63,499 nucleotides of DNA, from assembly GCA_025057275.1 (NCBI GenBank), contig JANWXQ010000039.1, forward strand, positions 1-63,499. Direction: 5' to 3'. The notes beneath the pieces are model-generated. The model was not told the DNA's origin, ran no database searches, and saw only the letters and a program-made list of their open reading frames with translations. Position numbers and translations under genes: made by a program. Numbering within the stretch: the stretch's first letter is position 1; the number at the start of each line of letters is the position of its first letter. The stretch is from Chitinophagales bacterium. Lineage in GTDB: Bacteria > Bacteroidota > Bacteroidia > Chitinophagales > UBA10324. This document shows, one piece after another, positions 1 to 63,499 of this stretch.

Positions 1-2832
1 TATGCACAAAGCATAGGCGCCATCACCATCGATCAACGCCGGCCCGATACCGTCTGGGTTGGAACCGGCGAATGCTGGGTGCGCAACAGCGTTTCCATTG
101 GCAATGGCATTTACGTCACTACTGATGGCGGCAACAACTGGAGCCATCGCGGATTGGACAGCACCGAACGCATAGCCCGAATTCTTATTCATCCGCAAAA
201 TCCCGATATCGTTTACGTAGCAGCTCTTGGTGCCCTCTGGGCCGATAGCCCGCATCGGGGAGTGTACCAATCCGCCGACGGGGGCAAAAGCTGGAATCGG
301 ATTCTGTACATCAACGAGCAAACCGGTTGTGCCGACCTGGCCATGGACCCGTCGGACCCCAACATCCTTTATGCAGCCATGTGGCAGTTCCGCCGAAAGC
401 CTTATCACTTTCAATCGGGCGGGCCAGGCAGCGGACTGTACAAAAGCACCGATGGCGGACGCACGTGGCGCAAACTGTTTCGTGGCTTGCCTGAAACCGA
501 ATTGGGCCGCATAGCTGTGGCCGTTTCTCCCGCTGACCCGAACGTGGTGTATGCCAGCATTGAATACGAGCGCTCAGCCATCTTTCGCTCCGACGATAAA
601 GGCGAAAGCTGGCAACGACGCGGCACCCAGTTTAACGTCATTGAGCGGCCGTTCTATTTCCAGCGCATCTGGTGCGATCCGGTTGACCCCAACACAATAT
701 TCAAAGCCGGATTCAATTTGATCATTTCCCGTGACGGCGGCCTGTCCTTTACGGCCATTGGCGGCGGTCATGGCGACGATCACGACTTGTGGATCAATCC
801 CCGCAATCCCGATCAGCTGGTATTGGGTACCGACGGTGGCCTGTATATCTCCAACAACAAGGGCGGAAGCTATTACCTGTGTCGCAGCCTGCCTATCGCA
901 CAGTTTTACCGGATCAGCTACGACATGGAGCAGCCCTACAACGTCTATGGTGGCCTTCAGGACAACATGAGTTGGTACGGCCCGTCGCGAACCAACACGT
1001 CAGGTATCCTGTCCAAGCACTGGACTCCGTTTAGTTACGGCGATGGCTTCTGGACCTTTCCCGATCCCTCCGACAACAACATGGCCTATACCGAGATTCA
1101 AGGGGGTGTCTTGTATCGTTACGACAAAAGAACGAAAATCTCCAAAGAGCTTACACCGGCTGCTCCTGCCGGTCAGCCGCGCTACCGCTTCAACTGGAAC
1201 ACGCCTTTTCTGCCCAGCCGGCATAATCCGGACAAACTGTTCCTGGGCAGCCAGTACGTTTTGGTTTCTTATGACAAAGGAGAAAGCTGGAAACCCATTT
1301 CCCCCGACCTGACAACCAACAATCCGTTGTTTCAGCAGCAGGTGTCTTCGGGAGGCGTTACCACCGATAACTCTGCAGCGGAAAATTACTGCTCGGTCTT
1401 TTACATCGCTGAATCGCCGGCCGACAGCAATACCATCTGGGCCGGCAGCGACGATGGCCTGCTTCACCTCACCCGGGATGGAGGAAAAACCTGGTCTAAC
1501 GTAAGCCAATTCTGGAGGGGGTTGCCATCCTATCCGCTCATATCGTCTATTGAACCCAGTCGCCATGCTGACGGAACGGCTTACGTTACCCTGGACTACC
1601 ACATGTGGGGCAATATGCGGCCCTATGTGCTCATGACTACCGATTGGGGAAAAACCTGGACCCTGATCAGCAATGATTCCATTAAAGGTTTTTGCCATAT
1701 AATCCGCGAAGACCTGATCAATCCCAACCTGCTTTTTGTCGGAACGGAATTGGGCTTGTTCTTCTCTTTAGACAGGGGGAAAAGCTGGTCGGCTTTTACC
1801 CATCAGCACAACCTGCCGCCGGTGCCTGTGCGGGATCTGGCCATTCATCCGCGCGATCAGGAACTGATTGTCGGAACGCACGGTCGCGGCATCTACATCC
1901 TGGACCGGTTGGAGCTCAACCTGCTGCGCCGGCTTACCCCGGCTATCCTCCAACAGAAAATGGTTGTTCTGGATGTTACGGACTACCTCGTGCCCTTATC
2001 CGGCATTGACTTTTTTTACCTCAGCGATGACGAATTCACCGGTGCCAATCCAACCACGGAAGCGCGGCTGGCCTACTACCTCAAAGACCGGCAACTCGTC
2101 GGCGAGGCACGGATAGAAACCCTGGACAGTGCCGGCAACGTCGTGAATAGCGTTCCAGCGGGCAAGCGTAAGGGAATCAACATAGTATCCATACCGGTTT
2201 CCTACCGGCCTCCGCGGGTGCCTCCCGCTCCCCGGGTGGCGGGCGGCGCCATCACAGGTCCCCGACTGCCCGAAGGCACGTACACGGCGCGACTCATACG
2301 GGGGAAAGACAGCATCACCGTTCCCTTCTCCATCCGTTTGCCGGAGTATGCGCCTTACACCGCCGCCGACCGCCAACAGCGCCACCGTGCGCTGATGACC
2401 TGCTACCGCCTTTTCGACGACCTTACTTACACCGTTCACAGTGTTTTGGATCTGCAGCAAAAGGTGCAGGAAACGCTGGCCGGTGGCAAAACTACGGCCA
2501 CACTCAGCCGCCGCCTTAAGGCTTTGGCCTATGACCTGGATACCTTTCACAGCAGTTTGGTGAACCGTGTCGAAGGGGCCATACAAAGCGAAAATGCAAA
2601 CCGCATCCGGGAAAATCTGGCCGACACCTACGGCATGATTCAAGGTTATGAAGGACCGCTCAGCATTAGCACGATGCAACGGGTGGAAACATTGAAAGTG
2701 GAAGTGACCCGTGCAGAACAGCAGCTACAGCGCCTGCTGCAGCGGCATCTGCCCGACATCAATAAAGAATTGCAGCGTTTGCAACTGCCGGCGCTGCAGC
2801 GCATCTCAGCCGAAGACGCGGCCCGCCGCTGA
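1..2832 (+). CDS. VPS10/sortilin-like BNR-repeat protein, 5' partial
   Basis: The reading frame is open to the left edge, so the true start lies outside the window. The frame reads on from base 1 (YAQSIGAITIDQR...) and a GTG at 79 is only an internal codon. At least eight Asp-box (S/T-x-D-x-G-x-x-W) motifs are visible, for example TTDGGNNW, SADGGKSW, STDGGRTW, SDDKGESW, TRDGGKTW, TTDWGKTW and SLDRGKSW, which is the signature of the sortilin/VPS10 beta-propeller seen in Bacteroidota proteins usually named 'glycosyl hydrolase'. The last ~250 residues lack Asp boxes and look helical and Gln/Leu-rich. It is probably an exported or periplasmic protein. The Asp box is structural and not catalytic, so the enzymatic name should not be trusted. 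The next gene starts 55 bases downstream on the same strand. Confidence 0.85.
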   Translation, partial: YAQSIGAITIDQRRPDTVWVGTGECWVRNSVSIGNGIYVTTDGGNNWSHRGLDSTERIARILIHPQNPDIVYVAALGALWADSPHRGVYQSADGGKSWNRILYINEQTGCADLAMDPSDPNILYAAMWQFRRKPYHFQSGGPGSGLYKSTDGGRTWRKLFRGLPETELGRIAVAVSPADPNVVYASIEYERSAIFRSDDKGESWQRRGTQFNVIERPFYFQRIWCDPVDPNTIFKAGFNLIISRDGGLSFTAIGGGHGDDHDLWINPRNPDQLVLGTDGGLYISNNKGGSYYLCRSLPIAQFYRISYDMEQPYNVYGGLQDNMSWYGPSRTNTSGILSKHWTPFSYGDGFWTFPDPSDNNMAYTEIQGGVLYRYDKRTKISKELTPAAPAGQPRYRFNWNTPFLPSRHNPDKLFLGSQYVLVSYDKGESWKPISPDLTTNNPLFQQQVSSGGVTTDNSAAENYCSVFYIAESPADSNTIWAGSDDGLLHLTRDGGKTWSNVSQFWRGLPSYPLISSIEPSRHADGTAYVTLDYHMWGNMRPYVLMTTDWGKTWTLISNDSIKGFCHIIREDLINPNLLFVGTELGLFFSLDRGKSWSAFTHQHNLPPVPVRDLAIHPRDQELIVGTHGRGIYILDRLELNLLRRLTPAILQQKMVVLDVTDYLVPLSGIDFFYLSDDEFTGANPTTEARLAYYLKDRQLVGEARIETLDSAGNVVNSVPAGKRKGINIVSIPVSYRPPRVPPAPRVAGGAITGPRLPEGTYTARLIRGKDSITVPFSIRLPEYAPYTAADRQQRHRALMTCYRLFDDLTYTVHSVLDLQQKVQETLAGGKTTATLSRRLKALAYDLDTFHSSLVNRVEGAIQSENANRIRENLADTYGMIQGYEGPLSISTMQRVETLKVEVTRAEQQLQRLLQRHLPDINKELQRLQLPALQRISAEDAARR

Positions 2833-2887
2833 GCGATTTTTATTCCTGCCTGGTCAGCAACAAATTTGCATAGGCATAAAGCTACCT

Positions 2888-3874
2888 ATGCCCGATCGTC
2901 GTACGTTCATTCGGAAAACCGCTCTGGCTGCCGGCAGCAGTCTGCTGGCTGCATCTGTTGGTCAGAAAGCGGCCGCTGTTGTGCCGCAACACGAGGGACA
3001 TCTGATTTTGTCCACGTGGTCCTTTGGAATGAAGGCCAATGCAAAGGCCATGGAAATGCTGCAGGCAGGAAGCCGCCTGCTGGATGCCGTGGAGGAAGGA
3101 GTTAAAGTGGTTGAAGCCGACCCCTCCATGACGTCGGTGGGTTTGAGCGGTTTCCCCGACCGCGATGGCAACGTAACCCTGGATGCCTGCATCATGGATG
3201 AAGAGGGCAAAGCCGGTTCCGTTACTTTCCTTCAATACATCGAACATCCCGTTTCCGTTGCCCGGTTGGTCATGGAAAAAACTCCTCACGTCATGCTGTC
3301 GGGTAAAGGGGCTTTGCGTTTTGCCTTGGACAACGGTTTCCGGATGAAAAAAGGCCTCAGCCCGCAGGCGCGTCAGGCCTGGGAGGAATGGAAAAAGAAA
3401 ACGGGCTACGTGCCCCGTCCTTCGGCCGACAACCACGATACCATAGGTCTTATTGCCCGGTCGGCTCAGGGTAAACTGGCCGGAGCCTGCACCACCAGCG
3501 GAGTGGCATTCAAGATGTATGGCCGCGTTGGCGATTCGCCCATTATCGGGGCCGGCTTGTATGTGGATCCCCTGGTGGGGGCAGCCACAGCTACCGGCGT
3601 GGGCGAATACGTTATGCGCATCTGCGGTGCCCATACCATCGTGGAGCTGATGCGTCAGGGGGTGCCGCCGCAGCAGGCCTGCGTGGAGGCCCTCAAGCGC
3701 ATAGTCCAAAGGCACCAATCGCTGGAAGGGGTGCAGGTGGGCTTTCTGGCCCTGCATCGCAGCGGCAGCTACGGGGCTTATGCTCTGCGGCCGGGTTTTC
3801 AGTATGCCCTTTCGCTGGGCAACAATCACGCCCTGCACGATGCTCCGGCCATGTTTGCAGAAGAGAAAAAGTAA
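2888..3874 (+). CDS. N4-(beta-N-acetylglucosaminyl)-L-asparaginase, Tat-exported
   Basis: Ntn-hydrolase of the glycosylasparaginase/isoaspartyl peptidase family, which cleaves the Asn-GlcNAc linkage or related beta-aspartyl bonds after autoproteolysis. The motif DNHDTIGLIA carries the nucleophile, Thr-185, which becomes the N-terminus of the beta chain; TTSGVAFKMYGRVGDSP is the substrate-loop region typical of glycosylasparaginases. The start at 2888 is chosen over upstream in-frame codons because it opens with a twin-arginine signal (MPDRRTFIRKTALAAG followed by a hydrophobic stretch). At 328 aa it has the family's usual length. Its stop lies one base from the convergent permease gene. A role in breaking beta-Asp-Arg dipeptides from cyanophycin cannot be excluded, but the sequence resembles the glycosylasparaginase branch more than IaaA, and the Tat signal places it outside the cytoplasm. 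Confidence 0.9.
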   Translation: MPDRRTFIRKTALAAGSSLLAASVGQKAAAVVPQHEGHLILSTWSFGMKANAKAMEMLQAGSRLLDAVEEGVKVVEADPSMTSVGLSGFPDRDGNVTLDACIMDEEGKAGSVTFLQYIEHPVSVARLVMEKTPHVMLSGKGALRFALDNGFRMKKGLSPQARQAWEEWKKKTGYVPRPSADNHDTIGLIARSAQGKLAGACTTSGVAFKMYGRVGDSPIIGAGLYVDPLVGAATATGVGEYVMRICGAHTIVELMRQGVPPQQACVEALKRIVQRHQSLEGVQVGFLALHRSGSYGAYALRPGFQYALSLGNNHALHDAPAMFAEEKK

Positions 3875-3875
3875 A

Positions 3876-5201
3876 TCAGCCGGCAGTTCCCCAAATCCGC
3901 CGGAGCAACAGATACACCGGATAGCCAAGCAGCAGCAGGCCAGCGCCTACGGCACTGTTGGCAGGGTCGCTGATGACGATGCTTATCGTAACACCGGCCT
4001 GAAGGGCAATGAACACCAGCGGTATCCACGGGTACCAGCGGATGCGGTAACCGGGCTGATCATCGCCGATGTTTTTCCGGCGTAGAATAGAAATGCTGTA
4101 AGCGGCAAAAGCCAAAGCCAATGTATCGTTGAACATGACGTAGTTGAGCAGGTTGTCGTAGCTCTGCAGCAAAAGGAACATGCCCATAATCATCAGGCAG
4201 AAAAACAACAGGGCAAATTCCTGCACCTGTTTGCGGTCATGCACCTGCCGGAAGCGCACCGGCAGTACACCTTCCTGCGCCATGGCGTAAAACACACGTG
4301 GAACAAACAACAAGGCAGCATTCACATAGCCCAATACCGACAGAAAAATAGCAATGCCGGCAAAAGCGGTGCCGGCCGGCCCCATCATGCGGCGGGCCAG
4401 CGATTCCGCCACCAACGGCGACTGCTTGAGCTGCTCAAATCCAAGAATTCGTACATAAGAAAAATTGATCAATAAATAAAGCACCACCACCAGCAGCATG
4501 GCCAGCAGAATGCCCATCGGTATGGTGCGATGCGGGCGGTGGGCATCCGCTCCCAGATTGGCCGTGTTCTGGTAACCGCCATAACTGAAATAGACTCCAA
4601 CGAGCGCCGAGCCCAGCGCCAGCAGCCAGCCCGATCCGGATGCCGACGATTGAGCAGGAGGGGATTCCGCTGCAGGAATCACCACAATCCATGCCGCAAT
4701 CAACACCAGCACCAGCAGGATTTTGACCAGACTGAGCACATTTTGGGTCATGCTGCCTACCCGGATGCCCAGGTAATTGACCGTAAACAACAAGCCGATG
4801 ACCAGCAGAAAAAGCAACTTTTCCGTAATCGGATTTTGTACTTTCTGAGGAAGAATTACCGGCGTCAGATACTGTACGCCGGTAAACGTTACGGCAGCAG
4901 CGGCTCCTGCCGTTAGCAGGATGTAGGTCCAAATGAGCATGAAGGCCAGAGCCGGTGAGTAGCAAAGGGAGAAAATGCGGTAAAAACCGCCGGCCACCGG
5001 CAGGCGCGAACCGATTTCGGCAAAGGTCAGAGCGCCACACAAAGCCACTGCTCCGCCGATAATCCACACCAGAAAAAAATTAAACTCATTGCCGGCCTGC
5101 TGCGCTACGATGGCAGGATTGCGGAAAACGCCGATGCCGATGACCATGCTCACCACAATCATCGTTACATCAAACAGGCGCAGGGTGGGGCGGATGGTCA
5201 T
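3876..5201 (-). CDS. APC-family amino acid permease
   Basis: This 441-residue protein is highly hydrophobic, with about twelve predicted membrane segments. The N-terminal stretch VSMVIGIGVFRNPAIVA matches the APC superfamily helix-1 motif (G-x-G-I/V-F), followed by FAEIGSRLPVAGGFYR, the helix-2/loop signature of the LAT/amino-acid-polyamine-organocation group. It is expected to move amino acids across the inner membrane; the substrate cannot be read from the sequence. The gene follows proS on the same strand after 27 bases, so the two are probably cotranscribed. The 3' end is one base from the end of the convergent asparaginase gene. Confidence 0.85.
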   Translation of the reverse strand: MTIRPTLRLFDVTMIVVSMVIGIGVFRNPAIVAQQAGNEFNFFLVWIIGGAVALCGALTFAEIGSRLPVAGGFYRIFSLCYSPALAFMLIWTYILLTAGAAAAVTFTGVQYLTPVILPQKVQNPITEKLLFLLVIGLLFTVNYLGIRVGSMTQNVLSLVKILLVLVLIAAWIVVIPAAESPPAQSSASGSGWLLALGSALVGVYFSYGGYQNTANLGADAHRPHRTIPMGILLAMLLVVVLYLLINFSYVRILGFEQLKQSPLVAESLARRMMGPAGTAFAGIAIFLSVLGYVNAALLFVPRVFYAMAQEGVLPVRFRQVHDRKQVQEFALLFFCLMIMGMFLLLQSYDNLLNYVMFNDTLALAFAAYSISILRRKNIGDDQPGYRIRWYPWIPLVFIALQAGVTISIVISDPANSAVGAGLLLLGYPVYLLLRRIWGTAG

Positions 5202-5228
5202 GGTCAGTTCTCAGTAGCGTAACAGGGC

Positions 5229-6743
5229 TTAGTAGGCCACTGCAAACCAGGCCTGCTGTTGCGATGGTTTTCCCGAATAAATGCAGGTGCCTGGCACGGG
5301 TTGCTGGTCCAGGGGAATGCAGCGAATGGTGGCCTTGGTTTCTTCTTTGATGGCCAGTTCGGTTTCGGTGGTGCCATCCCAGTGGGCCACTACAAATCCG
5401 CCTTTTTCCTCAATCACTTTTTTGAATGCTTCATACGTGGTTACATAGGTTGTATGCTGCTCGCGGAACTGAAGGGCCCGGGCATAGAGGCTTCGGTGAA
5501 TGTCGTCCAACAGGATTTTGATGCGGGCCGGTAATCCGCCCAGCGGAACGGTTTCTTTCGTCATCGTGTCGCGCCGGGCTAATTCCACCGTACCGTTTTC
5601 CAAGTCGCGCGGTCCTAAAGCCAGCCGAACGGGGACGCCGCGCAGTTCGTATTCGGTGAACTTCCAGCCGGGCTTTTGCTGAGGGTCGTCGTCCACCATC
5701 ACGCGCAGATCCTGGGCGGCTAATTCGGCCTGCAGCTGACGGGCGGCTTGTGCCATCTGCTGCAGTTGGTCGTTGCTGCGGGCTATGGGGATGATCACCA
5801 CCTGAACCGGAGCCAGGCGCGGCGGCAGGATCAGCCCGTGATCGTCGCCATGAGCCATAATGAGGGTCCCGATCAGGCGCGTGGAAACACCCCAGGAAGT
5901 GGCCCAGACGTATTCTTGCTGGTTGCTGCGGTTGGTAAAGGTTACTTCAAAGGCTTTGGCAAAATTCTGTCCGAGAAAGTGAGATGTTCCGGCCTGAATG
6001 GCTTTGCCATCCTGAACCAGAACCTCAATGCAATAGGTGTCTTCGGCTCCGGCAAACCGCTCGGCTGCAGTCTTCACCCCTTTTAACACGGGAAGGGCCA
6101 GCCACTGCTCGGCAAAATCGGCGTAAACCTGCAGCATGCGGCGGGCTTCTTCTACCGCTTCTTCACGGCTGGCATGGGCCGTATGCCCTTCCTGCCACAG
6201 AAATTCCGTCGTGCGCAGGAACAGGCGCGTACGCATTTCCCACCGAACAATGTTGGCCCATTGGTTTATGAGCAGTGGCAGATCGCGGTACGAACGGATC
6301 CAGCTCTTGAACGTGTTCCAGATGACCGCTTCGGAAGTGGGCCGCACTACTAGCTCTTCCTCCAGCCGGGCTTCGGGGTCCACGATCAGTTTGCCCTTAC
6401 GCTCCGGATCGGTTTTCAAACGATAATGCGTGACCACGGCGCATTCTTTGGCAAAGCCTTCCGCATGACCTTCTTCCTTTTCCAGAAAACTTTTGGGAAC
6501 AAAAAGCGGGAAATAGGCATTCTGGTGACCGGTTTCCTTGAACATCCGGTCCAGTTGCCGCTGAATGTTTTCCCATAAGGCAAAACCATAAGGTTTGATT
6601 ACCATACAGCCCCTGACGGCCGAATAATCGGCCAGGCCGCTTTTCAGGACCAGATCATTATACCACTGGGCATAATCTTTTTGCCGGGGGGTAATCGACG
6701 AAGCTTCGAATGCTTTATTCTTGTTTGGCGAATGGGCAGTCAT
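5229..6743 (-). CDS. proS: Prolyl-tRNA synthetase, archaeal/eukaryal type
   Basis: Charges tRNA-Pro with proline in the cytoplasm. The 504-residue length without the large bacterial editing insertion, together with the opening [20 protein letters not shown], fits the short 'type 3' ProS usual in Bacteroidota. Class II synthetase motifs are visible: motif 2 around [19 protein letters not shown] and motif 3 around [20 protein letters not shown]; the anticodon-binding domain follows (VQVVIIPIA) and a C-terminal zinc-type domain ends the protein. The start ATG at 6743 gives the expected N-terminus. It is the first gene of a likely two-gene unit with the downstream permease. A tRNA-Pro(GGG) gene lies elsewhere in the window at 26.7 kb. 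Confidence 0.97.
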
Positions 6744-6839
6744 AATCTATTTTGGCATGGAGATTGAACTTTCGGGGTGAAAATACCTGAAAAATTCAAC
6801 CGTCATCAAGCGAGTGTTAACCTGAAAAATCATCGGAAC

Positions 6840-8186
6840 ATGAAACCGTTACTCATCCTCACCCTTGCAGCCCTGGTTGCTGCCTCTTGTTCCACCAGCA
6901 GCAAAACGGCGCGGGTGGAAACCGATGATATCTATGTTTCCAAAACCACACCTACCGGCAAACCTGCGCAAACGCAGCAGCCCGGTGCGTCGGGTAACTA
7001 TTCCGAAGAAAACAGGTCCGATGCACCCGATGCCGAAAGCCGTTCCTCACAGCCCGACTACAGCTATTCGGAGCAATACAGCGATGAACAGGGTAACACG
7101 TACATCACCAACAACTATTACTACGGCAACAATTACGACTTTTACGACAGCTACTCCTCCAGGCTCAGCCGTTGGTACGATCCCTACTGTGGGTTTAGCT
7201 ACTTCAGTCCGTATTACTTAGGATGGTCATGGGGCTATCCTGTTTACTACACTCCCGGATTTTCCTTCAGCATTCATTTCGGATGGGGCTATGGTTGGTA
7301 TTATCCATGGTATAGCCCGTGGTATTATCCGCCGGCCTGGTATTCCTGGTATTCGCCCTGGTACTACGATCCGTGGTATTCCCCGTGGGGTTGGAATCCC
7401 TACTGGGCCTATGGTTATCCTTACTACGGCAGCTACTGGCATGGTTACTGGCACGGCTACTACCATGGCTACAACGATGCATTGGGCTGGGGCTCTGGTC
7501 GCTATTACTATGGACCCCGGGGCTCCTCGTCCAGCAACGTGCCCGGGAGTAGCGGCGGCGGACGCCAGTTCCGCACCGGCAACGACAATACCGTAATGGC
7601 CAGTGCCGTCAGCGTAGTGAATCGTCCGGTACAGCGGCCGGCTACCATCAACCGAAGCCACAGCGTGCAAAATGTCATTCCCGCTTTGCAAGGCAAGCCG
7701 TCCCGACCGGTAGAAACTCCTTCGCATGCCAAGCCGGCCCATCCGGACCAGCCGGTATCCAAGCCTTACCGACCTGAGGTCAAACCGGTTCCGGAAGGCA
7801 TTCATTCACCCAACAGGCCTAGTAGCGAACCGGTGCGACCGCAAAAGCCCTCTCAGCCAAAAAATCCTTCCATGGATAAAGAGCAGCCGGGTTTGACCGA
7901 ACCGCAGATGCGTCCGCGAAACCAGCAGCCTGTTCCTCCAAAAGGAATGGGGCAAAGGATGCCCGAACAGGCAGCTCCGGGCTCTTCCGATAAGTACTTT
8001 GAAGGAAGCGGAGGAAACAAAAAGGTAGGCTTCGAACGCATGCGCAGCAGCCGTCCCGACAGCGGCTCCGGCCAGCGCCTGGAATGGGAAAGCAGCGGCA
8101 ACCGCAATGTGGAAAACAGCCGCTCGCAAGGCGGTTCCTCATCGGGTAGCCGACCCTCCGGCTCTTCCAACCGTCCGCCCAGATAA
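6840..8186 (+). CDS. Tyr/Trp-rich putative lipoprotein, function unknown
   Basis: I do not recognise a characterised family. The start at 6840 is chosen because it gives a lipoprotein-type signal (MKPLLILTLAALVAASC, with Cys-17 as the acylation site; the -3 position is Ala, so the lipobox is atypical). The first ~110 residues are Ser/Thr/Glu-rich. Residues ~95-220 are dominated by Tyr and Trp (repeats of the kind WYSPWYY). Residues ~230-448 are Pro/Ser/Arg/Lys-rich and look disordered. The translation is 448 aa. The frame is intact and uses the same codon style as its neighbours. It lies 39 bases upstream of the FadL-type porin gene on the same strand, so the pair may be cotranscribed. Such aromatic-rich proteins occur in Bacteroidota envelopes, but their role is not established. 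Confidence 0.75.
   Translation: MKPLLILTLAALVAASCSTSSKTARVETDDIYVSKTTPTGKPAQTQQPGASGNYSEENRSDAPDAESRSSQPDYSYSEQYSDEQGNTYITNNYYYGNNYDFYDSYSSRLSRWYDPYCGFSYFSPYYLGWSWGYPVYYTPGFSFSIHFGWGYGWYYPWYSPWYYPPAWYSWYSPWYYDPWYSPWGWNPYWAYGYPYYGSYWHGYWHGYYHGYNDALGWGSGRYYYGPRGSSSSNVPGSSGGGRQFRTGNDNTVMASAVSVVNRPVQRPATINRSHSVQNVIPALQGKPSRPVETPSHAKPAHPDQPVSKPYRPEVKPVPEGIHSPNRPSSEPVRPQKPSQPKNPSMDKEQPGLTEPQMRPRNQQPVPPKGMGQRMPEQAAPGSSDKYFEGSGGNKKVGFERMRSSRPDSGSGQRLEWESSGNRNVENSRSQGGSSSGSRPSGSSNRPPR
7292..7470 (+). repeat. Degenerate coding repeat for WYSPWYY-like units
   Basis: Within the lipoprotein gene the codons tgg-tat/tac recur every 4-8 codons between Pro, Ser, Gly and Asp codons, giving the stretch of residues ~150-210 that is mostly Tyr and Trp. 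The DNA units are similar but not identical, which indicates old or constrained repetition and not recent slippage. Confidence 0.7.
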
Positions 8187-8225
8187 GTCAATTCGTTACA
8201 TAAGTTTTTTCAAAATGTTTAGATC

Positions 8226-9737
8226 ATGAAAACGTTCATGAACAGATGGGTTTTTGCCCTGACAGCACTGCTGTCCACTCCCTGGGTGGTTGTTGCCCAG
8301 AACGATGTCGATGCCTTGCGCTATTCCCTGCTTCGTTGGTCGGGTTCAGCGCGCTTTTCGGGTATGTCGGGCGCCTTTTCCGCGCTGGGAGCAGATTTCA
8401 CCACCCTGAGTACAAACCCGGCCGGACTGGGTCTCTACCGCTCTTCGGAAATCAGTCTTTCTGCCGGTTTTACCAACGTACGCACGGAAGCCACCTTCCT
8501 GGGAAATACCTCTGATGATAACTTGCTTAAATTCAACATTCCCGGCGTCGGCACTGTATTTTCCATGGACCTGACGCGCAAGAACCGCGATAATGAATGG
8601 AAACGGGTAAACTTTGGCCTGGGACTGAATCGCATGGCCGATTTCAACAGGCAATACCGGTACTCCGGCTTTAACCCCACAAGCTCTTTGATTGATTACT
8701 ACGCTGCCGAAGCCAATCAGAACGGCGGCATCGCCCCTGGCCAGATCACCGATGCCTATCCGTTCGGAGCAGGTATGTTTTATCAGGCCTATTTGATCAA
8801 CCCCCTTCCCTCCGACACCAACCAGTATTACAGTGTGGCCGAAGGAGGTCAGGTGATGCAATACGGCGACATCCGCCAGGAACGCAACCTGTCGGAAATG
8901 GTTATAGCGGTAGGCGCCAACTACAACGACCGCCTGCTGATGGGTTTTACGCTCAGCATGGCCGGTATCGGCTATGAGGCAACTCAATTCATGGAGGAAG
9001 AAGATACAGCCGATAAGCATCCCGATTTTATCCAATTCTCCTTCAGTAACTCGCTGCGAACCACGGGTTCCGGTATTGCGGCCAAGGGGGGCATCACGTA
9101 TCTGGTCAACGATTATGTGCGGGTAGGCCTGGCCCTGCACAGCCCTACCTATTATTGGATGCAGGATGTGTACGATGCCTACATCACCTCCAGAACAGAA
9201 ACCACCGGCAGCCATGAATGGCTGTCGCCGCCGGGCCGCTACGATTACGAGCTGACCACACCGTGGCGCCTGCTGACCGGCGCTGCTTTGGTCAGCCCCA
9301 AACTGGGAATCCTTTCGGTGGATTACGAACTGGTGGATTACAGCGCCATGCGCTACCGGTTCCGCACCATGGGCACTTCGGAAGAGCGGCACACCGAACA
9401 GCAGCTTAACCAATTGATGGCCTCCAAGTACACCGCTGCCAGCACGGTGCGGGTAGGGGCGGAAGCCGTTCTGAACGAATTCCGCCTGCGTGCAGGATTT
9501 TCCTACAGCTCATCCCCGTTCAGCAAAGAATACCGCCCTGCCGACGATTTGTCCCGCTGGTCGTGGAGTGTCGGAGGGGGTGTGCGGCTAAACCGGTTTT
9601 TTGCTGACGGCGCGCTGGTCTGGCAGCGGCAGAACGAATTCTTCCAACCTTACACCCTGGCCGGCGCCGACGTGCCCGGCGTATCGCTGCGCAAATACAC
9701 TACCGACATAGTGGCTACGGTGGGCTACCGGTTTTAG
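8226..9737 (+). CDS. OmpP1/FadL-family outer-membrane transporter
   Basis: The 503-residue protein starts with a signal peptide (MKTFMNRWVFALTALLSTPWVVVAQ) and then the conserved N-terminal hatch region of the FadL family (ARFSGMSGAFSALGADFTTL followed by STNPAGLGLY), in which NPAGL is the diagnostic motif. The rest alternates polar and hydrophobic residues as expected for a 14-strand barrel and ends in an aromatic residue (VGYRF). FadL proteins carry hydrophobic compounds across the outer membrane; in Bacteroidota the same fold is also used by PorV-type shuttle proteins, which are shorter and have different signatures. The gene follows the Tyr/Trp-rich lipoprotein gene after 39 bases. A box TAagTTTT shortly upstream is a weak promoter candidate. 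Confidence 0.88.
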   Translation: MKTFMNRWVFALTALLSTPWVVVAQNDVDALRYSLLRWSGSARFSGMSGAFSALGADFTTLSTNPAGLGLYRSSEISLSAGFTNVRTEATFLGNTSDDNLLKFNIPGVGTVFSMDLTRKNRDNEWKRVNFGLGLNRMADFNRQYRYSGFNPTSSLIDYYAAEANQNGGIAPGQITDAYPFGAGMFYQAYLINPLPSDTNQYYSVAEGGQVMQYGDIRQERNLSEMVIAVGANYNDRLLMGFTLSMAGIGYEATQFMEEEDTADKHPDFIQFSFSNSLRTTGSGIAAKGGITYLVNDYVRVGLALHSPTYYWMQDVYDAYITSRTETTGSHEWLSPPGRYDYELTTPWRLLTGAALVSPKLGILSVDYELVDYSAMRYRFRTMGTSEERHTEQQLNQLMASKYTAASTVRVGAEAVLNEFRLRAGFSYSSSPFSKEYRPADDLSRWSWSVGGGVRLNRFFADGALVWQRQNEFFQPYTLAGADVPGVSLRKYTTDIVATVGYRF

Positions 9738-9788
9738 AGGCTGATGAGCTTGGACTGGAAAGCTGCCATGGCGCTGTAGCTGGTACTG

Positions 9789-9796
9789 TACTTTTG
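9789..9796 (+). promoter_or_regulatory. -7 box of the UbiD-family gene
   Basis: TACTTTTG matches the Bacteroidota -7 consensus TAnnTTTG and ends 8 bases before the ATG at 9805. No good TTG -33 element is found at 17-23 bases upstream. The short distance implies a leader of only a few bases. Confidence 0.5.
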
Positions 9797-9804
9797 CCTA
9801 CATT

Positions 9805-11706
9805 ATGGCCTATTCCTCGCTGCAGCACTTTGTGCACGAACTGGAGCGGGCCGGTGAGCTCCGGCGCATTTCGGTCTTCGTAGATCCTCATTTGCAGATT
9901 ACCGAAGTAACCGACCGCATCGTCAAGCAGGGTGGGCCGGCGCTGCTGTTTGAAAACACGGGAACGGAATTTCCTTTGCTCATCAATGCGTATGGCTCTG
10001 CCCGCCGCATGGCCATGGCGTTGGGGGTGGATGATCTGGAAACCATTGCCCGTCGGTTTGAAACGCTGTTTGGTGAACTGATGCGTCCGCGCGATGGCAT
10101 TCTTCAGAAGCTTTCCCTGTTGCCGCAACTCGGCGCATTGGCTTCCTGGATGCCTAAGGTGAAACGGGGCAGGGGAGCCTGCCAGCAGGTGGTTATGGAT
10201 CAACCGGACCTGCGCAAGCTTCCGGTGATGACCTGTTGGCCTGAGGATGGCGGCCCGTTTATTACCCTGCCGGTTATCCATACCCGCGATCCGCACACCG
10301 GTATCCGCAACGTGGGCATGTACCGCATGCAGGTGTTCGGACCGGATCTCACGGCCATGCACTGGCACAAGCATAAGGTGAGCGCCAAACATTTTGAGGC
10401 TTACAAGAAATTGGGCCGGCGCATGCCCGTGTCGGTAGCGTTGGGCGGCGATCCGGTCTATGCCTATGTGGCAACGGCTCCTTTGCCGGAAAATGTGGAT
10501 GAATACATATTGGCCGGTTTCATCCGGCGAAAGGCAGTGGAACTGGTTAAATGCCTGACCAACGATCTGGAAGTGCCGGCCGATGCCGACATCATCATTG
10601 AGGGATATGTGGATCCGCAGGAAGACTTTATTCTGGAGGGCCCCTTCGGCGATCATACCGGTTTTTATTCGCTGGCCGATTACTACCCCAGGTTTCATGT
10701 AACCTGCATCACCCATAAACGGGAGGCCATTTATCCGTCCACCATAGTGGGGGTTCCGCCCCAGGAAGATGCCTGGCTGGGCAAGGCTACCGAGCGCATT
10801 TTCCTTGCGCCCATCCGCATGACGGTAGTTCCTGAAATCCTGGACATGGACCTGCCGGTGGAAGGCGTGTTTCACAACCTGACGATCATCAAAATCAAAA
10901 AAGAATTTCCCGGTCAGGCGGCCAAGGTGGCTCATGCCATGTGGGGCGCCGGTCAGATGATGTTCAACAAAATGCTCATCATCACCGATGAAACGGTGGA
11001 TGTGCACGATTATGCTGCCGTAGCCCGGGCCCTGACGGATAACGTTCATCCCGCTGAAGACCTTTTGTTTTCGCGCGGCCCAATGGATGTGCTCGACCAT
11101 TCTTGCAGCAGGTTTGCCTACGGAGGTAAGCTGGCTGTTGATGCTACCCGCAAGTGGCCGGAAGAGCGTCCCGAAGGCTCCAACGGGTTGCCCTTCAGTC
11201 CCATGAAGGAAGAAGAAAAGGCATACATCCTGCAGCGATGGCCTGAAATCACCGGCATCAACGACTCGCTGGGCCGGCAGGGGATTGCCATTGCGTTTCT
11301 GGCATTGCGAAAAAGCAGACCCCATCAGCTCAGGGAAATCGTTTATCCGCTGATTCAGGAAACAGCCTTGGGCCGGAACCGGTTTGTTGTGGTTTTGGAT
11401 GAGGGCATGGACCTGGAAGACGTAGGCATGCTGGTCTGGCGGTGGAGCAACAGTTACGATCCGGTTCGCGACACCGTTGTGGTTCCCGCGGCCGGCGGAG
11501 CCTGTGCCGTGCTGGACGGCACCCGCAAGACCCTTCGGCTGGACGGATTTGAACGCCCCTGGCCCAACGTGATCTGTTCCCGCCAGGATACCATTGCGGC
11601 GGTGGACCGTTTATGGCCCTCATTGGGGTTGGGTCAGTTGGTTCCTTCGCCCTCCCTTCGGCTGCTACCCCAGCTAAAGGGAGCCGGTGCTGTGGCAGCG
11701 GAGTAA
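9805..11706 (+). CDS. UbiD-family decarboxylase (menaquinone/aromatic acid type)
   Basis: A prenylated-FMN-dependent decarboxylase of 633 aa. The motif EGPFGDHTGFYSLADYYPRF contains the acidic residues and the G-D/E-x-x-G-Y/F-Y loop characteristic of UbiD enzymes, and TIVGVPPQEDAWLGKATERIF follows as in the family. The length and sequence style match the long UbiD-family proteins annotated in Bacteroidota as menaquinone biosynthesis decarboxylase. The substrate cannot be decided here: a quinone precursor is likely in a menaquinone-using phylum. The cofactor-making partner UbiX is not in the window. The ATG at 9805 is supported by the conserved start MAYSSLQHFVHELE and by the -7 box just upstream. 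The gene stands alone between the FadL gene and the HmuY-like operon. Confidence 0.92.
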   Translation: MAYSSLQHFVHELERAGELRRISVFVDPHLQITEVTDRIVKQGGPALLFENTGTEFPLLINAYGSARRMAMALGVDDLETIARRFETLFGELMRPRDGILQKLSLLPQLGALASWMPKVKRGRGACQQVVMDQPDLRKLPVMTCWPEDGGPFITLPVIHTRDPHTGIRNVGMYRMQVFGPDLTAMHWHKHKVSAKHFEAYKKLGRRMPVSVALGGDPVYAYVATAPLPENVDEYILAGFIRRKAVELVKCLTNDLEVPADADIIIEGYVDPQEDFILEGPFGDHTGFYSLADYYPRFHVTCITHKREAIYPSTIVGVPPQEDAWLGKATERIFLAPIRMTVVPEILDMDLPVEGVFHNLTIIKIKKEFPGQAAKVAHAMWGAGQMMFNKMLIITDETVDVHDYAAVARALTDNVHPAEDLLFSRGPMDVLDHSCSRFAYGGKLAVDATRKWPEERPEGSNGLPFSPMKEEEKAYILQRWPEITGINDSLGRQGIAIAFLALRKSRPHQLREIVYPLIQETALGRNRFVVVLDEGMDLEDVGMLVWRWSNSYDPVRDTVVVPAAGGACAVLDGTRKTLRLDGFERPWPNVICSRQDTIAAVDRLWPSLGLGQLVPSPSLRLLPQLKGAGAVAAE

Positions 11707-11794
11707 AGCCGTTCCATTGCAGGAAAGACCTTTCGCTGTTTGTCATCCAAATGTCAAATTGGGCAGCTTTCAATCCGGCCAATTGGGGCAACCG

Positions 11795-11802
11795 TAGCTT
11801 TG
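11795..11802 (+). promoter_or_regulatory. -7 box of the HmuY-like operon
   Basis: TAGCTTTG fits TAnnTTTG and lies 19 bases before the ATG at 11822. A TTG at a correct distance for the -33 element is not evident, which would be compatible with an activator-dependent promoter. Confidence 0.45.
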
Positions 11803-11821
11803 CTGAAATTTTAAGTAAACC

Positions 11822-13084
11822 ATGAAAAAGTTTGTACTGCTTATCTTTTCTCTGCTTGCTTTCCGAATAATGGCCTGGGCACAAATTCCTGATTCAGTGG
11901 TTATGGAAGCGGGTTACACTCATCAGGTGTATTACCAGCTTTCTGATGGCAGCCGCACGCCGGTTGCCCTGGCCAGTTGGGACATTGGATTTCAGACTTC
12001 CCTGATGACCGCTTCCATCATGATCAACGAAAGCTCGGTGGCCTTGTATTACGCAGCCGGTGCCGATACCAGCCAATACGCTACGCTGGATGTGAGCAAT
12101 TACACCTCATGGCCACGTTACTACAACAGCGAGCAAAGCTGGAACATCGGAGCCTTTAATCAACTGGCTAATCCGGGCAATCAGTTCGACTTTGGCTGGG
12201 GCGTTTATGATTTTACCCAGCACACCGTATTTGGCACCCGTTTGTTTGTTGTGGAATCCGGAGGCCAGGCGTACAAATTCTGGATCCGTAAAAAGACGTC
12301 CACCGGCGATTACGTTATCCGCTATACGCCTATTGCAACAGGCGCTGCTGACGTAAACATTACCTTGTCAGCTTCTGCTTACAGCACCAAGAATTTTGTT
12401 TACCTCAAGCTGGCAACTTCCTCGGTGGTGGATCCGGAGCCGGCATCCTGCTGCTGGCAGATGCTGTTTACCCGGTATGCCAGCAATATTCCCGGTTTGG
12501 GCTACTACATGGTGACCGGCGTTTACATTGCTCCCGGCGTTAAGGCTGTAAAAGCATACCCTGTGGATGTGGAAACCGATTCGTTCCAGCTGCATCAGAG
12601 CGGATTTTCCACCAAACTGACCACCATTGGCTACGACTGGAAATATTTCGATCCGGTTACCATGATGTACGTATTGGAGGACAGCCTGTTGTATTACGTG
12701 CAGGATGCTACGGGTAAGAAGATCTGGCGGCTGCAATTCACCGGTTTCGACCACCTGAAAGGCCTCATCAAGTTTACCCGCCAGCTGGTTTACGATGCTA
12801 CTGTGGGAATGGAGTCTGCCGGACCTGCTCTGCTCGATTTCCGGATCGTTCCTAACCCCACCAGCGGAAACCTGTCACTAACCCTTGGCGTGCCGGTTGC
12901 AGGCTCCTTTACCGTGTCTGTACGAGATCTTTCGGGCAAGCCATTTCTAACCCGTCAGCTAATGGCTCACGAAGGATTGAATGTTGTGGGCATGAGTGTG
13001 TCTGAAATTCCGGCAGGCATATACATCGTAGAGGTAAATAATGATCAGTTCAGCAGGCAAATGCCGGTGGTCGTTGTCCGATAA
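11822..13084 (+). CDS. HmuY-like secreted heme-binding protein with type IX sorting domain
   Basis: The 420-residue protein begins with a signal peptide (MKKFVLLIFSLLAFRIMAWAQ). The body resembles the HmuY family of Bacteroidota hemophores: an early SWDIGFQTS segment, a central WQMLFTRY ... GYYMVTGVYI segment and a late IGYDWKYFD ... KKIWRLQFTGF segment. The same landmarks occur in the lipoprotein encoded at 15315, so the two are paralogues. From ~338 onward it carries a type A C-terminal sorting domain (RIVPNPTSGNLSL ... PAGIYIVEV), which predicts export by the type IX system to the surface or medium. A vicinal Cys pair precedes the WQMLFTRY motif. The stop is 5 bases before the TonB-receptor gene. 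Heme as ligand is inferred from the family and the neighbouring receptor; other metal chelates or ligands remain possible. Confidence 0.8.
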   Translation: MKKFVLLIFSLLAFRIMAWAQIPDSVVMEAGYTHQVYYQLSDGSRTPVALASWDIGFQTSLMTASIMINESSVALYYAAGADTSQYATLDVSNYTSWPRYYNSEQSWNIGAFNQLANPGNQFDFGWGVYDFTQHTVFGTRLFVVESGGQAYKFWIRKKTSTGDYVIRYTPIATGAADVNITLSASAYSTKNFVYLKLATSSVVDPEPASCCWQMLFTRYASNIPGLGYYMVTGVYIAPGVKAVKAYPVDVETDSFQLHQSGFSTKLTTIGYDWKYFDPVTMMYVLEDSLLYYVQDATGKKIWRLQFTGFDHLKGLIKFTRQLVYDATVGMESAGPALLDFRIVPNPTSGNLSLTLGVPVAGSFTVSVRDLSGKPFLTRQLMAHEGLNVVGMSVSEIPAGIYIVEVNNDQFSRQMPVVVVR

Positions 13085-13089
13085 GTAAG

Positions 13090-15315
13090 ATGCTGCACAT
13101 TCCCAGAGCCGCCTGTTGCCGTTGGTTGATGGCCTGGTGGGCTGTTTCGGTAGAAGGCCTGTGCGCCCAATCTGCCACGCTTTATGTGCGGTCGGCGCAA
13201 ACAGATGCCCCCATTGTAAATGCCCTGGTCGTTTGGCATACCGATCGTCAGGGTATGCAGCAGGCATGGACGGCAGCCAACGGCTCCATTCAGTTTTCGC
13301 TGCATCAACCCGTCCGTTTTCAGGTATTTCACAGCGGCTATCAAATGCATTCCGACAGTCTGGCTCCGGGCCAGCATCGCATCATCCGGCTGCAACCGAT
13401 TGCCGTGGATCTGGGAGAAGTGGTCGTAACCGGTCAGCACCGTTTGACGTTATTGGCCGGATCGGTTTTGCCCGTTCGTGTGCTTAACCGGGATGAAATT
13501 GAGCAACGGCAGGCGCAGGATCTTTCTGACGTGGTAGCTTATGAACTGTGGGCGCGGATGTCGCGCGATGAAGTGCTGGGAAGCAATGCCTCCATTAACG
13601 GCATTTCGGGGCAAAACATCAAGGTGCTGCTTAACGGCTTGCCGGTAACCGGCCGTGAAAACGGCCATATTGATCTGGGCCAGATTACCCTGAACGATGT
13701 AGAGCGCATAGAAATTATTGAAGGCCCCCTGTCGGTGTTGTATGGCACTGATGCACTGGGTGGAGTGATCAACATCATCACGCAGCATCCTCCCGACTCC
13801 GGCCGTTCGGCTAATCTGCAGTTGTACACGGAAACCGTAGGCACCTACAACATCGCTGCCAGTGGCCAGGGACAATTCGGGGGGCATGCCTTTTTGATTT
13901 CCGGAGGCCGCAATTTTTTTTCCGGCTTTCCCGATTCAGATCAGCAGCGCCATCAGCTCTGGAAGCCTGAACTGCAGTATTTCGGATCCGTGGCGTATCA
14001 GCCGCAGTTGCCAAATTGGACGGTGGGTTTGCGCTCCGGATTTTTTTATGAAGAAATCCGCAATAAAGGGGAGCCGGTTATTACGCCGTATCAGGCCTAT
14101 GCATTTGATGATTTTTACTATGTACGACGGCTGTCGCAAACGGCCCAGGTGTCCCGGACCTTCTCGGGACAACGTAACTGGGAGCTTCAGGCAGGCTATA
14201 ATTTTTACAGTAGGAAAAAAGCAGCCTATCGGAAAGACCTGGTGACGCTGACCCAGCAGGAGCGGGAGGGAGAAGCCCAGCTCAACACCCTGGGGGAGTG
14301 GAGTGTGCGCAGCACCCTTTCGGGCATGTTGTGGCAGCAGCAGCTCAGCTGGCAGGCCGGTATCGACCTGAACGGGCAGCAGGCCACCGGCGACCGCCTG
14401 CTCGGCGATCGCAAACAACAAAGCGACCTGGCTGTTTTCGGCACGCTGGAATATCAGGCTACCCCCTCGTTAAGCCTGCGACCGGGGCTGCGTTTGGCGC
14501 ACAATGCCTACGGCGTTCCCCTAACCCCTGCTTTAAACCTGCGCTACGATTTTTCGGAGCACATTCATCTACGGGCTGGGCTGGCCCGGGGCTTCCGTGC
14601 CCCCTCGCTGAAAGAACGATATCTGAATTTCTATGACAGCAATCACTCCATTTACGGCAACCCCGAACTGAAGGCAGAACAATCGTTCAGCGCCAATATG
14701 TTCTGGCTTTTTGAATACGTCATGGGTGCAGTTCAACTCAATTCGGAAGTGGCCGTCGCCTACAACGACATCAGCAACCAGATCAACCTGAGTCTGGTGA
14801 ATGCGTTGGAGCAGGAATACACTTACATCAATGTCGGTCAGTATCGCACGCGAACGGCCACAGTGCAGACGGAAGCGCACTGGAACAGCTTGCGGCTGCA
14901 AGCCGGGTTCATGCTGCAGGCCATTTCCCATTCGTTAAACGATACCCTTGCCACGGATGGCTATGTGATTGCTCCGGAGTACCGGTTTCAGATTATGGCA
15001 GGCCAGCCCGATCGGAACCTGCGGGTGGCTTTGCTGTTTCGCCGCACGGCGCCCATGCCGGCCTTCAGCACCGATGCTGCCGGTGTTGTTTACGAAAAAA
15101 TTGCTCCGGCTTACAATCTGCTGGATGTAACACTGAGCCGTTCGCTTTGGCAGCAACGTCTCAGCCTGCATGCAGGCATTAACAATATCCTGAATGTGAA
15201 AGACGTTCCCAACCTGTCTTCCTCCACGGCAATTCATTCCTCTCAGGATGCCATACCTGTTGCCGTAGGCCGGTACGCTTTTTTGGGTATTAAGCTAAAC
15301 GTCATCGGTCCGTGA
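13090..15315 (+). CDS. TonB-dependent receptor, probable HmuR-like heme receptor
   Basis: A 741-residue outer-membrane receptor. A short signal region ends near GLCAQ; a carboxypeptidase-regulatory-like beta-sandwich follows (ATLYVRSAQTDAPIVNALV), then a TonB-box-like VVVTGQ and a plug domain with the diagnostic VERIEIIEGPLSVLYGTDAL and GGVINIIT. The 22-strand barrel contains the GLARGFRAPSLKERYL region shared by siderophore/heme/cobalamin receptors and the NPELKAEQS motif. It is sandwiched between two HmuY-like genes, 5 bases after the first and overlapping the second by one base, so it is very probably the uptake channel for the ligand those proteins bind. The substrate is inferred from this context. 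Confidence 0.92.
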   Translation: MLHIPRAACCRWLMAWWAVSVEGLCAQSATLYVRSAQTDAPIVNALVVWHTDRQGMQQAWTAANGSIQFSLHQPVRFQVFHSGYQMHSDSLAPGQHRIIRLQPIAVDLGEVVVTGQHRLTLLAGSVLPVRVLNRDEIEQRQAQDLSDVVAYELWARMSRDEVLGSNASINGISGQNIKVLLNGLPVTGRENGHIDLGQITLNDVERIEIIEGPLSVLYGTDALGGVINIITQHPPDSGRSANLQLYTETVGTYNIAASGQGQFGGHAFLISGGRNFFSGFPDSDQQRHQLWKPELQYFGSVAYQPQLPNWTVGLRSGFFYEEIRNKGEPVITPYQAYAFDDFYYVRRLSQTAQVSRTFSGQRNWELQAGYNFYSRKKAAYRKDLVTLTQQEREGEAQLNTLGEWSVRSTLSGMLWQQQLSWQAGIDLNGQQATGDRLLGDRKQQSDLAVFGTLEYQATPSLSLRPGLRLAHNAYGVPLTPALNLRYDFSEHIHLRAGLARGFRAPSLKERYLNFYDSNHSIYGNPELKAEQSFSANMFWLFEYVMGAVQLNSEVAVAYNDISNQINLSLVNALEQEYTYINVGQYRTRTATVQTEAHWNSLRLQAGFMLQAISHSLNDTLATDGYVIAPEYRFQIMAGQPDRNLRVALLFRRTAPMPAFSTDAAGVVYEKIAPAYNLLDVTLSRSLWQQRLSLHAGINNILNVKDVPNLSSSTAIHSSQDAIPVAVGRYAFLGIKLNVIGP

Positions 15316-16283
15316 TGCGTGGATTGAGCTTGCCGATGGCTTTCGGGCTGTTGCTGTCGCTGAGCAGTTGTTTCCGGGAAGATGTGCCGGTGGTTCTGCC
15401 TCCCCCCGGTGGGTTGCAATACCTGCAGGTTCCGCAAGGGCCTGATTACAGCCGGCAGTACTACGTGGACCTCGAAACCGCAGACACCCTTGGCATGCCG
15501 GTTTCCGTCTGGGATCTGTGTTTTGAAGCGCAGCCTGACGGCTGGCATGTCTGGATTAACGGAGCCAATCAGGCCCGCGTGGCGCAGACCACCGCTACCA
15601 GTCTCGCCGCAATAACCGACACGGCCGGTCTGGTCTGGAAAATGGATGCGCCCTCATGGAATCCGGATTCCACAGCCATCGGCGCCTGGCCTACGCATAA
15701 TTTTTTCTATGTGTTGGATCGGGGGCCTGCCTTTGCCGACAGCATTCGCTTTTACAAGTTCCAACTAACGGGTCTGAGCGCCATGGGATATCTGCTGACG
15801 CTTGCTGCCTTGAAGGACACGCTGCCCATCAATGTGGTCGTGCAGAAATTAATCGACCGGCAGTATATGTATTTTGCTTTCAACAAGTCGGCGCCTTTTC
15901 CGTTCCAGGAACCCCCCACTGACAACTGGGACCTGCTGTTCACCCGCTACCGCCACATTTTCACCGACCAGCAACCGCCGTTGCCCTATGTAGTTACCGG
16001 CGTGCTGATCAATCCTCAGGTAGCAGTGGCAGTGGATTCCACCATGGACTTTGATTCCATAACCTATGCAACGGTGCAGCAGTTGGAATTCACCAGCCGA
16101 CGCAACGTCATCGGATATGCCTGGAAATACTACGATTTTTCCGCCCAGGCCTTTGTAGTGCGCCCCTACATCAACTACATCATCCGCGACACCAAAGGCA
16201 TATACTGGAAACTTCGCTTTATAGATTTCTATAATTCAAACGGGCAGAAGGGCTATCCCACCTTTGCCTATCAGCAACTTTAG
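15315..16283 (+). CDS. HmuY-like lipoprotein
   Basis: The ATG at 15315 overlaps the receptor's TGA (TGATG), suggesting translational coupling; a GTG one codon upstream is a less likely start. The signal ends in a classical lipobox LSSC (Cys-19), so the 322-residue protein should be lipid-anchored, probably at the outer membrane. It shares the landmarks of the protein encoded at 11822: SVWDLCFEA, WDLLFTRY, YVVTGVLI, IGYAWKYYD and IYWKLRFIDF. This matches the HmuY family, whose founding member in Porphyromonas is a heme-binding lipoprotein. Unlike the first paralogue, it has no C-terminal sorting domain. It probably hands the ligand to the receptor at the surface. It ends 8 bases before the convergent phosphatase gene. 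Confidence 0.8.
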   Translation: MRGLSLPMAFGLLLSLSSCFREDVPVVLPPPGGLQYLQVPQGPDYSRQYYVDLETADTLGMPVSVWDLCFEAQPDGWHVWINGANQARVAQTTATSLAAITDTAGLVWKMDAPSWNPDSTAIGAWPTHNFFYVLDRGPAFADSIRFYKFQLTGLSAMGYLLTLAALKDTLPINVVVQKLIDRQYMYFAFNKSAPFPFQEPPTDNWDLLFTRYRHIFTDQQPPLPYVVTGVLINPQVAVAVDSTMDFDSITYATVQQLEFTSRRNVIGYAWKYYDFSAQAFVVRPYINYIIRDTKGIYWKLRFIDFYNSNGQKGYPTFAYQQL

Positions 16284-16291
16284 GTACAGCT

Positions 16292-17902
16292 TTAATGCTT
16301 CAGCGGCAGAGCCAGCGGTTTGCCCTGACATCCGGACGGATAGGGAACCTGCAGGAGGTGGGAAAGCGTAGGAGCAATATCCGTAAGAAAAACGGGCTCG
16401 TTGGTGTGGCCCCGACGCACGTTCCAGCCGTACCAGATCAGCGGCATGTGCTGGTCGTAGGGGTGAGCAGTTAAGTGGGTAGTTCCCTGAGCATAGGGCC
16501 AGTCAATCCACCCGGGCTGCAAGGCAAAGATGACGTCGCCGGAGCGGTCGGCCACCCAGCCATTGCGGATGAAGGTTTCGGTGTGGGGCGGGCAGGTGGA
16601 TCGTCCGGCGCGGGGAGCTACGGTGCAAAGGACACCGGGTTGTTGCAGCAGAAATTCGGCAGCAACTGCAGCAGCCTGTTCGTAAGCGATGCCGGAAGCA
16701 GCCAAAGCGGAGTCGTTTAGATAGAGCTGCTGTTCGATGAGGGCGTCCACCAAATGCGGAGCCCTGAGGCGTTCTTCCAGGTAGCGGTTGGCTGCTTGCA
16801 GCCAGAGCTCTGCCTGCATGCGGCCGCCGGGAAGCTGAAGCTCTTCGGCCATCAGGGGATTGGTAGCTGCGCCGTGATCGGAGGTAAGAAATATAAGAAC
16901 GTTCTTTCTGCCGATTTCGCGATCCAGGGTTTGCAGCAGGTCGGCCAGGTCACGGTCTAACCGGGCATAGCAATCGGCCATTTCCAGAGAATGAATCCCA
17001 AAAGCGTGGCCGATGATGTCAGGGGAAGAAAAGCTGATGCACAGGAAATCGGTTACCTCGTCGCGACCCATTTGTTCGCGCCGCAGGGCTTCAATTGCCA
17101 GGTCTTTGGTCATGGTATTTCCGAATGGCGTTGCGGTCAACATTTTCCAATCCCCGATGCCGAGGGTATAAGGAAAAACAGGCCAGCTGTTGGGACGCAG
17201 CGGTCGCTCAAAAGCCGAGGTGTCGCCGGTGGTCATGGTGTAGGCCGGGCGGGGCAGCAGCAAGTTCCATGGTGATGAAACGTATTGGTGTACACGCCGG
17301 CTTTTGTTCCATGCATCCAACCAGTCGGGCAACCGGTCGGCATACCACGTGCTGGTAATCCAGTTGCCGCTGTGTTCGTCAAAGTAGTATGCGCCATCAG
17401 CAATATGCCCTGCCGGGAGCACAGCGCTGCGGTCTTTGATGCCAATGCTGATCACTTTTGCTGCAGGATGGCTGAGCTTGAGTTCGTCGGTGATGGTGCT
17501 GCTGCGCAGCCGGAAGGGAGAGGCGCTGCGGGCGGGAGCATCTGCACCAACGGGAAGCACATTGGGGTCTTCGGCAACATACACCACTTTGCCGGCCTGT
17601 CGGTCGTAATAGTTGTTTTCCGGTATGCCGTGCACAGCAGGAACGGCGCCGGTGTAGATGGTGGCATGACCTACGGCCGTTACCGTCGGTTGAAAGTTGA
17701 ATCGGGCATGAGTAAAGGAAAAACCGTCATGTAGCAACCGCCGGAAACCGTTGTTGCCGAACAGCGGGTCAAAGCGCTGCAGGTAATCGTAGCGCATCTG
17801 GTCCACTACGATGCCTACCACCAGACGCGGAGGCTGTTGGCGGCGCGGCTGGGCTGCTGCAGAGCAGGCCAACAGCAGAAAAAGCAAAAAGGCTTTTCTC
17901 AT
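16292..17902 (-). CDS. PafA-type alkaline phosphatase / phosphodiesterase family protein
   Basis: A 536-residue exported metalloenzyme of the alkaline phosphatase superfamily. After the signal MRKAFLLFLLLACSAAAQ come the metal-ligand strand GIVVDQMRYDYL (Asp-34) and the nucleophile motif QPTVTAVGHATIYTG (Thr-75 likely). The segment IPENNYYDR and the IGIKDRSAVLPAGH segment with its Lys and Arg are the residues that distinguish the PafA group, the major constitutive phosphatase of Bacteroidota, from PhoA. FLTSDHGAATNP supplies further metal ligands near the C-terminal half. The expected role is releasing phosphate from organic monoesters in the periplasm. It is a single gene, convergent with the HmuY operon. 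Confidence 0.92.
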   Translation of the reverse strand: MRKAFLLFLLLACSAAAQPRRQQPPRLVVGIVVDQMRYDYLQRFDPLFGNNGFRRLLHDGFSFTHARFNFQPTVTAVGHATIYTGAVPAVHGIPENNYYDRQAGKVVYVAEDPNVLPVGADAPARSASPFRLRSSTITDELKLSHPAAKVISIGIKDRSAVLPAGHIADGAYYFDEHSGNWITSTWYADRLPDWLDAWNKSRRVHQYVSSPWNLLLPRPAYTMTTGDTSAFERPLRPNSWPVFPYTLGIGDWKMLTATPFGNTMTKDLAIEALRREQMGRDEVTDFLCISFSSPDIIGHAFGIHSLEMADCYARLDRDLADLLQTLDREIGRKNVLIFLTSDHGAATNPLMAEELQLPGGRMQAELWLQAANRYLEERLRAPHLVDALIEQQLYLNDSALAASGIAYEQAAAVAAEFLLQQPGVLCTVAPRAGRSTCPPHTETFIRNGWVADRSGDVIFALQPGWIDWPYAQGTTHLTAHPYDQHMPLIWYGWNVRRGHTNEPVFLTDIAPTLSHLLQVPYPSGCQGKPLALPLKH

Positions 17903-18032
17903 AGAGCAACGTTAAAATGCCTGCCACACATGAGCAAATCAATAACGAAACGGTAACAAGCGGAGGCGCAGCGTTTAACTGGGCCACACGATCCTGCCTG
18001 GAATGACCGGCAGGATAGTCCATCGCGGCGTT

Positions 18033-18788
18033 TTATTGGTCAAGCCCTTCATCCACCAGCACCCGGCCGCAATGCTCGCAGATGATGATCTTCTTGCGCT
18101 GGCGGACTTCCAGTTGGGTCTGGGGCGGTATGGCATTGAAACAACCGCCGCAGGCGTCGCGGTTGACGGTAACTACGGCAAGCCCGTTGCGGTACGTTTT
18201 GCGGATGCGTTGATAGGCCTGCAGCAAACGCGCCTCCAGCTTGGCGCTTTGCTCTGCAGATTTTTTGCGCAGCACCTTTTCCTCTTCTTCGGTTTCGGCC
18301 AGAATATGTTCCAGCTCCTCTTGCTTGGCAGCCAGGTGCTTTTCTTTTTCCTTGATTGTTTTCTTGATGGCGGTTTCCAGACTCTTCAAATGCTCCTGCT
18401 GTTCGCTGGCCTCACGGATTTTCTTTTCGTGCAACTGTATTTCCAGACGCTGCAGTTCGATTTCTTTATTGAGCGCCTCGTATTCGCGGTTGTTTTTTAC
18501 GTTGCTCTGTTGCTTCTGGTATTTTTTGATCAGCGCCTCTGACTCCTTGATGCTGTTGCGCCGGTTGGCAATAGCCGCTTCGATCTGCCTGATTTCTTCT
18601 TCATTCTTCTCTATGCGCAGGCGCAGACCGGCCAGTTCATCCTCCAGGTCTTTCACTTCCATGGGCAGTTCACCCTTGAGCACCTGAAGCTGATCCAGCT
18701 TACTGTCAATGAGCTGGAGCTTGTACAGGTTTCGCAGTTTTTCTTCAATGGAAGCGGTTTCTTGCCGCGTTTCTTTGGTTTTGATCAT
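18033..18788 (-). CDS. C4-type zinc-ribbon coiled-coil protein (DUF164/CT398-like)
   Basis: A 251-residue protein. Residues ~15-185 are a continuous charged heptad-rich coiled coil (Glu/Lys/Leu/Gln). The C-terminus is a four-cysteine zinc ribbon, CGGCFNAIPP ... IICEHCGRVL. This architecture is the widespread zinc-ribbon family found next to nif3 in many Bacteroidota. Its cellular role is not firmly known; a nucleic-acid or protein scaffold function has been proposed for the family. Its ATG overlaps the stop of nif3 (ATGA), so the two are translationally coupled. Confidence 0.88.
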   Translation of the reverse strand: MIKTKETRQETASIEEKLRNLYKLQLIDSKLDQLQVLKGELPMEVKDLEDELAGLRLRIEKNEEEIRQIEAAIANRRNSIKESEALIKKYQKQQSNVKNNREYEALNKEIELQRLEIQLHEKKIREASEQQEHLKSLETAIKKTIKEKEKHLAAKQEELEHILAETEEEEKVLRKKSAEQSAKLEARLLQAYQRIRKTYRNGLAVVTVNRDACGGCFNAIPPQTQLEVRQRKKIIICEHCGRVLVDEGLDQ

Positions 18789-19882
18789 GCAAAATAGTTT
18801 ACGGGATTGGCGGGCTGCCTGGCCACGCGGGCGGCAAAGGTAGGCAATTTGTCCTTAAGGATGGAAAGCAGCAACTCGGAGGTAAACTGCTCGCTTTCGT
18901 AATGACCGATGTCGCACAACAACAAACGGCCAGCGGCTTCCTGGAAATAATGGTAGCTGATGTCGGCTGTGGCAAAAGCGTCGGCGCCGGCCTGCAGGGC
19001 GGCATCCAGGGCAAAACTGCCGGCCCCGCCGCACAGGGCAATTCGCAGGATGGGTCGATCAGCAGGCCATGAGTGTCGGATAACACGGGCATGAAAGGTT
19101 TCCCTGAGTAGGAAAAGAAACTCACGCCAGGAAAGGGGATGCGGCAGTTCGCCTAAAACGCCGGTTCCGGCTTCCTGCCAATCGTTGGCCAGGGTCACCA
19201 GGTCGTAAGCCACTTCTTCGTAGGGATGGCTTTGGCGCAGGGCATGCATTACCTGATTCCTGCGGTAAACAGGCAGGATAACTTCTATTCGTATTTCGGG
19301 TTCACGGCTGAGCTGACCGGGCTGTCCGATGAAAGGACTGGTATCTGCACTGCCACGAAAGGTGCCAAAGCCTTCGGTATTGAAGCTGCACTGATCGTAA
19401 CGGCTGATGTGTCCTGCTCCGGCATCAAACAGGGCCTGACGCACGGCATCGGCATGGCTGTGGGGCACAAAGGTGATCAGCTTCATCAGCTTGTTCTGGG
19501 CAGGCAACAGGGCGCGCACGTTTTTCAGCCCCAACTTTTTGGCCATAAAGTGGCTAACCCCTTGCGGGGCGTTGTCCAGACTGGTGTGGGCGGCATAAAG
19601 GGCAACGTTGTGCCTGATGGCGCGAACAATCAGATGGCTGACCCTGTTTTCGCCGGCTAGCTTTTTCAGCGGATGAAAAATGAGGGGATGATGGGTGATG
19701 ATGAGGTTGTATCCAGTGGAAATGGCTTCGTCCAAAACCTCATCGGTAAGGTCCAGGGCAATCAAAGCACTACTGATGTCCAGATCCGGGTTGCCCAGCA
19801 GCAAGCCGCTGTTGTCGTAAGATTCCTGCAAAGCCAGGGGCGCTGCCGCTTCGATGGCATCGATGATCTGGCGCAGTTTCAT
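18785..19882 (-). CDS. Nif3-like dinuclear metal-centre hexameric protein
   Basis: Member of the Nif3/YbgI family (GTP cyclohydrolase I type 2-like), which binds two metal ions; the physiological reaction is uncertain. Metal-binding landmarks are present: IITHHPLIFHP near the N-terminus and, close to the C-terminus, CDIGHYESEQF. With 365 residues it is the long form that carries a central CutA/PII-like insertion domain. The start at 19882 (MKLRQIIDAIEAAAPL) is chosen because this is the conserved N-terminus; the longer reading frame adds 29 residues that overlap the upstream promoter region. It is divergent from lpxK, with only 62 bases between the two starts. Confidence 0.92.
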   Translation of the reverse strand: MKLRQIIDAIEAAAPLALQESYDNSGLLLGNPDLDISSALIALDLTDEVLDEAISTGYNLIITHHPLIFHPLKKLAGENRVSHLIVRAIRHNVALYAAHTSLDNAPQGVSHFMAKKLGLKNVRALLPAQNKLMKLITFVPHSHADAVRQALFDAGAGHISRYDQCSFNTEGFGTFRGSADTSPFIGQPGQLSREPEIRIEVILPVYRRNQVMHALRQSHPYEEVAYDLVTLANDWQEAGTGVLGELPHPLSWREFLFLLRETFHARVIRHSWPADRPILRIALCGGAGSFALDAALQAGADAFATADISYHYFQEAAGRLLLCDIGHYESEQFTSELLLSILKDKLPTFAARVARQPANPVNYFA

Positions 19883-19896
19883 GCACAGATTTTCGG

Positions 19897-19904
19897 CAAA
19901 AATA
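19897..19904 (-). promoter_or_regulatory. -7 box upstream of nif3-like gene
   Basis: On the minus strand the sequence reads TATTTTTG, a match to TAnnTTTG, 14 bases before the nif3 ATG. A TTG -33 element is not obvious. Confidence 0.45.
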
Positions 19905-19944
19905 GCAAGCATGCAGGCGGAAGGCTTATCCGCATCTTTGTAGC

Positions 19945-21003
19945 GTGAAGCTGTTGCGCTGCCTGGCATGGCCGTTATCCTGTCTGTACGGGGGCGCGGT
20001 GGCCTTCAGAAATTTTCAATACGATCGAGGCTGGAGGAAAAGCGTTCGTTTCGATGTGCCGGTAATCGGGGTGGGTAATCTTTCGGTCGGAGGAAACGGC
20101 AAAACCCCCATGGTAGAATACCTGATCCGGTTGCTGATCTCCGGCCACCGGATTGGTGTTTTAAGCCGCGGCTACGGCAGATCCACTACAGGCTATCTGC
20201 GCGTGGAGCAAGATGCTGCTGTTGCCGACGTGGGCGATGAACCGTTGCAGGTGAAACGGAAGTTTCCTGACGTTTTTGTTGCCGTAAGCGAAGACCGGTT
20301 GACGGGCATTTCGCTCATGTTAGCGGAGCAGGCCGACCTCGAAGTGATCCTTCTGGATGATGCTTTTCAGCACCGCAGCGTTTTGCCCGCACTTTCGCTG
20401 CTGCTCACCAGTTTTAACCGGCCTTACTGGAGCGACTCTTTACTGCCTGCAGGTCGTTTGCGTGAGCCGTTGAGTGCGATTCAGCGTGCCGATGCCGTGG
20501 TTATTACCAAATGTCCGGAGAATTTGTCCGCAAACGAAAGCGAACGGTTGCGCCGGCAGGCTCGGTTATCGGCGCGCCAGCATCTTTTTTTCAGTTCGCT
20601 GAAATACGGCAAGCCCTATGGATTATTTGGGGGAACATTTACTGAAGGAATACCGAAAACGGTGATTCTGCTAACCGGTATTGCCGATGCAGAGCCGTTG
20701 GTGCGATTTGTAAAACAACAGTATCCTCAGGCGGAACATGTGGCCTACCGGGACCATTTTCGTTACCGGAAAACAGAGGTGGACCGTTTGATCAGGCGAT
20801 TGCACCATGAGGGAGCGGGCAGCTCACTGTTGCTGACTACCGAAAAAGATGGCATGCGTCTGTTGGCCTTCCGTGAGGAGCTGCAGAGCAGCAACGTTGA
20901 ACCGTTCTGTATTCCGGTTGAATTGACGTTTGATGCCGCTCAGAAAACGCATTTTGATGAACTGATTTTTTCCTTTGTACCCTTGCGTCGAAACAATGAT
21001 TGA
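19945..21003 (+). CDS. lpxK: Tetraacyldisaccharide 4'-kinase (lipid A pathway)
   Basis: Phosphorylates the 4' position of the lipid A disaccharide at the inner membrane. At 352 residues it is of normal length. The N-terminus LAWPLSCLYGGAVAFRNFQYD is the conserved membrane-associated segment, followed by the Walker A loop GNLSVGGNGKTP and the LLDDAFQHR motif diagnostic of LpxK. The start codon is GTG at 19945, supported by the position of these conserved elements and by the near-consensus box CATCTTTG eight bases upstream. The end overlaps punA by 8 bases, and both share an operon with the porin gene. Confidence 0.95.
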   Translation: MKLLRCLAWPLSCLYGGAVAFRNFQYDRGWRKSVRFDVPVIGVGNLSVGGNGKTPMVEYLIRLLISGHRIGVLSRGYGRSTTGYLRVEQDAAVADVGDEPLQVKRKFPDVFVAVSEDRLTGISLMLAEQADLEVILLDDAFQHRSVLPALSLLLTSFNRPYWSDSLLPAGRLREPLSAIQRADAVVITKCPENLSANESERLRRQARLSARQHLFFSSLKYGKPYGLFGGTFTEGIPKTVILLTGIADAEPLVRFVKQQYPQAEHVAYRDHFRYRKTEVDRLIRRLHHEGAGSSLLLTTEKDGMRLLAFREELQSSNVEPFCIPVELTFDAAQKTHFDELIFSFVPLRRNND

Positions 21004-21823
21004 GCAATTGCGGCGTCAGTTATCGGAATCGGTGGCATACATCCGGGGGCGATGCACGGTGCGACCTCAGGTAGCCATTGTACTGGGTTCCGGTCTGGGT
21101 GAAGCCGTCGCAGGCTTGCAGGCAGAAGCATCCATTTCGTATGCCGACATTCCGCATTTTCCCGTGAGCACGGTAGAAGGGCATGCGGGGCGGTTGCTGT
21201 TGGGCACCTGGGCCGGTAAACAAGTGGCGGTGTTATCCGGGCGGTTTCATTATTACGAGGGCTACAGCATGCAGCAGGTGGTGTATCCCATTCGCGTCGT
21301 GCGGCGGCTGGGAGCGGAGCTGATCCTGATCACCAATGCCAGCGGCGGACTCAATCCGGACATACATACCGGCGAGCTGATGGTCGTGTGCGATCACATA
21401 AACCTGGTAAGCGATCATCCGTTGAGAGGTCCCAACGATGAAGAGCTGGGCCCCCGCTTTCCTGATCAGCATGCGGTGTATGACCGCGCGCTGATGGAAG
21501 CCGCACTTGCCGTAGCAAAACAGCAGGGCATTCGTCTGCATCAGGGGGTTTATGTGGGAGTGCCCGGTCCCACCTTTGAAACTCCGGCAGAATATCGCTT
21601 CCTCCGGCTGATTGGCGGCGATGCCGTAGGCATGTCAACGGTTCCGGAAGTCATTGCTGCCCATCACATGGGCATGCGCATATTGTGTATTTCGGTCATC
21701 ACTGATGAAGGCACTACAGCTGTTCCCCAGCGCGTAACGCACGAAGAGGTCGTGAAGGCTGCTCAACAGGCAGCACCGTTAATGATGAAACTCATGGAAG
21801 GGGTGTTGGAAAGCATTGAATAA
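20996..21823 (+). CDS. punA: Purine-nucleoside phosphorylase I
   Basis: Cleaves purine nucleosides with phosphate to free base and (deoxy)ribose-1-phosphate in the cytoplasm. The translation is 275 aa from the ATG at 20996 (MIEQLRRQLSESVAYI). It shows the phosphate-binding GSGLG loop (VLGSGLGEAV), the GRFHYYEGY segment, ITNASGGLN, and the base-site region VGVPGPTFETPAEYRFLR with Glu in the purine pocket, then GMSTVPEVIAAHHMGMR, all typical of trimeric PNP-I. The start lies inside the end of lpxK (8-base overlap), which indicates coupled translation. Confidence 0.96.
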   Translation: MIEQLRRQLSESVAYIRGRCTVRPQVAIVLGSGLGEAVAGLQAEASISYADIPHFPVSTVEGHAGRLLLGTWAGKQVAVLSGRFHYYEGYSMQQVVYPIRVVRRLGAELILITNASGGLNPDIHTGELMVVCDHINLVSDHPLRGPNDEELGPRFPDQHAVYDRALMEAALAVAKQQGIRLHQGVYVGVPGPTFETPAEYRFLRLIGGDAVGMSTVPEVIAAHHMGMRILCISVITDEGTTAVPQRVTHEEVVKAAQQAAPLMMKLMEGVLESIE

Positions 21824-21830
21824 ATTATTC

Positions 21831-23678
21831 ATGAATCTCCGCCGCCTCAATAGTAGGTTGCTTCGCAGCCTTTGGCTCTTGTCCGTGGCGGTGGCTCCGT
21901 ATGCCGGGGCGCAGGATACGGTTTTCCGCTACTATCCGCAGCTGACGCAATACGTTGTACTGGATAGTCCTTCCCGCTGGCAGGTTTTGGATACCCTGCC
22001 CGGTTCATTGCACCGTTATCATCCGGCAGAGGCCGCTTTTTCTGCTATGCATTTGGGATACCTCGGTGCGCCGGCACGCTACAACCGGCCGGACACCGAC
22101 ACCGATTGGGGGGTGCGCACCGGTTTTACTGCATACGATCTGTATCATCTGCCTGATGGTCAGCTCAGGTTTTACAATACGCGTCAGCCGTTTACGGCAC
22201 TTGGCTATCAGCAGGGAAGCCGTCAGGAACTGGTCATTCGTATTTTGCATACGCAAAACATCTTGCCACGGCTCAATGCAGCGTTTTCCTACCTGCGCCG
22301 CCGCACCGATGGAGGCTATCAGCGCCAGATAACCCGGCTCAGTGATGGACACCTCACGCTTCATTACCGCGATTCGGTGGGGTTTTACGAAGCCTTTGCC
22401 GCAGCGGTTTTGCATCAAGTCAATGCAGAACTGAACGGAGGGGTACTCAGCGATTCGGTTTTTGAAGATCAAAGTCTGTTTAATAAGAAGCTGGCTCCCG
22501 TGGCCTTGCATGCAGCTACAGAGCGGAATAACGAAAAAAGTGTGCACATCGTTAATGCCATAAAACCGGGGCATGTGCTTCGGCCCAACGATTCCCTGCA
22601 GATCGCAAACGCCGCCGCTTGGCGGTTGGAACACCGTTTGGAGTGGAACGGCTACCGCCGCTTTTTTAATGATGACGTATTAGATTCTTCTGCATATGTT
22701 TTTCCCATGCCCGATAAGGGTATCACCGATTCATTCACTACTTCGCGGATCACCAATCGGTTGCTGATTCGTTATCAGCCTGCTGTAGGCAACCGCCATG
22801 CAGTGCTTCAGTTCATGCAGGAAAACTGGAGCATCCGCAACGGAGCTGCGGCTTATTCCTTGGGCAACTTTTCGGTGCAGGCGCAGGTCAACAGCAATTT
22901 GGGACGGCATCTGGGTTGTTCGGCAACAGGCTATGCCACGCTGGCAGGACGCAATTCGGGTGATTATCTGGTTCAGCCCCGCGTATGGATACATTGGCCT
23001 TACCAACAGCTCGGGGCCGAAGCAGCATGGCTAAGGCAAAGCCCTTCGCTGGTGGCCAAGCAATATGTTTCCGATTTGTTCAGTTACGAACAGAACCTTC
23101 CGGCCAGAACCATGATGCGTTTTCGCGGTTGGTGGCAACACCACACCTGGCGAACGCAGCTTTGGGTTGCCTGGTTGCGCATGAACGATGCCGTGTACTG
23201 GAGCCAAACGGGGGCACCAAATTTTGGCGGACTGTCTGGATGGCAAATCAGCGCCCGGCAGCTTGTAATCGTTTTCCCGATGCACCTGGAACTGGAAGGC
23301 CTGGCGCAGCTTTACGACAGCGATTCGGCATTCAGCTTTCCGACCTGGATAGGGCGGTTGAGTCTCTTCTATCAGGATCGCATGTTTTCCGGAGCGGGTG
23401 TGGTGCGGATCGGAACAGATGTCCGCTACACTTCCGTTTATTACCAGCCGGCCTTTCTGCCCGTAATGGGTCAGTTTGCCGAACAACGGTTGCTGCGCAA
23501 CGAAACCCATCCCGAAGTGGATGTGTTTTTGAATGTATACATCCGCGGGGTGCGTGCTTTCGTGCTGGTCCAGCAGGCATTGCAAGGCATTTGGGGCAAC
23601 GGCAATTACTATGGTTACCGCTATCCGGCTGCCGACCGGTCGTTTAAGCTCGGGGTGGAATGGTGGTTCTGGAATTGA
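21831..23678 (+). CDS. Bacteroidota 'putative porin' family protein
   Basis: A 615-residue protein with signal peptide ending near APYAGAQ. The N-terminal region (TVFRYYPQLTQYVVLDS ... GWGVRTG-like and LGYLGAPARYN) and the following alternating hydrophobic/aromatic strands up to the terminal VEWWFWN match the large Bacteroidota family called putative porin. Strands rich in Trp and Tyr predict an outer-membrane barrel; the solute is unknown. The ATG at 21831 is 7 bases after the punA stop and is preferred to the TTG at 21816, which would overlap punA. Position after lpxK-punA suggests cotranscription with lipid A and purine-salvage genes, possibly for nucleoside or peptide uptake, but that is only inference. 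Confidence 0.8.
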   Translation: MNLRRLNSRLLRSLWLLSVAVAPYAGAQDTVFRYYPQLTQYVVLDSPSRWQVLDTLPGSLHRYHPAEAAFSAMHLGYLGAPARYNRPDTDTDWGVRTGFTAYDLYHLPDGQLRFYNTRQPFTALGYQQGSRQELVIRILHTQNILPRLNAAFSYLRRRTDGGYQRQITRLSDGHLTLHYRDSVGFYEAFAAAVLHQVNAELNGGVLSDSVFEDQSLFNKKLAPVALHAATERNNEKSVHIVNAIKPGHVLRPNDSLQIANAAAWRLEHRLEWNGYRRFFNDDVLDSSAYVFPMPDKGITDSFTTSRITNRLLIRYQPAVGNRHAVLQFMQENWSIRNGAAAYSLGNFSVQAQVNSNLGRHLGCSATGYATLAGRNSGDYLVQPRVWIHWPYQQLGAEAAWLRQSPSLVAKQYVSDLFSYEQNLPARTMMRFRGWWQHHTWRTQLWVAWLRMNDAVYWSQTGAPNFGGLSGWQISARQLVIVFPMHLELEGLAQLYDSDSAFSFPTWIGRLSLFYQDRMFSGAGVVRIGTDVRYTSVYYQPAFLPVMGQFAEQRLLRNETHPEVDVFLNVYIRGVRAFVLVQQALQGIWGNGNYYGYRYPAADRSFKLGVEWWFWN

Positions 23679-23685
23679 TTTGCGC

Positions 23686-24189
23686 TCAGGGATCGGGATC
23701 TTCTTCTCCCTTCATAAGCACCAGACAAACACAGGAGCGGTTGCTGTTCCGGTTGATGACGCGCACATTGAACTGGTAGATATCGTCATCGGGCGGGGTA
23801 AAAAAGTGGTTGATCAGGTAGTTGTCGAGCTCAGTGATTTTGGTTACGTATTCAATTTTTTCCCCATAGCTGTTGCGGATTTCCAGTGCCAGTGCATCTA
23901 TGCCCTGAGGGGCGCTGACAATGGCCACATACAGATAGCCCCCTTCCATTGGATAGCGGCGCCGCATGATCTGGTCGGAGCTGAGTTGCTGGCTCCACAT
24001 GGCCATGGTGCGGTATTCACCGAAGCTACGGGTGGAAACGAGCAGGTCCACCTGCTTCAAGACCTCTGCATGGGTACATTGCAGGTCCTTGCGGGGACGC
24101 TCGTCCAGAAGCTGCCCTTTTCCGGGCAGGGCAAGAGCGAGCAGCAAGGCACTCATCAGAACAAAGCCATACGGATTCGGAGCCGGCAT
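23686..24189 (-). CDS. Small secreted protein of unknown function
   Basis: Not recognised. The 167-residue translation has a signal peptide (VLMSALLLALALPGKGQ) and a mature part of ~140 residues with mixed alpha/beta character (for example GGYLYVAIVSA and DDIYQFNVRVIN) and an acidic Pro-rich end. A downstream ATG 11 codons in would give a cleaner signal peptide and may be the true start. It follows the 418-residue gene on the same strand after 11 bases, so the two are probably one operon and may work together. Possible location is the periplasm or outer membrane. Confidence 0.7.
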   Translation of the reverse strand: MPAPNPYGFVLMSALLLALALPGKGQLLDERPRKDLQCTHAEVLKQVDLLVSTRSFGEYRTMAMWSQQLSSDQIMRRRYPMEGGYLYVAIVSAPQGIDALALEIRNSYGEKIEYVTKITELDNYLINHFFTPPDDDIYQFNVRVINRNSNRSCVCLVLMKGEEDPDP

Positions 24190-24200
24190 AGGGGAGTGGC

Positions 24201-25457
24201 TTACGTCTTCTGTTTCTTCTTTTTGGCAGCGGGAAACAGGACGTTGTTGAGAATCAACCGGTACCCCGGAGAATTTTTATGAAGGGAAAGGTCGGTTGGG
24301 GGGTCGCCCACCTGATGCTGATAGTCTTCAGGGTCATGGCCGCCGTAAAAAGTCCAGAAGCCATTGCCAAATTCGCTATGGATGTAGCGGGCTTCGCCGG
24401 CAGCTTTGTTTTCCCCCATGATGAGAACCTGCGGCTTGACGGTTTCCTTGCGGAAAGCGGTGGTCTGGCCCATGAAGCCTTTTACTACCTGGGTGTGGTT
24501 TTGACACAGCATGGTGGGCACCGGATCCCATTTGGCAGAAAATTCAAATAAGGTGAAGTAATCCTGATCGCGGGGCACCTGACGGCTCATCGTTGCGTCG
24601 ATGTTGGAGAATTCGTACACGAGGGGGTCTTTAACCAGGGTGAAGTTGTGGAAGGCAATACAAGAGGAGAAGTCCAGCTTCTGCTGGGCAGCAGGATCGG
24701 CTGGATCGCCATCGTACATCCATTCGCAAATATCCACGCCTTCGGCAGCCAGGGCAATATCGTAGCTGTCGGTCGCCGAACACATGGCAAACATGAAGCC
24801 CCCACCGGCAACGTACTCCCGGATCTTTTTGGCTACAGCCAGCTTGAGGTGCGATACTTTATGAAAGCCCCAGCGGGCAGCTATTTCCTCGTTGGATTTT
24901 ACGTCTTCAATATACCAGGGAGCATGAGCGTAGGCGGCATAGAAACGACCAAACTGACCGGTGAAATCTTCATGATGCAGATGCAGCCAGTCGTAGAGCG
25001 GCAGTTTGCCCTGCAGCACTTCGTCATCGTAAACGATATCATAAGGAATTTCTGCATAAGTCAGCGCCAGCGTGACGGCATCGTCCCAGGGGAGCTTGTT
25101 TTTGGGTGAGTACACAGCGACTTTGGGCGCTTTTTCCAGGCGTACCACATCCTGGTTGACTTCCGGATCAGCGATTTGGTTGAGTATGGACTGATATTGG
25201 GCATCGGGAAGAATTTCGTAGTAGACGCCGCGCACCACGCATTCGCTTTCACCCTGGGCAAACCAGGGAAAGGCGAAACTGCCGCCCCGGTAGTTGAGCA
25301 TCCAGTCCACTTTTTGATTCTGGGTAAGCACCCAATAAGCAATGCCGTAAGCTTTCAAATGGTCGGTTTGGCGCAGATCCATAGGAATAAGCAATACAGC
25401 AGCACGGGCCGGCAGCAGCGCACAGGCAAAAAGTAGCAGCAACGCAGCTCGTTTCAT
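24201..25457 (-). CDS. Bacteroidota family misnamed 'asparagine synthetase B', exported, function unknown
   Basis: The 418-residue protein starts with a signal peptide (MKRAALLLLFACALLPARA), which already rules out a cytoplasmic asparagine synthetase. The N-terminus has IPMDLRQTDHLKAYGIAYW, and further on are DWLHLHHEDFTGQFGRFY, GGGFMFAMCSATDSYD and WTFYGGHDPEDYQHQVGDPP. From memory, homologues with this pattern are widespread in Bacteroidota under the name asparagine synthetase B, yet no glutamine-amidotransferase Cys-1 or AsnB ATP-pyrophosphatase motif is present. The fold may be a glutamine-amidotransferase-like (ThuA/DJ-1-type) domain, suggested by the GGGFMFAMCSATD turn, but this is tentative. 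The start at 25457 is favoured over an upstream ATG because of the signal peptide and the adjacent -7 box. Confidence 0.8.
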   Translation of the reverse strand: MKRAALLLLFACALLPARAAVLLIPMDLRQTDHLKAYGIAYWVLTQNQKVDWMLNYRGGSFAFPWFAQGESECVVRGVYYEILPDAQYQSILNQIADPEVNQDVVRLEKAPKVAVYSPKNKLPWDDAVTLALTYAEIPYDIVYDDEVLQGKLPLYDWLHLHHEDFTGQFGRFYAAYAHAPWYIEDVKSNEEIAARWGFHKVSHLKLAVAKKIREYVAGGGFMFAMCSATDSYDIALAAEGVDICEWMYDGDPADPAAQQKLDFSSCIAFHNFTLVKDPLVYEFSNIDATMSRQVPRDQDYFTLFEFSAKWDPVPTMLCQNHTQVVKGFMGQTTAFRKETVKPQVLIMGENKAAGEARYIHSEFGNGFWTFYGGHDPEDYQHQVGDPPTDLSLHKNSPGYRLILNNVLFPAAKKKKQKT

Positions 25458-25462
25458 CGCTT

Positions 25463-25470
25463 CAAAGGTA
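25463..25470 (-). promoter_or_regulatory. -7 box 5 bases from the start of the 25457 gene
   Basis: The minus strand reads TACCTTTG (TAnnTTTG) and ends 5 bases before the ATG, a distance at which transcription would begin at or next to the start codon. No -33 TTG is found at the usual spacing. Confidence 0.5.
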
Positions 25471-25564
25471 GCGCACCTGTACAAACGCCGGAGTGGACAC
25501 TTTATGCCCGCAGTGCGGGAAAATATTTTCAGCGTAATGTTGTGCCTTGGCTATTTTTCCTTCA

Positions 25565-26587
25565 GTGAATCCGTTGCTGAACCCGGTTCCGGAGCGCATG
25601 AGCGCTGCTGATGCCGAGGCCGATCGGTTGTTACGGCCCCCTTCTTTTGCTGAGTTTGCCGGTCAGGACCGGGCGGTGGAGAACCTTCAGGTGTTTATTG
25701 CTGCTGCCCGAAAGCGCGGCGAAGCATTAGACCATGTCTTGCTGCACGGGCCGCCCGGACTAGGAAAAACCACCCTGGCGCATATCATCGCCAATGAGCT
25801 GGGGGTAAACATTCGCATTACCTCAGGGCCGGTGTTGGAAAAGCCTGCTGACCTGGCCGGCCTGCTTACTGCTCTTCAACCGCGCGATGTGCTGTTCATA
25901 GACGAAATCCATAGGCTCAGTGCAACGGTAGAAGAGTATCTGTATGCCGCAATGGAAGACTTCCGGATCGACATTCTGCTGGACAGTGGTCCCAACGCCC
26001 GTGCCGTTCAACTGCGGCTGGAGCCCTTCACTTTGGTTGGAGCTACCACCCGGTCCGGATTGCTTTCTGCTCCTTTGCGTTCGCGGTTTGGTATAACGGC
26101 CCGTATGGACTATTACCGGCCGGAAGTGCTGCAGCGCATCCTGCAACGTTCTGCCCGCATTCTGGACACTCCCATTGAGGAGGAAGCCTCGGCTGAAATC
26201 GCCCGTCGCAGCCGCGGCACGCCCCGCATCGCCAATGCCCTGCTGCGCCGGGTGCGCGATTTTGCCGAAGTCAAAGGCATGGGAACCATTACTCATGCCA
26301 TCAGCCGCACCTCGCTGGATGCGTTATTGGTGGATGAACATGGCTTGGATGAAATGGACAATCGCATACTGCTCACTATCATCGAAAAATTCAGAGGCGG
26401 ACCGGTTGGACTCAACACCATTGCCACGGCAGTAGGGGAAGAGCCCGGTACCATTGAAGAAGTTTATGAGCCTTTTCTGATTCAGGAGGGCTATCTCCAG
26501 CGAACTGCTCGCGGCCGCGAGGTTACCGAACGGGCTTACGAACACCTGCGCAGAAGTCGCCCGGAAACCGGCCGTCTTTTCCCCTGA
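25565..26587 (+). CDS. ruvB: Holliday junction branch-migration helicase RuvB
   Basis: AAA+ motor that drives branch migration with RuvA and feeds RuvC during recombinational repair. It has Walker [10 protein letters not shown], Walker B LFIDEIHR, the RuvB-specific GATTRSG sensor and the arginine-finger segment RSRFG, followed by the C-terminal winged-helix domain ([20 protein letters not shown], then RTARGR). The frame is open further upstream to a TTG at 25547, but the GTG at 25565 ([16 protein letters not shown]) gives the conventional N-terminus and a normal length of 340 aa. ruvA and ruvC are not adjacent, as is common in this phylum. Confidence 0.97.
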
Positions 26588-26633
26588 GGGCTAGGCCATT
26601 GACAAAGGAAGAATATAGAAAGAAGAACATAGC

Positions 26634-26666
26634 AAAAAAGAAACGCCCTGATGCAACAGGGCGTTT
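26634..26666 (-). terminator. Intrinsic terminator downstream of tRNA-Pro
   Basis: A perfect 10-bp inverted repeat AAACGCCCTG / CAGGGCGTTT with a 6-base loop is followed, on the minus strand, by CTTTTTTG. It lies just past the 3' end of the tRNA gene. On the plus strand there is no comparable T run, so it is assigned to the minus strand. Confidence 0.85.
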
Positions 26667-26677
26667 GGCATTTTAAG

Positions 26678-26751
26678 TCGGGGTGAGTGGACTCGAACCA
26701 CCGGCCCCCAGCACCCCATGCTGGTGCGCTAGCCAACTGCGCCACACCCCG
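26678..26751 (-). tRNA. tRNA-Pro (anticodon GGG)
   Basis: The minus strand folds into a standard cloverleaf of 74 bases: acceptor arm CGGGGTG / CACCCCG closed by discriminator A, D arm GCGC ... GCGC with AGTTGGCTA loop, anticodon arm CCAGC / GCTGG with loop ATGGGGT giving anticodon GGG, and T arm with GGTTCGAGTCC. The 3' CCA is not encoded (CTT follows the discriminator) and must be added by CCA-adding enzyme. Confidence 0.96.
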
Positions 26752-26764
26752 ATAGGGCCAAACA

Positions 26765-26772
26765 CAAAATTA
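26765..26772 (-). promoter_or_regulatory. -7 box of tRNA-Pro
   Basis: The minus strand has TAATTTTG (TAnnTTTG) 13 bases before the mature 5' end of the tRNA, leaving a short 5' leader for RNase P. The -33 element is unclear. Confidence 0.45.
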
Positions 26773-26799
26773 ATTGGGATTTCGTTAATGCCCGCTGAA

Positions 26800-26830
26800 T
26801 TGTCACGGCTGTGTAAATGGCCTATTTTTG
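26800..26830 (+). promoter_or_regulatory. Promoter of the 26836 receptor gene (TTG-N20-TAttTTTG)
   Basis: TTG at 26800-26802, a 20-base spacer and TATTTTTG at 26823-26830 match the Bacteroidota consensus. Only 5 bases separate the -7 box from the ATG at 26836, so the transcript is probably leaderless or has a one- or two-base leader. Confidence 0.65.
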
Positions 26831-26835
26831 CTTTT

Positions 26836-29475
26836 ATGCGTCATTTTTTGATATGCGCAGCTGCAATATTTTCTTCTTTGCACATGCATGCGCAGATTCC
26901 CGGGCGACCGGGATCCGTTACCCAGCAGCGAATGATGAACGTGGGTCATTTGTATGGCCGCGTTTTGGATCAACGTACGGGCAAGCCGGTGGAATTTGCC
27001 ACCGTTCAGCTGTTTCAGAATCAGTTTGATACGATTACGAAAAAAATCGTCAAGCGGCTGGTAGGCGGCGCCCTGACCGAGGAAAACGGTGAGTTCTCCA
27101 TAGAAAATCTTCCCGTGTTGGGTGAGTTTCAGTTGCTTATCAGCGCTATCGGCTACGACTCGCTGGAACGCAATGTGTCGTTTGATATTGACCTGAAGCG
27201 GGTGCAGCAAGGTGACTGGCAGCGGGCCCTGGCAGCAGTGAACAAGGATCTGGGAAACCTGCGGCTTTCGCAGCGGCTGGTGGAATTGGGTGAAGTAGTG
27301 GTCAGCGGTTCCGAACCCTTGTATCGGGTGGAGCTCGACAAGCGGGTGTATAATCCGTCAAAAGACCCCAGCAATGCCGGAACTACTGCGGATGAAGTGC
27401 TTCGTAAGGTGCCGTCCGTTAACGTGGATCTGGACGGTAACGTAACGTTGCGTAATGCCACGCCGCAGATTTTCGTGGACGGCAGGCCAACGACGCTCTC
27501 TCTGGATCAGATTCCCTCCGATGTGATTGATCGCATAGAGGTGATTACCAACCCTTCCGCTAAATATGATGCATCGGGAGGGCAAAGCGGCATTATCAAT
27601 CTGGTTTTGAAAAAGAACCGGCGCATCGGCTACAACGGCAATCTGCGGGGTGGTGTTGACCGCTACGGCAAGTTTAATCTGGGCGGCGATATCAATGTGA
27701 GGCAGAAAAAAATTAATGTGTTTGCTTTGGCCAATTATCACCAGCGCAAGTCGGTAAGCACTACGCATACGGAGCGCGATGATTTTAGCAGCAGTCCGGG
27801 ATTGTTTCTGTTGCAGCGGGATACCGGCACGGCCAATGGTCAGTTCGGGTATTTCAATCTGGGCACCGATTATTTCGTTACCAACCGCAGCACAATTACC
27901 TTGAGCGGCAACTACACATTGGGCCGCTTTGAACCCTTTACTTCAGCCTTTCTGATCACCGACACCCTTCGGGAGCCTCCGGTCAGCACCCTCACCGAGC
28001 GCGTTTCGGATAATCGCCGTCGTTTCAATAATGTGGGAGGCACAATAGCGTTCAAGCATTTGTTTCCGCGTGAAGGCGACGAGCTGACTGCTGACCTAAA
28101 CTATAACGTGAACCGCGGCCGGCGAACTAGCCTGTTGGAATCGCAATACTTTGATGCCGGCGGCCTGAACCCTTCGCCTGTATTTGTTCAGGAAGAAAGC
28201 GGCAGCACCGGATTTTCCTTATTTGTCGGACAAACCGATTACAAACGAAAAATCAACAAGAACAGCAAGCTGGAAACAGGCCTGCGGTTTAGCCAGCGCA
28301 TCTTCGACTCCCAAAACGACATCTGGATTCGCAACCCCATAACCGGCGACACAATTCCAGTAGACGATTTCAATAATTATCAATACAATGATCGGGTGCT
28401 GGCTGCCTACGCCACCTTCGGTAATCAGATTAGGCAGTTTCAGTATCAGTTCGGTCTGCGTGCCGAAAGCTATTTTTACGATGGCCGCCTTACGGATACC
28501 ACCCTGGAATATGCCAATCATTATCCGGTCAGTCTTTTTCCGAGTGCCGCCATCTCTTACGAACTGAGCAACAACAGCCACCTGCAGCTCAACTACAGCC
28601 GCCGTATCGACCGACCCGGCTTTTTCCAGCTTTGGCCATACATGGATTACAGCGACTCGCTGAACCTTTCCCGGGGCAATCCGGGCCTGAAACCACAGTT
28701 TACCCACACCGTGGAACTAGGCTGGGAGGAACAGATGGAAAACAACAGCAGTCTGGCAGTTACCGCCTATTACAAATACACCACCAACATGATCACCCGC
28801 TATCAGCAGCTGGAACTGGATCCGGAGCTGCAGCAGGAGGTGATTGTCAACACGTTTCAGAATGCTGATGCCAGCAGTATGGCCGGTGTGGAACTTTCTG
28901 CCATGCTCAATTTCGGAAAACGGTTTTCTCTTTCTATCAACCCCAACGTGTACCAGACTCTGATAGACGGCACGAACATCGAGGCCAACCTGAAGGCAGA
29001 GCAGTTCAGCTGGAATGCCCGAACCAATTTTACGGTACGCCTTCCGGAGCAAATAACCCTTCAGTGGAGCATGGATTACCAGTCGCGCAATCTGGTCATG
29101 CAGGGTGGCGGCCGGTGGGGCGGTCCGGGCATGGGCACCGGCATAGGCATGTCAGGAGCTTTTGGATCACCGCCGGCAACAGTTCAGGGATACACCGATC
29201 CGGTTTTTTATTCTGACCTTTCGTTGCGCAAGGATTTTCTCAAACAACGAAATGCTTCGGTAACGTTGTCGTTCAGCGACATCTTCCGTTCGCGACGCGT
29301 CAAAACCTATTACGATACCGATTTCTTTTACCAGTGGTCGGATCGCCTGCGCGATCCCCAGATGGTGCGCCTCAACCTGAGCTACCGGTTCGGAAAATTT
29401 GATACCCAGTTGTTCCGTCGAAAGAATCTGCGGATGGACGGGGAAATGCTGCAAGACCTTGGCGGCATGCAGTAG
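26836..29475 (+). CDS. Outer-membrane beta-barrel receptor (TonB-receptor-like, OMP_b-brl_3 type)
   Basis: A 879-residue protein. The ATG at 26836 starts a clean signal peptide (MRHFLICAAAIFSSLHMHAQ); the frame extends further up but through the tRNA and promoter. A carboxypeptidase-regulatory-like domain follows (GHLYGRVLDQRTGKPVEFAT), then a plug domain with TADEVLRKVPSVNVDLDGNV, IFVDGRPTTL and DRIEVITNPSAKYDASGGQ, and a barrel of the 'outer membrane beta-barrel family' type containing YSRRIDRPGF and GNPGLKPQFTHTVELG. A Gly/Met-rich loop (GGGRWGGPGMGTGIGMSG) sits in a late external loop. No canonical TonB box is evident. Substrate unknown. It is a single gene; the next gene begins 65 bases on. 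Confidence 0.9.
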   Translation: MRHFLICAAAIFSSLHMHAQIPGRPGSVTQQRMMNVGHLYGRVLDQRTGKPVEFATVQLFQNQFDTITKKIVKRLVGGALTEENGEFSIENLPVLGEFQLLISAIGYDSLERNVSFDIDLKRVQQGDWQRALAAVNKDLGNLRLSQRLVELGEVVVSGSEPLYRVELDKRVYNPSKDPSNAGTTADEVLRKVPSVNVDLDGNVTLRNATPQIFVDGRPTTLSLDQIPSDVIDRIEVITNPSAKYDASGGQSGIINLVLKKNRRIGYNGNLRGGVDRYGKFNLGGDINVRQKKINVFALANYHQRKSVSTTHTERDDFSSSPGLFLLQRDTGTANGQFGYFNLGTDYFVTNRSTITLSGNYTLGRFEPFTSAFLITDTLREPPVSTLTERVSDNRRRFNNVGGTIAFKHLFPREGDELTADLNYNVNRGRRTSLLESQYFDAGGLNPSPVFVQEESGSTGFSLFVGQTDYKRKINKNSKLETGLRFSQRIFDSQNDIWIRNPITGDTIPVDDFNNYQYNDRVLAAYATFGNQIRQFQYQFGLRAESYFYDGRLTDTTLEYANHYPVSLFPSAAISYELSNNSHLQLNYSRRIDRPGFFQLWPYMDYSDSLNLSRGNPGLKPQFTHTVELGWEEQMENNSSLAVTAYYKYTTNMITRYQQLELDPELQQEVIVNTFQNADASSMAGVELSAMLNFGKRFSLSINPNVYQTLIDGTNIEANLKAEQFSWNARTNFTVRLPEQITLQWSMDYQSRNLVMQGGGRWGGPGMGTGIGMSGAFGSPPATVQGYTDPVFYSDLSLRKDFLKQRNASVTLSFSDIFRSRRVKTYYDTDFFYQWSDRLRDPQMVRLNLSYRFGKFDTQLFRRKNLRMDGEMLQDLGGMQ

Positions 29476-29540
29476 CCAAATACGCTGTATCCTTGCACCG
29501 GCGTTACTCCTTAGCCTCGTTGTAAAGGCGGTTTCTGCTC

Positions 29541-31556
29541 ATGTCATTCCTGTTTCCCGGCATGTTGCTTGCCCTGCTGGCCGTCGGCATTCCGCTGGTG
29601 GTGCATCTGTTTGCTTTTCGCAGATACAAAACCATCTACTTCCCCAGCGTTCGTTTTTTGCGTGAGGTTACCGAACGGACCGATGCCCGGCGCCGCCTGC
29701 GTCATTTGTTGGTGCTCATCAGCCGGATGCTCCTTGTGGTGTTTCTGGCTCTGGCTTTTGCGCAGCCGTTCCTGAAGCAGCCGGATGAGGTGCGAACAGC
29801 AGGTCGCCAACGAATCAGCATTTACATAGATAATTCGTTCAGCATGGAGCAGGCCGCTTCTGGCGGAACATTATTAGACGAAGCCCGCGCCCGGGCGAAG
29901 GCTTTGCTCATGGCTTACCAGCAGGACGATCTGTTTCAGGTGCTGACCAACGATTTTTCGGTAGCCCAACAGCAATGGCTGGACCGGGATGAAGCGTTGA
30001 AGCGCATTGACGATATCAGCCTCTCAGCTAAAAGCCGCACGCTGCAGGAGGTTTTGCGCCGTCAGCAGGATGCTCTGTCCGGAGCACCGGGCCGTTCGTT
30101 TCTGATCAGTGATTTTCAGAAAAACCTGATCCGCGAAATGCCTGTACGCGATTCTCTGCTGACCGTCACCCTCATTCCGCTGCAGGCCTCCAGTCAGGAA
30201 AACCTGTTCATTGACACCTGCTGGATGTATGCTCCCGTGCAACTGGCCGGGCAGCCGGCAAAGCTGTATGTGCGGCTGCGCAACCTGTCGGATCAGCCGG
30301 TGCGAGAAGGACGATTGACGCTGGTGATCAACGATGCCGTCAAAGCCATCTCCGATTTTGCCGTTGAGGGAGGGGCCAGCCGCCTGGATACGTTGTGGTT
30401 TACCTTGTCGGATACCTCCTGGAACCGTGCAGCCGTAACCCTAACCGATCATCCGATAACTTTTGATGACGCCTTTTACTTCACCTTTCCCGTGCAAAGC
30501 CATGTGAAGGTGCTGGAGGTCAGCGAACGGCAGGCTAACGCCTACGTACAGGCCGTCTTTTCAGCTGCCGGCTTGTTTCGTTACGAACAGGTGCAGGCTG
30601 CTCAACTGCAATACGACCGTTTGCGATTGGCAGATTTCATTATCGTTTCGGATCTGGCCGAACTCTCCTCCGGTATGGCCGCAGCCTTACGGGCTTTTTT
30701 GGAAGAAGGGGGAAATGTGGCCATTTTTCCTCCTTCCAATGCCCGCCTGGATGGTTACAACAGTTTTTTCCAGGCTGTGCAGGCAGGCCAACTGTTGCCC
30801 TGGCGCAGCGGCACGCAGCAGTTGAGCAGGATCAATGCCGAAGATGAATTTGTCCGCGGCGTATTCAGCCGCTTGCCGGACCAAACAGCCTGGCCTCAGG
30901 CAACCGGTTTGTTTGCCTTTCAGCGCGAGGCCAGAACGCTGAGCCGCCCGTTGTGGTCCTGTTCGGATGGTTCTGCCGTTTTGGTAAAGGTGCCGGTGGG
31001 ACGCGGCTGGTTGTTCATCAGCGCCCTGCCCTTAAGCCGCGACCACAGCGACTGGGTGCTGCATCCTTTATTTGCGCCGGTCTTGTTCAATATGGCCGCC
31101 ATGCGCGCCTACGTCCCTGCACATGCCTATCCAATTGGTGCGGAAGGGCGCCTGCTGGTCAAAGCCGATGCGCTGTCCAGCGATGCCGTGCTGCAGCTCC
31201 GCAATGCCTCAGGTGGCTATATTCCGCCCCAGCGGCGTGAACAGCGTGCCGTGGTTTTGTTTTTGGGACATAACGATGAGCAACCGGGTTTTTATGAAAT
31301 CACCGATGCCGCCAAACGCTCCTATGGCTGGGTGGCGTTTAATCACAATCGTTCCGAATCGGATTTTACTTTTTTGAATACGAAAGAAATAGCCCAACTG
31401 GCTGCATCATTGGATGCGCGGGTGTTGGATCAGCCCGCCAGCCAACTGGCCGGCACGCTATCCGGTCACGTGGCCGGCATAAGCCTCTGGAAACTTTCCC
31501 TTATTTTGGCCCTGTTGTTTCTGCTGCTGGAAACAGCCCTGCTCAAAGTCCGATAA
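29541..31556 (+). CDS. BatA-domain / von Willebrand factor A membrane protein
   Basis: A 671-residue inner-membrane protein. The N-terminus is the BatA domain: a hydrophobic helix (FPGMLLALLAVGIPLVVHLF), the FRRYKTIYFPSVRFLREV linker and a second helix (LVLISRMLLVVFLALAFAQPF). A VWA-like domain follows with the MIDAS-type motif YIDNSFSM (DxSxS). A long periplasmic region with a glutamine-amidotransferase-like section (IIVSDLAELSSGMAAALRAF, then LEEGGNVAIF) leads to a C-terminal helix (LSLILALLFLLLETALL). Family members belong to Bacteroidota envelope operons; the role is unknown. It is first in a tight series with the dihydroorotase-like, DUF4199 and glycosyltransferase genes (6 bases to the next start). 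Confidence 0.9.
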   Translation: MSFLFPGMLLALLAVGIPLVVHLFAFRRYKTIYFPSVRFLREVTERTDARRRLRHLLVLISRMLLVVFLALAFAQPFLKQPDEVRTAGRQRISIYIDNSFSMEQAASGGTLLDEARARAKALLMAYQQDDLFQVLTNDFSVAQQQWLDRDEALKRIDDISLSAKSRTLQEVLRRQQDALSGAPGRSFLISDFQKNLIREMPVRDSLLTVTLIPLQASSQENLFIDTCWMYAPVQLAGQPAKLYVRLRNLSDQPVREGRLTLVINDAVKAISDFAVEGGASRLDTLWFTLSDTSWNRAAVTLTDHPITFDDAFYFTFPVQSHVKVLEVSERQANAYVQAVFSAAGLFRYEQVQAAQLQYDRLRLADFIIVSDLAELSSGMAAALRAFLEEGGNVAIFPPSNARLDGYNSFFQAVQAGQLLPWRSGTQQLSRINAEDEFVRGVFSRLPDQTAWPQATGLFAFQREARTLSRPLWSCSDGSAVLVKVPVGRGWLFISALPLSRDHSDWVLHPLFAPVLFNMAAMRAYVPAHAYPIGAEGRLLVKADALSSDAVLQLRNASGGYIPPQRREQRAVVLFLGHNDEQPGFYEITDAAKRSYGWVAFNHNRSESDFTFLNTKEIAQLAASLDARVLDQPASQLAGTLSGHVAGISLWKLSLILALLFLLLETALLKVR

Positions 31557-31562
31557 TCCTTT

Positions 31563-32831
31563 ATGGGTTTGCTGATCCGGTCTGTTACCTTGCTCGATCA
31601 GCAATCGCCGTTTCACCGCCAGGTTATTGACTTACGATGGGAGTCGGGGATCATCACCCAGCTGGGTCCATCATTGCCCATGGCCGGCGACGATGTGTTT
31701 GATGCATCCGGTTGCTACCTCTCGGCTGGCTGGATTGACCTGATGGCGTTTGTCAGCGAACCGGCCGGCTCATCACCAGAAAAGCTGAATAGCCTGCAAG
31801 AAGCAGCCGCTGCAGGAGGATTTACCGGAGTACTGGCCTTCAGCGAAGGCCAGCCTGCTGCCGACAGCCGCATGGCCATAGGATACCTGGTGGCTCAGGC
31901 CTCCGGACGCCTGACCGACTGCTGGATAGCCGGCACGCTGAGTCGTGGCCGTGAAGGCAAGGAATTAGCGGATTTGTATGAAATGCATGCTGCCGGTGCC
32001 CGCGCTTTCGGCGATGCGCCGGTTCCCCTTACTTCGGCAGGGTTGATGTTTCGGGCATTATCCTATGCCAAGCATTTGCAGGCAGCCATCGTCAGTTTTC
32101 CGCATGAGCCTTCTCTGAGCCCCGGCGGACAGGTGCATGAAGGCAGAACCAGCGTGCTCCTCGGATTGCAGGGCATACCAGCAGTGGCTGAAGAACTGAT
32201 GGTAGCGCGCGATCTAATGTTGGCGGCTTATGCTGGCAGACCCCTGCATCTGGGGTGCATCACCACGGCGGGTTCGGTGGCTTTGCTGCGCCATGCCAGG
32301 CAACAGGGCATATCCGTTACCGCTGCCGTACCGGCTACCCATTTACTCTACGATGAAGAGCGCCTGCATCACTACAATACCTGCTGGAAGCTGTTTCCTC
32401 CTTTGCGAACAGCTTCCGATGCAGTGGCCTTGCGGCAGGGCCTGGCCGATGGCACCATTGATGCCGTTTGTTCCCTTCACCGCCCCTGTAGCCACGATGA
32501 CAAACTCGCTCCTTTTGATGAGGCCGCTTTTGGCATGATCAATCTGCAAACCTGCTTTTCCCAGTTGTATGCCTCCTGCCGCCATCTGTTGTCGTTGGAA
32601 CAGATCATAGATAAACTTGCAGTGGCCCCGCGGAAAATCCTGAACCTTCCCATGCCGCAGTTTTCACCGGGAGCGCCTGCCAACTTTACTATTTTTGACC
32701 CGGAACGCCAATGGACGTTTTTGCCGGAAATGAACCGGTCGGCGGCAGCCAATACGCCTTTGTTCGGCCACACCTTTACAGGCAAACCCGTTGCTGTAGC
32801 GAATAACAAACAATTTCAATTTATTCATTAA
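31563..32831 (+). CDS. Dihydroorotase-like protein with degenerate active site
   Basis: The 422-residue sequence follows type I dihydroorotases throughout: AGWIDLM at the first strand, HEGRTSVLLGLQGIPAVAEELMVARD in the middle and PRKILNLP near the end. However, the catalytic positions are replaced. Canonical D-x-H-x-H-x-R-E-P reads D-L-M-A-F-V-S-E-P, so both metal-binding His residues and the substrate Arg are lost. The HxED segment reads FPHEP, and the catalytic S-D-H-A-P reads S-L-H-R-P. It is therefore very unlikely to hydrolyse dihydroorotate. A structural or regulatory role, as in the non-catalytic pDHO partners of some aspartate transcarbamoylases, is possible. It sits between the BatA gene and DUF4199, with a 1-base overlap to the latter. 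Confidence 0.88.
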   Translation: MGLLIRSVTLLDQQSPFHRQVIDLRWESGIITQLGPSLPMAGDDVFDASGCYLSAGWIDLMAFVSEPAGSSPEKLNSLQEAAAAGGFTGVLAFSEGQPAADSRMAIGYLVAQASGRLTDCWIAGTLSRGREGKELADLYEMHAAGARAFGDAPVPLTSAGLMFRALSYAKHLQAAIVSFPHEPSLSPGGQVHEGRTSVLLGLQGIPAVAEELMVARDLMLAAYAGRPLHLGCITTAGSVALLRHARQQGISVTAAVPATHLLYDEERLHHYNTCWKLFPPLRTASDAVALRQGLADGTIDAVCSLHRPCSHDDKLAPFDEAAFGMINLQTCFSQLYASCRHLLSLEQIIDKLAVAPRKILNLPMPQFSPGAPANFTIFDPERQWTFLPEMNRSAAANTPLFGHTFTGKPVAVANNKQFQFIH

Positions 32832-33346
32832 TGGAAAGAAATCCTTCTCTGTTTCCGCTCGTTCTGAAATACGCTCTGATTATCGGGTTGATTGCGTTTA
32901 TCTGGGGGCTGATAGCGTATATGACCGGCTGGTATTTGCAGAACTGGGTCAATTACGTCAGTTATGCCATATTGATTGCCGGTGTCATTCTGGTGATCCG
33001 GAACCGAAGAAATCAGCAGCTGAATGGATACATAACCATGAATCAGGCCCTTTCCACGGGCTGCCTGTTCAGTGTGTTGTACGGAATTTTGGGTGTAGCA
33101 GGGTTTTTGCTCACAGTAAAATTCATTGCTCCGGATATGACCGAGCAGATTTTACAGGCTACCGAAGAGCAGATGATCCGTCGTGGCTTAAGTGACAGCG
33201 AGGTGGAAACGGCAATGGAGTGGACACGCAAATTCATGCAGCCACTCTGGTTAAGCGTTACCATCATCGGATTTACCCTGTTGTTTGGCGGCATCGTTTC
33301 CTTCCTGGCTGCACTGTTTCTGAAGCGAAACCCGCCCGAATTCTGA
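32831..33346 (+). CDS. DUF4199 membrane protein
   Basis: A 171-residue protein with four clear membrane helices (LVLKYALIIGLIAFIWGLIAY; WVNYVSYAILIAGVILVI; GCLFSVLYGILGVAGFLLTV; LWLSVTIIGFTLLFGGIVSF). Between helices 3 and 4 lies a charged stretch with TEEQMIRRGLSDSEVETAME. Length and pattern match DUF4199, a Bacteroidota family of unknown function regularly found beside a dolichyl-phosphate-mannose-synthase-like glycosyltransferase. The ATG overlaps the stop of the previous gene (TAATG), and the next gene starts 4 bases after its stop. Confidence 0.88.
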   Translation: MERNPSLFPLVLKYALIIGLIAFIWGLIAYMTGWYLQNWVNYVSYAILIAGVILVIRNRRNQQLNGYITMNQALSTGCLFSVLYGILGVAGFLLTVKFIAPDMTEQILQATEEQMIRRGLSDSEVETAMEWTRKFMQPLWLSVTIIGFTLLFGGIVSFLAALFLKRNPPEF

Positions 33347-33350
33347 ACGG

Positions 33351-34307
33351 ATGCCGCAGCTTTCCGTTGTCGTTCCGTTATATAATGAAGCGGCATCACT
33401 GGCCGAGCTGTGCCAATGGATTCGCCGTGTTTGCGAGCAGAACCATCTCAGTTACGAAATCATTCTGGTTGATGATGGCAGCACCGACGAAAGCTGGTCA
33501 GTGATCCGGCAGTTGGCGCAGCAGGATGCACAGATTCGCGGCATTCGTTTTCGAAGAAACTATGGAAAAAGTGCGGCGCTGCAGGAAGGGTTTAGGGCAG
33601 CAGGGGGTGAGGTGGTGGTTACTCTGGATGCCGACCTGCAGGACAGTCCCGATGAACTGCCGGTGCTGTATCGCCGGATTTGTCAGGAGGGCTGGGATAT
33701 TATTTCGGGATGGAAGCGAAAAAGAAAAGATCCCATCAGCAAAACATTACCCTCGCGATTATTCAATAAGGTTACCCGGTGGGTAAGCGGCATACCGCTG
33801 CACGACTTCAACTGCGGCCTGAAGGCCTATCGCAGCGAGGTGGTCAAAAACATTGAGGTGTATGGGGAAATGCATCGCTACATTCCGGTTATTGCGAAGT
33901 GGGCTGGCTTCAGCCGCATCGGCGAGCAGGAGGTTACTCATTATCCGCGCCGCTACGGAAGCAGCAAGTTTGGCTGGAGTCGCTTCATCAATGGCTTCCT
34001 GGACCTGCTGTCCATTCATTTCATCACCCGTTTTGGCAGGCGCCCCATGCATCTGTTTGGCACTCTGGGCCTGATGGCCTTTTTTGTCGGCTTCGTCATT
34101 GCGCTCTGGCTGGGCATACAAAAATTTGTTTTTCTTCAATATAAGATGACTGAGCGCCCTATCTTTTATGTGGCGCTGGCTGCCATGGTTATCGGCGTGC
34201 AGCTGTTTGTGGCCGGTTTTCTGGCCGAGCTCATCACACGCCACTTTGCTGACCGGCATAACTACCAGATCGCCGAACGTATCAGGCCGCTGGAACCTAA
34301 AGGGTAA
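33351..34307 (+). CDS. Family 2 glycosyltransferase, polyprenyl-phosphate sugar transferase type
   Basis: A 318-residue membrane-anchored GT-A enzyme. The N-terminal fold has the nucleotide-binding start LSVVVPLYNEAASLAEL, EIILVDDGSTDES and the DxD-type metal site LDADLQDSPDELP, followed by HDFNCGLKAYR typical of DPM1/ArnC/GtrB-like transferases that load a sugar onto undecaprenyl phosphate. Two C-terminal helices (LFGTLGLMAFFVGFVIALWLG and FYVALAAMVIGVQLFVAGFL) anchor it, as in GtrB. The acceptor and donor sugars cannot be told. It is the fourth gene of the BatA-DHO-DUF4199-GT series; miaE follows after 18 bases. Confidence 0.9.
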   Translation: MPQLSVVVPLYNEAASLAELCQWIRRVCEQNHLSYEIILVDDGSTDESWSVIRQLAQQDAQIRGIRFRRNYGKSAALQEGFRAAGGEVVVTLDADLQDSPDELPVLYRRICQEGWDIISGWKRKRKDPISKTLPSRLFNKVTRWVSGIPLHDFNCGLKAYRSEVVKNIEVYGEMHRYIPVIAKWAGFSRIGEQEVTHYPRRYGSSKFGWSRFINGFLDLLSIHFITRFGRRPMHLFGTLGLMAFFVGFVIALWLGIQKFVFLQYKMTERPIFYVALAAMVIGVQLFVAGFLAELITRHFADRHNYQIAERIRPLEPKG

Positions 34308-34325
34308 ACCCAAAAGACATACGAA

Positions 34326-34913
34326 ATGAGGGGCATGTTTCGGTTGAAGCTGGCCACCGATCCCCGATGGGCCGATCTGGCAGCCTGTTCACTGGAAGAA
34401 ATACTCAGCGACCATGCCTATTGTGAGCAGAAGGCGGCCAGCAGTTGCATCTCCCTCATTCAACGCTATCCGGAAAAGCAGGAATTGGTGGAAGCGCTGG
34501 CACCGGTGGTGACTGAGGAATGGGAGCATTTCCGCATGGTGTTGGAAGAGCAGAAGAAGCGCGGCTATCGGTTAGGCCCGCAACGGCGCGACGCTTATGT
34601 AAACCGGCTGCGCAGTCAGATCCGGAAAGGACAGGCCGGCCGCCAGTTGCTGGATGAACTGCTCGTTTGCGCCCTGATCGAAGCGCGCAGCTGCGAGCGG
34701 TTTCGCCTATTGTCGGAAAAACTCCAGGATCCACACCTGCGCCGTTTCTATCGTCAGTTCATGAAATCGGAAGCGGGTCATTACACGCTGTTCATGAAGC
34801 TGGCGCTTAATTATTTTCCCGAGTCGGAAGTGCGCAGCCGTTGGAAAGAAATGGTGCTTTTTGAACAGGACCTGCTCAACAGCCTGGAGCTGCGGGGCGA
34901 TCGTATGCATTAA
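34326..34913 (+). CDS. miaE: tRNA 2-(methylthio)-N6-isopentenyladenosine-37 hydroxylase
   Basis: Non-heme diiron monooxygenase that hydroxylates the isopentenyl group of ms2i6A37 in tRNA, an O2-dependent step. The 195-residue all-helical protein shows the ferritin-like ligand motifs at the expected order: ILSDHAYCEQKAA, EEWEHFRM, IEARSCERF and SEAGHYTLF. The upstream MiaA and MiaB enzymes are not in the window. A second ATG three codons downstream is an alternative start. The gene converges on cphA with 6 bases between the stops. Confidence 0.93.
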   Translation: MRGMFRLKLATDPRWADLAACSLEEILSDHAYCEQKAASSCISLIQRYPEKQELVEALAPVVTEEWEHFRMVLEEQKKRGYRLGPQRRDAYVNRLRSQIRKGQAGRQLLDELLVCALIEARSCERFRLLSEKLQDPHLRRFYRQFMKSEAGHYTLFMKLALNYFPESEVRSRWKEMVLFEQDLLNSLELRGDRMH

Positions 34914-34936
34914 AGCCGTTCATGAAGCAACGGCTT
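34913..34936. terminator. Hairpin between convergent miaE and cphA
   Basis: AAGCCGTT / AACGGCTT, an 8-bp inverted repeat with an 8-base loop, overlaps the miaE stop and the last cphA codons. There is no clear T run on either side, so its activity as a terminator for both genes is only likely by position. Confidence 0.4.
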
Positions 34937-37538
34937 CCAGGTCCTTGTACTTCATGATCTGATCCAGGGCATCGGGCACCACATCGCTGCAGATGACGAT
35001 AAACGATCCGGGCTTCGCCGTACGGAAAGCAAAGTCAATGGCTTCGGGTTCCTTTGGAATGACGGTTACCTTTTTTGCGGGGTCCACATTACGGATGCCT
35101 GTTGTAAGCAAATGGATCATTTCTTCTTCGGTGCGGCCACGCAAGTTGCGATCCTGACGGATAATGATTTCATCAAACGTTTGTGCCGCTACTTCGCCTA
35201 ATTCAATGGTATCTTCGTCCCGACGGTCGCCCACGCCGGCAATCACGCCTACTTTGGGAGCAGCGTCAACGGATTTCACAAACTGAGCCAGCGCGCGCAG
35301 GCCGGCAGCATTGTGGGCATAATCGCAAAGAACCTGGAAATTCTTGAAGCGAAACAGATTCATGCGGCCGGGTGTTGTGGCCGGTGAGGGGATGAAGGTT
35401 TGCAGAGCCAGGCGAATGTCTTCTATGTCAAAACCACGCAGATAGCCGGCCAACACGGCGGGCAGAATGTTGGCAATGTTGAACACCGCTTTCCCTCCGA
35501 AGGTGAGCGGAATGTTGGTAATACGTTCAACGCGGATTTTCCAATTGCCTTTCATGACGGTGATGTAGCCGTTTTCGGCAACGGCGGAAATGCCGCCCCG
35601 GCGGGCATTAGCCTGGATATGGATGTTGTGTTCATTCAGGGAAAAGAAGGCCACTTTGCAGGAAACGTTCTTGCGCATGTCATAAACGCGCTCATCTTCG
35701 GCGTTCAGAATAGCCCAGCCATGAGGCCAGACGCTTTCGGGCAGAACGCTTTTAACCTTGGCCAGTTGCTCCAGGGTATCAATGCCCATCAGGCCGAGGT
35801 GATCGGGTTGCACGTTGGTTACTATGGCAATGTCGCAATGATCGAAGCCCAGGCCGGCGCGCAGAATTCCGCCGCGTGCCGTTTCAAAAACGGCGAACTC
35901 TACCGTTGGATCTTTGAGGACGAACTGCGCCGAAACCGGCCCGGTGCAGTCTCCCCGCATCATGAGCTGATTGTTGATGTAGATGCCATCTGTGGTTGTA
36001 AAGCCTACCCGATAGCCCATTTGTTTGACGATGTGGGCCACCAGCCGCGTGGTGGTCGTTTTTCCGTTGGTACCGGTGATGGCAATGATGGGGATACGGG
36101 CCTGCGAACCCTGGGGAAACAGCATGTTCACAACCGGTTCGGCTACATTGCGGGGCAATCCCTCAGTAGGCGCCAGGTGCATGCGAAAGCCCGGAGCGGC
36201 GTTAACCTCCAACACGGCACCTCCGGCTTCACGTAACGGAATACTCAGATCCGGCGTAATCAGGTCAATGCCGCAGATATCCAGTCCGATGATGCGGGCA
36301 ATCCGTTCACACAGAAAAATGTTATCGGGATGCACCAGATCGGTAACGTCGGTGGCAGTACCTCCGGTAGAAATATTGGCTGTAGGCTTAAGAAACAACT
36401 CTTCACCTGCTGGTAGGATGCTGTCCAGGGTCAGGTTTTTTTCTTCAAGGATTTTGGTGGTGAACTCATCTACTTTGATGGCTGTGAGCACTTTCTCATG
36501 TCCATACCCACGACGGGGGTCGGCATTTACCTGATCAATAAGTTGCCGGATGGTTGAAGTGCCGTCGCCGATGACGGCAGCCGGCTTACGCCGGGCAGCG
36601 CAGATGAACTTGTAGTTGATGACCAATACACGATGGTCGTAGCCCTGAATGAAGCGTTCGGTGATTACAGAACGCGAATAACGGCGCGCTGCATGAAAAC
36701 CGCGCAGGAGTTTGTCCCAATCGTTTATGTCGGTGGTAGCGCCTTTGCCGTGATTGCCGTCAATAGGCTTGGTGACCAGCGGATAACCTATCTGCCGGAC
36801 GGCCTCCCGCAGGTCGTCTTCATCGTGGCAGACCATGCCGCGGGGCACCGGAATTTCGGCCTGCTCCAGCAGGTTTTTGGTTTCTTCTTTGTCGCAGGCG
36901 ATTTCCACTGCAATGTTGGAGGTGGTGGAAGCTACGGTAGCCTGAATGCGCCGCTGATTGATGCCGTAGCCCAGTTGAACCAGCGAGCGGCGGTTGAGCC
37001 GGATGTAAGGAATACCTCGGCTGACGGCTTCTTCAACTATACTGCCGGTGCTGGGGCCCAGGCGCTCTTCTTCCCGAATTTCCCGCAGGCGCTGTATGTC
37101 AGCAGTCAGATCATAGGGCCTTCCCTGAATCAGCTCCTCTGCAATGCGCACGCAGGCTTTGGCAGCGTAAATGCCGGCTTCGGCTTCCATGTAACTAAAC
37201 ACCACATGGTACACTCCTTTTTGTGAGGTTTCCCGCGTGCGGCCAAAACCGACGTCCATTCCGGCCAACGTCTGCAGTTCCAGTGCCATATGCTCGATGA
37301 CATGACCCATCCAGGTCCCTTGCTCTACGCGATACAGAAATCCGCCCGGCCGTCCTTCGGAACATTCGTGTTCGTACAAGCCGGGAAACAGCTGCACCAG
37401 GCGTTCGGCAAACCCCGGGATCAGGTTGGTGGGTTTTTGCTCGAGGTCCTCAAGGTCCAGCGTCATCCAGATGAGTTTGTGGCGGCGGATGCTCCAGTAA
37501 TTCGGCCCCTGCAGCACGCGGATATTAAGAATTTTCAT
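34920..37538 (-). CDS. cphA: Cyanophycin synthetase
   Basis: Builds cyanophycin, a polymer of aspartate with arginine side chains used as a nitrogen/carbon/energy store, using ATP, Asp and Arg in the cytoplasm. The 872-residue protein has the full architecture. The N domain starts MKILNIRVLQGPNYWS. The ATP-grasp domain (about residues 160-485) has TKPIDGNHGKGATTDI and LEVNAAPGFRMHLAP. The Mur-ligase-like domain (about 490-872) has the P-loop ITGTNGKTTTTRLVAHI and CDYAHNAAGLRAL. All three look intact. The cyanophycinase gene starts 181 bases away in the opposite direction, consistent with a synthesis/degradation pair. Confidence 0.97.
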   Translation of the reverse strand: MKILNIRVLQGPNYWSIRRHKLIWMTLDLEDLEQKPTNLIPGFAERLVQLFPGLYEHECSEGRPGGFLYRVEQGTWMGHVIEHMALELQTLAGMDVGFGRTRETSQKGVYHVVFSYMEAEAGIYAAKACVRIAEELIQGRPYDLTADIQRLREIREEERLGPSTGSIVEEAVSRGIPYIRLNRRSLVQLGYGINQRRIQATVASTTSNIAVEIACDKEETKNLLEQAEIPVPRGMVCHDEDDLREAVRQIGYPLVTKPIDGNHGKGATTDINDWDKLLRGFHAARRYSRSVITERFIQGYDHRVLVINYKFICAARRKPAAVIGDGTSTIRQLIDQVNADPRRGYGHEKVLTAIKVDEFTTKILEEKNLTLDSILPAGEELFLKPTANISTGGTATDVTDLVHPDNIFLCERIARIIGLDICGIDLITPDLSIPLREAGGAVLEVNAAPGFRMHLAPTEGLPRNVAEPVVNMLFPQGSQARIPIIAITGTNGKTTTTRLVAHIVKQMGYRVGFTTTDGIYINNQLMMRGDCTGPVSAQFVLKDPTVEFAVFETARGGILRAGLGFDHCDIAIVTNVQPDHLGLMGIDTLEQLAKVKSVLPESVWPHGWAILNAEDERVYDMRKNVSCKVAFFSLNEHNIHIQANARRGGISAVAENGYITVMKGNWKIRVERITNIPLTFGGKAVFNIANILPAVLAGYLRGFDIEDIRLALQTFIPSPATTPGRMNLFRFKNFQVLCDYAHNAAGLRALAQFVKSVDAAPKVGVIAGVGDRRDEDTIELGEVAAQTFDEIIIRQDRNLRGRTEEEMIHLLTTGIRNVDPAKKVTVIPKEPEAIDFAFRTAKPGSFIVICSDVVPDALDQIMKYKDLEAVAS

Positions 37539-37707
37539 GGTGTATTGCTTAAAGCGTATCGGTTTGGAAAACGGTTTTTATGTCGAGCTTTTTTGAGCAA
37601 GTTACACTGCAGATGACATTGTTGCCGTTGACCGGTCCGTAATTCAAAAGCCGTCCGGCCTGTGGATGGATTCGGGAGCAACAAAAGATAGAATTTTCTC
37701 ATGCCTG

Positions 37708-37715
37708 TAAATTTG
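37708..37715 (+). promoter_or_regulatory. -7 box of cphB, 4 bases before the ATG
   Basis: TAAATTTG matches TAnnTTTG and ends at 37715; the ATG is at 37720. If the element is centred near -7, transcription starts on the A of the start codon, giving a leaderless mRNA. No strong -33 TTG was found. Confidence 0.55.
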
Positions 37716-37719
37716 CCAC

Positions 37720-38595
37720 ATGATCAGACCGCAGGGAACGCTCATTGCCGTAGGCGGGGCGGAAGACAAAGGCACGGATCTGGAACTGGGCATCATCCAC
37801 AGAAACAATCTGAACTTTTTTGAGCTCGGTATCTTGAAGCGGGTCCTGCAGGAATCCGGAAGGCCTGATGCACACATTGAGGTGATCAGCACGGCTTCTG
37901 CCACTCCTCGCGAAGTTGGGCAAAACTACCTTTCGGCCTTCGGCCGGTTGGGTGCTACCAATGTAGGTCACATCCCAATCCGCGACCGGGAAGATGCCCA
38001 TGATCCGGAATTTGTCCGGCGTATTGAGCAGGCTGATGTTATCTGGTTTACCGGAGGCAATCAATACCGCCTGACCAGCACCTTTGGCGGAACCCAGTTT
38101 TTATCCATCCTTAAAAATCGCTATCAACACGAACACATCATTGTGGCAGGCACCAGTGCCGGCGCTATGGCCATGAGCAGCACCATGATCTATGAAGGCA
38201 ACAGCGGCAGAGCGCATCTCAAAGGTGAGGTAAAGTTTACCACTGGTCTGGGTTTTCACAGCTCAGTGATTTTTGATTCCCATTTCGACAAGCGTGGGCG
38301 GTTTGCCCGACTGGTTCAGGCCGTGGCCGCTAACCCTTCTTCATTGGGAATCGGTCTCGGTGAAGACACCGGCGTCATCATTACTGAAGGCCATCAATTG
38401 GAAGCCATAGGCTCGGGCATGGTCGTGATTGTGGATGGTCATCAGATCCGGCACAGCAACATTGCCGACATACCGGAAGGCAATCCGATATCGCTGGAGC
38501 ATCTGGTGGTGCATTTCCTTGCCTCCGGCGACCGCTTTGATCTGGAACAGCGGCGCTTTATTCCGAAAGCGGTTGAGGTGAAGGTGGAGGAGTAA
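37720..38595 (+). CDS. cphB: Cyanophycinase
   Basis: Serine peptidase of family S51 that cleaves cyanophycin to beta-Asp-Arg dipeptides. The 291-residue translation begins MIRPQGTLIAVGGAEDKG and has the nucleophile elbow AGTSAGAMAMSS with the catalytic Ser, ADVIWFTGGNQYRLTSTF and the GIGLGEDTGVI segment, all typical of cyanophycinase. There is no signal peptide, so it acts on intracellular polymer. It is transcribed divergently from cphA. Its 3' end overlaps the convergent queG gene by 38 bases. A dedicated isoaspartyl dipeptidase to finish degradation is not adjacent. Confidence 0.96.
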   Translation: MIRPQGTLIAVGGAEDKGTDLELGIIHRNNLNFFELGILKRVLQESGRPDAHIEVISTASATPREVGQNYLSAFGRLGATNVGHIPIRDREDAHDPEFVRRIEQADVIWFTGGNQYRLTSTFGGTQFLSILKNRYQHEHIIVAGTSAGAMAMSSTMIYEGNSGRAHLKGEVKFTTGLGFHSSVIFDSHFDKRGRFARLVQAVAANPSSLGIGLGEDTGVIITEGHQLEAIGSGMVVIVDGHQIRHSNIADIPEGNPISLEHLVVHFLASGDRFDLEQRRFIPKAVEVKVEE

Positions 38596-39586
38596 CCTTT
38601 TGTTTGGATGGGCGAAACAGGAACCGGGCGTTTCGTTTAAGTCCCTCGTAGCCTGCCCGGCGGAGGGGAGAGCCGGCAGCAACTTGTTCGTAAAGCTTCA
38701 GGTCCATGTGCAGCCAATCCTTTGGCTTCAGCGACTTCAGCAGGGGATTGGGTTCAAAAGCAGGTTCCTGATGCCGCCGCGAAAAACGGTTCCAGGGGCA
38801 TACGTCCTGGCAAACATCGCAGCCGAACAGCCAGCCATCTGTTTGTCCGGTAAAAGATTCAGGAATAGCTTCCTTCAGCTCAATGGTCAGATAGGAAATG
38901 CAGCGCCGGGCATCTACAGTGCGATGGGGAAGAATGGCCTGGGTGGGGCAGGCGTCAATACAGGCGCGGCATGTGCCGCAATGGTCGGTAGCGGGACTGT
39001 CAGCAGGCAGTTCCAGATCGGTAAGAATTTCGCAGACAAAGAAGAACGACCCCATGCGCTTGTTGAGCAGATTGGCATTTTTACCCACCCAGCCGACCCC
39101 ACTCCGCGCTGCCCAGCTTTTCTCCAATACGGGCCCCGAATCCACAAAAATCCGGGAGGCAATATCGCCGGTTTGGCTGCGCAAAAACGAAACCAGATTT
39201 TTAGCCTTTTTTCTTAATACTTTGTGGTAATCCTTACCAAAGGCATACTGCGAAATCTTCGGAGGCACTTTATTGAGCGGAGTGTCATTGTTGAAATAAT
39301 TGTGCAGCAGGCTGATCATGGTTTTGGCGCCGGGTAGCAGCTTGCGGCAATCAATACGCAGGTCAAAGTGCCGCTCCATGTACGCCATCTGGCCGTGCCT
39401 ACCTTCCCGCAGCCAGAGTTCCAGCCGACGGGCATCGTCGGCAAGCAGGCCGGCCCGGGCAATGCCACAGGCGGAAAAGCCCAGTTCTGCAGCCCGTTGT
39501 TTAAGGGCATCAGCCAATTTCCGGCGGTCCACAGCCTGTAAGTTATCGGTGAGTAAAAATGGAGCTTTTTTTCCTGCAGCATGCAA
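38558..39586 (-). CDS. queG: Epoxyqueuosine reductase
   Basis: Cobalamin- and Fe4S4-dependent enzyme that reduces epoxyqueuosine to queuosine in tRNA. Two ferredoxin-type clusters are evident: CGTCRACIDACP and CDVCQDVCPW. The preceding FVDSGPVLEKSWAARSGVGW and GWVGKNANLL are QueG-specific. The 342-residue length is normal; the start at 39586 (MHAAGKKAPF) adds a short tail and a downstream alternative start is possible. The last codons read PPPSPQPLSE. It overlaps the end of cphB by 38 bases. Confidence 0.95.
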   Translation of the reverse strand: MHAAGKKAPFLLTDNLQAVDRRKLADALKQRAAELGFSACGIARAGLLADDARRLELWLREGRHGQMAYMERHFDLRIDCRKLLPGAKTMISLLHNYFNNDTPLNKVPPKISQYAFGKDYHKVLRKKAKNLVSFLRSQTGDIASRIFVDSGPVLEKSWAARSGVGWVGKNANLLNKRMGSFFFVCEILTDLELPADSPATDHCGTCRACIDACPTQAILPHRTVDARRCISYLTIELKEAIPESFTGQTDGWLFGCDVCQDVCPWNRFSRRHQEPAFEPNPLLKSLKPKDWLHMDLKLYEQVAAGSPLRRAGYEGLKRNARFLFRPSKQKVTPPPSPQPLSE

Positions 39587-39622
39587 CGAAATTGACTACT
39601 TTACCGTCATCAATGCAATGGC

Positions 39623-40198
39623 ATGCGCCTCAATAAAACCTGGCAGGCTGCTGACGACGAACTGATCCGGGGTTGCTTGCGGGGTGAGGAACGGTGCTAC
39701 CGGCAGCTATACGAACGGACGGCACCGACCATGTTTGGCGTTTGCCTCCGATACGTTTCCGATTACCAGGAGGCGGAAGATGTGTTGCAGGAAGGGTACT
39801 TAAAGGTGTTTCGCAATCTGCATCAGTTTCGCGGCGAAGGATCGCTGCTGGGATGGATGCGCCGCATTTTCATCAATACGGCGCTGGCGGCCTTGCGGAA
39901 AAGGATGCACCTTCCCGACCAGGTGGATGCTGACGAACACCATGAGGAACTTCCTGTTTCCGACGTCTTGAGCCGCCTGGATGCGGCTGATCTGTTGCAA
40001 CTTATCCGGCGCCTGCCCGACGGCTACCGAACCGTGTTCAATCTGCATGCGATAGAAGGCTATTCGCATCAGGAAATCGCTGAGTTGCTCCACATCAGCA
40101 CGGGCACGTCCAAATCGCAACTGGCCAGGGCCCGCTATCAGCTTCAGAAAATGGTTTTGGACATGCACAAGCTACAGCCCTATGCCAAGGCACTTTAG
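39623..40198 (+). CDS. RNA polymerase sigma-70 factor, ECF type
   Basis: A 191-residue extracytoplasmic-function sigma factor. Region 2 is at residues ~25-95 (EAEDVLQEGYLKVFRNLHQF, then RGEGSLLGWMRRIFINTAL) and region 4 at ~125-180 (LPDGYRTVFNLHAIEGYSHQ, then EIAELLHISTGTSKSQLAR). No sigma 3 domain is present. It should redirect RNA polymerase to envelope or stress genes. Its end overlaps the start of the next gene by 17 bases, so the two are probably translated in a coupled way, and the product of that gene is a plausible controller. It is divergent from queG with 36 bases between starts. Confidence 0.94.
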   Translation: MRLNKTWQAADDELIRGCLRGEERCYRQLYERTAPTMFGVCLRYVSDYQEAEDVLQEGYLKVFRNLHQFRGEGSLLGWMRRIFINTALAALRKRMHLPDQVDADEHHEELPVSDVLSRLDAADLLQLIRRLPDGYRTVFNLHAIEGYSHQEIAELLHISTGTSKSQLARARYQLQKMVLDMHKLQPYAKAL

Positions 40199-41291
40199 CC
40201 ACCCATTGGACAAGCGCTTTCATGAGGCGCTTTACGGGCTGAAAGTCAAGCCCTCCCGGCAGTTGTGGCCTCAGATAGAGCAACGACTGTCGCAGAGGCA
40301 TTTAACCTTTCGGCGGACGTCATGGCTTGCCCTCGTGTTGCTGCTTGGGTTTCTGCCTGCAGAAAGGCAGGGTGATGTTCCTTCCCATCTCATGTTTTGG
40401 AAGCAGGCAGACGAAAAAATTGTCTTGCTGAAACCCGAACCGGAGCCAGGGGTCAGTGAGGGAAGCGATTTGCCTGAGGTGCGCTATAAGGTTGGCTCTG
40501 TTGAAGCTCAGCAGATGCCTGTACTGCAAGCCGACCAGCAAAAGGAAACAATCGCGCCGCTGACGAAAACCGTACTTCCATTGCCACAGCAAGAGCACCG
40601 GCAACCGGCTGCGGCCGCAGCCTTTGACTTTGGTGATGACGTTTGTCCCAAACGGTGGTTTGCTGGTCTTATGATTCAGTTGAACAACAACTGGTTGCTG
40701 GATCACCGGCTTATGGGTTCTTCTGGAATTCGCTATCAGCTCACGTTGGGAGCCAGTTACGGCGTGGTGTCGGGGATGGATCTGATCGGCAGGTGGGGGC
40801 TTCAGTACGGTCTGGTGCATACATTGGGCGCCGGGCAGCGCTACGAGAATCGTGAAGCCTACGGACGTTCCGTTGATATGGATTTCATCCAGAAGAAAAT
40901 CGCTCTGTCGTATGTGCATGTGCCGCTTTTAGTGCAGTACCATCAACGGCGTTATTCCAGCAGTTTGCAGCGGCCGTTGCGGATTAATTATTCCGCAGGC
41001 ATTCAGTATGGCCGGCTGATTCACTATTCCATTGATCAGGCAAAAGGCAGTATGGAGCAGAACATAGCCTTGCGGGTCAATGAACTATCGGCAGTAGCTG
41101 GTTTAGACTGGAACCTGATCAATGACGACGGTACGTTTTATACTATCGGTTTTCGCGCGACGCTGGGAACACCGGTGTTCAAGCCGCAGATGGAGCATTA
41201 CTATGAACTGCAGCGGGCGCGCAATGTGGCCTTAAGCCTGCATGCTGCAGTAAACTTGAGCCGCTGTGCGCCAAATCCTTTACGTCGTTAA
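40182..41291 (+). CDS. Membrane-anchored outer-membrane-barrel protein, possible sigma regulator
   Basis: A 369-residue protein without a cleavable N-terminal signal. Residues 1-45 are basic and soluble (LDKRFHEALYGLKVKPSRQLW), followed by one hydrophobic helix (SWLALVLLLGFLPA, about residues 46-60), a Pro/Gln/Glu-rich linker to ~150, and then a PorT-like outer-membrane barrel domain (KRWFAGLMIQLNNNWLLD ... LGASYGVVSG ... ALSYVHVPLLVQYHQ). Such proteins, coded directly after an ECF sigma factor, are common in Bacteroidota; the N-terminal part could act as an anti-sigma segment. No zinc-type anti-sigma motif is visible. The ATG overlaps the sigma gene, and the stop overlaps the convergent E1 gene by 4 bases. 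Confidence 0.85.
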   Translation: MPRHFSHPLDKRFHEALYGLKVKPSRQLWPQIEQRLSQRHLTFRRTSWLALVLLLGFLPAERQGDVPSHLMFWKQADEKIVLLKPEPEPGVSEGSDLPEVRYKVGSVEAQQMPVLQADQQKETIAPLTKTVLPLPQQEHRQPAAAAAFDFGDDVCPKRWFAGLMIQLNNNWLLDHRLMGSSGIRYQLTLGASYGVVSGMDLIGRWGLQYGLVHTLGAGQRYENREAYGRSVDMDFIQKKIALSYVHVPLLVQYHQRRYSSSLQRPLRINYSAGIQYGRLIHYSIDQAKGSMEQNIALRVNELSAVAGLDWNLINDDGTFYTIGFRATLGTPVFKPQMEHYYELQRARNVALSLHAAVNLSRCAPNPLRR

Positions 41292-43705
41292 TACCATTGC
41301 GGATACGTCTGCGGATCCGATTCGTGCATGAGCCGGTATATGGCCTGCACCACATCTTCCACCTGAGGCTTGCAGAAATAGTCGCCGTCGCTGGCATAAG
41401 CCGGTCGGTTGGCAGCAGCGGTAATGGTTACCGGTTCACTGTCTAACCACGGCCAGACATTCTGTTTTTCCATGATCTGTTGATAGATGAAGGCAGAGGC
41501 CCCTCCGGGAACATCTTCGTCCAGAATGACCAGCCGGTTGGTTTTTCGCAGCGACTGGCCAATGATGTGAGGCAGATCAAAAGGCAACAGCGTCTGCACA
41601 TCGATCAGTTCAACGGATATTCCCGCATGCTCCAACTGCTGAATGGCTTCAGTCGCTATGCGGACGCAGCTGCCATAGGTAACCAAGGTGACGTCTTCGC
41701 CGCTGACCAGAATTTCCGGAACACCCAACGGCACAGTAAACGTTCCGATATTATCCGGCAGTCGTTCTTTCAACCGGTATCCGTTCAGGCATTCAATAAC
41801 AATGGCTGAATCGTCACTTTGCAACAGGGCGTTGTAAAAGCCGGCAGCTTGTGTCATGTTTCGGGGCACCAGCACATACATGCCGCGAACGGCATGCAGC
41901 AACATACCGATGGGCGATCCGGCATGCCAGATTCCTTCCAGCCGATGGCCGCGGGTGCGGACAATCAGCGGGGCAATCTGTCCGCCGGCTGATCGGTAAT
42001 GCAAGGTAGCTGCATCGTCACTTAAGGTTTGCAGCGCGAACAGCAGATAATCCAGGTACTGGATTTCGGCTATGGGCCGAAGTCCGCGCATGGCCATTCC
42101 CAGCCCCTGACCTACAATAGTTTGCTCACGGATTCCGGTATCAAATACCCGTGCTTCACCGTGTTTCGCCTGCAGGCCGGCAAAACCCTGATTGACATCG
42201 CCGATCTTGCCTACATCTTCACCAAAGGCAAACAAGCGGGCATCCCGCTGCAAGGCCAGATCAAAGCAACGGTTAAGAATTTCATAGCCGTTGAGCATTG
42301 GGCTGTTTTCGGAAAATACCGGCTTTACTTCCTGGACCCGTAATACCGACCGGTGGCTTTGGCAATACAGGTGCGACGTGAACGTCTCACGGCATTCGGT
42401 TTCTATACTTTTTGTCCACTGCTGCAGTCGCGTCCGTGCTTCGGCCGGTTGGTGACGCAAGCGCAGCAGAGCCTGCTTGGCCCGGCTCAAAACATCGCGG
42501 CGCAGCAGGTCGGGTTGGGAGGGATTTACCTGAGCGAACTCCAGGATCTGATGGTCACCGGTCAATTGGGCAGCTTCCTGAAGCAACTGGGTAAACTGTC
42601 CCATCAGAATTCGGATGGGCGCATTGAATTCTTCCCATGCTGCCTGACGTTCGGCAGCGGCAAAGTCCCTGGCTTCCTGTTCCAGTGCCGACAGCTCTTC
42701 GTCGGTAGCCAAAGAATAATGCAGCATCCATTGCCGCATGCGGCTGATGCAATCGTATTCTTTTTCCCAGTGAAGCCTTTGTTCCGACTTATAACGTTCG
42801 TGTGACCCTGATGTGGAATGTCCCTGTGGTTGCGTCATTTCCTGAACATGAATCAGGGCAGGCTGATGGTGGCTACGGGCCTGTTCGGTTGCGCGCGCAA
42901 ACGTTTCTACCAATGCCGGATAATCCCAACCTTTAACGGTGTACAGATCCACGCCGGGCTTCTCACCGGTGCGAAAACCTTCGCACGCTTCCGAAATGCT
43001 TCCTTTCGTGGTCTGGTAGCTGATTGGAACGGAAATACCGTAACCATCATCCCAAACCACCACGATCAAAGGCACCTGCAGCACGCCGGCCGCATTGAGT
43101 GTTTCCCAAAAATTACCCTCTGATGTGGAGGCATCGCCAATGGTGGCAAACACCACCTCGTTACCGTTTTCCGAGAACAGGGAAGCCGGCAATTGACCGG
43201 CCAGTTCACGGTATTTACGCGAAGCCAGCGCCAGACCCAGCGCCCGGGGCATTTGGCTGGAGGTGGGGGAACTGTCGGCTGCTGCGTTGATCCGTTCCAG
43301 CTGACTCAACCAGTTCCCCTGTTCGTCCAGATAACGCGTGGCAAAATGGGCATTCATCTGACGGCCGCCACTCATGGGTTCGTACTTCAGGTCGGGATGG
43401 GCATAGAGTTGAGCAAAAAACTGGCGTACCGTGCAGATGCCTGTGGCAAAGGCAAAAGTCTGGTCACGATAATACCCGCTGCGCCAGTCGCCGGGCCGCG
43501 CAGCCCTGGCCATAGCCAGCTGGGCTACTTCCTTTCCATCACCGAAGATTCCGAACTTGGCTTTGCCGCGCAGCACTTCGCGCCGTCCGATCAGGCTGGC
43601 TTCCCGGCTCACGACGGCCAGCCGGTAGTCGCTGAGCACCTGTTGCCGGAAGTCTTCATAGGTCAGTGCCGACTCTCCAATAGCTTCTTTTGTTCCGGTT
43701 GCCAT
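41288..43705 (-). CDS. 2-oxoacid dehydrogenase E1, fused alpha and beta subunits
   Basis: ThDP-dependent E1 of a pyruvate or branched-chain 2-oxoacid dehydrogenase complex. The 805-residue chain joins alpha (about 1-470), with the ThDP motif GDASTSEGNFWETLNAAG and the phosphate-binding SYQTTKGSISEACEGF, to beta (about 480-805), with FAFGEDVGKIGDVNQGFAGL, DTGIREQTIVGQGLGMAMRG and LDEDVPGGASAFIYQQ. The start at 43705 (MATGTKEAIGESALTYED) is preferred because the longer frame adds 20 residues unlike the family. E2 and E3 are not adjacent. The substrate most likely is a branched-chain oxoacid, as commonly annotated for fused E1 proteins of Bacteroidota, but pyruvate cannot be ruled out. Confidence 0.92.
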   Translation of the reverse strand: MATGTKEAIGESALTYEDFRQQVLSDYRLAVVSREASLIGRREVLRGKAKFGIFGDGKEVAQLAMARAARPGDWRSGYYRDQTFAFATGICTVRQFFAQLYAHPDLKYEPMSGGRQMNAHFATRYLDEQGNWLSQLERINAAADSSPTSSQMPRALGLALASRKYRELAGQLPASLFSENGNEVVFATIGDASTSEGNFWETLNAAGVLQVPLIVVVWDDGYGISVPISYQTTKGSISEACEGFRTGEKPGVDLYTVKGWDYPALVETFARATEQARSHHQPALIHVQEMTQPQGHSTSGSHERYKSEQRLHWEKEYDCISRMRQWMLHYSLATDEELSALEQEARDFAAAERQAAWEEFNAPIRILMGQFTQLLQEAAQLTGDHQILEFAQVNPSQPDLLRRDVLSRAKQALLRLRHQPAEARTRLQQWTKSIETECRETFTSHLYCQSHRSVLRVQEVKPVFSENSPMLNGYEILNRCFDLALQRDARLFAFGEDVGKIGDVNQGFAGLQAKHGEARVFDTGIREQTIVGQGLGMAMRGLRPIAEIQYLDYLLFALQTLSDDAATLHYRSAGGQIAPLIVRTRGHRLEGIWHAGSPIGMLLHAVRGMYVLVPRNMTQAAGFYNALLQSDDSAIVIECLNGYRLKERLPDNIGTFTVPLGVPEILVSGEDVTLVTYGSCVRIATEAIQQLEHAGISVELIDVQTLLPFDLPHIIGQSLRKTNRLVILDEDVPGGASAFIYQQIMEKQNVWPWLDSEPVTITAAANRPAYASDGDYFCKPQVEDVVQAIYRLMHESDPQTYPQWY

Positions 43706-43872
43706 AAATCGCCGTGGAGCATTAGCAGGCAGCAAGATACAACGCATTTGGTTTGAGCACGGCAACAGCAGGATGCAGCATCTCAGCTCACGTCAATCCG
43801 TCGTTCCGTATGGCCTGCCAGGTAACAGCAAAGAAAAATTAATGCTAAAAAACATAAAAATCTGTTAAATGA

Positions 43873-43903
43873 TTTGTCGGGATTTTTGGCGGCAATAACT
43901 TTG
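43873..43903 (+). promoter_or_regulatory. Promoter of the DUF1573 gene (TTTG-N19-TAacTTTG)
   Basis: TTTG at 43873-43876, a 19-base spacer and TAACTTTG at 43896-43903 give a full match to the Bacteroidota -33/-7 consensus. The leader to the ATG at 43922 is about 15 bases, A-rich, without a Shine-Dalgarno sequence. Confidence 0.7.
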
Positions 43904-43921
43904 ACCAAAAGCAATCAGATC

Positions 43922-44419
43922 ATGAAGAAAAATCTTTTGGTCATCGGGCTGTTTCTTGCGGTTTCCTTAACCGTGGAGGCACAGAATCAGCCTGCCGCAA
44001 CACAGCCTACGCAAGCCATCACGCCTACCGCCACCGGCGCCAACAATCCCAATGCCGGAGAATTTAAGTTTCAGGAAGAAACCTATGATTTCGGTAAAAT
44101 TCCCAAAGGCATTCCGGTAACGCACGACTTCACCTTCACCAATGTAGGCAAGGAGCCCATCATCATCAGCAACGTGCAGGCCTCGTGCGGTTGTACCACG
44201 CCCAGCTGGCCCAAGGAGCCGATTCTTCCGGGCAAGACCGGAGCGATTAAGGTACAGTACAATGCCGCCAGCCCGGGCAGCTTCAATAAATCCATCACCA
44301 TAATGTCCAATTCCAAAACGCCTACCAAGGTGCTATATGTAAAAGGCACAGTTGAGGCTCAGGTGGAACAGACCACGCCCGAGCGCGCTCCTAACATGCT
44401 GAGCACTCCGAACAACTAA
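43922..44419 (+). CDS. DUF1573 secreted protein
   Basis: A 165-residue protein with signal peptide (MKKNLLVIGLFLAVSLTVEAQ), a Thr/Pro/Ala/Asn-rich linker to ~residue 45 and a single DUF1573 immunoglobulin-like domain: FQEETYDFGKIPKGIPVTH, FTFTNVGKEPIIISNVQASC with GCTTP, and GKTGAIKVQYNAASPGSFNK. The conserved Cys pair (SCGC) is the family hallmark. Abundant, function-unknown envelope protein family in Bacteroidota. A consensus promoter upstream and a very strong terminator downstream suggest a highly expressed single-gene transcript. Confidence 0.93.
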   Translation: MKKNLLVIGLFLAVSLTVEAQNQPAATQPTQAITPTATGANNPNAGEFKFQEETYDFGKIPKGIPVTHDFTFTNVGKEPIIISNVQASCGCTTPSWPKEPILPGKTGAIKVQYNAASPGSFNKSITIMSNSKTPTKVLYVKGTVEAQVEQTTPERAPNMLSTPNN

Positions 44420-44439
44420 TTCTGATTGTATCGGGTTTT

Positions 44440-44480
44440 CTGGGGCGGCCGGCGCAGCCGGCCGCCCCAGATTTTTTTTT
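44440..44480 (+). terminator. Strong intrinsic terminator after DUF1573 gene
   Basis: A perfect 14-bp GC-rich stem CTGGGGCGGCCGGC / GCCGGCCGCCCCAG with the loop GCA is followed by ATTTTTTTTT. It lies 20 bases after the stop codon at 44419. Confidence 0.95.
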
Positions 44481-44615
44481 GACTACACCCATCCCCCCGC
44501 AAGCAGCAATGGCGGTCACAGCAAGCATAAGCTCTCTGCTCCGCAAACGAGTCTCCTGCGCCGCTATCCCACTATGCCTGGGACATCTGGGGCTACGGAT
44601 TTTTTCTGTTCGGCT

Positions 44616-44650
44616 GAAAAACAAAAGGCCGGCAGCTGCCGGCCTTTTGT
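44616..44650 (-). terminator. Terminator of the 44668 gene; perfect 30-base palindrome
   Basis: ACAAAAGGCCGGCAG is directly followed by its reverse complement, giving a 30-base perfect palindrome whose A/T flanks (AAAA before it on the plus strand) provide a T run on the minus strand. It lies 18 bases past the stop of the minus-strand type IX cargo gene. The palindrome has its own A and T tracts, so it may act in both directions. Confidence 0.85.
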
Positions 44651-44667
44651 GTCCGCAACAGATGCAA

Positions 44668-46524
44668 TTACTGTGCAACAATCAGCTTTTTCGCTATGCG
44701 ATGCTGATCTGTTTGAACGATGGTGTAGTATAATCCCGGAGCCAGATGGTTGAGGTCTAGCTTCTTCACCCGCTGGCCGTAGCCATTGCCCAGCAGCTCA
44801 TGCAACAAGACCTGACCCTGCTGATTGACAATCACCAGTTTCGCGTTGCGGTGCCCTGCAGGCACATTCACCAACGCTTCGGTCTGTGCCGAGGCCGGAT
44901 TGGGAAACAGATTCAGTGTCAGATCAGTTGAGGTAGGTATGTCCAGTCCAACCGGGTAGGAGTATTTCTCGGTGGTCACCTTAATCATGGGATCCTGATC
45001 TTCGCCAAAGCGATAAATGCCCCAACCGTATTCAAAGACTTCATATGAACGGCGTGAGATTACATCAGACGGAGGGGTGCCCATACCCAACGCAATGCCT
45101 TCTCCTTTCATGTTCCACGAAATATAGAAGCCCCCGCTGTTGATGATAACAGGCGCATTCAGGTTGACCACTGTCCAGCCGTTGACGACAATGTTGGCAT
45201 TGTCCACATAGACCGAATCCAGCAAGGTGAAGGGTAGCCCGTTAATGCCGTCATCGTCATACACTTTGGCGGCAAAATCGGAATTGTAGAAATTGCTCGT
45301 AATGAAAAAATGCAGCTTGGTCAGGGCAATCGGATAAAACGGCGGCACAATGTGAATGCCGATGCCGCCCTCATCGCCCACCCAGTTTATCGAGGAGCCG
45401 GCAAATGAAATACCCGGCACATAGCTCAACTCAATTTCTTGTTGCGTGGTATCCACGACAATGATCTCCAGAATCTTGTTGTTGTTCTTGTTGGCAACAT
45501 CGCCGGGGTACGAGGTGATGACATTGAATTTGTAACGACCCAGCAGGTTAGGAGTCAGCTCAAACGGAGAGTACACCACTTCGGTTTCCCCCGCATACAG
45601 CGTATCGGTGAACACCTGCGTATTGATCGGCGTGCTGTTGGATGGATCTTTTACATTCATCGTTACCGCCACCGGGTTCAGTTTTTGGGTTCCGAAATTT
45701 TTGATTTCAGCTTTCAGCGGGTAAGGACTGCTGTTGTGAACCAGGAATATGCCTCGCGTGCGGGGATTGTCGGCGTAATGGGTTCCGGCATCGGTGACCT
45801 TTACCGTATCGTAGGCCGGGTACACAAAGCGAACGGCATAGCCATCGCCCGGTGATTGATTCGGATAGGAGGGGGGATTGTTACTCCAGAACAAGCCTAC
45901 AGAGCCGGAGTTGTTTTCAATGCCGGCATAGCTGATGCCTGAGTACGGGGAGTTGGGAAAGGTATTTCGGTACTGAAATGTAATGGAATTATCCACCCGG
46001 CTCAGGATGAGCTGAAACGTGTTGGTGGAATCGGTAAAACCGGGAAAACCCGTGTTGAAAAAAGGCACATTGATCCAGCTCACGATCAGCGTATCAAAAG
46101 CGGGATTGATCCAATACCAGCACTGTGCCGGGTTGTTGGGACCCAGGAACGTCAGGTCATTGAGTAAGGCGCCAATGAAATTGTTGGGTGGATTCTGGCT
46201 GACCTGTGCGCTAAACGGCGCGGCATACTGGGCATCGTCAAAGATAATGTAGCCATTAGACCCCACCCAAAAGGTATTTACATCATACCAATAGAAATGA
46301 AAATTGAAGTTCATGGCAAAAGGGCCGCGCGTGTTGTCATCGGCAAGCAGTTTTACCTGAATGGCATTAGCTTTTTCGGTAATGTCAATCCACTGGTATT
46401 GCGGGGCATGTATGGAGGTATCGTTGCTGTCGTACCACCGGTAGCCCCACACATCGGGACCGCCTTGTTTGGCCTGCGCTTTTATGACAGCAAATACCAA
46501 AAGGAGGAGTAAACGGTTCTTCAT
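44668..46524 (-). CDS. Secreted protein with type IX C-terminal sorting domain
   Basis: A 618-residue exported protein. The ATG at 46524 starts the signal peptide MKNRLLLLLVFAVIKAQA; the upstream extension of the frame runs into the neighbouring gene and is not real. The N-terminal ~200 residues contain VGSNGYIIFDD and NNFIGALLNDLTFLGPN, the nidogen-like pattern found at the start of many Bacteroidota surface proteins. A CARDB/Ig-like segment follows (EIKNFGTQKLNPVAVTMNV), then a jelly-roll-like part, and a type A sorting domain from ~540 (LNLFPNPASAQTEALVNV ... LAPGLYYTIV). No catalytic motif was found. Probably a surface or secreted adhesive/structural protein. Confidence 0.85.
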   Translation of the reverse strand: MKNRLLLLLVFAVIKAQAKQGGPDVWGYRWYDSNDTSIHAPQYQWIDITEKANAIQVKLLADDNTRGPFAMNFNFHFYWYDVNTFWVGSNGYIIFDDAQYAAPFSAQVSQNPPNNFIGALLNDLTFLGPNNPAQCWYWINPAFDTLIVSWINVPFFNTGFPGFTDSTNTFQLILSRVDNSITFQYRNTFPNSPYSGISYAGIENNSGSVGLFWSNNPPSYPNQSPGDGYAVRFVYPAYDTVKVTDAGTHYADNPRTRGIFLVHNSSPYPLKAEIKNFGTQKLNPVAVTMNVKDPSNSTPINTQVFTDTLYAGETEVVYSPFELTPNLLGRYKFNVITSYPGDVANKNNNKILEIIVVDTTQQEIELSYVPGISFAGSSINWVGDEGGIGIHIVPPFYPIALTKLHFFITSNFYNSDFAAKVYDDDGINGLPFTLLDSVYVDNANIVVNGWTVVNLNAPVIINSGGFYISWNMKGEGIALGMGTPPSDVISRRSYEVFEYGWGIYRFGEDQDPMIKVTTEKYSYPVGLDIPTSTDLTLNLFPNPASAQTEALVNVPAGHRNAKLVIVNQQGQVLLHELLGNGYGQRVKKLDLNHLAPGLYYTIVQTDQHRIAKKLIVAQ

Positions 46525-46602
46525 GGTGTATTTTTTGCTGCTGAAAGATACGAAAAAGCCCGTTTCTGTTTGTCTCCGGGCCCTTCGCTGAAGGGCAATA
46601 TG

Positions 46603-46610
46603 TAGGTTTG
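46603..46610 (+). promoter_or_regulatory. -7 box 5 bases from the ABC permease start
   Basis: TAGGTTTG matches TAnnTTTG and ends 5 bases before the GTG at 46616. No TTG at the expected -33 position; a TTC lies 16 bases upstream of the box. Confidence 0.45.
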
Positions 46611-46615
46611 CAGGC

Positions 46616-47878
46616 GTGCAGGTCTGGCTGAGTCTTCTGAGCGAATCGCTGCAACTGGCCGTCCGCGAGCTGACAGTAAACCGCCTGCGTACCTTATTGT
46701 CTCTGTTAGGAATTGCCATCGGTATTTTCTGCGTCATTGCCATTTTGAGTGCTGTGGATTCGATGGAAAAAAACCTGCGCGAAGGCGTTGGCAAGCTCGG
46801 CGATAATGTGGTTTATGTCAACAAATTCCCCTGGGGGCTGGAAGAAGGACAGACCGAGTACCCCTGGTGGAAATACTGGAACCGACCTCATGCCACCTAC
46901 GAAGAAATGCGTCAGTTGCAACACCTGCTCACCACAGCGTCAGCAGTGGCTATTTCCATTTGGGAAGATGGCTTTACCGTTCAGCACGGCAGCAATACGC
47001 TTCGGGATGTAACCGTCAACGGCGTTTCCCATGACTTTCAGGATATTTTTGAAATCAACCTGCAGGAGGGTCGGTATTTCACCGCCGCAGAAAGTGCCTC
47101 AGGGGCAGCGGTAGCCATTCTGGGAGCCAACGTGGCGGCTCAGCTCTTTAACGGCCCGCAGTCGCCGCTGGGCGCTACCATTGACCTGTTGGGCAGCAGG
47201 GTTACAGTGATCGGCGTTTTCCGGAAAGAAGGCAAAAACATCGTCAACATAAGCAACGACGACCTGATCATGGTGCCTTACTTTTTGTTGACCCGCAGAA
47301 TTCGCGTGGATGGCATGTCGGTAGAGCCTTCGCTGATTGCGGAAGCGCGCAACGGCGTGTCCATTCAGGAATTGAAAGACGATTTGCGTAATGCCATGCG
47401 GGCCATTCGCAGACTGCCTCCCCGCCGGGAAGACAATTTCGCCCTGAATCAGATCAGCATCATTGGTAATCAGATCACTTCCCTTTTTGGCTTGCTGCAG
47501 GTCGTTGCCGTCATCATCGGCGGATTTGCTTTGCTGGTCGGCGGCTTCGGCATTGCCAACATCATGTTCGTTACGGTGCGCGAACGAACCAATCAAATCG
47601 GCATCAAAAAAGCGTTGGGAGCCAAAAATGCATTTATCCTGACGGAATTTCTTTTGGAAGCGGTGATTTTGTGCCTGCTGGGCGGCCTGATCGGTTTGCT
47701 GTTGGTGCTCTTGGTGATGCAGGCGCTCTCTGCCACCGTAGGTTTCGACCTGTTGCTCAGTCTAAGAAATGTTCTACGTGGCCTGTTGATTGCCGGCGGC
47801 ATTGGCATCGTGGCGGGTATTGTGCCTGCTTTGACGGCAGCACGCATGGATCCCGTGGCTGCCATCCGCTTTAAGTGA
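46616..47878 (+). CDS. MacB/FtsX-type ABC transporter permease
   Basis: A 420-residue inner-membrane protein with the architecture of the MacB family: N-terminal helix (TLLSLLGIAIGIFCVIAILSAV), a periplasmic MacB-PCD domain of ~230 residues (GSNTLRDVTVNGVSHDFQDI, ILGANVAAQLF), then three C-terminal helices with the FtsX motif GGFGIANIMFVTVRERTNQ. The end ALTAARMDPVAAIRFK is the usual PxxALR-like tail. It should work with a separate ATPase (MacB-type) that is not adjacent. The GTG start at 46616 is chosen because it places the helix correctly and lies after the -7 box. Substrate unknown: lipoprotein, peptide or macrolide-like exporters all use this fold. Confidence 0.9.
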   Translation: MQVWLSLLSESLQLAVRELTVNRLRTLLSLLGIAIGIFCVIAILSAVDSMEKNLREGVGKLGDNVVYVNKFPWGLEEGQTEYPWWKYWNRPHATYEEMRQLQHLLTTASAVAISIWEDGFTVQHGSNTLRDVTVNGVSHDFQDIFEINLQEGRYFTAAESASGAAVAILGANVAAQLFNGPQSPLGATIDLLGSRVTVIGVFRKEGKNIVNISNDDLIMVPYFLLTRRIRVDGMSVEPSLIAEARNGVSIQELKDDLRNAMRAIRRLPPRREDNFALNQISIIGNQITSLFGLLQVVAVIIGGFALLVGGFGIANIMFVTVRERTNQIGIKKALGAKNAFILTEFLLEAVILCLLGGLIGLLLVLLVMQALSATVGFDLLLSLRNVLRGLLIAGGIGIVAGIVPALTAARMDPVAAIRFK

Positions 47879-47897
47879 GCAGAGGCACGCAGCAACA

Positions 47898-47951
47898 TGT
47901 GCACATTTTTTCCCCGCAACAGTTCACCGAACGCACGCGAACGTGTGCACA
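47898..47951. repeat. Two TGTGCACA palindromes upstream of dnaB
   Basis: The 8-base palindrome TGTGCACA occurs at 47898-47905 and again at 47944-47951, each followed by a short A/T tract (ATTTTTT and AATTTTT). The 46-base spacing and the shared flank make a pair of protein-binding sites possible. The sites do not match the DnaA box TTATnCACA. Confidence 0.4.
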
Positions 47952-47970
47952 AATTTTTATTGGCTTTTGG

Positions 47971-47997
47971 TTGGCAGCCTCCGCTGGGCTAATTTTC
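47971..47997 (+). promoter_or_regulatory. Possible dnaB promoter (TTG-N16-TAatTTTC)
   Basis: TTG at 47971-47973 and TAATTTTC at 47990-47997, one base off TAnnTTTG, with a slightly short spacer of 16. The leader to the ATG at 48034 would be about 30 bases. Confidence 0.35.
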
Positions 47998-48033
47998 TTT
48001 AGCACCCCTTTCTGATCGCTCGTCTGAATCGCC

Positions 48034-49563
48034 ATGGATAAACCCCGTGAGGAGTTTTCTTCAACCCTGCGCCGGCGGATGCGTCCCCGCACTGATCCCG
48101 ATGATTCGCCTCTGTTGTACGGGCGCATTCCTCCCCAGGCTCTGGACCTGGAAGAAGCAGTTCTGGGTGCGCTGATGCTGGAGCGCGACGCCGCCGCCGC
48201 TGTCATTGACATTTTAAAACCCGAATCGTTTTACCTGGATGCGCACCAATGCATCTATGCCGCCATCCGGGATTTGTTTGACCGCTCGCAGCCTATCGAC
48301 CTGCTTACCGTTACCGAAGAACTGCGGCGGCGCGGCGAACTGGATCGGGTAGGAGGTCCCCTGGCAGTTACCGCACTCACGCAAAAAGTGGCCTCGGCGG
48401 CCAACGTGGAATTTCATGCCCGCATCGTTGCGCAGAAATACATCCAGCGTGAACTCATCGGCATCAGCTCCGATATCATCAAGGCGGCTTATGAAGACAC
48501 GACCGACGTTTTTGACCTGCTGGATTTTGCCGAACGCAAAATCTACGAGATAACCGACAAGAACCTGCGCCGCAGCTACTATCCGCTCAGTGATCTGATG
48601 GTGCAGGCCGTAAAGCAACTCAAAACCATTCGTGAACACAAAGACGCCGTTACCGGTGTGCCTGCAGGCTTTGCTGCTTTGGATCACCTCACCAATGGTT
48701 GGCAGAATTCCGATCTGATTATCGTGGCCGCTCGTCCCGGCATGGGCAAAACTTCGTTTGTCCTGTCCCTGGCCCGTAATGCGGCTATTGATCACGAAAA
48801 AGCAGTGGCCTTCTTTTCTTTGGAAATGTCGGCCCTTCAGCTCACGCAGCGACTCATCGCCGCGGAAACCGGCATACCGGCGGAAAAAATCCGCCGCGGA
48901 GGCATGGAGCAGCACGAATGGGAGCAGTTGATTCATCAAACCAATCAGTTCTCCCGGGCCCGTCTGTTTATTGACGACACGCCGGCCATCAACATTTTTG
49001 AATTGCGCGCCAAAGCCCGGCGTCTGAAAATGCAACACGACATTTCCCTGATCATCCTGGATTATTTGCAGTTAATGAGCGGCACCGGCGAACAGCGCAA
49101 CGCCAACCGCGAACAGGAAATCAGCAACATTTCCCGGGCGCTGAAAAGCATTGCCAAGGAACTCAACATCCCCATCATCGCCCTCTCCCAGCTAAATCGT
49201 TCCGTGGAAGTGCGCGGAGGCGACAAACGGCCCCAGCTCTCTGACCTGCGCGAGTCAGGCGCCATTGAGCAGGATGCCGACCTGGTGCTGTTCATCTATC
49301 GCCCGGAATACTACAAGATCACTCAGGATGCTGAAGGCAACGACACTACCGGAATGGCTGAGATTATTGTGGCCAAGCACCGCAATGGTGCCGTGGGCTC
49401 AGTTAAAGTTCGCTTCATTCACCATTTGGCCAAGTTTACCGACGAAGATCCCTATCTGCCCGCTGGCTTTGCTCGCGGCGTGCGCACCGTACCTTCCCGA
49501 ATGAATGAACTTCCCGATGAAGAGGATAAAGGAGATTCCTTAGACGCGCCTATTCCCTGGTAA
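48034..49563 (+). CDS. dnaB: Replicative DNA helicase DnaB
   Basis: Hexameric 5'-3' helicase that unwinds DNA at the replication fork and binds primase. The 509-residue protein has the N-terminal DnaB domain (PPQALDLEEAVLGALMLERD ... LDAHQCIYAAIRDL) and the RecA-like C-terminal domain with Walker A ARPGMGKTSFVLSLARN, LEMSALQLTQRLIAAE, the H2 motif IILDYLQLM, ALSQLNRSVE and the arginine-finger region DLRESGAIEQDADLV. No intein or insertion is present. Its last 14 bases overlap the convergent AI-2E-type gene. Confidence 0.97.
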   Translation: MDKPREEFSSTLRRRMRPRTDPDDSPLLYGRIPPQALDLEEAVLGALMLERDAAAAVIDILKPESFYLDAHQCIYAAIRDLFDRSQPIDLLTVTEELRRRGELDRVGGPLAVTALTQKVASAANVEFHARIVAQKYIQRELIGISSDIIKAAYEDTTDVFDLLDFAERKIYEITDKNLRRSYYPLSDLMVQAVKQLKTIREHKDAVTGVPAGFAALDHLTNGWQNSDLIIVAARPGMGKTSFVLSLARNAAIDHEKAVAFFSLEMSALQLTQRLIAAETGIPAEKIRRGGMEQHEWEQLIHQTNQFSRARLFIDDTPAINIFELRAKARRLKMQHDISLIILDYLQLMSGTGEQRNANREQEISNISRALKSIAKELNIPIIALSQLNRSVEVRGGDKRPQLSDLRESGAIEQDADLVLFIYRPEYYKITQDAEGNDTTGMAEIIVAKHRNGAVGSVKVRFIHHLAKFTDEDPYLPAGFARGVRTVPSRMNELPDEEDKGDSLDAPIPW

Positions 49564-50686
49564 CAGGTTCGGTTTTTTTTCGCTTGATACGGGTCCTCCA
49601 GGTAAGCCAGGTCCCGCGTATCCGCGAGGGTTCCGCCTTCCGCTGTTCCCCGATGAGAAAACCAAATGGCTTCAGCTCATCCACTGCATCAAAAACAATC
49701 TTCGCTATACCCAGCAGGGGAAGAAACAAAATCATGCCGGCAACACCCCACAACAAACTTCCGGCCAGCAGAGCCAGAATGGTGGCCATGGGATTCAGAG
49801 CCACCTGCGCACCGGTAATGCGGGGAGTGAGCACATGGTTTTCCAACTGTTGGATGATCCATACGCCGGCAACAATGACAATCAACGGCTTGAACGAATC
49901 GTCCAATACCGCTACCGTCAGCATGGGCAGTCCGGTCCCGATCCAGATGCCCAGGTAGGGAATGATGTTGAGAAAGGCGGCGATCAGACCAAACAGCAAG
50001 GCATGAGGAACTCCGGCTACGGAAAACAACAGCGTGTTCAGTACACTTAAAATCAGCACGACAATAAACACCCCGCCAACATATCGCTGGGTGATCAGGC
50101 TGATGTCCTGAATCACATGCTGCGCATGCTGATGATGCTGCTCCGGCAGCAAAAGCAGGATGAATGCCCGAATATGTGACCGATAATAAAGCAGTAAAAA
50201 AATCAATATGAATTGCAGTCCGATAAACACCAGCGCATTGGTGGTCATTGATAAAACGGACATGGCTACATTCTGAGCCAGACCCAGAAAGCGCTCGGCG
50301 CCCTGGCGTACAAATTGTATCTGTTCGTGCGGGGTCAGTCCCGTCAGCCGGTTGATCCAACCGTGAATCTGTGAGAGCCGCTCGTTTAATTCCTGCTGCA
50401 GCGTGGGCATGTCGCGAATGAACAGCACGACCTGCGCCGACAACATGCTTATCACGCCTGCCGCAACAGCGATGAACAATACGATGGCCAACAAAACAGA
50501 AAAAAAGCGACCCAACTTCCATCGCTCCAGGCGCCTCACCAGGGGAAGCAACAGCATGGAAAACAACGCGGCAGCCGATAAAGGCAACAGCAGCGGTTTG
50601 CCGTAATATAAAATCACCGTCGCCAGCACGGCAAAAAGCATCAGCAGCGTGGCCCGCTGCAGCAACGGTGAAGGGCCTTTCATCAT
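49550..50686 (-). CDS. AI-2E family (TqsA/PerM-like) transporter
   Basis: A 378-residue protein with about seven to eight membrane helices. The first two ([21 protein letters not shown] and [18 protein letters not shown]), the cytoplasmic loop, and the later [40 protein letters not shown] and [17 protein letters not shown] are the conserved blocks of the AI-2E transporter family. Exporters of autoinducer-2, Na+/H+ antiporters and others share this fold, so no substrate is assigned. The start is set to 50686 ([11 protein letters not shown]), because the longer frame would run across the lepA promoter region. The gene is divergent from lepA, with 70 bases between starts. Confidence 0.88.
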
Positions 50687-50720
50687 TCGGGCCCGCAAGT
50701 TAGCAAGCCTTTCCCGAGGC

Positions 50721-50752
50721 TTGCCGCAAACCGGCGGCTGGAGGTACTTTTG
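50721..50752 (+). promoter_or_regulatory. lepA promoter (TTG-N21-TActTTTG), 4 bases before the ATG
   Basis: TTG at 50721-50723, a 21-base spacer and TACTTTTG at 50745-50752 match the Bacteroidota consensus in full. The lepA ATG is at 50757, so the predicted transcript begins at the start codon itself. Confidence 0.7.
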
Positions 50753-50756
50753 CGCA

Positions 50757-52547
50757 ATGGAGCAGATCCGCAATTTCTGCATCATTGCCCATATTGATCA
50801 CGGCAAGAGCACCCTTGCCGACCGGCTCCTGGAAAAAACCAAAACCATCACCGAACGTCAGATGATGGATCAGGTGCTGGACGATATGGAACTGGAGCGG
50901 GAAAAGGGCATCACCATTAAAAGTCATGCCATCCAGATGAATTATGCGCTGGAAGGCCGCAACTACATCCTCAACCTCATAGATACGCCCGGCCATGTGG
51001 ACTTCAGCTACGAGGTGTCGCGTGCCATTGCCAGCTGCGAAGGCGCCCTGCTCCTTGTAGATGCCACGCAGGGCATTCAGGCTCAGACTATCTCCAATCT
51101 CTATCTGGCCCTCGACCACGATTGCACCATCATTCCCGTGGTCAATAAAATTGACGTGGAGGGCGCCATGATTGAGGAAACGATGGATCAGATCGTGGAT
51201 CTGCTCGGCTGCGACCGGAGCGAAATCCTGCTGGCCAGCGGCCGCACCGGCCAGGGCGTTGACGACATTCTCCACGCCATCGTCCATCGCATTCCCCCGC
51301 CTTCCGGAAATCCCGATGCCCCCCTGCAGGCCCTCATCTTCGATTCGGTGTACAACAGCTACCGTGGCGTCATCGCCTACTTCCGCATCTTCAACGGCGA
51401 ATTGCGTAAAGGCGAACGCGTTCAGTTCCTCAACACCGGACAGCAGTATGTGGCCGAAGAGGTCGGCGTGCTGTTGCTGGAACGTTCCCCGCGCCAGGTG
51501 GTGCGTACCGGCGATGTGGGCTACATCATCACCGGCATCAAAGATGCTTCCGAGGTCAAGGTGGGCGATACCATTACCGGCGCCGACCGGCCCGCTGCCG
51601 AACCCATCAAAGGGTTTGAGGAAGTCAAACCGATGGTCTTTGCTGGTATCTATCCGGTGGATACCGAAGACTACGAACAGCTGCGCGAAGCATTGGAAAA
51701 ACTCAAGCTCAACGATGCCGCCCTCTCTTTTGAACCCGAGTCGTCGGTGGCTCTGGGCTTTGGCTTCCGCTGCGGATTTCTCGGCATGTTGCATCTGGAA
51801 ATCGTTCAGGAACGGTTGGACCGCGAATTCAATATGCCCGTCATCACTACCGTGCCCAACGTTTCTTACCATGCCTATACAACCGACGGCAGAATGCTCG
51901 TCATCAACAACCCCAGCGATTACCCCGATCCCAGTCGCCTGGATCGTATAGAAGAACCTTTTATCAAAGCCCAGATCATTACCAAACCCGAATTCATCGG
52001 CAGCATCATTTCCCTGTGTATCGGCAAACGCGGCATCCTGCTGGGCCAGCATTACCTGACCCCCAGCCGCGTGGAGCTGCTCTTTGAACTGCCGCTGGCA
52101 GAAATCGTCTTCGACTTCTACGATAAACTCAAAAGCATTTCCCGCGGCTACGCTTCTTTGGACTACCACCTGGTCGGTTATCGGCCTTCGCAACTGGTTA
52201 AGCTCGATATCAAGCTCAACGGCGAAAATGTAGATGCCCTTTCTGCCCTCATCCATCGCGACCGTGCCTATGATTTCGGACGCCGCATGTGCGAAAAGCT
52301 AAAGGAATTGCTGCCCCGCCAGCAGTTCGTCATCGCCATTCAGGCCGCTATCGGACAAAAGATCATTGCCCGCGAAACCTTATCCGCTCTTCGGAAAGAC
52401 GTGCTGGCCAAGTGCTATGGCGGCGACATCACCCGGAAGCGCAAACTGCTGGAAAAGCAGAAAAAGGGCAAAAAACGGATGCGGCAGATCGGATCCGTCG
52501 AAGTGCCGCAACAGGCCTTCCTCGCCGTGCTGCGCCTCAGCGACTGA
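50757..52547 (+). CDS. lepA: Elongation factor 4 (LepA)
   Basis: Translational GTPase that acts on ribosomes during initiation/elongation stress. The 596-residue protein begins [20 protein letters not shown] (G1), with DTPGHVDF (G3) and NKIDVEGA (G4), and then domains II, III and V and the LepA-specific C-terminal domain ([20 protein letters not shown]). The start at 50757 is certain from this conserved N-terminus; an apparent upstream extension of the frame crosses the promoter. It is followed by DUF3467 after 41 bases. Confidence 0.98.
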
Positions 52548-52563
52548 CCAGCCCCCTTCTTCG

Positions 52564-52571
52564 TACCTTTG
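52564..52571 (+). promoter_or_regulatory. -7 box of the DUF3467 gene
   Basis: TACCTTTG matches TAnnTTTG, 17 bases before the ATG at 52589. A TTG -33 element is missing; the gene may also be read through from lepA. Confidence 0.45.
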
Positions 52572-52588
52572 CCCTTCAATCCAACTCA

Positions 52589-52909
52589 ATGGAACAAAAG
52601 GACAAGGGCGTAGCGCAAAACCAGATCAACATTGAGCTTCCCGAAGACATAGCGGAGGGGATTTACAGCAACCTCGCCATCATCACCCACAGCAATCAGG
52701 AATTTGTGGTGGATTTTATCCGCATCATGCCCGGAGTGCCTAAGGCCAAAGTGCGTGCCCGCATCATTCTGACGCCGCAGCACGCCAAACGGTTTCTTCA
52801 TGCCCTCAGCGATAATCTGCGAAAATTTGAAAGCGCCCACGGCGAAATTGCCGAAACCGAACAGGTCAACCTGCCCATCACGCTGAGCGGCCCCACCGGA
52901 CTGGCCTGA
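52589..52909 (+). CDS. DUF3467 protein
   Basis: A 106-residue soluble protein. The core IAEGIYSNLAIITHSNQEFV and DFIRIMPGVPKAKVRARIIL with TPQHAKRFLHALSDNLRKFE is the DUF3467 signature, a small Bacteroidota/Chlorobi-type family of unknown function that is often listed beside housekeeping genes. No signal peptide or metal motif. The next gene starts 4 bases after its stop. Confidence 0.93.
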   Translation: MEQKDKGVAQNQINIELPEDIAEGIYSNLAIITHSNQEFVVDFIRIMPGVPKAKVRARIILTPQHAKRFLHALSDNLRKFESAHGEIAETEQVNLPITLSGPTGLA

Positions 52910-52913
52910 TGCC

Positions 52914-54395
52914 ATGGCCCGCGTGGTCGTTGTCGGCAGCGGCATTGCCGGTCTCGCAGCAGCCATTCGCCTTGCCCGTCAGGGGCATGAGGTCACCGTC
53001 TTCGAACAACAGCCGGTTGCCGGCGGCAAAATAGCCGAGCGATACGTTGCCTCCTGCCGCTTTGATGCCGGTCCTTCCCTGCTGACCTGGCCGCAACTGC
53101 TGGACGAACTCTTTGCCCTGGTCGGCAAGTCCATCACCGACTGGCTGCCGTACCGCCGGTTGCCCGTCATCTGTCATTATTTTTTTTCTGATGGAAAACG
53201 GCTGAAAGCCCATGCCGATGTACAGCGCTTCAGCGATGAGGTGCATAGCGTCCTGGGAGTGGCCCCATCAACGGTAAAACGTTATCTGAACGACAGCGCC
53301 CGGCTGTTTCATCTGACCCGGGAAGTATTTCTGACCCGGTCGCTGCATGATCCGCGTACCTTTTTCACCCGCCATGCCTGGCAGGCCTTGCTTCATTTAC
53401 CCGCCCTCGACGCATGGACCTCCCTGCATCGCCGCAACGTGTCCCGCTTGCACCATCCCCATTTGGTGCAGCTTTTTGACCGCTACGCCACCTACAACGG
53501 ATCCGATCCCTTTCGGGCTCCGGCAACCCTTAAAGTCATCCCCCATCTGGAATTTAACGAAGGAGCCTATCTGCCGGAAAACGGCATGTATGCCATCATT
53601 CGGGCCCTTTATCAGCTGGCCATAACCTGCGGCGTTCGGTTTCACTTTTCCACTCCTGTGCGTCGCATCCGCATAGACAAAAGCAGTGCGGTGGTGGAAG
53701 CAGAAACCCCCGATCAACTTCGTGGCGAATGGCCTGCCGACCTGGTGGTCAGCAATGCCGATGTTCAGGCCACTTACGAAAAACTGCTTAGCCCGGGCAC
53801 AAAGCGTCCTTCGTTCCGTAAACACGAACGCTCTACGTCGGCACTGGTGTTTTTCTGGGAGATGGATCGCCGGTTTCCCGAACTCGGCCTGCATAACATT
53901 TTTTTCTCATCCGACTACCGCAACGAGTTTGCCGCCTTGCGCCAGGGTGCCTTTGCTTCCGACGTGACCGTTTACGTCAACATCTCCTGTAAGGAAGTGC
54001 CGACCGACGCTCCGGCCGGAAAAGAAAACTGGTTTGTGCTGGTCAATGCTCCCGCACGCACCAATGCCGACTGGCCGCATCAGGTAGCCCAGGTGCGTCG
54101 GGCTGTTCTCCAACGGCTCAGCCGTTGCCTGGGTTCAAATGTGGCGGATCATATTGCCGCCGAAGCCGTTATGACTCCTGCCGACATGGCCCGATCCTTT
54201 GCCGCAGCCGATGGAGCATTGTACGGCAACAGCAGCAACCACTGGCATTCCGCTTTCCTGCGCCACAGCAACAGTTCATCAAAACACAAAAATCTTTATT
54301 TCTGCGGCGGCTCCGTTCATCCCGGCGGCGGTATTCCCCTGTGTCTGCTGTCGGCACGCATCACTGCCGGACTCATTGCCCGCCGCCGGCGCTAA
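52914..54395 (+). CDS. CrtD-like carotenoid desaturase (phytoene desaturase family)
   Basis: FAD-dependent amine-oxidase-fold enzyme of 493 residues. It opens with the dinucleotide-binding motif VVVVGSGIAGLAAAIRLA, and has GGKIAERYVASCRFDAGPSL, YATYNGSDPFRAPATLKVI and near the C-terminus YFCGGSVHPGGGIPLCLLSA. The GGSVHPGGGIPL form is closer to the CrtD (1-hydroxycarotenoid 3,4-desaturase) group than to CrtI (which usually reads GAGTHPGAGIPG). Other carotenoid genes (crtB, crtE, crtY) are not in the window. It should be membrane-associated and act on carotenoid pigments. The stop overlaps the convergent type IX cargo gene by 4 bases. Confidence 0.85.
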   Translation: MARVVVVGSGIAGLAAAIRLARQGHEVTVFEQQPVAGGKIAERYVASCRFDAGPSLLTWPQLLDELFALVGKSITDWLPYRRLPVICHYFFSDGKRLKAHADVQRFSDEVHSVLGVAPSTVKRYLNDSARLFHLTREVFLTRSLHDPRTFFTRHAWQALLHLPALDAWTSLHRRNVSRLHHPHLVQLFDRYATYNGSDPFRAPATLKVIPHLEFNEGAYLPENGMYAIIRALYQLAITCGVRFHFSTPVRRIRIDKSSAVVEAETPDQLRGEWPADLVVSNADVQATYEKLLSPGTKRPSFRKHERSTSALVFFWEMDRRFPELGLHNIFFSSDYRNEFAALRQGAFASDVTVYVNISCKEVPTDAPAGKENWFVLVNAPARTNADWPHQVAQVRRAVLQRLSRCLGSNVADHIAAEAVMTPADMARSFAAADGALYGNSSNHWHSAFLRHSNSSSKHKNLYFCGGSVHPGGGIPLCLLSARITAGLIARRRR

Positions 54396-55924
54396 TGCAT
54401 CCGCGCAATCCGGTAGGCCTGACTTCCGCCGCTCCCTTCCAGACGCAAAACATAGATGCCGGAAGGTAGGCTTTTCAAACCGAGGTTGAGCCGTTCCCCT
54501 ATGGCCATACGTTGCATGATCCTCCGCCCGTGCAGGTCGTAAAGCGCTACCAGGGTTTGCTGATTCGGCGGCAGAATGACCCACAGTTCATCACCGGCAA
54601 CAAAAACGTGCGTTGGGCCCGTTAGCCCACCGGCTGCGCTGTATGAGCCCGGGATCAGCCAGATTCGCCAAACCGTGTTGCTGGCATAGGTAAAACCAAA
54701 GTTGCCTGCCGTTGCATTAATGCCACCAAACGCATAGCCCAGCAATGTCGGCTCATTGAGCTCATGCAGCCGGATCACTCCGTTGGCAAATCGGGAAACC
54801 TGAGGGTTCGCAAAAAACTCCGCATTGGCTAAGCCGCGCTCCGGAAACAGTCCGCCAATCACCAGTTCTTCAGTACTGCCATCGGCATGATGGATCAGAA
54901 CGCTTCCATCGTTGATGAACGGCACGAAAGTGTCTAATAGTTTGCTTTCGCTCAGCTCATCGTAATCATAAAGACTAATCCCGGCCAGAAACACCGTGTA
55001 GCGGTTTCCGGTCAGCGAATCGTAAAGACAAAATACCGGGCACGTGTATTGGCTGAACTGCTGTTCAAAAGCCGTGTCCACCCACAGCGAGTCAGTCCTC
55101 ACGTATATGGGCCACTGGTAGGGGAGATCGGCATCGTAACGAAACACACCGCCGTAGGCAGCTACGGCCTGCTGTCCGTCATCTGTCATCCATCCGCAAC
55201 TGTTCAGATCACGCCGGTGAAGCAGCACCGAATCCGTTGTGCAGAAGACGTTTTTTAATGTAATTCCGTTTTCGTTCTCGTCCAGTTGAAACCGGCATAC
55301 AGCATTGGTATATCGCTGCGTAAACAGCTCTGAACTCAACTTGGTGTATTGACCGGCAAAATATTGTCCGCCGATAAGCAGAAACACGCTGTCCAGCTTT
55401 TCCAGCCTTCCTCCGGTAACGGCAAAAAACGTATCGGTCACATGCCGCACATATGCAGCCGTGTTGGTGCCGCCGCTGACTACTTCCGCAATGAGCGAGT
55501 CCACCGTAATCACGTTCAAAACCGGAAACGTCTTTTTTACATTGCCCACAGAATCGAACCCGTAACCCCCGACGACGTACAGCTTGTTGCCGTCCTGAAC
55601 GAACTGCTGATTGGTGGTAGCCAAAGAAAACCGCTGCACTTCCGGCAAATGGTGTAGCGGCGAGGAATAATAGGTCCACGTCTGCGTGTCAATCACCACG
55701 AAATGATGATTCTGCTCCTCAAACGGAAATGCTGAATTCGGAAACATGCTGTGCAGCCCGTCAGTACGACCGCCTGTCAGCAGCCAGTAATGGTCGTGCT
55801 GCGCTTTGGCATAGGAGTGCAGACCCGGCAGCGTAAGACCTGTAACCGGCGTTACCAGTAATTGAAAGGGTAACTGAGCCTGAGCTGTTGCCGGTAACAG
55901 CAGCAGCCACAGTAGGCGGTGCAT
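54392..55924 (-). CDS. Kelch-like secreted protein with type IX sorting domain
   Basis: A 510-residue exported protein beginning MHRLLWLLLLPATAQAQ. Repeated blades with GG-containing turns (HYWLLTGGRTDGLHSM, KLYVVGGYGFD, VFLLIGGQYFAG) suggest a kelch-type beta-propeller, though the repeats are degenerate. The final ~80 residues form a type A C-terminal sorting domain (ALYDLHGRRIMQRMAIGERL ... LPSGIYVLRLEG). No catalytic residues recognised. It is followed on the same strand, 40 bases away, by the end of a larger type IX cargo gene. Confidence 0.8.
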   Translation of the reverse strand: MHRLLWLLLLPATAQAQLPFQLLVTPVTGLTLPGLHSYAKAQHDHYWLLTGGRTDGLHSMFPNSAFPFEEQNHHFVVIDTQTWTYYSSPLHHLPEVQRFSLATTNQQFVQDGNKLYVVGGYGFDSVGNVKKTFPVLNVITVDSLIAEVVSGGTNTAAYVRHVTDTFFAVTGGRLEKLDSVFLLIGGQYFAGQYTKLSSELFTQRYTNAVCRFQLDENENGITLKNVFCTTDSVLLHRRDLNSCGWMTDDGQQAVAAYGGVFRYDADLPYQWPIYVRTDSLWVDTAFEQQFSQYTCPVFCLYDSLTGNRYTVFLAGISLYDYDELSESKLLDTFVPFINDGSVLIHHADGSTEELVIGGLFPERGLANAEFFANPQVSRFANGVIRLHELNEPTLLGYAFGGINATAGNFGFTYASNTVWRIWLIPGSYSAAGGLTGPTHVFVAGDELWVILPPNQQTLVALYDLHGRRIMQRMAIGERLNLGLKSLPSGIYVLRLEGSGGSQAYRIARMH

Positions 55925-55964
55925 GATCAGCGAAGTTAACGGCTTCGCCGATCGGTCAGGTTGC

Positions 55965-58900
55965 TTATCGCTGAATCACCAGCGGGCGGGTCAGCGTTAG
56001 CCCGGCGCTGCGCAGGGCTACTACATACATGCCATCGGCCAGCAGGTGCACAGGGATGATGATGCGCTCCCCGTCAAGCGCTGCCGGAAACCGCAAGAGC
56101 TCCGTTCCGTTGACGTGATAAATGATCACATCGGCACGCCCTTGCAAGCCGCTCACCTCCAGAAAGACTTCATCCCCACCGGCCGGATTCGGATACAATT
56201 CGGCATCAGCAGTCAGTTCATCCAGACGGCACGATTTGGTCACCTTCACCCCACTGGACGTTTTGCTGCAGCCGCTGGAATTGGTGACCGTCACCTTATA
56301 CGTGCCGGTGGATGTGGCCGTGTACGACTGATTCGTGGCTCCGGCTATGTTGTTCGATCCTTTTTTCCATTGATAGGTAAGCCCCGTTCCGCCATTGGCC
56401 AATAAAACCACCGATCCTGTCTGGCAGATGTCTAAAGGCCCCTGCGGAGTAATTGTGGCGGCTGGTTTGGGCAGCAGATCAATATCGGTTTGGGCAGAAG
56501 TGGAGGAACAATTCAGATTGCTGCTGATGGCAACTTTGTACTTGGCGTCTTTATTCGCAGAATAAGTGGCATTGGTAGCGCCATTGAGCGTCTTGCTACC
56601 CTTGTACCACTGATAGCTGTATCCGCTGCCCTGAGGGCTGGCGCTCAGCAACACCGAGGCCCCGTCGCAAATGGTAACCGTTCCCGATGGCGTAACCGTG
56701 GCCGTAAAGGCATTTTCATCCACCTGGTTGTTGCAGTTGTCGTCTATGCCGTTGCATACATCGCTCACTCCCGGCCGGATGGCTGCATTGGCATCGTTGC
56801 AGTCGCCCGATATTGCCGAATAGCCGGGCGGCGGCGTGCCGGCACAGGCCGTTATCGTGGAAGTGCTAACGCCGTAACCGTCGGCATCGGCATCCAGATA
56901 GAACGTGGCCTGCGTGCAGGCAATGTTCACCAGATAATCTTCCGTCTCGCCATCCTCAAATTCAACACACGGATCGGCCGGGTCATAGGCAAAACGTCCG
57001 CGCACCCGCATGCCCGTAACACCGGGCAGGGCCGTGCTGGGAATAGTGATCGTATTGTTGATGGTGGAATTGAAGGCCGAACCAATAAAATGCTTCTCCT
57101 CCGGTTCGAACACGGCATCCTGATCGTAGTCAATCCAGACGCTCACATAGAGCGTGCCCCCGAAACTGATCCCCACAGATATGGATTGCGACGTGCCTGC
57201 CGTAACGTTTGCGGTCAGGTTCTTGTAATCGCCATATCCGTTGGCCGAACAGGTATTGTTCGTATTGGTCATGCCCCCGAACGTAACGGAGTTGATACGG
57301 AACCCCCCGCTGCAATCCGAAGGCGGCGGCACACAATAGCAGGCGGTGTGCGCATTCTGCGTAACCAGCAATGCGGAGGAATTGGTGCTTTGCCCGGAGT
57401 TGGAGCACGTTACCCGGCATCGGTAATAGGTTGCCGAGCTCTGCGTGGCCACATAGGTTTTCGTAGTGGCTCCCGTAATGTTGGTATAGCTGACTCCGTC
57501 CGTGGACCTTTGCCACTGGTACGTAATGCCCAGGTCCAGGTAGGTGATGCTCAGCGAAAGGGTAAAGGGAATGCCGCTGCACGCTGCCGAAACGGTGGAT
57601 TGGGTATTGGCAGCAGCCGGAGCGCCGCTGCAATTGAAAGCCTGCTGCACCGTTACCCGAAAGTCTTTCGTTTCTCCCAACTCCTGACTGCCACAACTTC
57701 CCACGGGTGGCGCATCGTAGTTGTTGCGCACCCGCAGGCGGTGCGTTCCCACCGGCGCCGTAACCGGGATCACGATCGTTCCGCTCATCGTCGTACCCGG
57801 ACCTCCGCTGAACACCAGCTCCCCGGCATCATCAAATGAAGTGTTGTCATTGAAATCAATCCATACCGAAACGTAATCGCTCGGGTCACCGCAGCTGATC
57901 GTAACAGGGTAATCCTGGCCCTGCACTACCGTGGCCGTGGTGCCTACATCCTGGTAACCGGGTGAATTCAGGCAACTGGTCGTCGAGTGATTGATGCCGG
58001 CAAAAACAAAACCGGTGATCTTGTCGCCGCCGCAACCTCCGTACAAACTGGACGGCGTGCAGAACCCTACCGTACGCGAACCGTTCGGATTCAACGCCGA
58101 TGTGGGCTGCGACCCCGGATTGTTCGCCCCGTCGCTGGCCGTGATGCTGATGCTGCCCGTAGTGATGCGCACATCCAGGGTATTGCCTGCTACGGCTGTG
58201 CTGGCCAGATCATAGGTCACGTACAGGTAATTGGTGCCGGAAATCAACTGGTAGCTCATCCCCGTTATGGCTGCCGTGCCGCCGCTGAAGCTGAATCCGT
58301 TACTGATTTGACTGGTAATGCCCGAAGCTGTTCCCACCCAGATCTTGACCCCGCCGGCTGCAATATCGGCATCGCTGGTGTTCTTGCTGGTAACGGTGAT
58401 GCTGGTGAGCGTGAGTTTGCCTAATCCGCCGGTAACCGGTATATCAATGCGCAGGATCGGATTGTTGGTCGTAGAAGGAGCCGCATTGCCCGTCTGCTGT
58501 ACAGAGGTTATGGTCCCCACGGTGCGGGGCGATGGCGGCGGAGGTGTCCATTCAAACGTAAGGCCGGTTGACGGTTTTACCGTGGCATTGAACGTGCAGT
58601 TGGCCGTATTGACCGTGCCTGCCGTAGTGGCCGACCAGTTGGTCGTCGTGGTTCGGTTATTGAAATCCGAAGTGCTGTTGCCCCGCAACCCCACCTGCAC
58701 CGTCTTGGATGTGGTACCCGGACAATTGCCGTAAACAATCTGCACCTTGTTGGAAGTCTCCAGTAACCGGATTTGGAAAGAAAATTCATTCAGGCCGCTG
58801 CTGAAAAAACCCCAGTTGGTGAACTCTACGGTCAGCACACGGTTGGGTGCTGTCCCTGAAGTCTGATACGAGATTTTTGCCCCGCTGCTGCTCAGCCCGT

Positions 58901-59240
58901 ACAGGTCGGCGCTCATGGCCGAAATCACATTGTTGGTGCTGCCCAGATTGATCGGAGAGGTTACCGACACCGGCACCACGCCCATCGAAATAAATCCGTT
59001 GGCGCTGATACCGAATGTCGTGTAATCGTTGTTGTTAAACGCAAAGGTGAACCCGATGGGAAACGTTCCGTACGCCTGATCGTCGGCAAAGTCGGTAACC
59101 TGCACCGTGCCCGATTGCCCTACTATTGAAGTAAACGTGCCGTTAAAGGAGGTGAAGGTGTAATTGGCTACCTGTGCCTGAACCGAACAGCAAATTGCAG
59201 TTGCACCAAGGGCATGCAACAAAAAATGTCTGCCAAACAT
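55965..59240 (-). CDS. Large secreted GEVED/MopE-motif protein with type IX sorting domain
   Basis: A 1091-residue exported protein. The signal MFGRHFLLHALGATAICCSV (cleavage near QAQ) leads to a nidogen-like start (YTFTSFNGTFTSIVGQSG, FGISANGFISMG). Then there are two GEVED domains (DYVSVWIDFNDNTSFDDAGE and YVSVWIDYDQDAVFEPEEK), an Ig-like region between them, a MopE-type Cys/Asp motif (DADADGYG ... CNDANAAIRPGVSDVCNGID) that can bind copper or calcium, further Ig-like repeats (SGYSYQWYKGSK; LTYQWKKGSNN) and a type A sorting domain (ELYPNPAGGDEVFLEVSG). The frame extends without stops through the antisense of icd, but the signal peptide fixes the start at 59240. A box TACTTTTG lies 47 bases upstream. 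Probably a cell-surface adhesin or structural protein. Confidence 0.87.
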   Translation of the reverse strand: MFGRHFLLHALGATAICCSVQAQVANYTFTSFNGTFTSIVGQSGTVQVTDFADDQAYGTFPIGFTFAFNNNDYTTFGISANGFISMGVVPVSVTSPINLGSTNNVISAMSADLYGLSSSGAKISYQTSGTAPNRVLTVEFTNWGFFSSGLNEFSFQIRLLETSNKVQIVYGNCPGTTSKTVQVGLRGNSTSDFNNRTTTTNWSATTAGTVNTANCTFNATVKPSTGLTFEWTPPPPSPRTVGTITSVQQTGNAAPSTTNNPILRIDIPVTGGLGKLTLTSITVTSKNTSDADIAAGGVKIWVGTASGITSQISNGFSFSGGTAAITGMSYQLISGTNYLYVTYDLASTAVAGNTLDVRITTGSISITASDGANNPGSQPTSALNPNGSRTVGFCTPSSLYGGCGGDKITGFVFAGINHSTTSCLNSPGYQDVGTTATVVQGQDYPVTISCGDPSDYVSVWIDFNDNTSFDDAGELVFSGGPGTTMSGTIVIPVTAPVGTHRLRVRNNYDAPPVGSCGSQELGETKDFRVTVQQAFNCSGAPAAANTQSTVSAACSGIPFTLSLSITYLDLGITYQWQRSTDGVSYTNITGATTKTYVATQSSATYYRCRVTCSNSGQSTNSSALLVTQNAHTACYCVPPPSDCSGGFRINSVTFGGMTNTNNTCSANGYGDYKNLTANVTAGTSQSISVGISFGGTLYVSVWIDYDQDAVFEPEEKHFIGSAFNSTINNTITIPSTALPGVTGMRVRGRFAYDPADPCVEFEDGETEDYLVNIACTQATFYLDADADGYGVSTSTITACAGTPPPGYSAISGDCNDANAAIRPGVSDVCNGIDDNCNNQVDENAFTATVTPSGTVTICDGASVLLSASPQGSGYSYQWYKGSKTLNGATNATYSANKDAKYKVAISSNLNCSSTSAQTDIDLLPKPAATITPQGPLDICQTGSVVLLANGGTGLTYQWKKGSNNIAGATNQSYTATSTGTYKVTVTNSSGCSKTSSGVKVTKSCRLDELTADAELYPNPAGGDEVFLEVSGLQGRADVIIYHVNGTELLRFPAALDGERIIIPVHLLADGMYVVALRSAGLTLTRPLVIQR

Positions 59241-59287
59241 GGGTAAATGAAAGAATGGAAACGTGTTTTGATCTGAAACAGAGCTGC

Positions 59288-59295
59288 CAAAAGTA
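59288..59295 (-). promoter_or_regulatory. -7 box upstream of the 59240 gene
   Basis: The minus strand reads TACTTTTG (TAnnTTTG) in an AT-rich stretch, 47 bases before the ATG. It shares the 210-base divergent region with icd. Confidence 0.4.
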
Positions 59296-59450
59296 ATAAA
59301 AAAGTAATTCTTTTTATTTCGTTTGTTATTGTCGCAATTTAAAAAACCGCGATACCTCAAAGAGGCTAACGATTCATTTCGCGCAGGGTTTTGTTTTGCA
59401 GCCCCGCTTTGGCGAACTTTGCTGCCGCTTTTCAAAAAACATACCTCAGT

Positions 59451-60887
59451 ATGACACGCATTACGGTTGCCCGCGGCGATGGCATTGGTCCCGAAATCAT
59501 GGATGCCGTTTTGGCCATCATTCAGGCCGCCGGCGCTCAGTTGGAAATCGATGAAATCGAAGTCGGCGAAAAAGTTTACCTCGCGGGCAACACCTCCGGC
59601 ATAGCCAAAGAGTCTTGGGACATTATCCGGCGCAATAAGGTTTTTCTCAAAGCTCCCATCACCACGCCGCAGGGTGGAGGGTACAAAAGCCTTAATGTAA
59701 CCACCCGCAAATTCCTCGGCCTCTACGCCAACATCCGGCCCTGCTTCAGCCTCCATCCTTTCGTCCAAACCAAACACCCGGATATGGACCTGGTCATCAT
59801 CCGGGAAAACGAAGAAGACCTCTATGCCGGCATTGAACACCAGCAAACCGATGAAGTCGTTCAGTGCCTCAAGCTCATCAGCCGCCCCGGCTGCGAGCGC
59901 ATCATTCGTTATGCCTTCGAATACGCCCGCCAGTACGGCCGCAAAAAAGTGACCTGCTTCACCAAAGACAACATCATGAAGCAGACCGACGGCCTCTTCC
60001 ATAAGGTTTTTGATGAAATCGCCCAGCTCTATCCCGATATCCAGAACGAGCACTGGATCGTGGACATCGGCGCAGCCAAAATGGCCGATACCCCAGAAGC
60101 CTTCGACGTCATCGTCGTGCCCAACCTCTATGGCGATGTGCTTAGTGATGTGGCCGCTCAGATTGCCGGCTCCGTCGGCCTGGCCGGTTCGGCCAACATC
60201 GGCGAAGAATGCGCCATGTTCGAAGCCATTCACGGCTCGGCCCCGCGCCGCGCCGGTCAGAATGTGGCCAACCCCTCTGGCCTGCTTCAGGGCGCCGTGC
60301 TCATGCTCGTCCACATCGGCCAAACCACCGTGGCCGAAAAAGTGCAGAACGCCTGGCTAAAAACCATTGAAGACGGCATCCATACCTACGACATCTTCAC
60401 CGAAGGGCTCAGCGCCAAAAAAGTCGGCACCCGCGAATTCGCCCAGGCCGTCATCGCCAACCTCGGCAGGCAGCCTGCCCGCCTGCGCCCGGTCAGCTAT
60501 GCCCGCGGTGCCCGTTTTTCCTTCCCGAAATACGTCCGCAGAACGCCCGCAAAAAAGGAACTCCTTGGCGTGGATCTGTTCGTTCACTGGAGCGGCACCA
60601 ATCCCGATGAACTGGCTGCTAACATCAAAAAACTCGACAACGCCAACCTCCGGCTCAGCCTCATCACCAACCGCGGCATCAAGGTTTTCCCGGAAGGCTT
60701 CCCCGAAACCTTCTGCACCGACCACTGGCGCTGCCGCTTTACTCCGGTCAATGGCGGCAACGTCACCAAACAACACATCATTGACCTGCTGCAGGCAGCC
60801 AATCAGTTCGGCATCGACGTCATCAAAACGGAAAACCTTTACGCCTTCGACGGCAAGCCGGCCTTCTCGCTCGGTCAGGGACAGTAA
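59451..60887 (+). CDS. icd: Isocitrate dehydrogenase (NADP-type, long C-terminal form)
   Basis: TCA-cycle enzyme oxidising isocitrate to 2-oxoglutarate with CO2 release. The 478-residue chain has the signature TRKFLGLYANIRPC (substrate Arg residues), RENEEDLYAGIEHQ, the catalytic Lys region VTCFTKDNIMKQTDG and NLYGDVLSDVAAQIAGSVG. After ~340 residues comes an additional ~130-residue C-terminal domain (FVHWSGTNPDELAANIKKLD), as in the Thermus-type IDH. The ATG at 59451 is preceded by an AT-rich leader; the longer frame is not conserved. The cofactor was not established by sequence inspection, though NADP is typical. Confidence 0.95.
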   Translation: MTRITVARGDGIGPEIMDAVLAIIQAAGAQLEIDEIEVGEKVYLAGNTSGIAKESWDIIRRNKVFLKAPITTPQGGGYKSLNVTTRKFLGLYANIRPCFSLHPFVQTKHPDMDLVIIRENEEDLYAGIEHQQTDEVVQCLKLISRPGCERIIRYAFEYARQYGRKKVTCFTKDNIMKQTDGLFHKVFDEIAQLYPDIQNEHWIVDIGAAKMADTPEAFDVIVVPNLYGDVLSDVAAQIAGSVGLAGSANIGEECAMFEAIHGSAPRRAGQNVANPSGLLQGAVLMLVHIGQTTVAEKVQNAWLKTIEDGIHTYDIFTEGLSAKKVGTREFAQAVIANLGRQPARLRPVSYARGARFSFPKYVRRTPAKKELLGVDLFVHWSGTNPDELAANIKKLDNANLRLSLITNRGIKVFPEGFPETFCTDHWRCRFTPVNGGNVTKQHIIDLLQAANQFGIDVIKTENLYAFDGKPAFSLGQGQ

Positions 60888-61087
60888 CCCCCATCAGCTC
60901 TCCCGGTCTGTTTAAGCTTTTGGGAAAAACTTTTATTCCCCATGAATCGTGGTTTCCTATATTCAGCGCGCAGCGCCTTTGGCCTGCTTCCATTGATGCC
61001 AGATAATTCCACCCTTTTTTACGACATCCACCGGCAAACCCTGCCGGCCCTGAACCCTCCGCCTCACTGAATCTCAGCCCCTCCCGA

Positions 61088-62056
61088 ATGACGGAGTTCA
61101 AAATCCTGATCAGCAACCTGACCAACCCAACGCTGTTGTTCTTCCTGATGGGCATTCTCGCTGCCCGCCTGAAAAGCGATCTGGAAATTCCGGCCACCAG
61201 CAGCAAGTTCATCTCCCTTTACCTGCTGTTTTCTATCGGCTTCCGCGGCGGCCAGGAACTGGCCCACAGCGGCTTCAATGCCGAAATTGCCTATTCCCTC
61301 CTGTTCGGCCTGGCGCTCTCTGTCCTCATTCCGCTCTATACCTTTTTTCTGCTCAAACAGCGACTCAGCGTCAGCGATTCGGCTGCCATTGCTTCCTCCT
61401 ACGGATCCGTAAGCGCAGTAACGTTTGTGGCGGCAGCTACTTTTCTTGAGCTGCACAAAATCGCCAGCGGCGGTCACATGGTGGCCGTCATGGCCCTCAT
61501 GGAATCGCCGGCCATCATCGTGGGGGTGATCCTGCTTATGGAATTCGACAAGGAAAACAGCTACGAACAGATCAACCTGCGCACCGTCATTCATCATGCC
61601 TTTACCAACGGCAGCGTCCTCATGCTGCTCGGCAGCATGGTCATCGGCCTCATCGCCGACGTGCGCCAGGCCGAAGGCATCCGGCCCTTTACTACCGATA
61701 TCTTCAAGGGCTTTCTGGCCATCTTTCTTCTGGAAATGGGCATGGTGGCCGCCCGCCGCTTTGCCACCTTTCGCAAATACGGCTGGTTCGTAACCCTGTT
61801 TGCCGTTTTCATTCCAGCAATCAACGGCTGCTCCGCCGCTTGGCTCAGCCAAATGGTAACCGACGAACCGGGCAACCGGTTCATGTTTGCCATTCTGGCC
61901 GCCAGCGCCTCCTACATCGCTGTGCCGGCCGCCATGCGCTTGGCCGCCCCCAAAGCCGACCCCGGTCTCTACATTCCGATGGCTCTGGGCATCACCTTCC
62001 CGTTTAACATTACCGTAGGCTTTCCCCTCTACTTTTTGCTGATCAACCACACCTGA
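61088..62056 (+). CDS. SbtA-like sodium-dependent bicarbonate transport family permease
   Basis: A 322-residue membrane protein with about ten helices in two inverted halves. Diagnostic SbtA-family segments are KFISLYLLFSIGFRGGQELA and IASSYGSVSAVTFVAAATFL in the first half, and FLAIFLLEMGMVAARRF with FAILAASASYIAVPAAMRLA in the second. In cyanobacteria SbtA imports bicarbonate with sodium under control of the PII-like SbtB; no SbtB gene is adjacent here. In a heterotroph the likely job is supplying bicarbonate for carboxylases (pyruvate, PEP or acetyl-CoA carboxylase). The gene follows icd after 200 bases on the same strand. Confidence 0.9.
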   Translation: MTEFKILISNLTNPTLLFFLMGILAARLKSDLEIPATSSKFISLYLLFSIGFRGGQELAHSGFNAEIAYSLLFGLALSVLIPLYTFFLLKQRLSVSDSAAIASSYGSVSAVTFVAAATFLELHKIASGGHMVAVMALMESPAIIVGVILLMEFDKENSYEQINLRTVIHHAFTNGSVLMLLGSMVIGLIADVRQAEGIRPFTTDIFKGFLAIFLLEMGMVAARRFATFRKYGWFVTLFAVFIPAINGCSAAWLSQMVTDEPGNRFMFAILAASASYIAVPAAMRLAAPKADPGLYIPMALGITFPFNITVGFPLYFLLINHT

Positions 62057-62094
62057 GCATTCCGATCAGCCCCTTTTACCGACACGCAGCCTGA

Positions 62095-62129
62095 GGGTAA
62101 CCGGCAATACCCGAAGGGTTAGCTTTTTT
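62095..62129 (+). terminator. Weak terminator candidate after the SbtA-like gene
   Basis: Two competing short stems (GGGTA / TACCC and ACCC / GGGT) precede TAGCTTTTTT. The stems are short, so the call is tentative. The rest of the 241-base gap up to 62297 shows nothing else clear. Confidence 0.3.
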
Positions 62130-62297
62130 CAGAAAAACGGCTGAATAACCGCACAGACCCTTAAGTGCCCACCGCTACTTTGCTCCGCTAGGGCCGTCCT
62201 TTCAGCCACCGCCCTCTGCAGCCTGGCACAGGCCCCACTGTGAAGCTCGCCATCTCCCCGAAATGCAGTGAAATTGCCTGCAAAAAACGGACAGCAG

Positions 62298-62960
62298 CTA
62301 TTCCGTAAAATGATAACTGAAACCCATTTGCAACCCCGGACGGAGCGAATTGAAACTCAAACCCCAGGAACTGCTTACCACACGGTCGTCATCATCTGGA
62401 TCAAGTTCTGCCTCCGACACATAACCCAAAAAACCAAATGTGGCTTCCAGACTGATGTTATGTGACGGGAAAAATGCCAGTCCCGGCGTCAGACCTACGC
62501 CGATTTGCCTGATGCGACTGGTAATGTCCGTAGAGTTTGAGATCTTTTCTTTGTTATTCCCGGTTCCTATTTCCATTCCCAGTGTTCCGATAAAGCCCAC
62601 CCGTTCGGAAAACATCAGAAAGTAGCGGGCATAAGGCGATGCGCTAAATAAGCTCGTTATTTCCGTTAACTCCTCGTCCGGGTCATAGTAGGATTCGCTC
62701 GTCAAGCTGAAATGCGAAAATCCGGCTTGCAGGCCAAGCGCCAGCTTGTCGGTAACAAAGTATCCGGCATTGGCAAGCACCGACCATTCAAACGAATTGC
62801 CCACATCGTAGGTTACTCCCCCGATTTTTTCCTTTACGTTCGACGACATCAGGCTCAGTCCCCCGCCCACGTAATAATCCCCGGCCTTCATTTGTCCATA
62901 ACTGTTGCAGGCAAACAGCACCAATGCCGTTGCCACAAGCGAAAAAATTCTGGTTTTCAT
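62298..62960 (-). CDS. Small outer-membrane beta-barrel protein
   Basis: A 220-residue protein. The ATG at 62960 gives MKTRIFSLVATALVLFACNS with a signal peptidase site near YGQ; the longer frame (six codons more) is less likely. The mature part is a series of amphipathic strands (YYVGGGLSLMSS, WSVLANAGYFVTDKLALGLQ, YARYFLMFSERVGFIGTLGM) ending in an aromatic strand (LQMGFSYHFTE), the usual 8-strand OmpA/OmpW-like barrel of Bacteroidota 'outer membrane beta-barrel' proteins. No ligand is suggested. The minus-strand upstream region has TATCTTGT, only a poor -7 match. Confidence 0.85.
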   Translation of the reverse strand: MKTRIFSLVATALVLFACNSYGQMKAGDYYVGGGLSLMSSNVKEKIGGVTYDVGNSFEWSVLANAGYFVTDKLALGLQAGFSHFSLTSESYYDPDEELTEITSLFSASPYARYFLMFSERVGFIGTLGMEIGTGNNKEKISNSTDITSRIRQIGVGLTPGLAFFPSHNISLEATFGFLGYVSEAELDPDDDDRVVSSSWGLSFNSLRPGLQMGFSYHFTE

Positions 62961-63413
62961 ACCCGTGCATTTTTCCACAAGATAACCCAGACTATTTAGC
63001 CGCTCATCCGGCTTTAGGGAACTGTGGATAACTTCATGCCACCGGCCGGAAATATGGCTGCTTTCACTTTTGCCTTGCCGGCAGAAAAAACAACCATGCA
63101 GCTTTTTATTCGGAATACACCGGCAGCGGCCGCCTTACTTCTGCTACCTCGTCAGTTCCGTGCGGCTTCCCGCCTTCCGGTTCCGGATAAAGAATGGCTG
63201 CTTCACAAATTGCCGCTCGCCCGGAAAATACGCCGGCTCCGTCTCCGCATCGGAAAAGGGCTAAACCCCCTGCAGCGATAAAAACGCCCCCTGCAGGCCT
63301 GAAAACCGGCCAGTTCCCGGCAAGCCCGGCCACCGCGCCGGCACACAGGGCAAAGGAGAAAAAAATTAAAATCTTCTGTAATAAGTAAGCCGCTGCTGCG
63401 TTACTATATATAA
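62961..63413. other. 453-base region without a convincing gene
   Basis: Neither strand holds a reading frame with a family signature, signal peptide or codon pattern like the neighbours. The left part is mixed, the middle GC-rich and the right ~60 bases AT-rich (AAAAAAATTAAAATC, TTACTATATATAA), suggesting a promoter region for the gene at the right edge. A 10-base direct repeat lies inside it. Confidence 0.6.
63266..63296. repeat. Direct repeat CCCCCTGCAG, 21-base period
   Basis: CCCCCTGCAG occurs at 63266-63275 and 63287-63296, exactly 21 bases apart, about two helical turns. Such a pair could be an operator, but a chance repeat cannot be excluded. Confidence 0.3.
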
Positions 63414-63499
63414 ATGACTTCTGCAATGAAACAAACCATCATGTCGTGCCTTTTACGGCCGGATTCGGGCCGCCCGATCCCGAAACAAACGCTCACAGC
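63414..63499 (+). CDS. Possible 5' end of a gene cut by the window edge
   Basis: An ATG at 63414 (second in-frame ATG at 63426) opens a frame without stops to the window end (MTSAMKQTIMSCLLRPDSGR...). It follows an AT-rich stretch that could be a promoter. Only 28 codons are visible, with no recognisable family, so the call is weak. Confidence 0.25.
   Translation, partial: MTSAMKQTIMSCLLRPDSGRPIPKQTLT

Follow-up and report, generated by a model that had tools for sequence, protein, structure and literature searches.

The locus and its three genes

The window, that is the whole stretch of 63,499 nucleotides from a Chitinophagales bacterium that was analysed here, contains three consecutive open reading frames on the plus strand in the ORF listing, which we refer to as A, R and B. 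As reported in the initial annotation, the stop codon of A and the start codon of R are 5 bases apart and the TGA of R and the ATG of B share base 15315; an alternative GTG start of B, 3 bases earlier, would lead to a 4-base overlap with R. The closest named genome is that of the Chitinophagales MAG SKYG18 (66% identity for B), and a scan against a viral collection gave no match. About 20 bases upstream of the start codon of A lies TAGCTTTG (11795..11802, plus strand), a candidate Bacteroidota -7 promoter element matching TANNTTTG. With 19 occurrences in the window against 27 expected, the motif shows no enrichment, and the assignment of TAGCTTTG as promoter element of A is only suggestive; promoter and terminator scans yielded nothing exceeding shuffled sequences. 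Directly 5' of A a UbiD-family decarboxylase is encoded (9805-11706, plus strand), which scores over the cut-off of the menaquinone model TIGR03701, and ORFs of similar size occupy the same place in four related loci (L032, L033, L035, L037). Elsewhere on the plus strand the window encodes a second large protein resembling TonB-dependent receptors, whose N-terminal domain is of the carboxypeptidase-regulatory type (26683-29475), and a low-complexity protein with a very high content of Trp, Tyr, Gly, Ser and Pro (6777-8186).

Gene A (11822..13084, plus strand, as for all following features) encodes a protein of 420 aa. It starts with a signal peptide (aa 1-21, 11822..11884) that ends in AWAQ and is without a lipobox; Gln21 is kept in at least 90% of the A relatives. 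Two HmuY-like halves follow, an N-terminal one (aa 22-185, 11885..12376), supported by hhalign against the C-terminal half, and a C-terminal one (aa 184-326, 12371..12799), supported by hhalign with its counterpart in B. The C-terminal sorting domain of type IX secretion (type A; aa 338-420, 12833..13081), which had been noticed in the first inspection, was recognized by both PF18962 (29.4 bits) and TIGR04183 (32.1 bits) over their cut-offs, and in the A alignment 25 of the 26 sequences match it as well. In the AlphaFold model this part resembles known type IX C-terminal domains (VIA Z 11.9 to that of mirolase, 11.4 to that of PorU). The type IX translocon component SprA is present in the same genome. 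Both the sorting domain and SprA thus identify A as a predicted type IX cargo of type A.

Gene B (15315..16283, 322 aa) encodes a double HmuY-like protein, predicted to be a surface lipoprotein. The lipobox proposed earlier was confirmed and reads LSSC; its Cys19 is kept in all 82 relatives and is followed by FREDV (15360..15386). The resulting CFREDV fits the surface-export signal C-X-K-(D/E)2-X with Arg replacing Lys, a signal defined as C-X-K/R-(D/E)2-X in Capnocytophaga (PMC5080379). Among the relatives of B, 43 of 82 carry the strict K/R-(D/E)2 form and 78 of 82 a looser pattern; none of the five HmuT lipoproteins that could be read in related loci (CTPADQ, CQSAGE, CGPSSE, CNSSEQ, CNSGAK) carries the signal. 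A and B are therefore both predicted to face outward. The N-terminal half of B (aa 33-180, 15411..15854) aligns only with positions 1-72 of PF14064 (21 bits, under the 27-bit cut-off) and the C-terminal half (aa 178-322, 15846..16280) only with positions 82-157 (37 bits, over it). The assignment of both proteins to the HmuY family, when searched with PF14064, held directly for B (57.2 bits, cut-off 27; 29 of 30 alignment members at E <=0.01). A of the window itself did not match, but 21 of 26 members of its alignment did.

Gene R (13090..15315, 741 aa) encodes a TonB-dependent outer-membrane receptor (PF07715 and PF00593). The best NCBIfam receptor model is TIGR01785 (TonB-hemin), at 109 bits below its cut-off of 317; TIGR01786 reaches 91 bits (cut-off 324), likewise below, and TIGR01779 (TonB-B12), with 104 bits against a cut-off of 600, nearly equals the hemin score. 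In the alignment R contains the heme-receptor signature FRAP (aa 502-505), His519 and NPEL (aa 524-527) at 14593..14670, and His519 is kept in every one of 73 receptors. A second invariant residue, His716 (15235..15237, 73 of 73), lies near the C terminus. In HemR, the combination of His461 with FRAP and NPNL is reported to be a hallmark of heme receptors that other TonB receptors do not conserve (PMC6449446), and CirA and FepA have no His in the stretches aligned to the His519 region. No plug His of the HemR His128 type is conserved among the His positions of R across the 73 receptors compared. With respect to the clustering of the receptor, which was named at the outset as a touchstone of the heme assignment, R is nearest to CirA, FepA and BtuB among solved receptors by overall sequence score. 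Taken alone, clustering is thus not decisive. R would work like a heme receptor, though not filed as a TIGR01785 member, and its ligand is probably heme.

Common ancestry and internal duplication of A and B

The likeness of A and B, first noticed as shared landmarks in the same order, is real. BLASTP (E = 3e-13) and profile-profile comparison (100%, E = 8e-52, about 308 columns) rule out a chance similarity, and in the latter the homology extends over the full length except for the sorting domain, the N-terminal halves aligning too. The AlphaFold models (pLDDT 90 for B, 91 for A) were both matched best by solved HmuY proteins in the VIA comparison. B gave Z 16.5 to PinO, 15.3 to HmuY, 15.2 to Bvu and 15.1 to BfrB, with a range of 14.8-16.5 across PinO, HmuY, Bvu, BfrB, BF2707 and Tfo. 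A gave 12.9 to PinO, 12.2 to Bvu and 11.9 to HmuY (range across HmuY, PinO, Tfo, Bvu and BfrB 11.1-12.9), and BfrC reached 12.6 with B and 11.2 with A. The matches to HmuY, PinO, Tfo, Bvu and BfrB align 128-157 residues. For the whole A model, Foldseek puts other beta proteins on top and VIA puts HmuY proteins there. By these models, A and B share the HmuY all-beta fold.

In a tree built from the bodies of 58 A and 82 B proteins, the two form separate clades with a support of 0.998. By this clean division the pair is ancient, with one old duplication splitting the sorted from the lipid-anchored form. The split between a type IX-sorted and a lipid-anchored copy that had been noticed at this one locus is borne out by the sorting signals as well as by the phylogeny, and it is old.

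Each protein also seems to be internally repeated, a feature that the initial annotation did not mention. Using hhalign, the N-terminal half of A matched its own C-terminal half (E about 2.5e-8) and that of B (E = 7e-9), and the N-terminal half of B matched its own C-terminal half (E = 5e-7) and, more weakly, that of A (E = 2e-5); the two C-terminal halves match each other at E = 9e-39 (probability 100%). In 120 column-shuffled control comparisons no E value was better than 0.02, and nothing comparable was obtained with reversed halves, with pieces of the receptor or with the sorting domain. Since the N- and C-terminal halves are related, A and B each appear to consist of two HmuY-like units in tandem. 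A single HmuY domain in B with an unrelated insert is less likely, given matches between N- and C-terminal halves at E 5e-7 to 7e-9. VIA structural matches of B span residues 31 to 322.

Neither protein has a conserved counterpart of the His pair that ligates heme in Porphyromonas gingivalis HmuY. Across relatives, B has no conserved His or Met, and A has a single one, His134 (48 of 58). Heme binding by A or B can therefore not be read from the sequence. Axial ligands (His-His or Met-Met) vary among known HmuY members, so that the lack of the pair is compatible with membership, and both Tfo, which uses Met, and HfpY bind heme without the HmuY His pair.

Distribution, heme genes and the predicted need for heme

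The initial annotation described the arrangement for this organism. It is not confined to it, A-R-B being widespread across Bacteroidota. We compared 64 named loci. Since the B profile that served to recruit them had itself been derived from loci of this type, the counts describe variants and not an unbiased survey. A, R and B are adjacent in 32 named Bacteroidota loci, A is parted from R-B by other genes in 7, and the order is R-B-A in 1. R-B occurs without A in 3 loci and 5 further R-B loci end at a contig edge; B occurs without R in 15 loci, 6 of them cut by a contig end, and 1 locus stayed below the threshold. Of the 43 loci in which R comes before B and the flanking sequence can be seen, 40 have A. 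In a phylum-wide sample, a joint A/B profile matched in 60 of 392 genomes. Variant layouts, namely R-B-A, two directly adjacent HmuY-like genes and divergent pairs about 4 kb apart, were seen in L051, L052, contig C11 of G482 and genomes G309, G387, G496, G590 and G607. Lone B-like lipoproteins without R or A (L040, L043, L084, L089, L090, L105, L107, L109, L111) lie in another gene context, that of L040 near ATP synthase beta for example, and perhaps represent a subfamily with another role.

In several relatives, the genes of a heme transporter and/or of HemS lie within or beside the locus. The order A-hmuT-hmuU-hmuV-hemS-R was found in L056 and L057 and, judged by gene sizes, in L058; A-hmuTUV-hemS-R-B in L069, L086, L112 and L133; A-R-B-hemS-hmuTUV in L091 and hemS-hmuTUV-R-B in L096. 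In L104, hemS lies two genes beyond A-R-B. L057 and L069 were tested by family models, their ATPases exceeding the NCBIfam heme equivalog cut-off and their HemS/ChuX domains being strong; for the remaining loci, the heme genes were identified by their resemblance to the L057 genes. L133 (CP034120.1), a complete isolate genome titled Glaciecola amylolytica (Gammaproteobacteria), encodes another type IX cargo too; its neighboring genes resemble those of Bacteroidota and the record title may be wrong. The interval between A and R in L101 (3440-6693) encodes a CbiX-type chelatase with a lipoprotein-like start, an FMN-binding/4Fe-4S membrane protein, a hemerythrin-like protein and a DUF6686 protein, and L087 probably has the same insert, as its ORFs are of similar sizes. 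By analogy with HmuS, the L101 insert may be a periplasmic module for the removal of iron from heme.

The genome from which the window derives is 99.4% complete, and single-family searches found neither ferrochelatase nor ALAD (HemB) in it, yet it encodes two COX1 heme-copper oxidases. Thus the organism probably must import heme, and we predict from its gene content that it is a heme auxotroph. A FecCD permease, HemS and CobN were likewise not found in this genome; any inner-membrane heme step therefore may use something else or may be unneeded for membrane-bound cytochromes. Among 299 genomes of the same order, ferrochelatase is absent from 53 of the 65 with a strong B match, compared to 66 of 234 others (odds ratio 0.09, Fisher p 9e-15, kinship being ignored). 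Twelve strong-B genomes retain the enzyme. It is also present in G208, G228, G264 and G049, the sources of L057, L056, L058 and L069, respectively, where imported heme may serve as iron source.

Ligand, proposed relay and relation to known systems

Taken together, hmuTUV-hemS synteny, the invariant His519 of the receptor and the predicted auxotrophy of the host support the heme reading of the initial annotation, and heme is very probably the ligand of the system. We consider it likely that A-R-B is an operon for heme acquisition at the outer membrane that belongs with HmuYR but has two hemophore-like proteins. That A and B serve one import path is also likely, while the placement of A upstream of B as a relay has an even chance; heme binding and the order A to B to R are what we infer. 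The following mode of action is the most likely one. A would be exported by the type IX system to the medium or the outer cell surface, where it would capture heme or strip it from hemoproteins. B would be attached by its lipid anchor to the outside of the outer membrane beside R, as HmuY is with HmuR, would receive heme from A or directly, and would pass it on to R. TonB-dependent import through the FRAP-His-NPEL region of R would then bring heme to the periplasm. Because heme synthesis genes are missing in this organism, the imported heme is probably used as a cofactor; in relatives with hmuTUV-hemS it would also enter the cytoplasm as a source of iron. To this full two-stage relay, in which the type IX system delivers A as a double-domain hemophore, B caps R as a paralogous lipoprotein that also has two domains, and both arose from one ancient duplication, we assign a probability of roughly 0.45.

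Potentially, A and B might instead be parallel hemophores for different sources or conditions, such as free heme and hemoproteins, each docking on R without transfer between them. The ancient separation of the two clades would fit such a scheme, as would loci that have R-B only (L123) and the A-bearing loci L056, L057 and L058, where R occurs without B, so that either protein may function with R on its own. The retention of A in nearly all loci with R before B suggests joint use, although parallel use is compatible with it, and overall we regard this scheme as rather unlikely. A role of A outside import, as an adhesin-like or sequestering surface protein in biofilm formation, heme storage or denial of heme to competitors, is improbable. 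Deletion of a type IX-secreted HmuY in Flavobacterium columnare left growth unaffected (PMC9618737), and a link between HmuY and biofilm has been reported for P. gingivalis (PMC2873494), but A is tightly conserved directly 5' of R with short spacings.

The ligand itself could be another metal chelate or tetrapyrrole, such as cobalamin, a siderophore or degraded heme, for which HmuY-fold proteins had been recruited. The B12 model score close to that for hemin, CirA, FepA and BtuB as the nearest solved receptors and the lack of conservation of the HmuY His pair point in this direction; the hmuTUV-hemS synteny of relatives, the FRAP-His-NPEL signature and the association of B with the absence of ferrochelatase argue against it, and we consider such a ligand improbable as well. 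A cobalamin system in particular was rejected, since no cobalamin riboswitch was found in the window and hmuTUV-hemS synteny was observed instead.

The closest known system is HmuYR of P. gingivalis, described as an experimentally confirmed complex of a surface lipoprotein and a receptor (PMC12578637). There too a HmuY-fold surface lipoprotein adjoins a TonB-dependent heme receptor with FRAP/NPNL-type motifs, and the host is a heme auxotroph. However, the hmu locus has one HmuY with two His ligands and no type IX-sorted partner, and it continues with the hmuSTUV (CobN-like) genes, whereas CobN and HemS are absent from the genome studied here. In Flavobacterium psychrophilum, HfpY, a very divergent relative of HmuY that binds heme without a known ligand pair, is co-transcribed with its receptor as HfpR-DoxX-HfpY; only a single HmuY-like protein is described, with the DoxX gene in between and no receptor sandwiched by two copies (PMC9331221). 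C6N29_01035 of F. columnare, the protein of the deletion mentioned above, is of the same kind as A (PF14064 and Por_Secre_tail, reported as type IX-secreted), but no paired receptor or lipoprotein was described and the lack of a growth effect refers to in vitro conditions (PMC9618737). In Prevotella intermedia, hmuY adjoins a type IX cargo gene and both are strongly induced by iron starvation; no receptor was reported between them and the cargo was not described as HmuY-like (PMC10434189). BtuBG, XusAB and SusCD each have a TonB-dependent receptor that is loaded by a surface lipoprotein, which is what we propose for R and B, although folds and ligands of these lipoproteins differ from B. To our knowledge, none of the three has a type IX-delivered paralogue. 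Heme delivery by a secreted hemophore to its receptor is carried out by HasA and HasR in Serratia, where the hemophore has an unrelated fold, is secreted by a type I system and is not known to have a second, lipid-anchored copy.

Known before were therefore HmuYR, HfpRY, a lone type IX-secreted HmuY and hmuY beside a type IX cargo gene. The earlier suspicion that the sandwiched arrangement was undescribed holds for the open-access literature, in which a type IX-secreted HmuY alone has been published (PMC9618737) and we found no description of a HmuY duplication or double HmuY domain. Within this literature, the conserved placement of a receptor between a type IX-sorted and a lipid-anchored HmuY is new, as are the double HmuY domain and the association with missing ferrochelatase. 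A-R-B is a real and conserved variation of HmuYR heme uptake.

HmuY studies have so far centered on host-associated bacteria and on one lipid-anchored copy per receptor. A-R-B presents the family as a conserved pair, one copy being routed through the type IX system, in largely environmental and mostly uncultured Bacteroidota. The internal duplication of A and B bears on the evolution of the HmuY fold. The link to missing ferrochelatase suggests dependence on heme released by neighbors, a community-level dependency for which the locus may serve as a genome marker. If true, the two-stage relay would be kept across Bacteroidota orders and would supply heme to bacteria, for the most part environmental, whose own heme synthesis has been lost.
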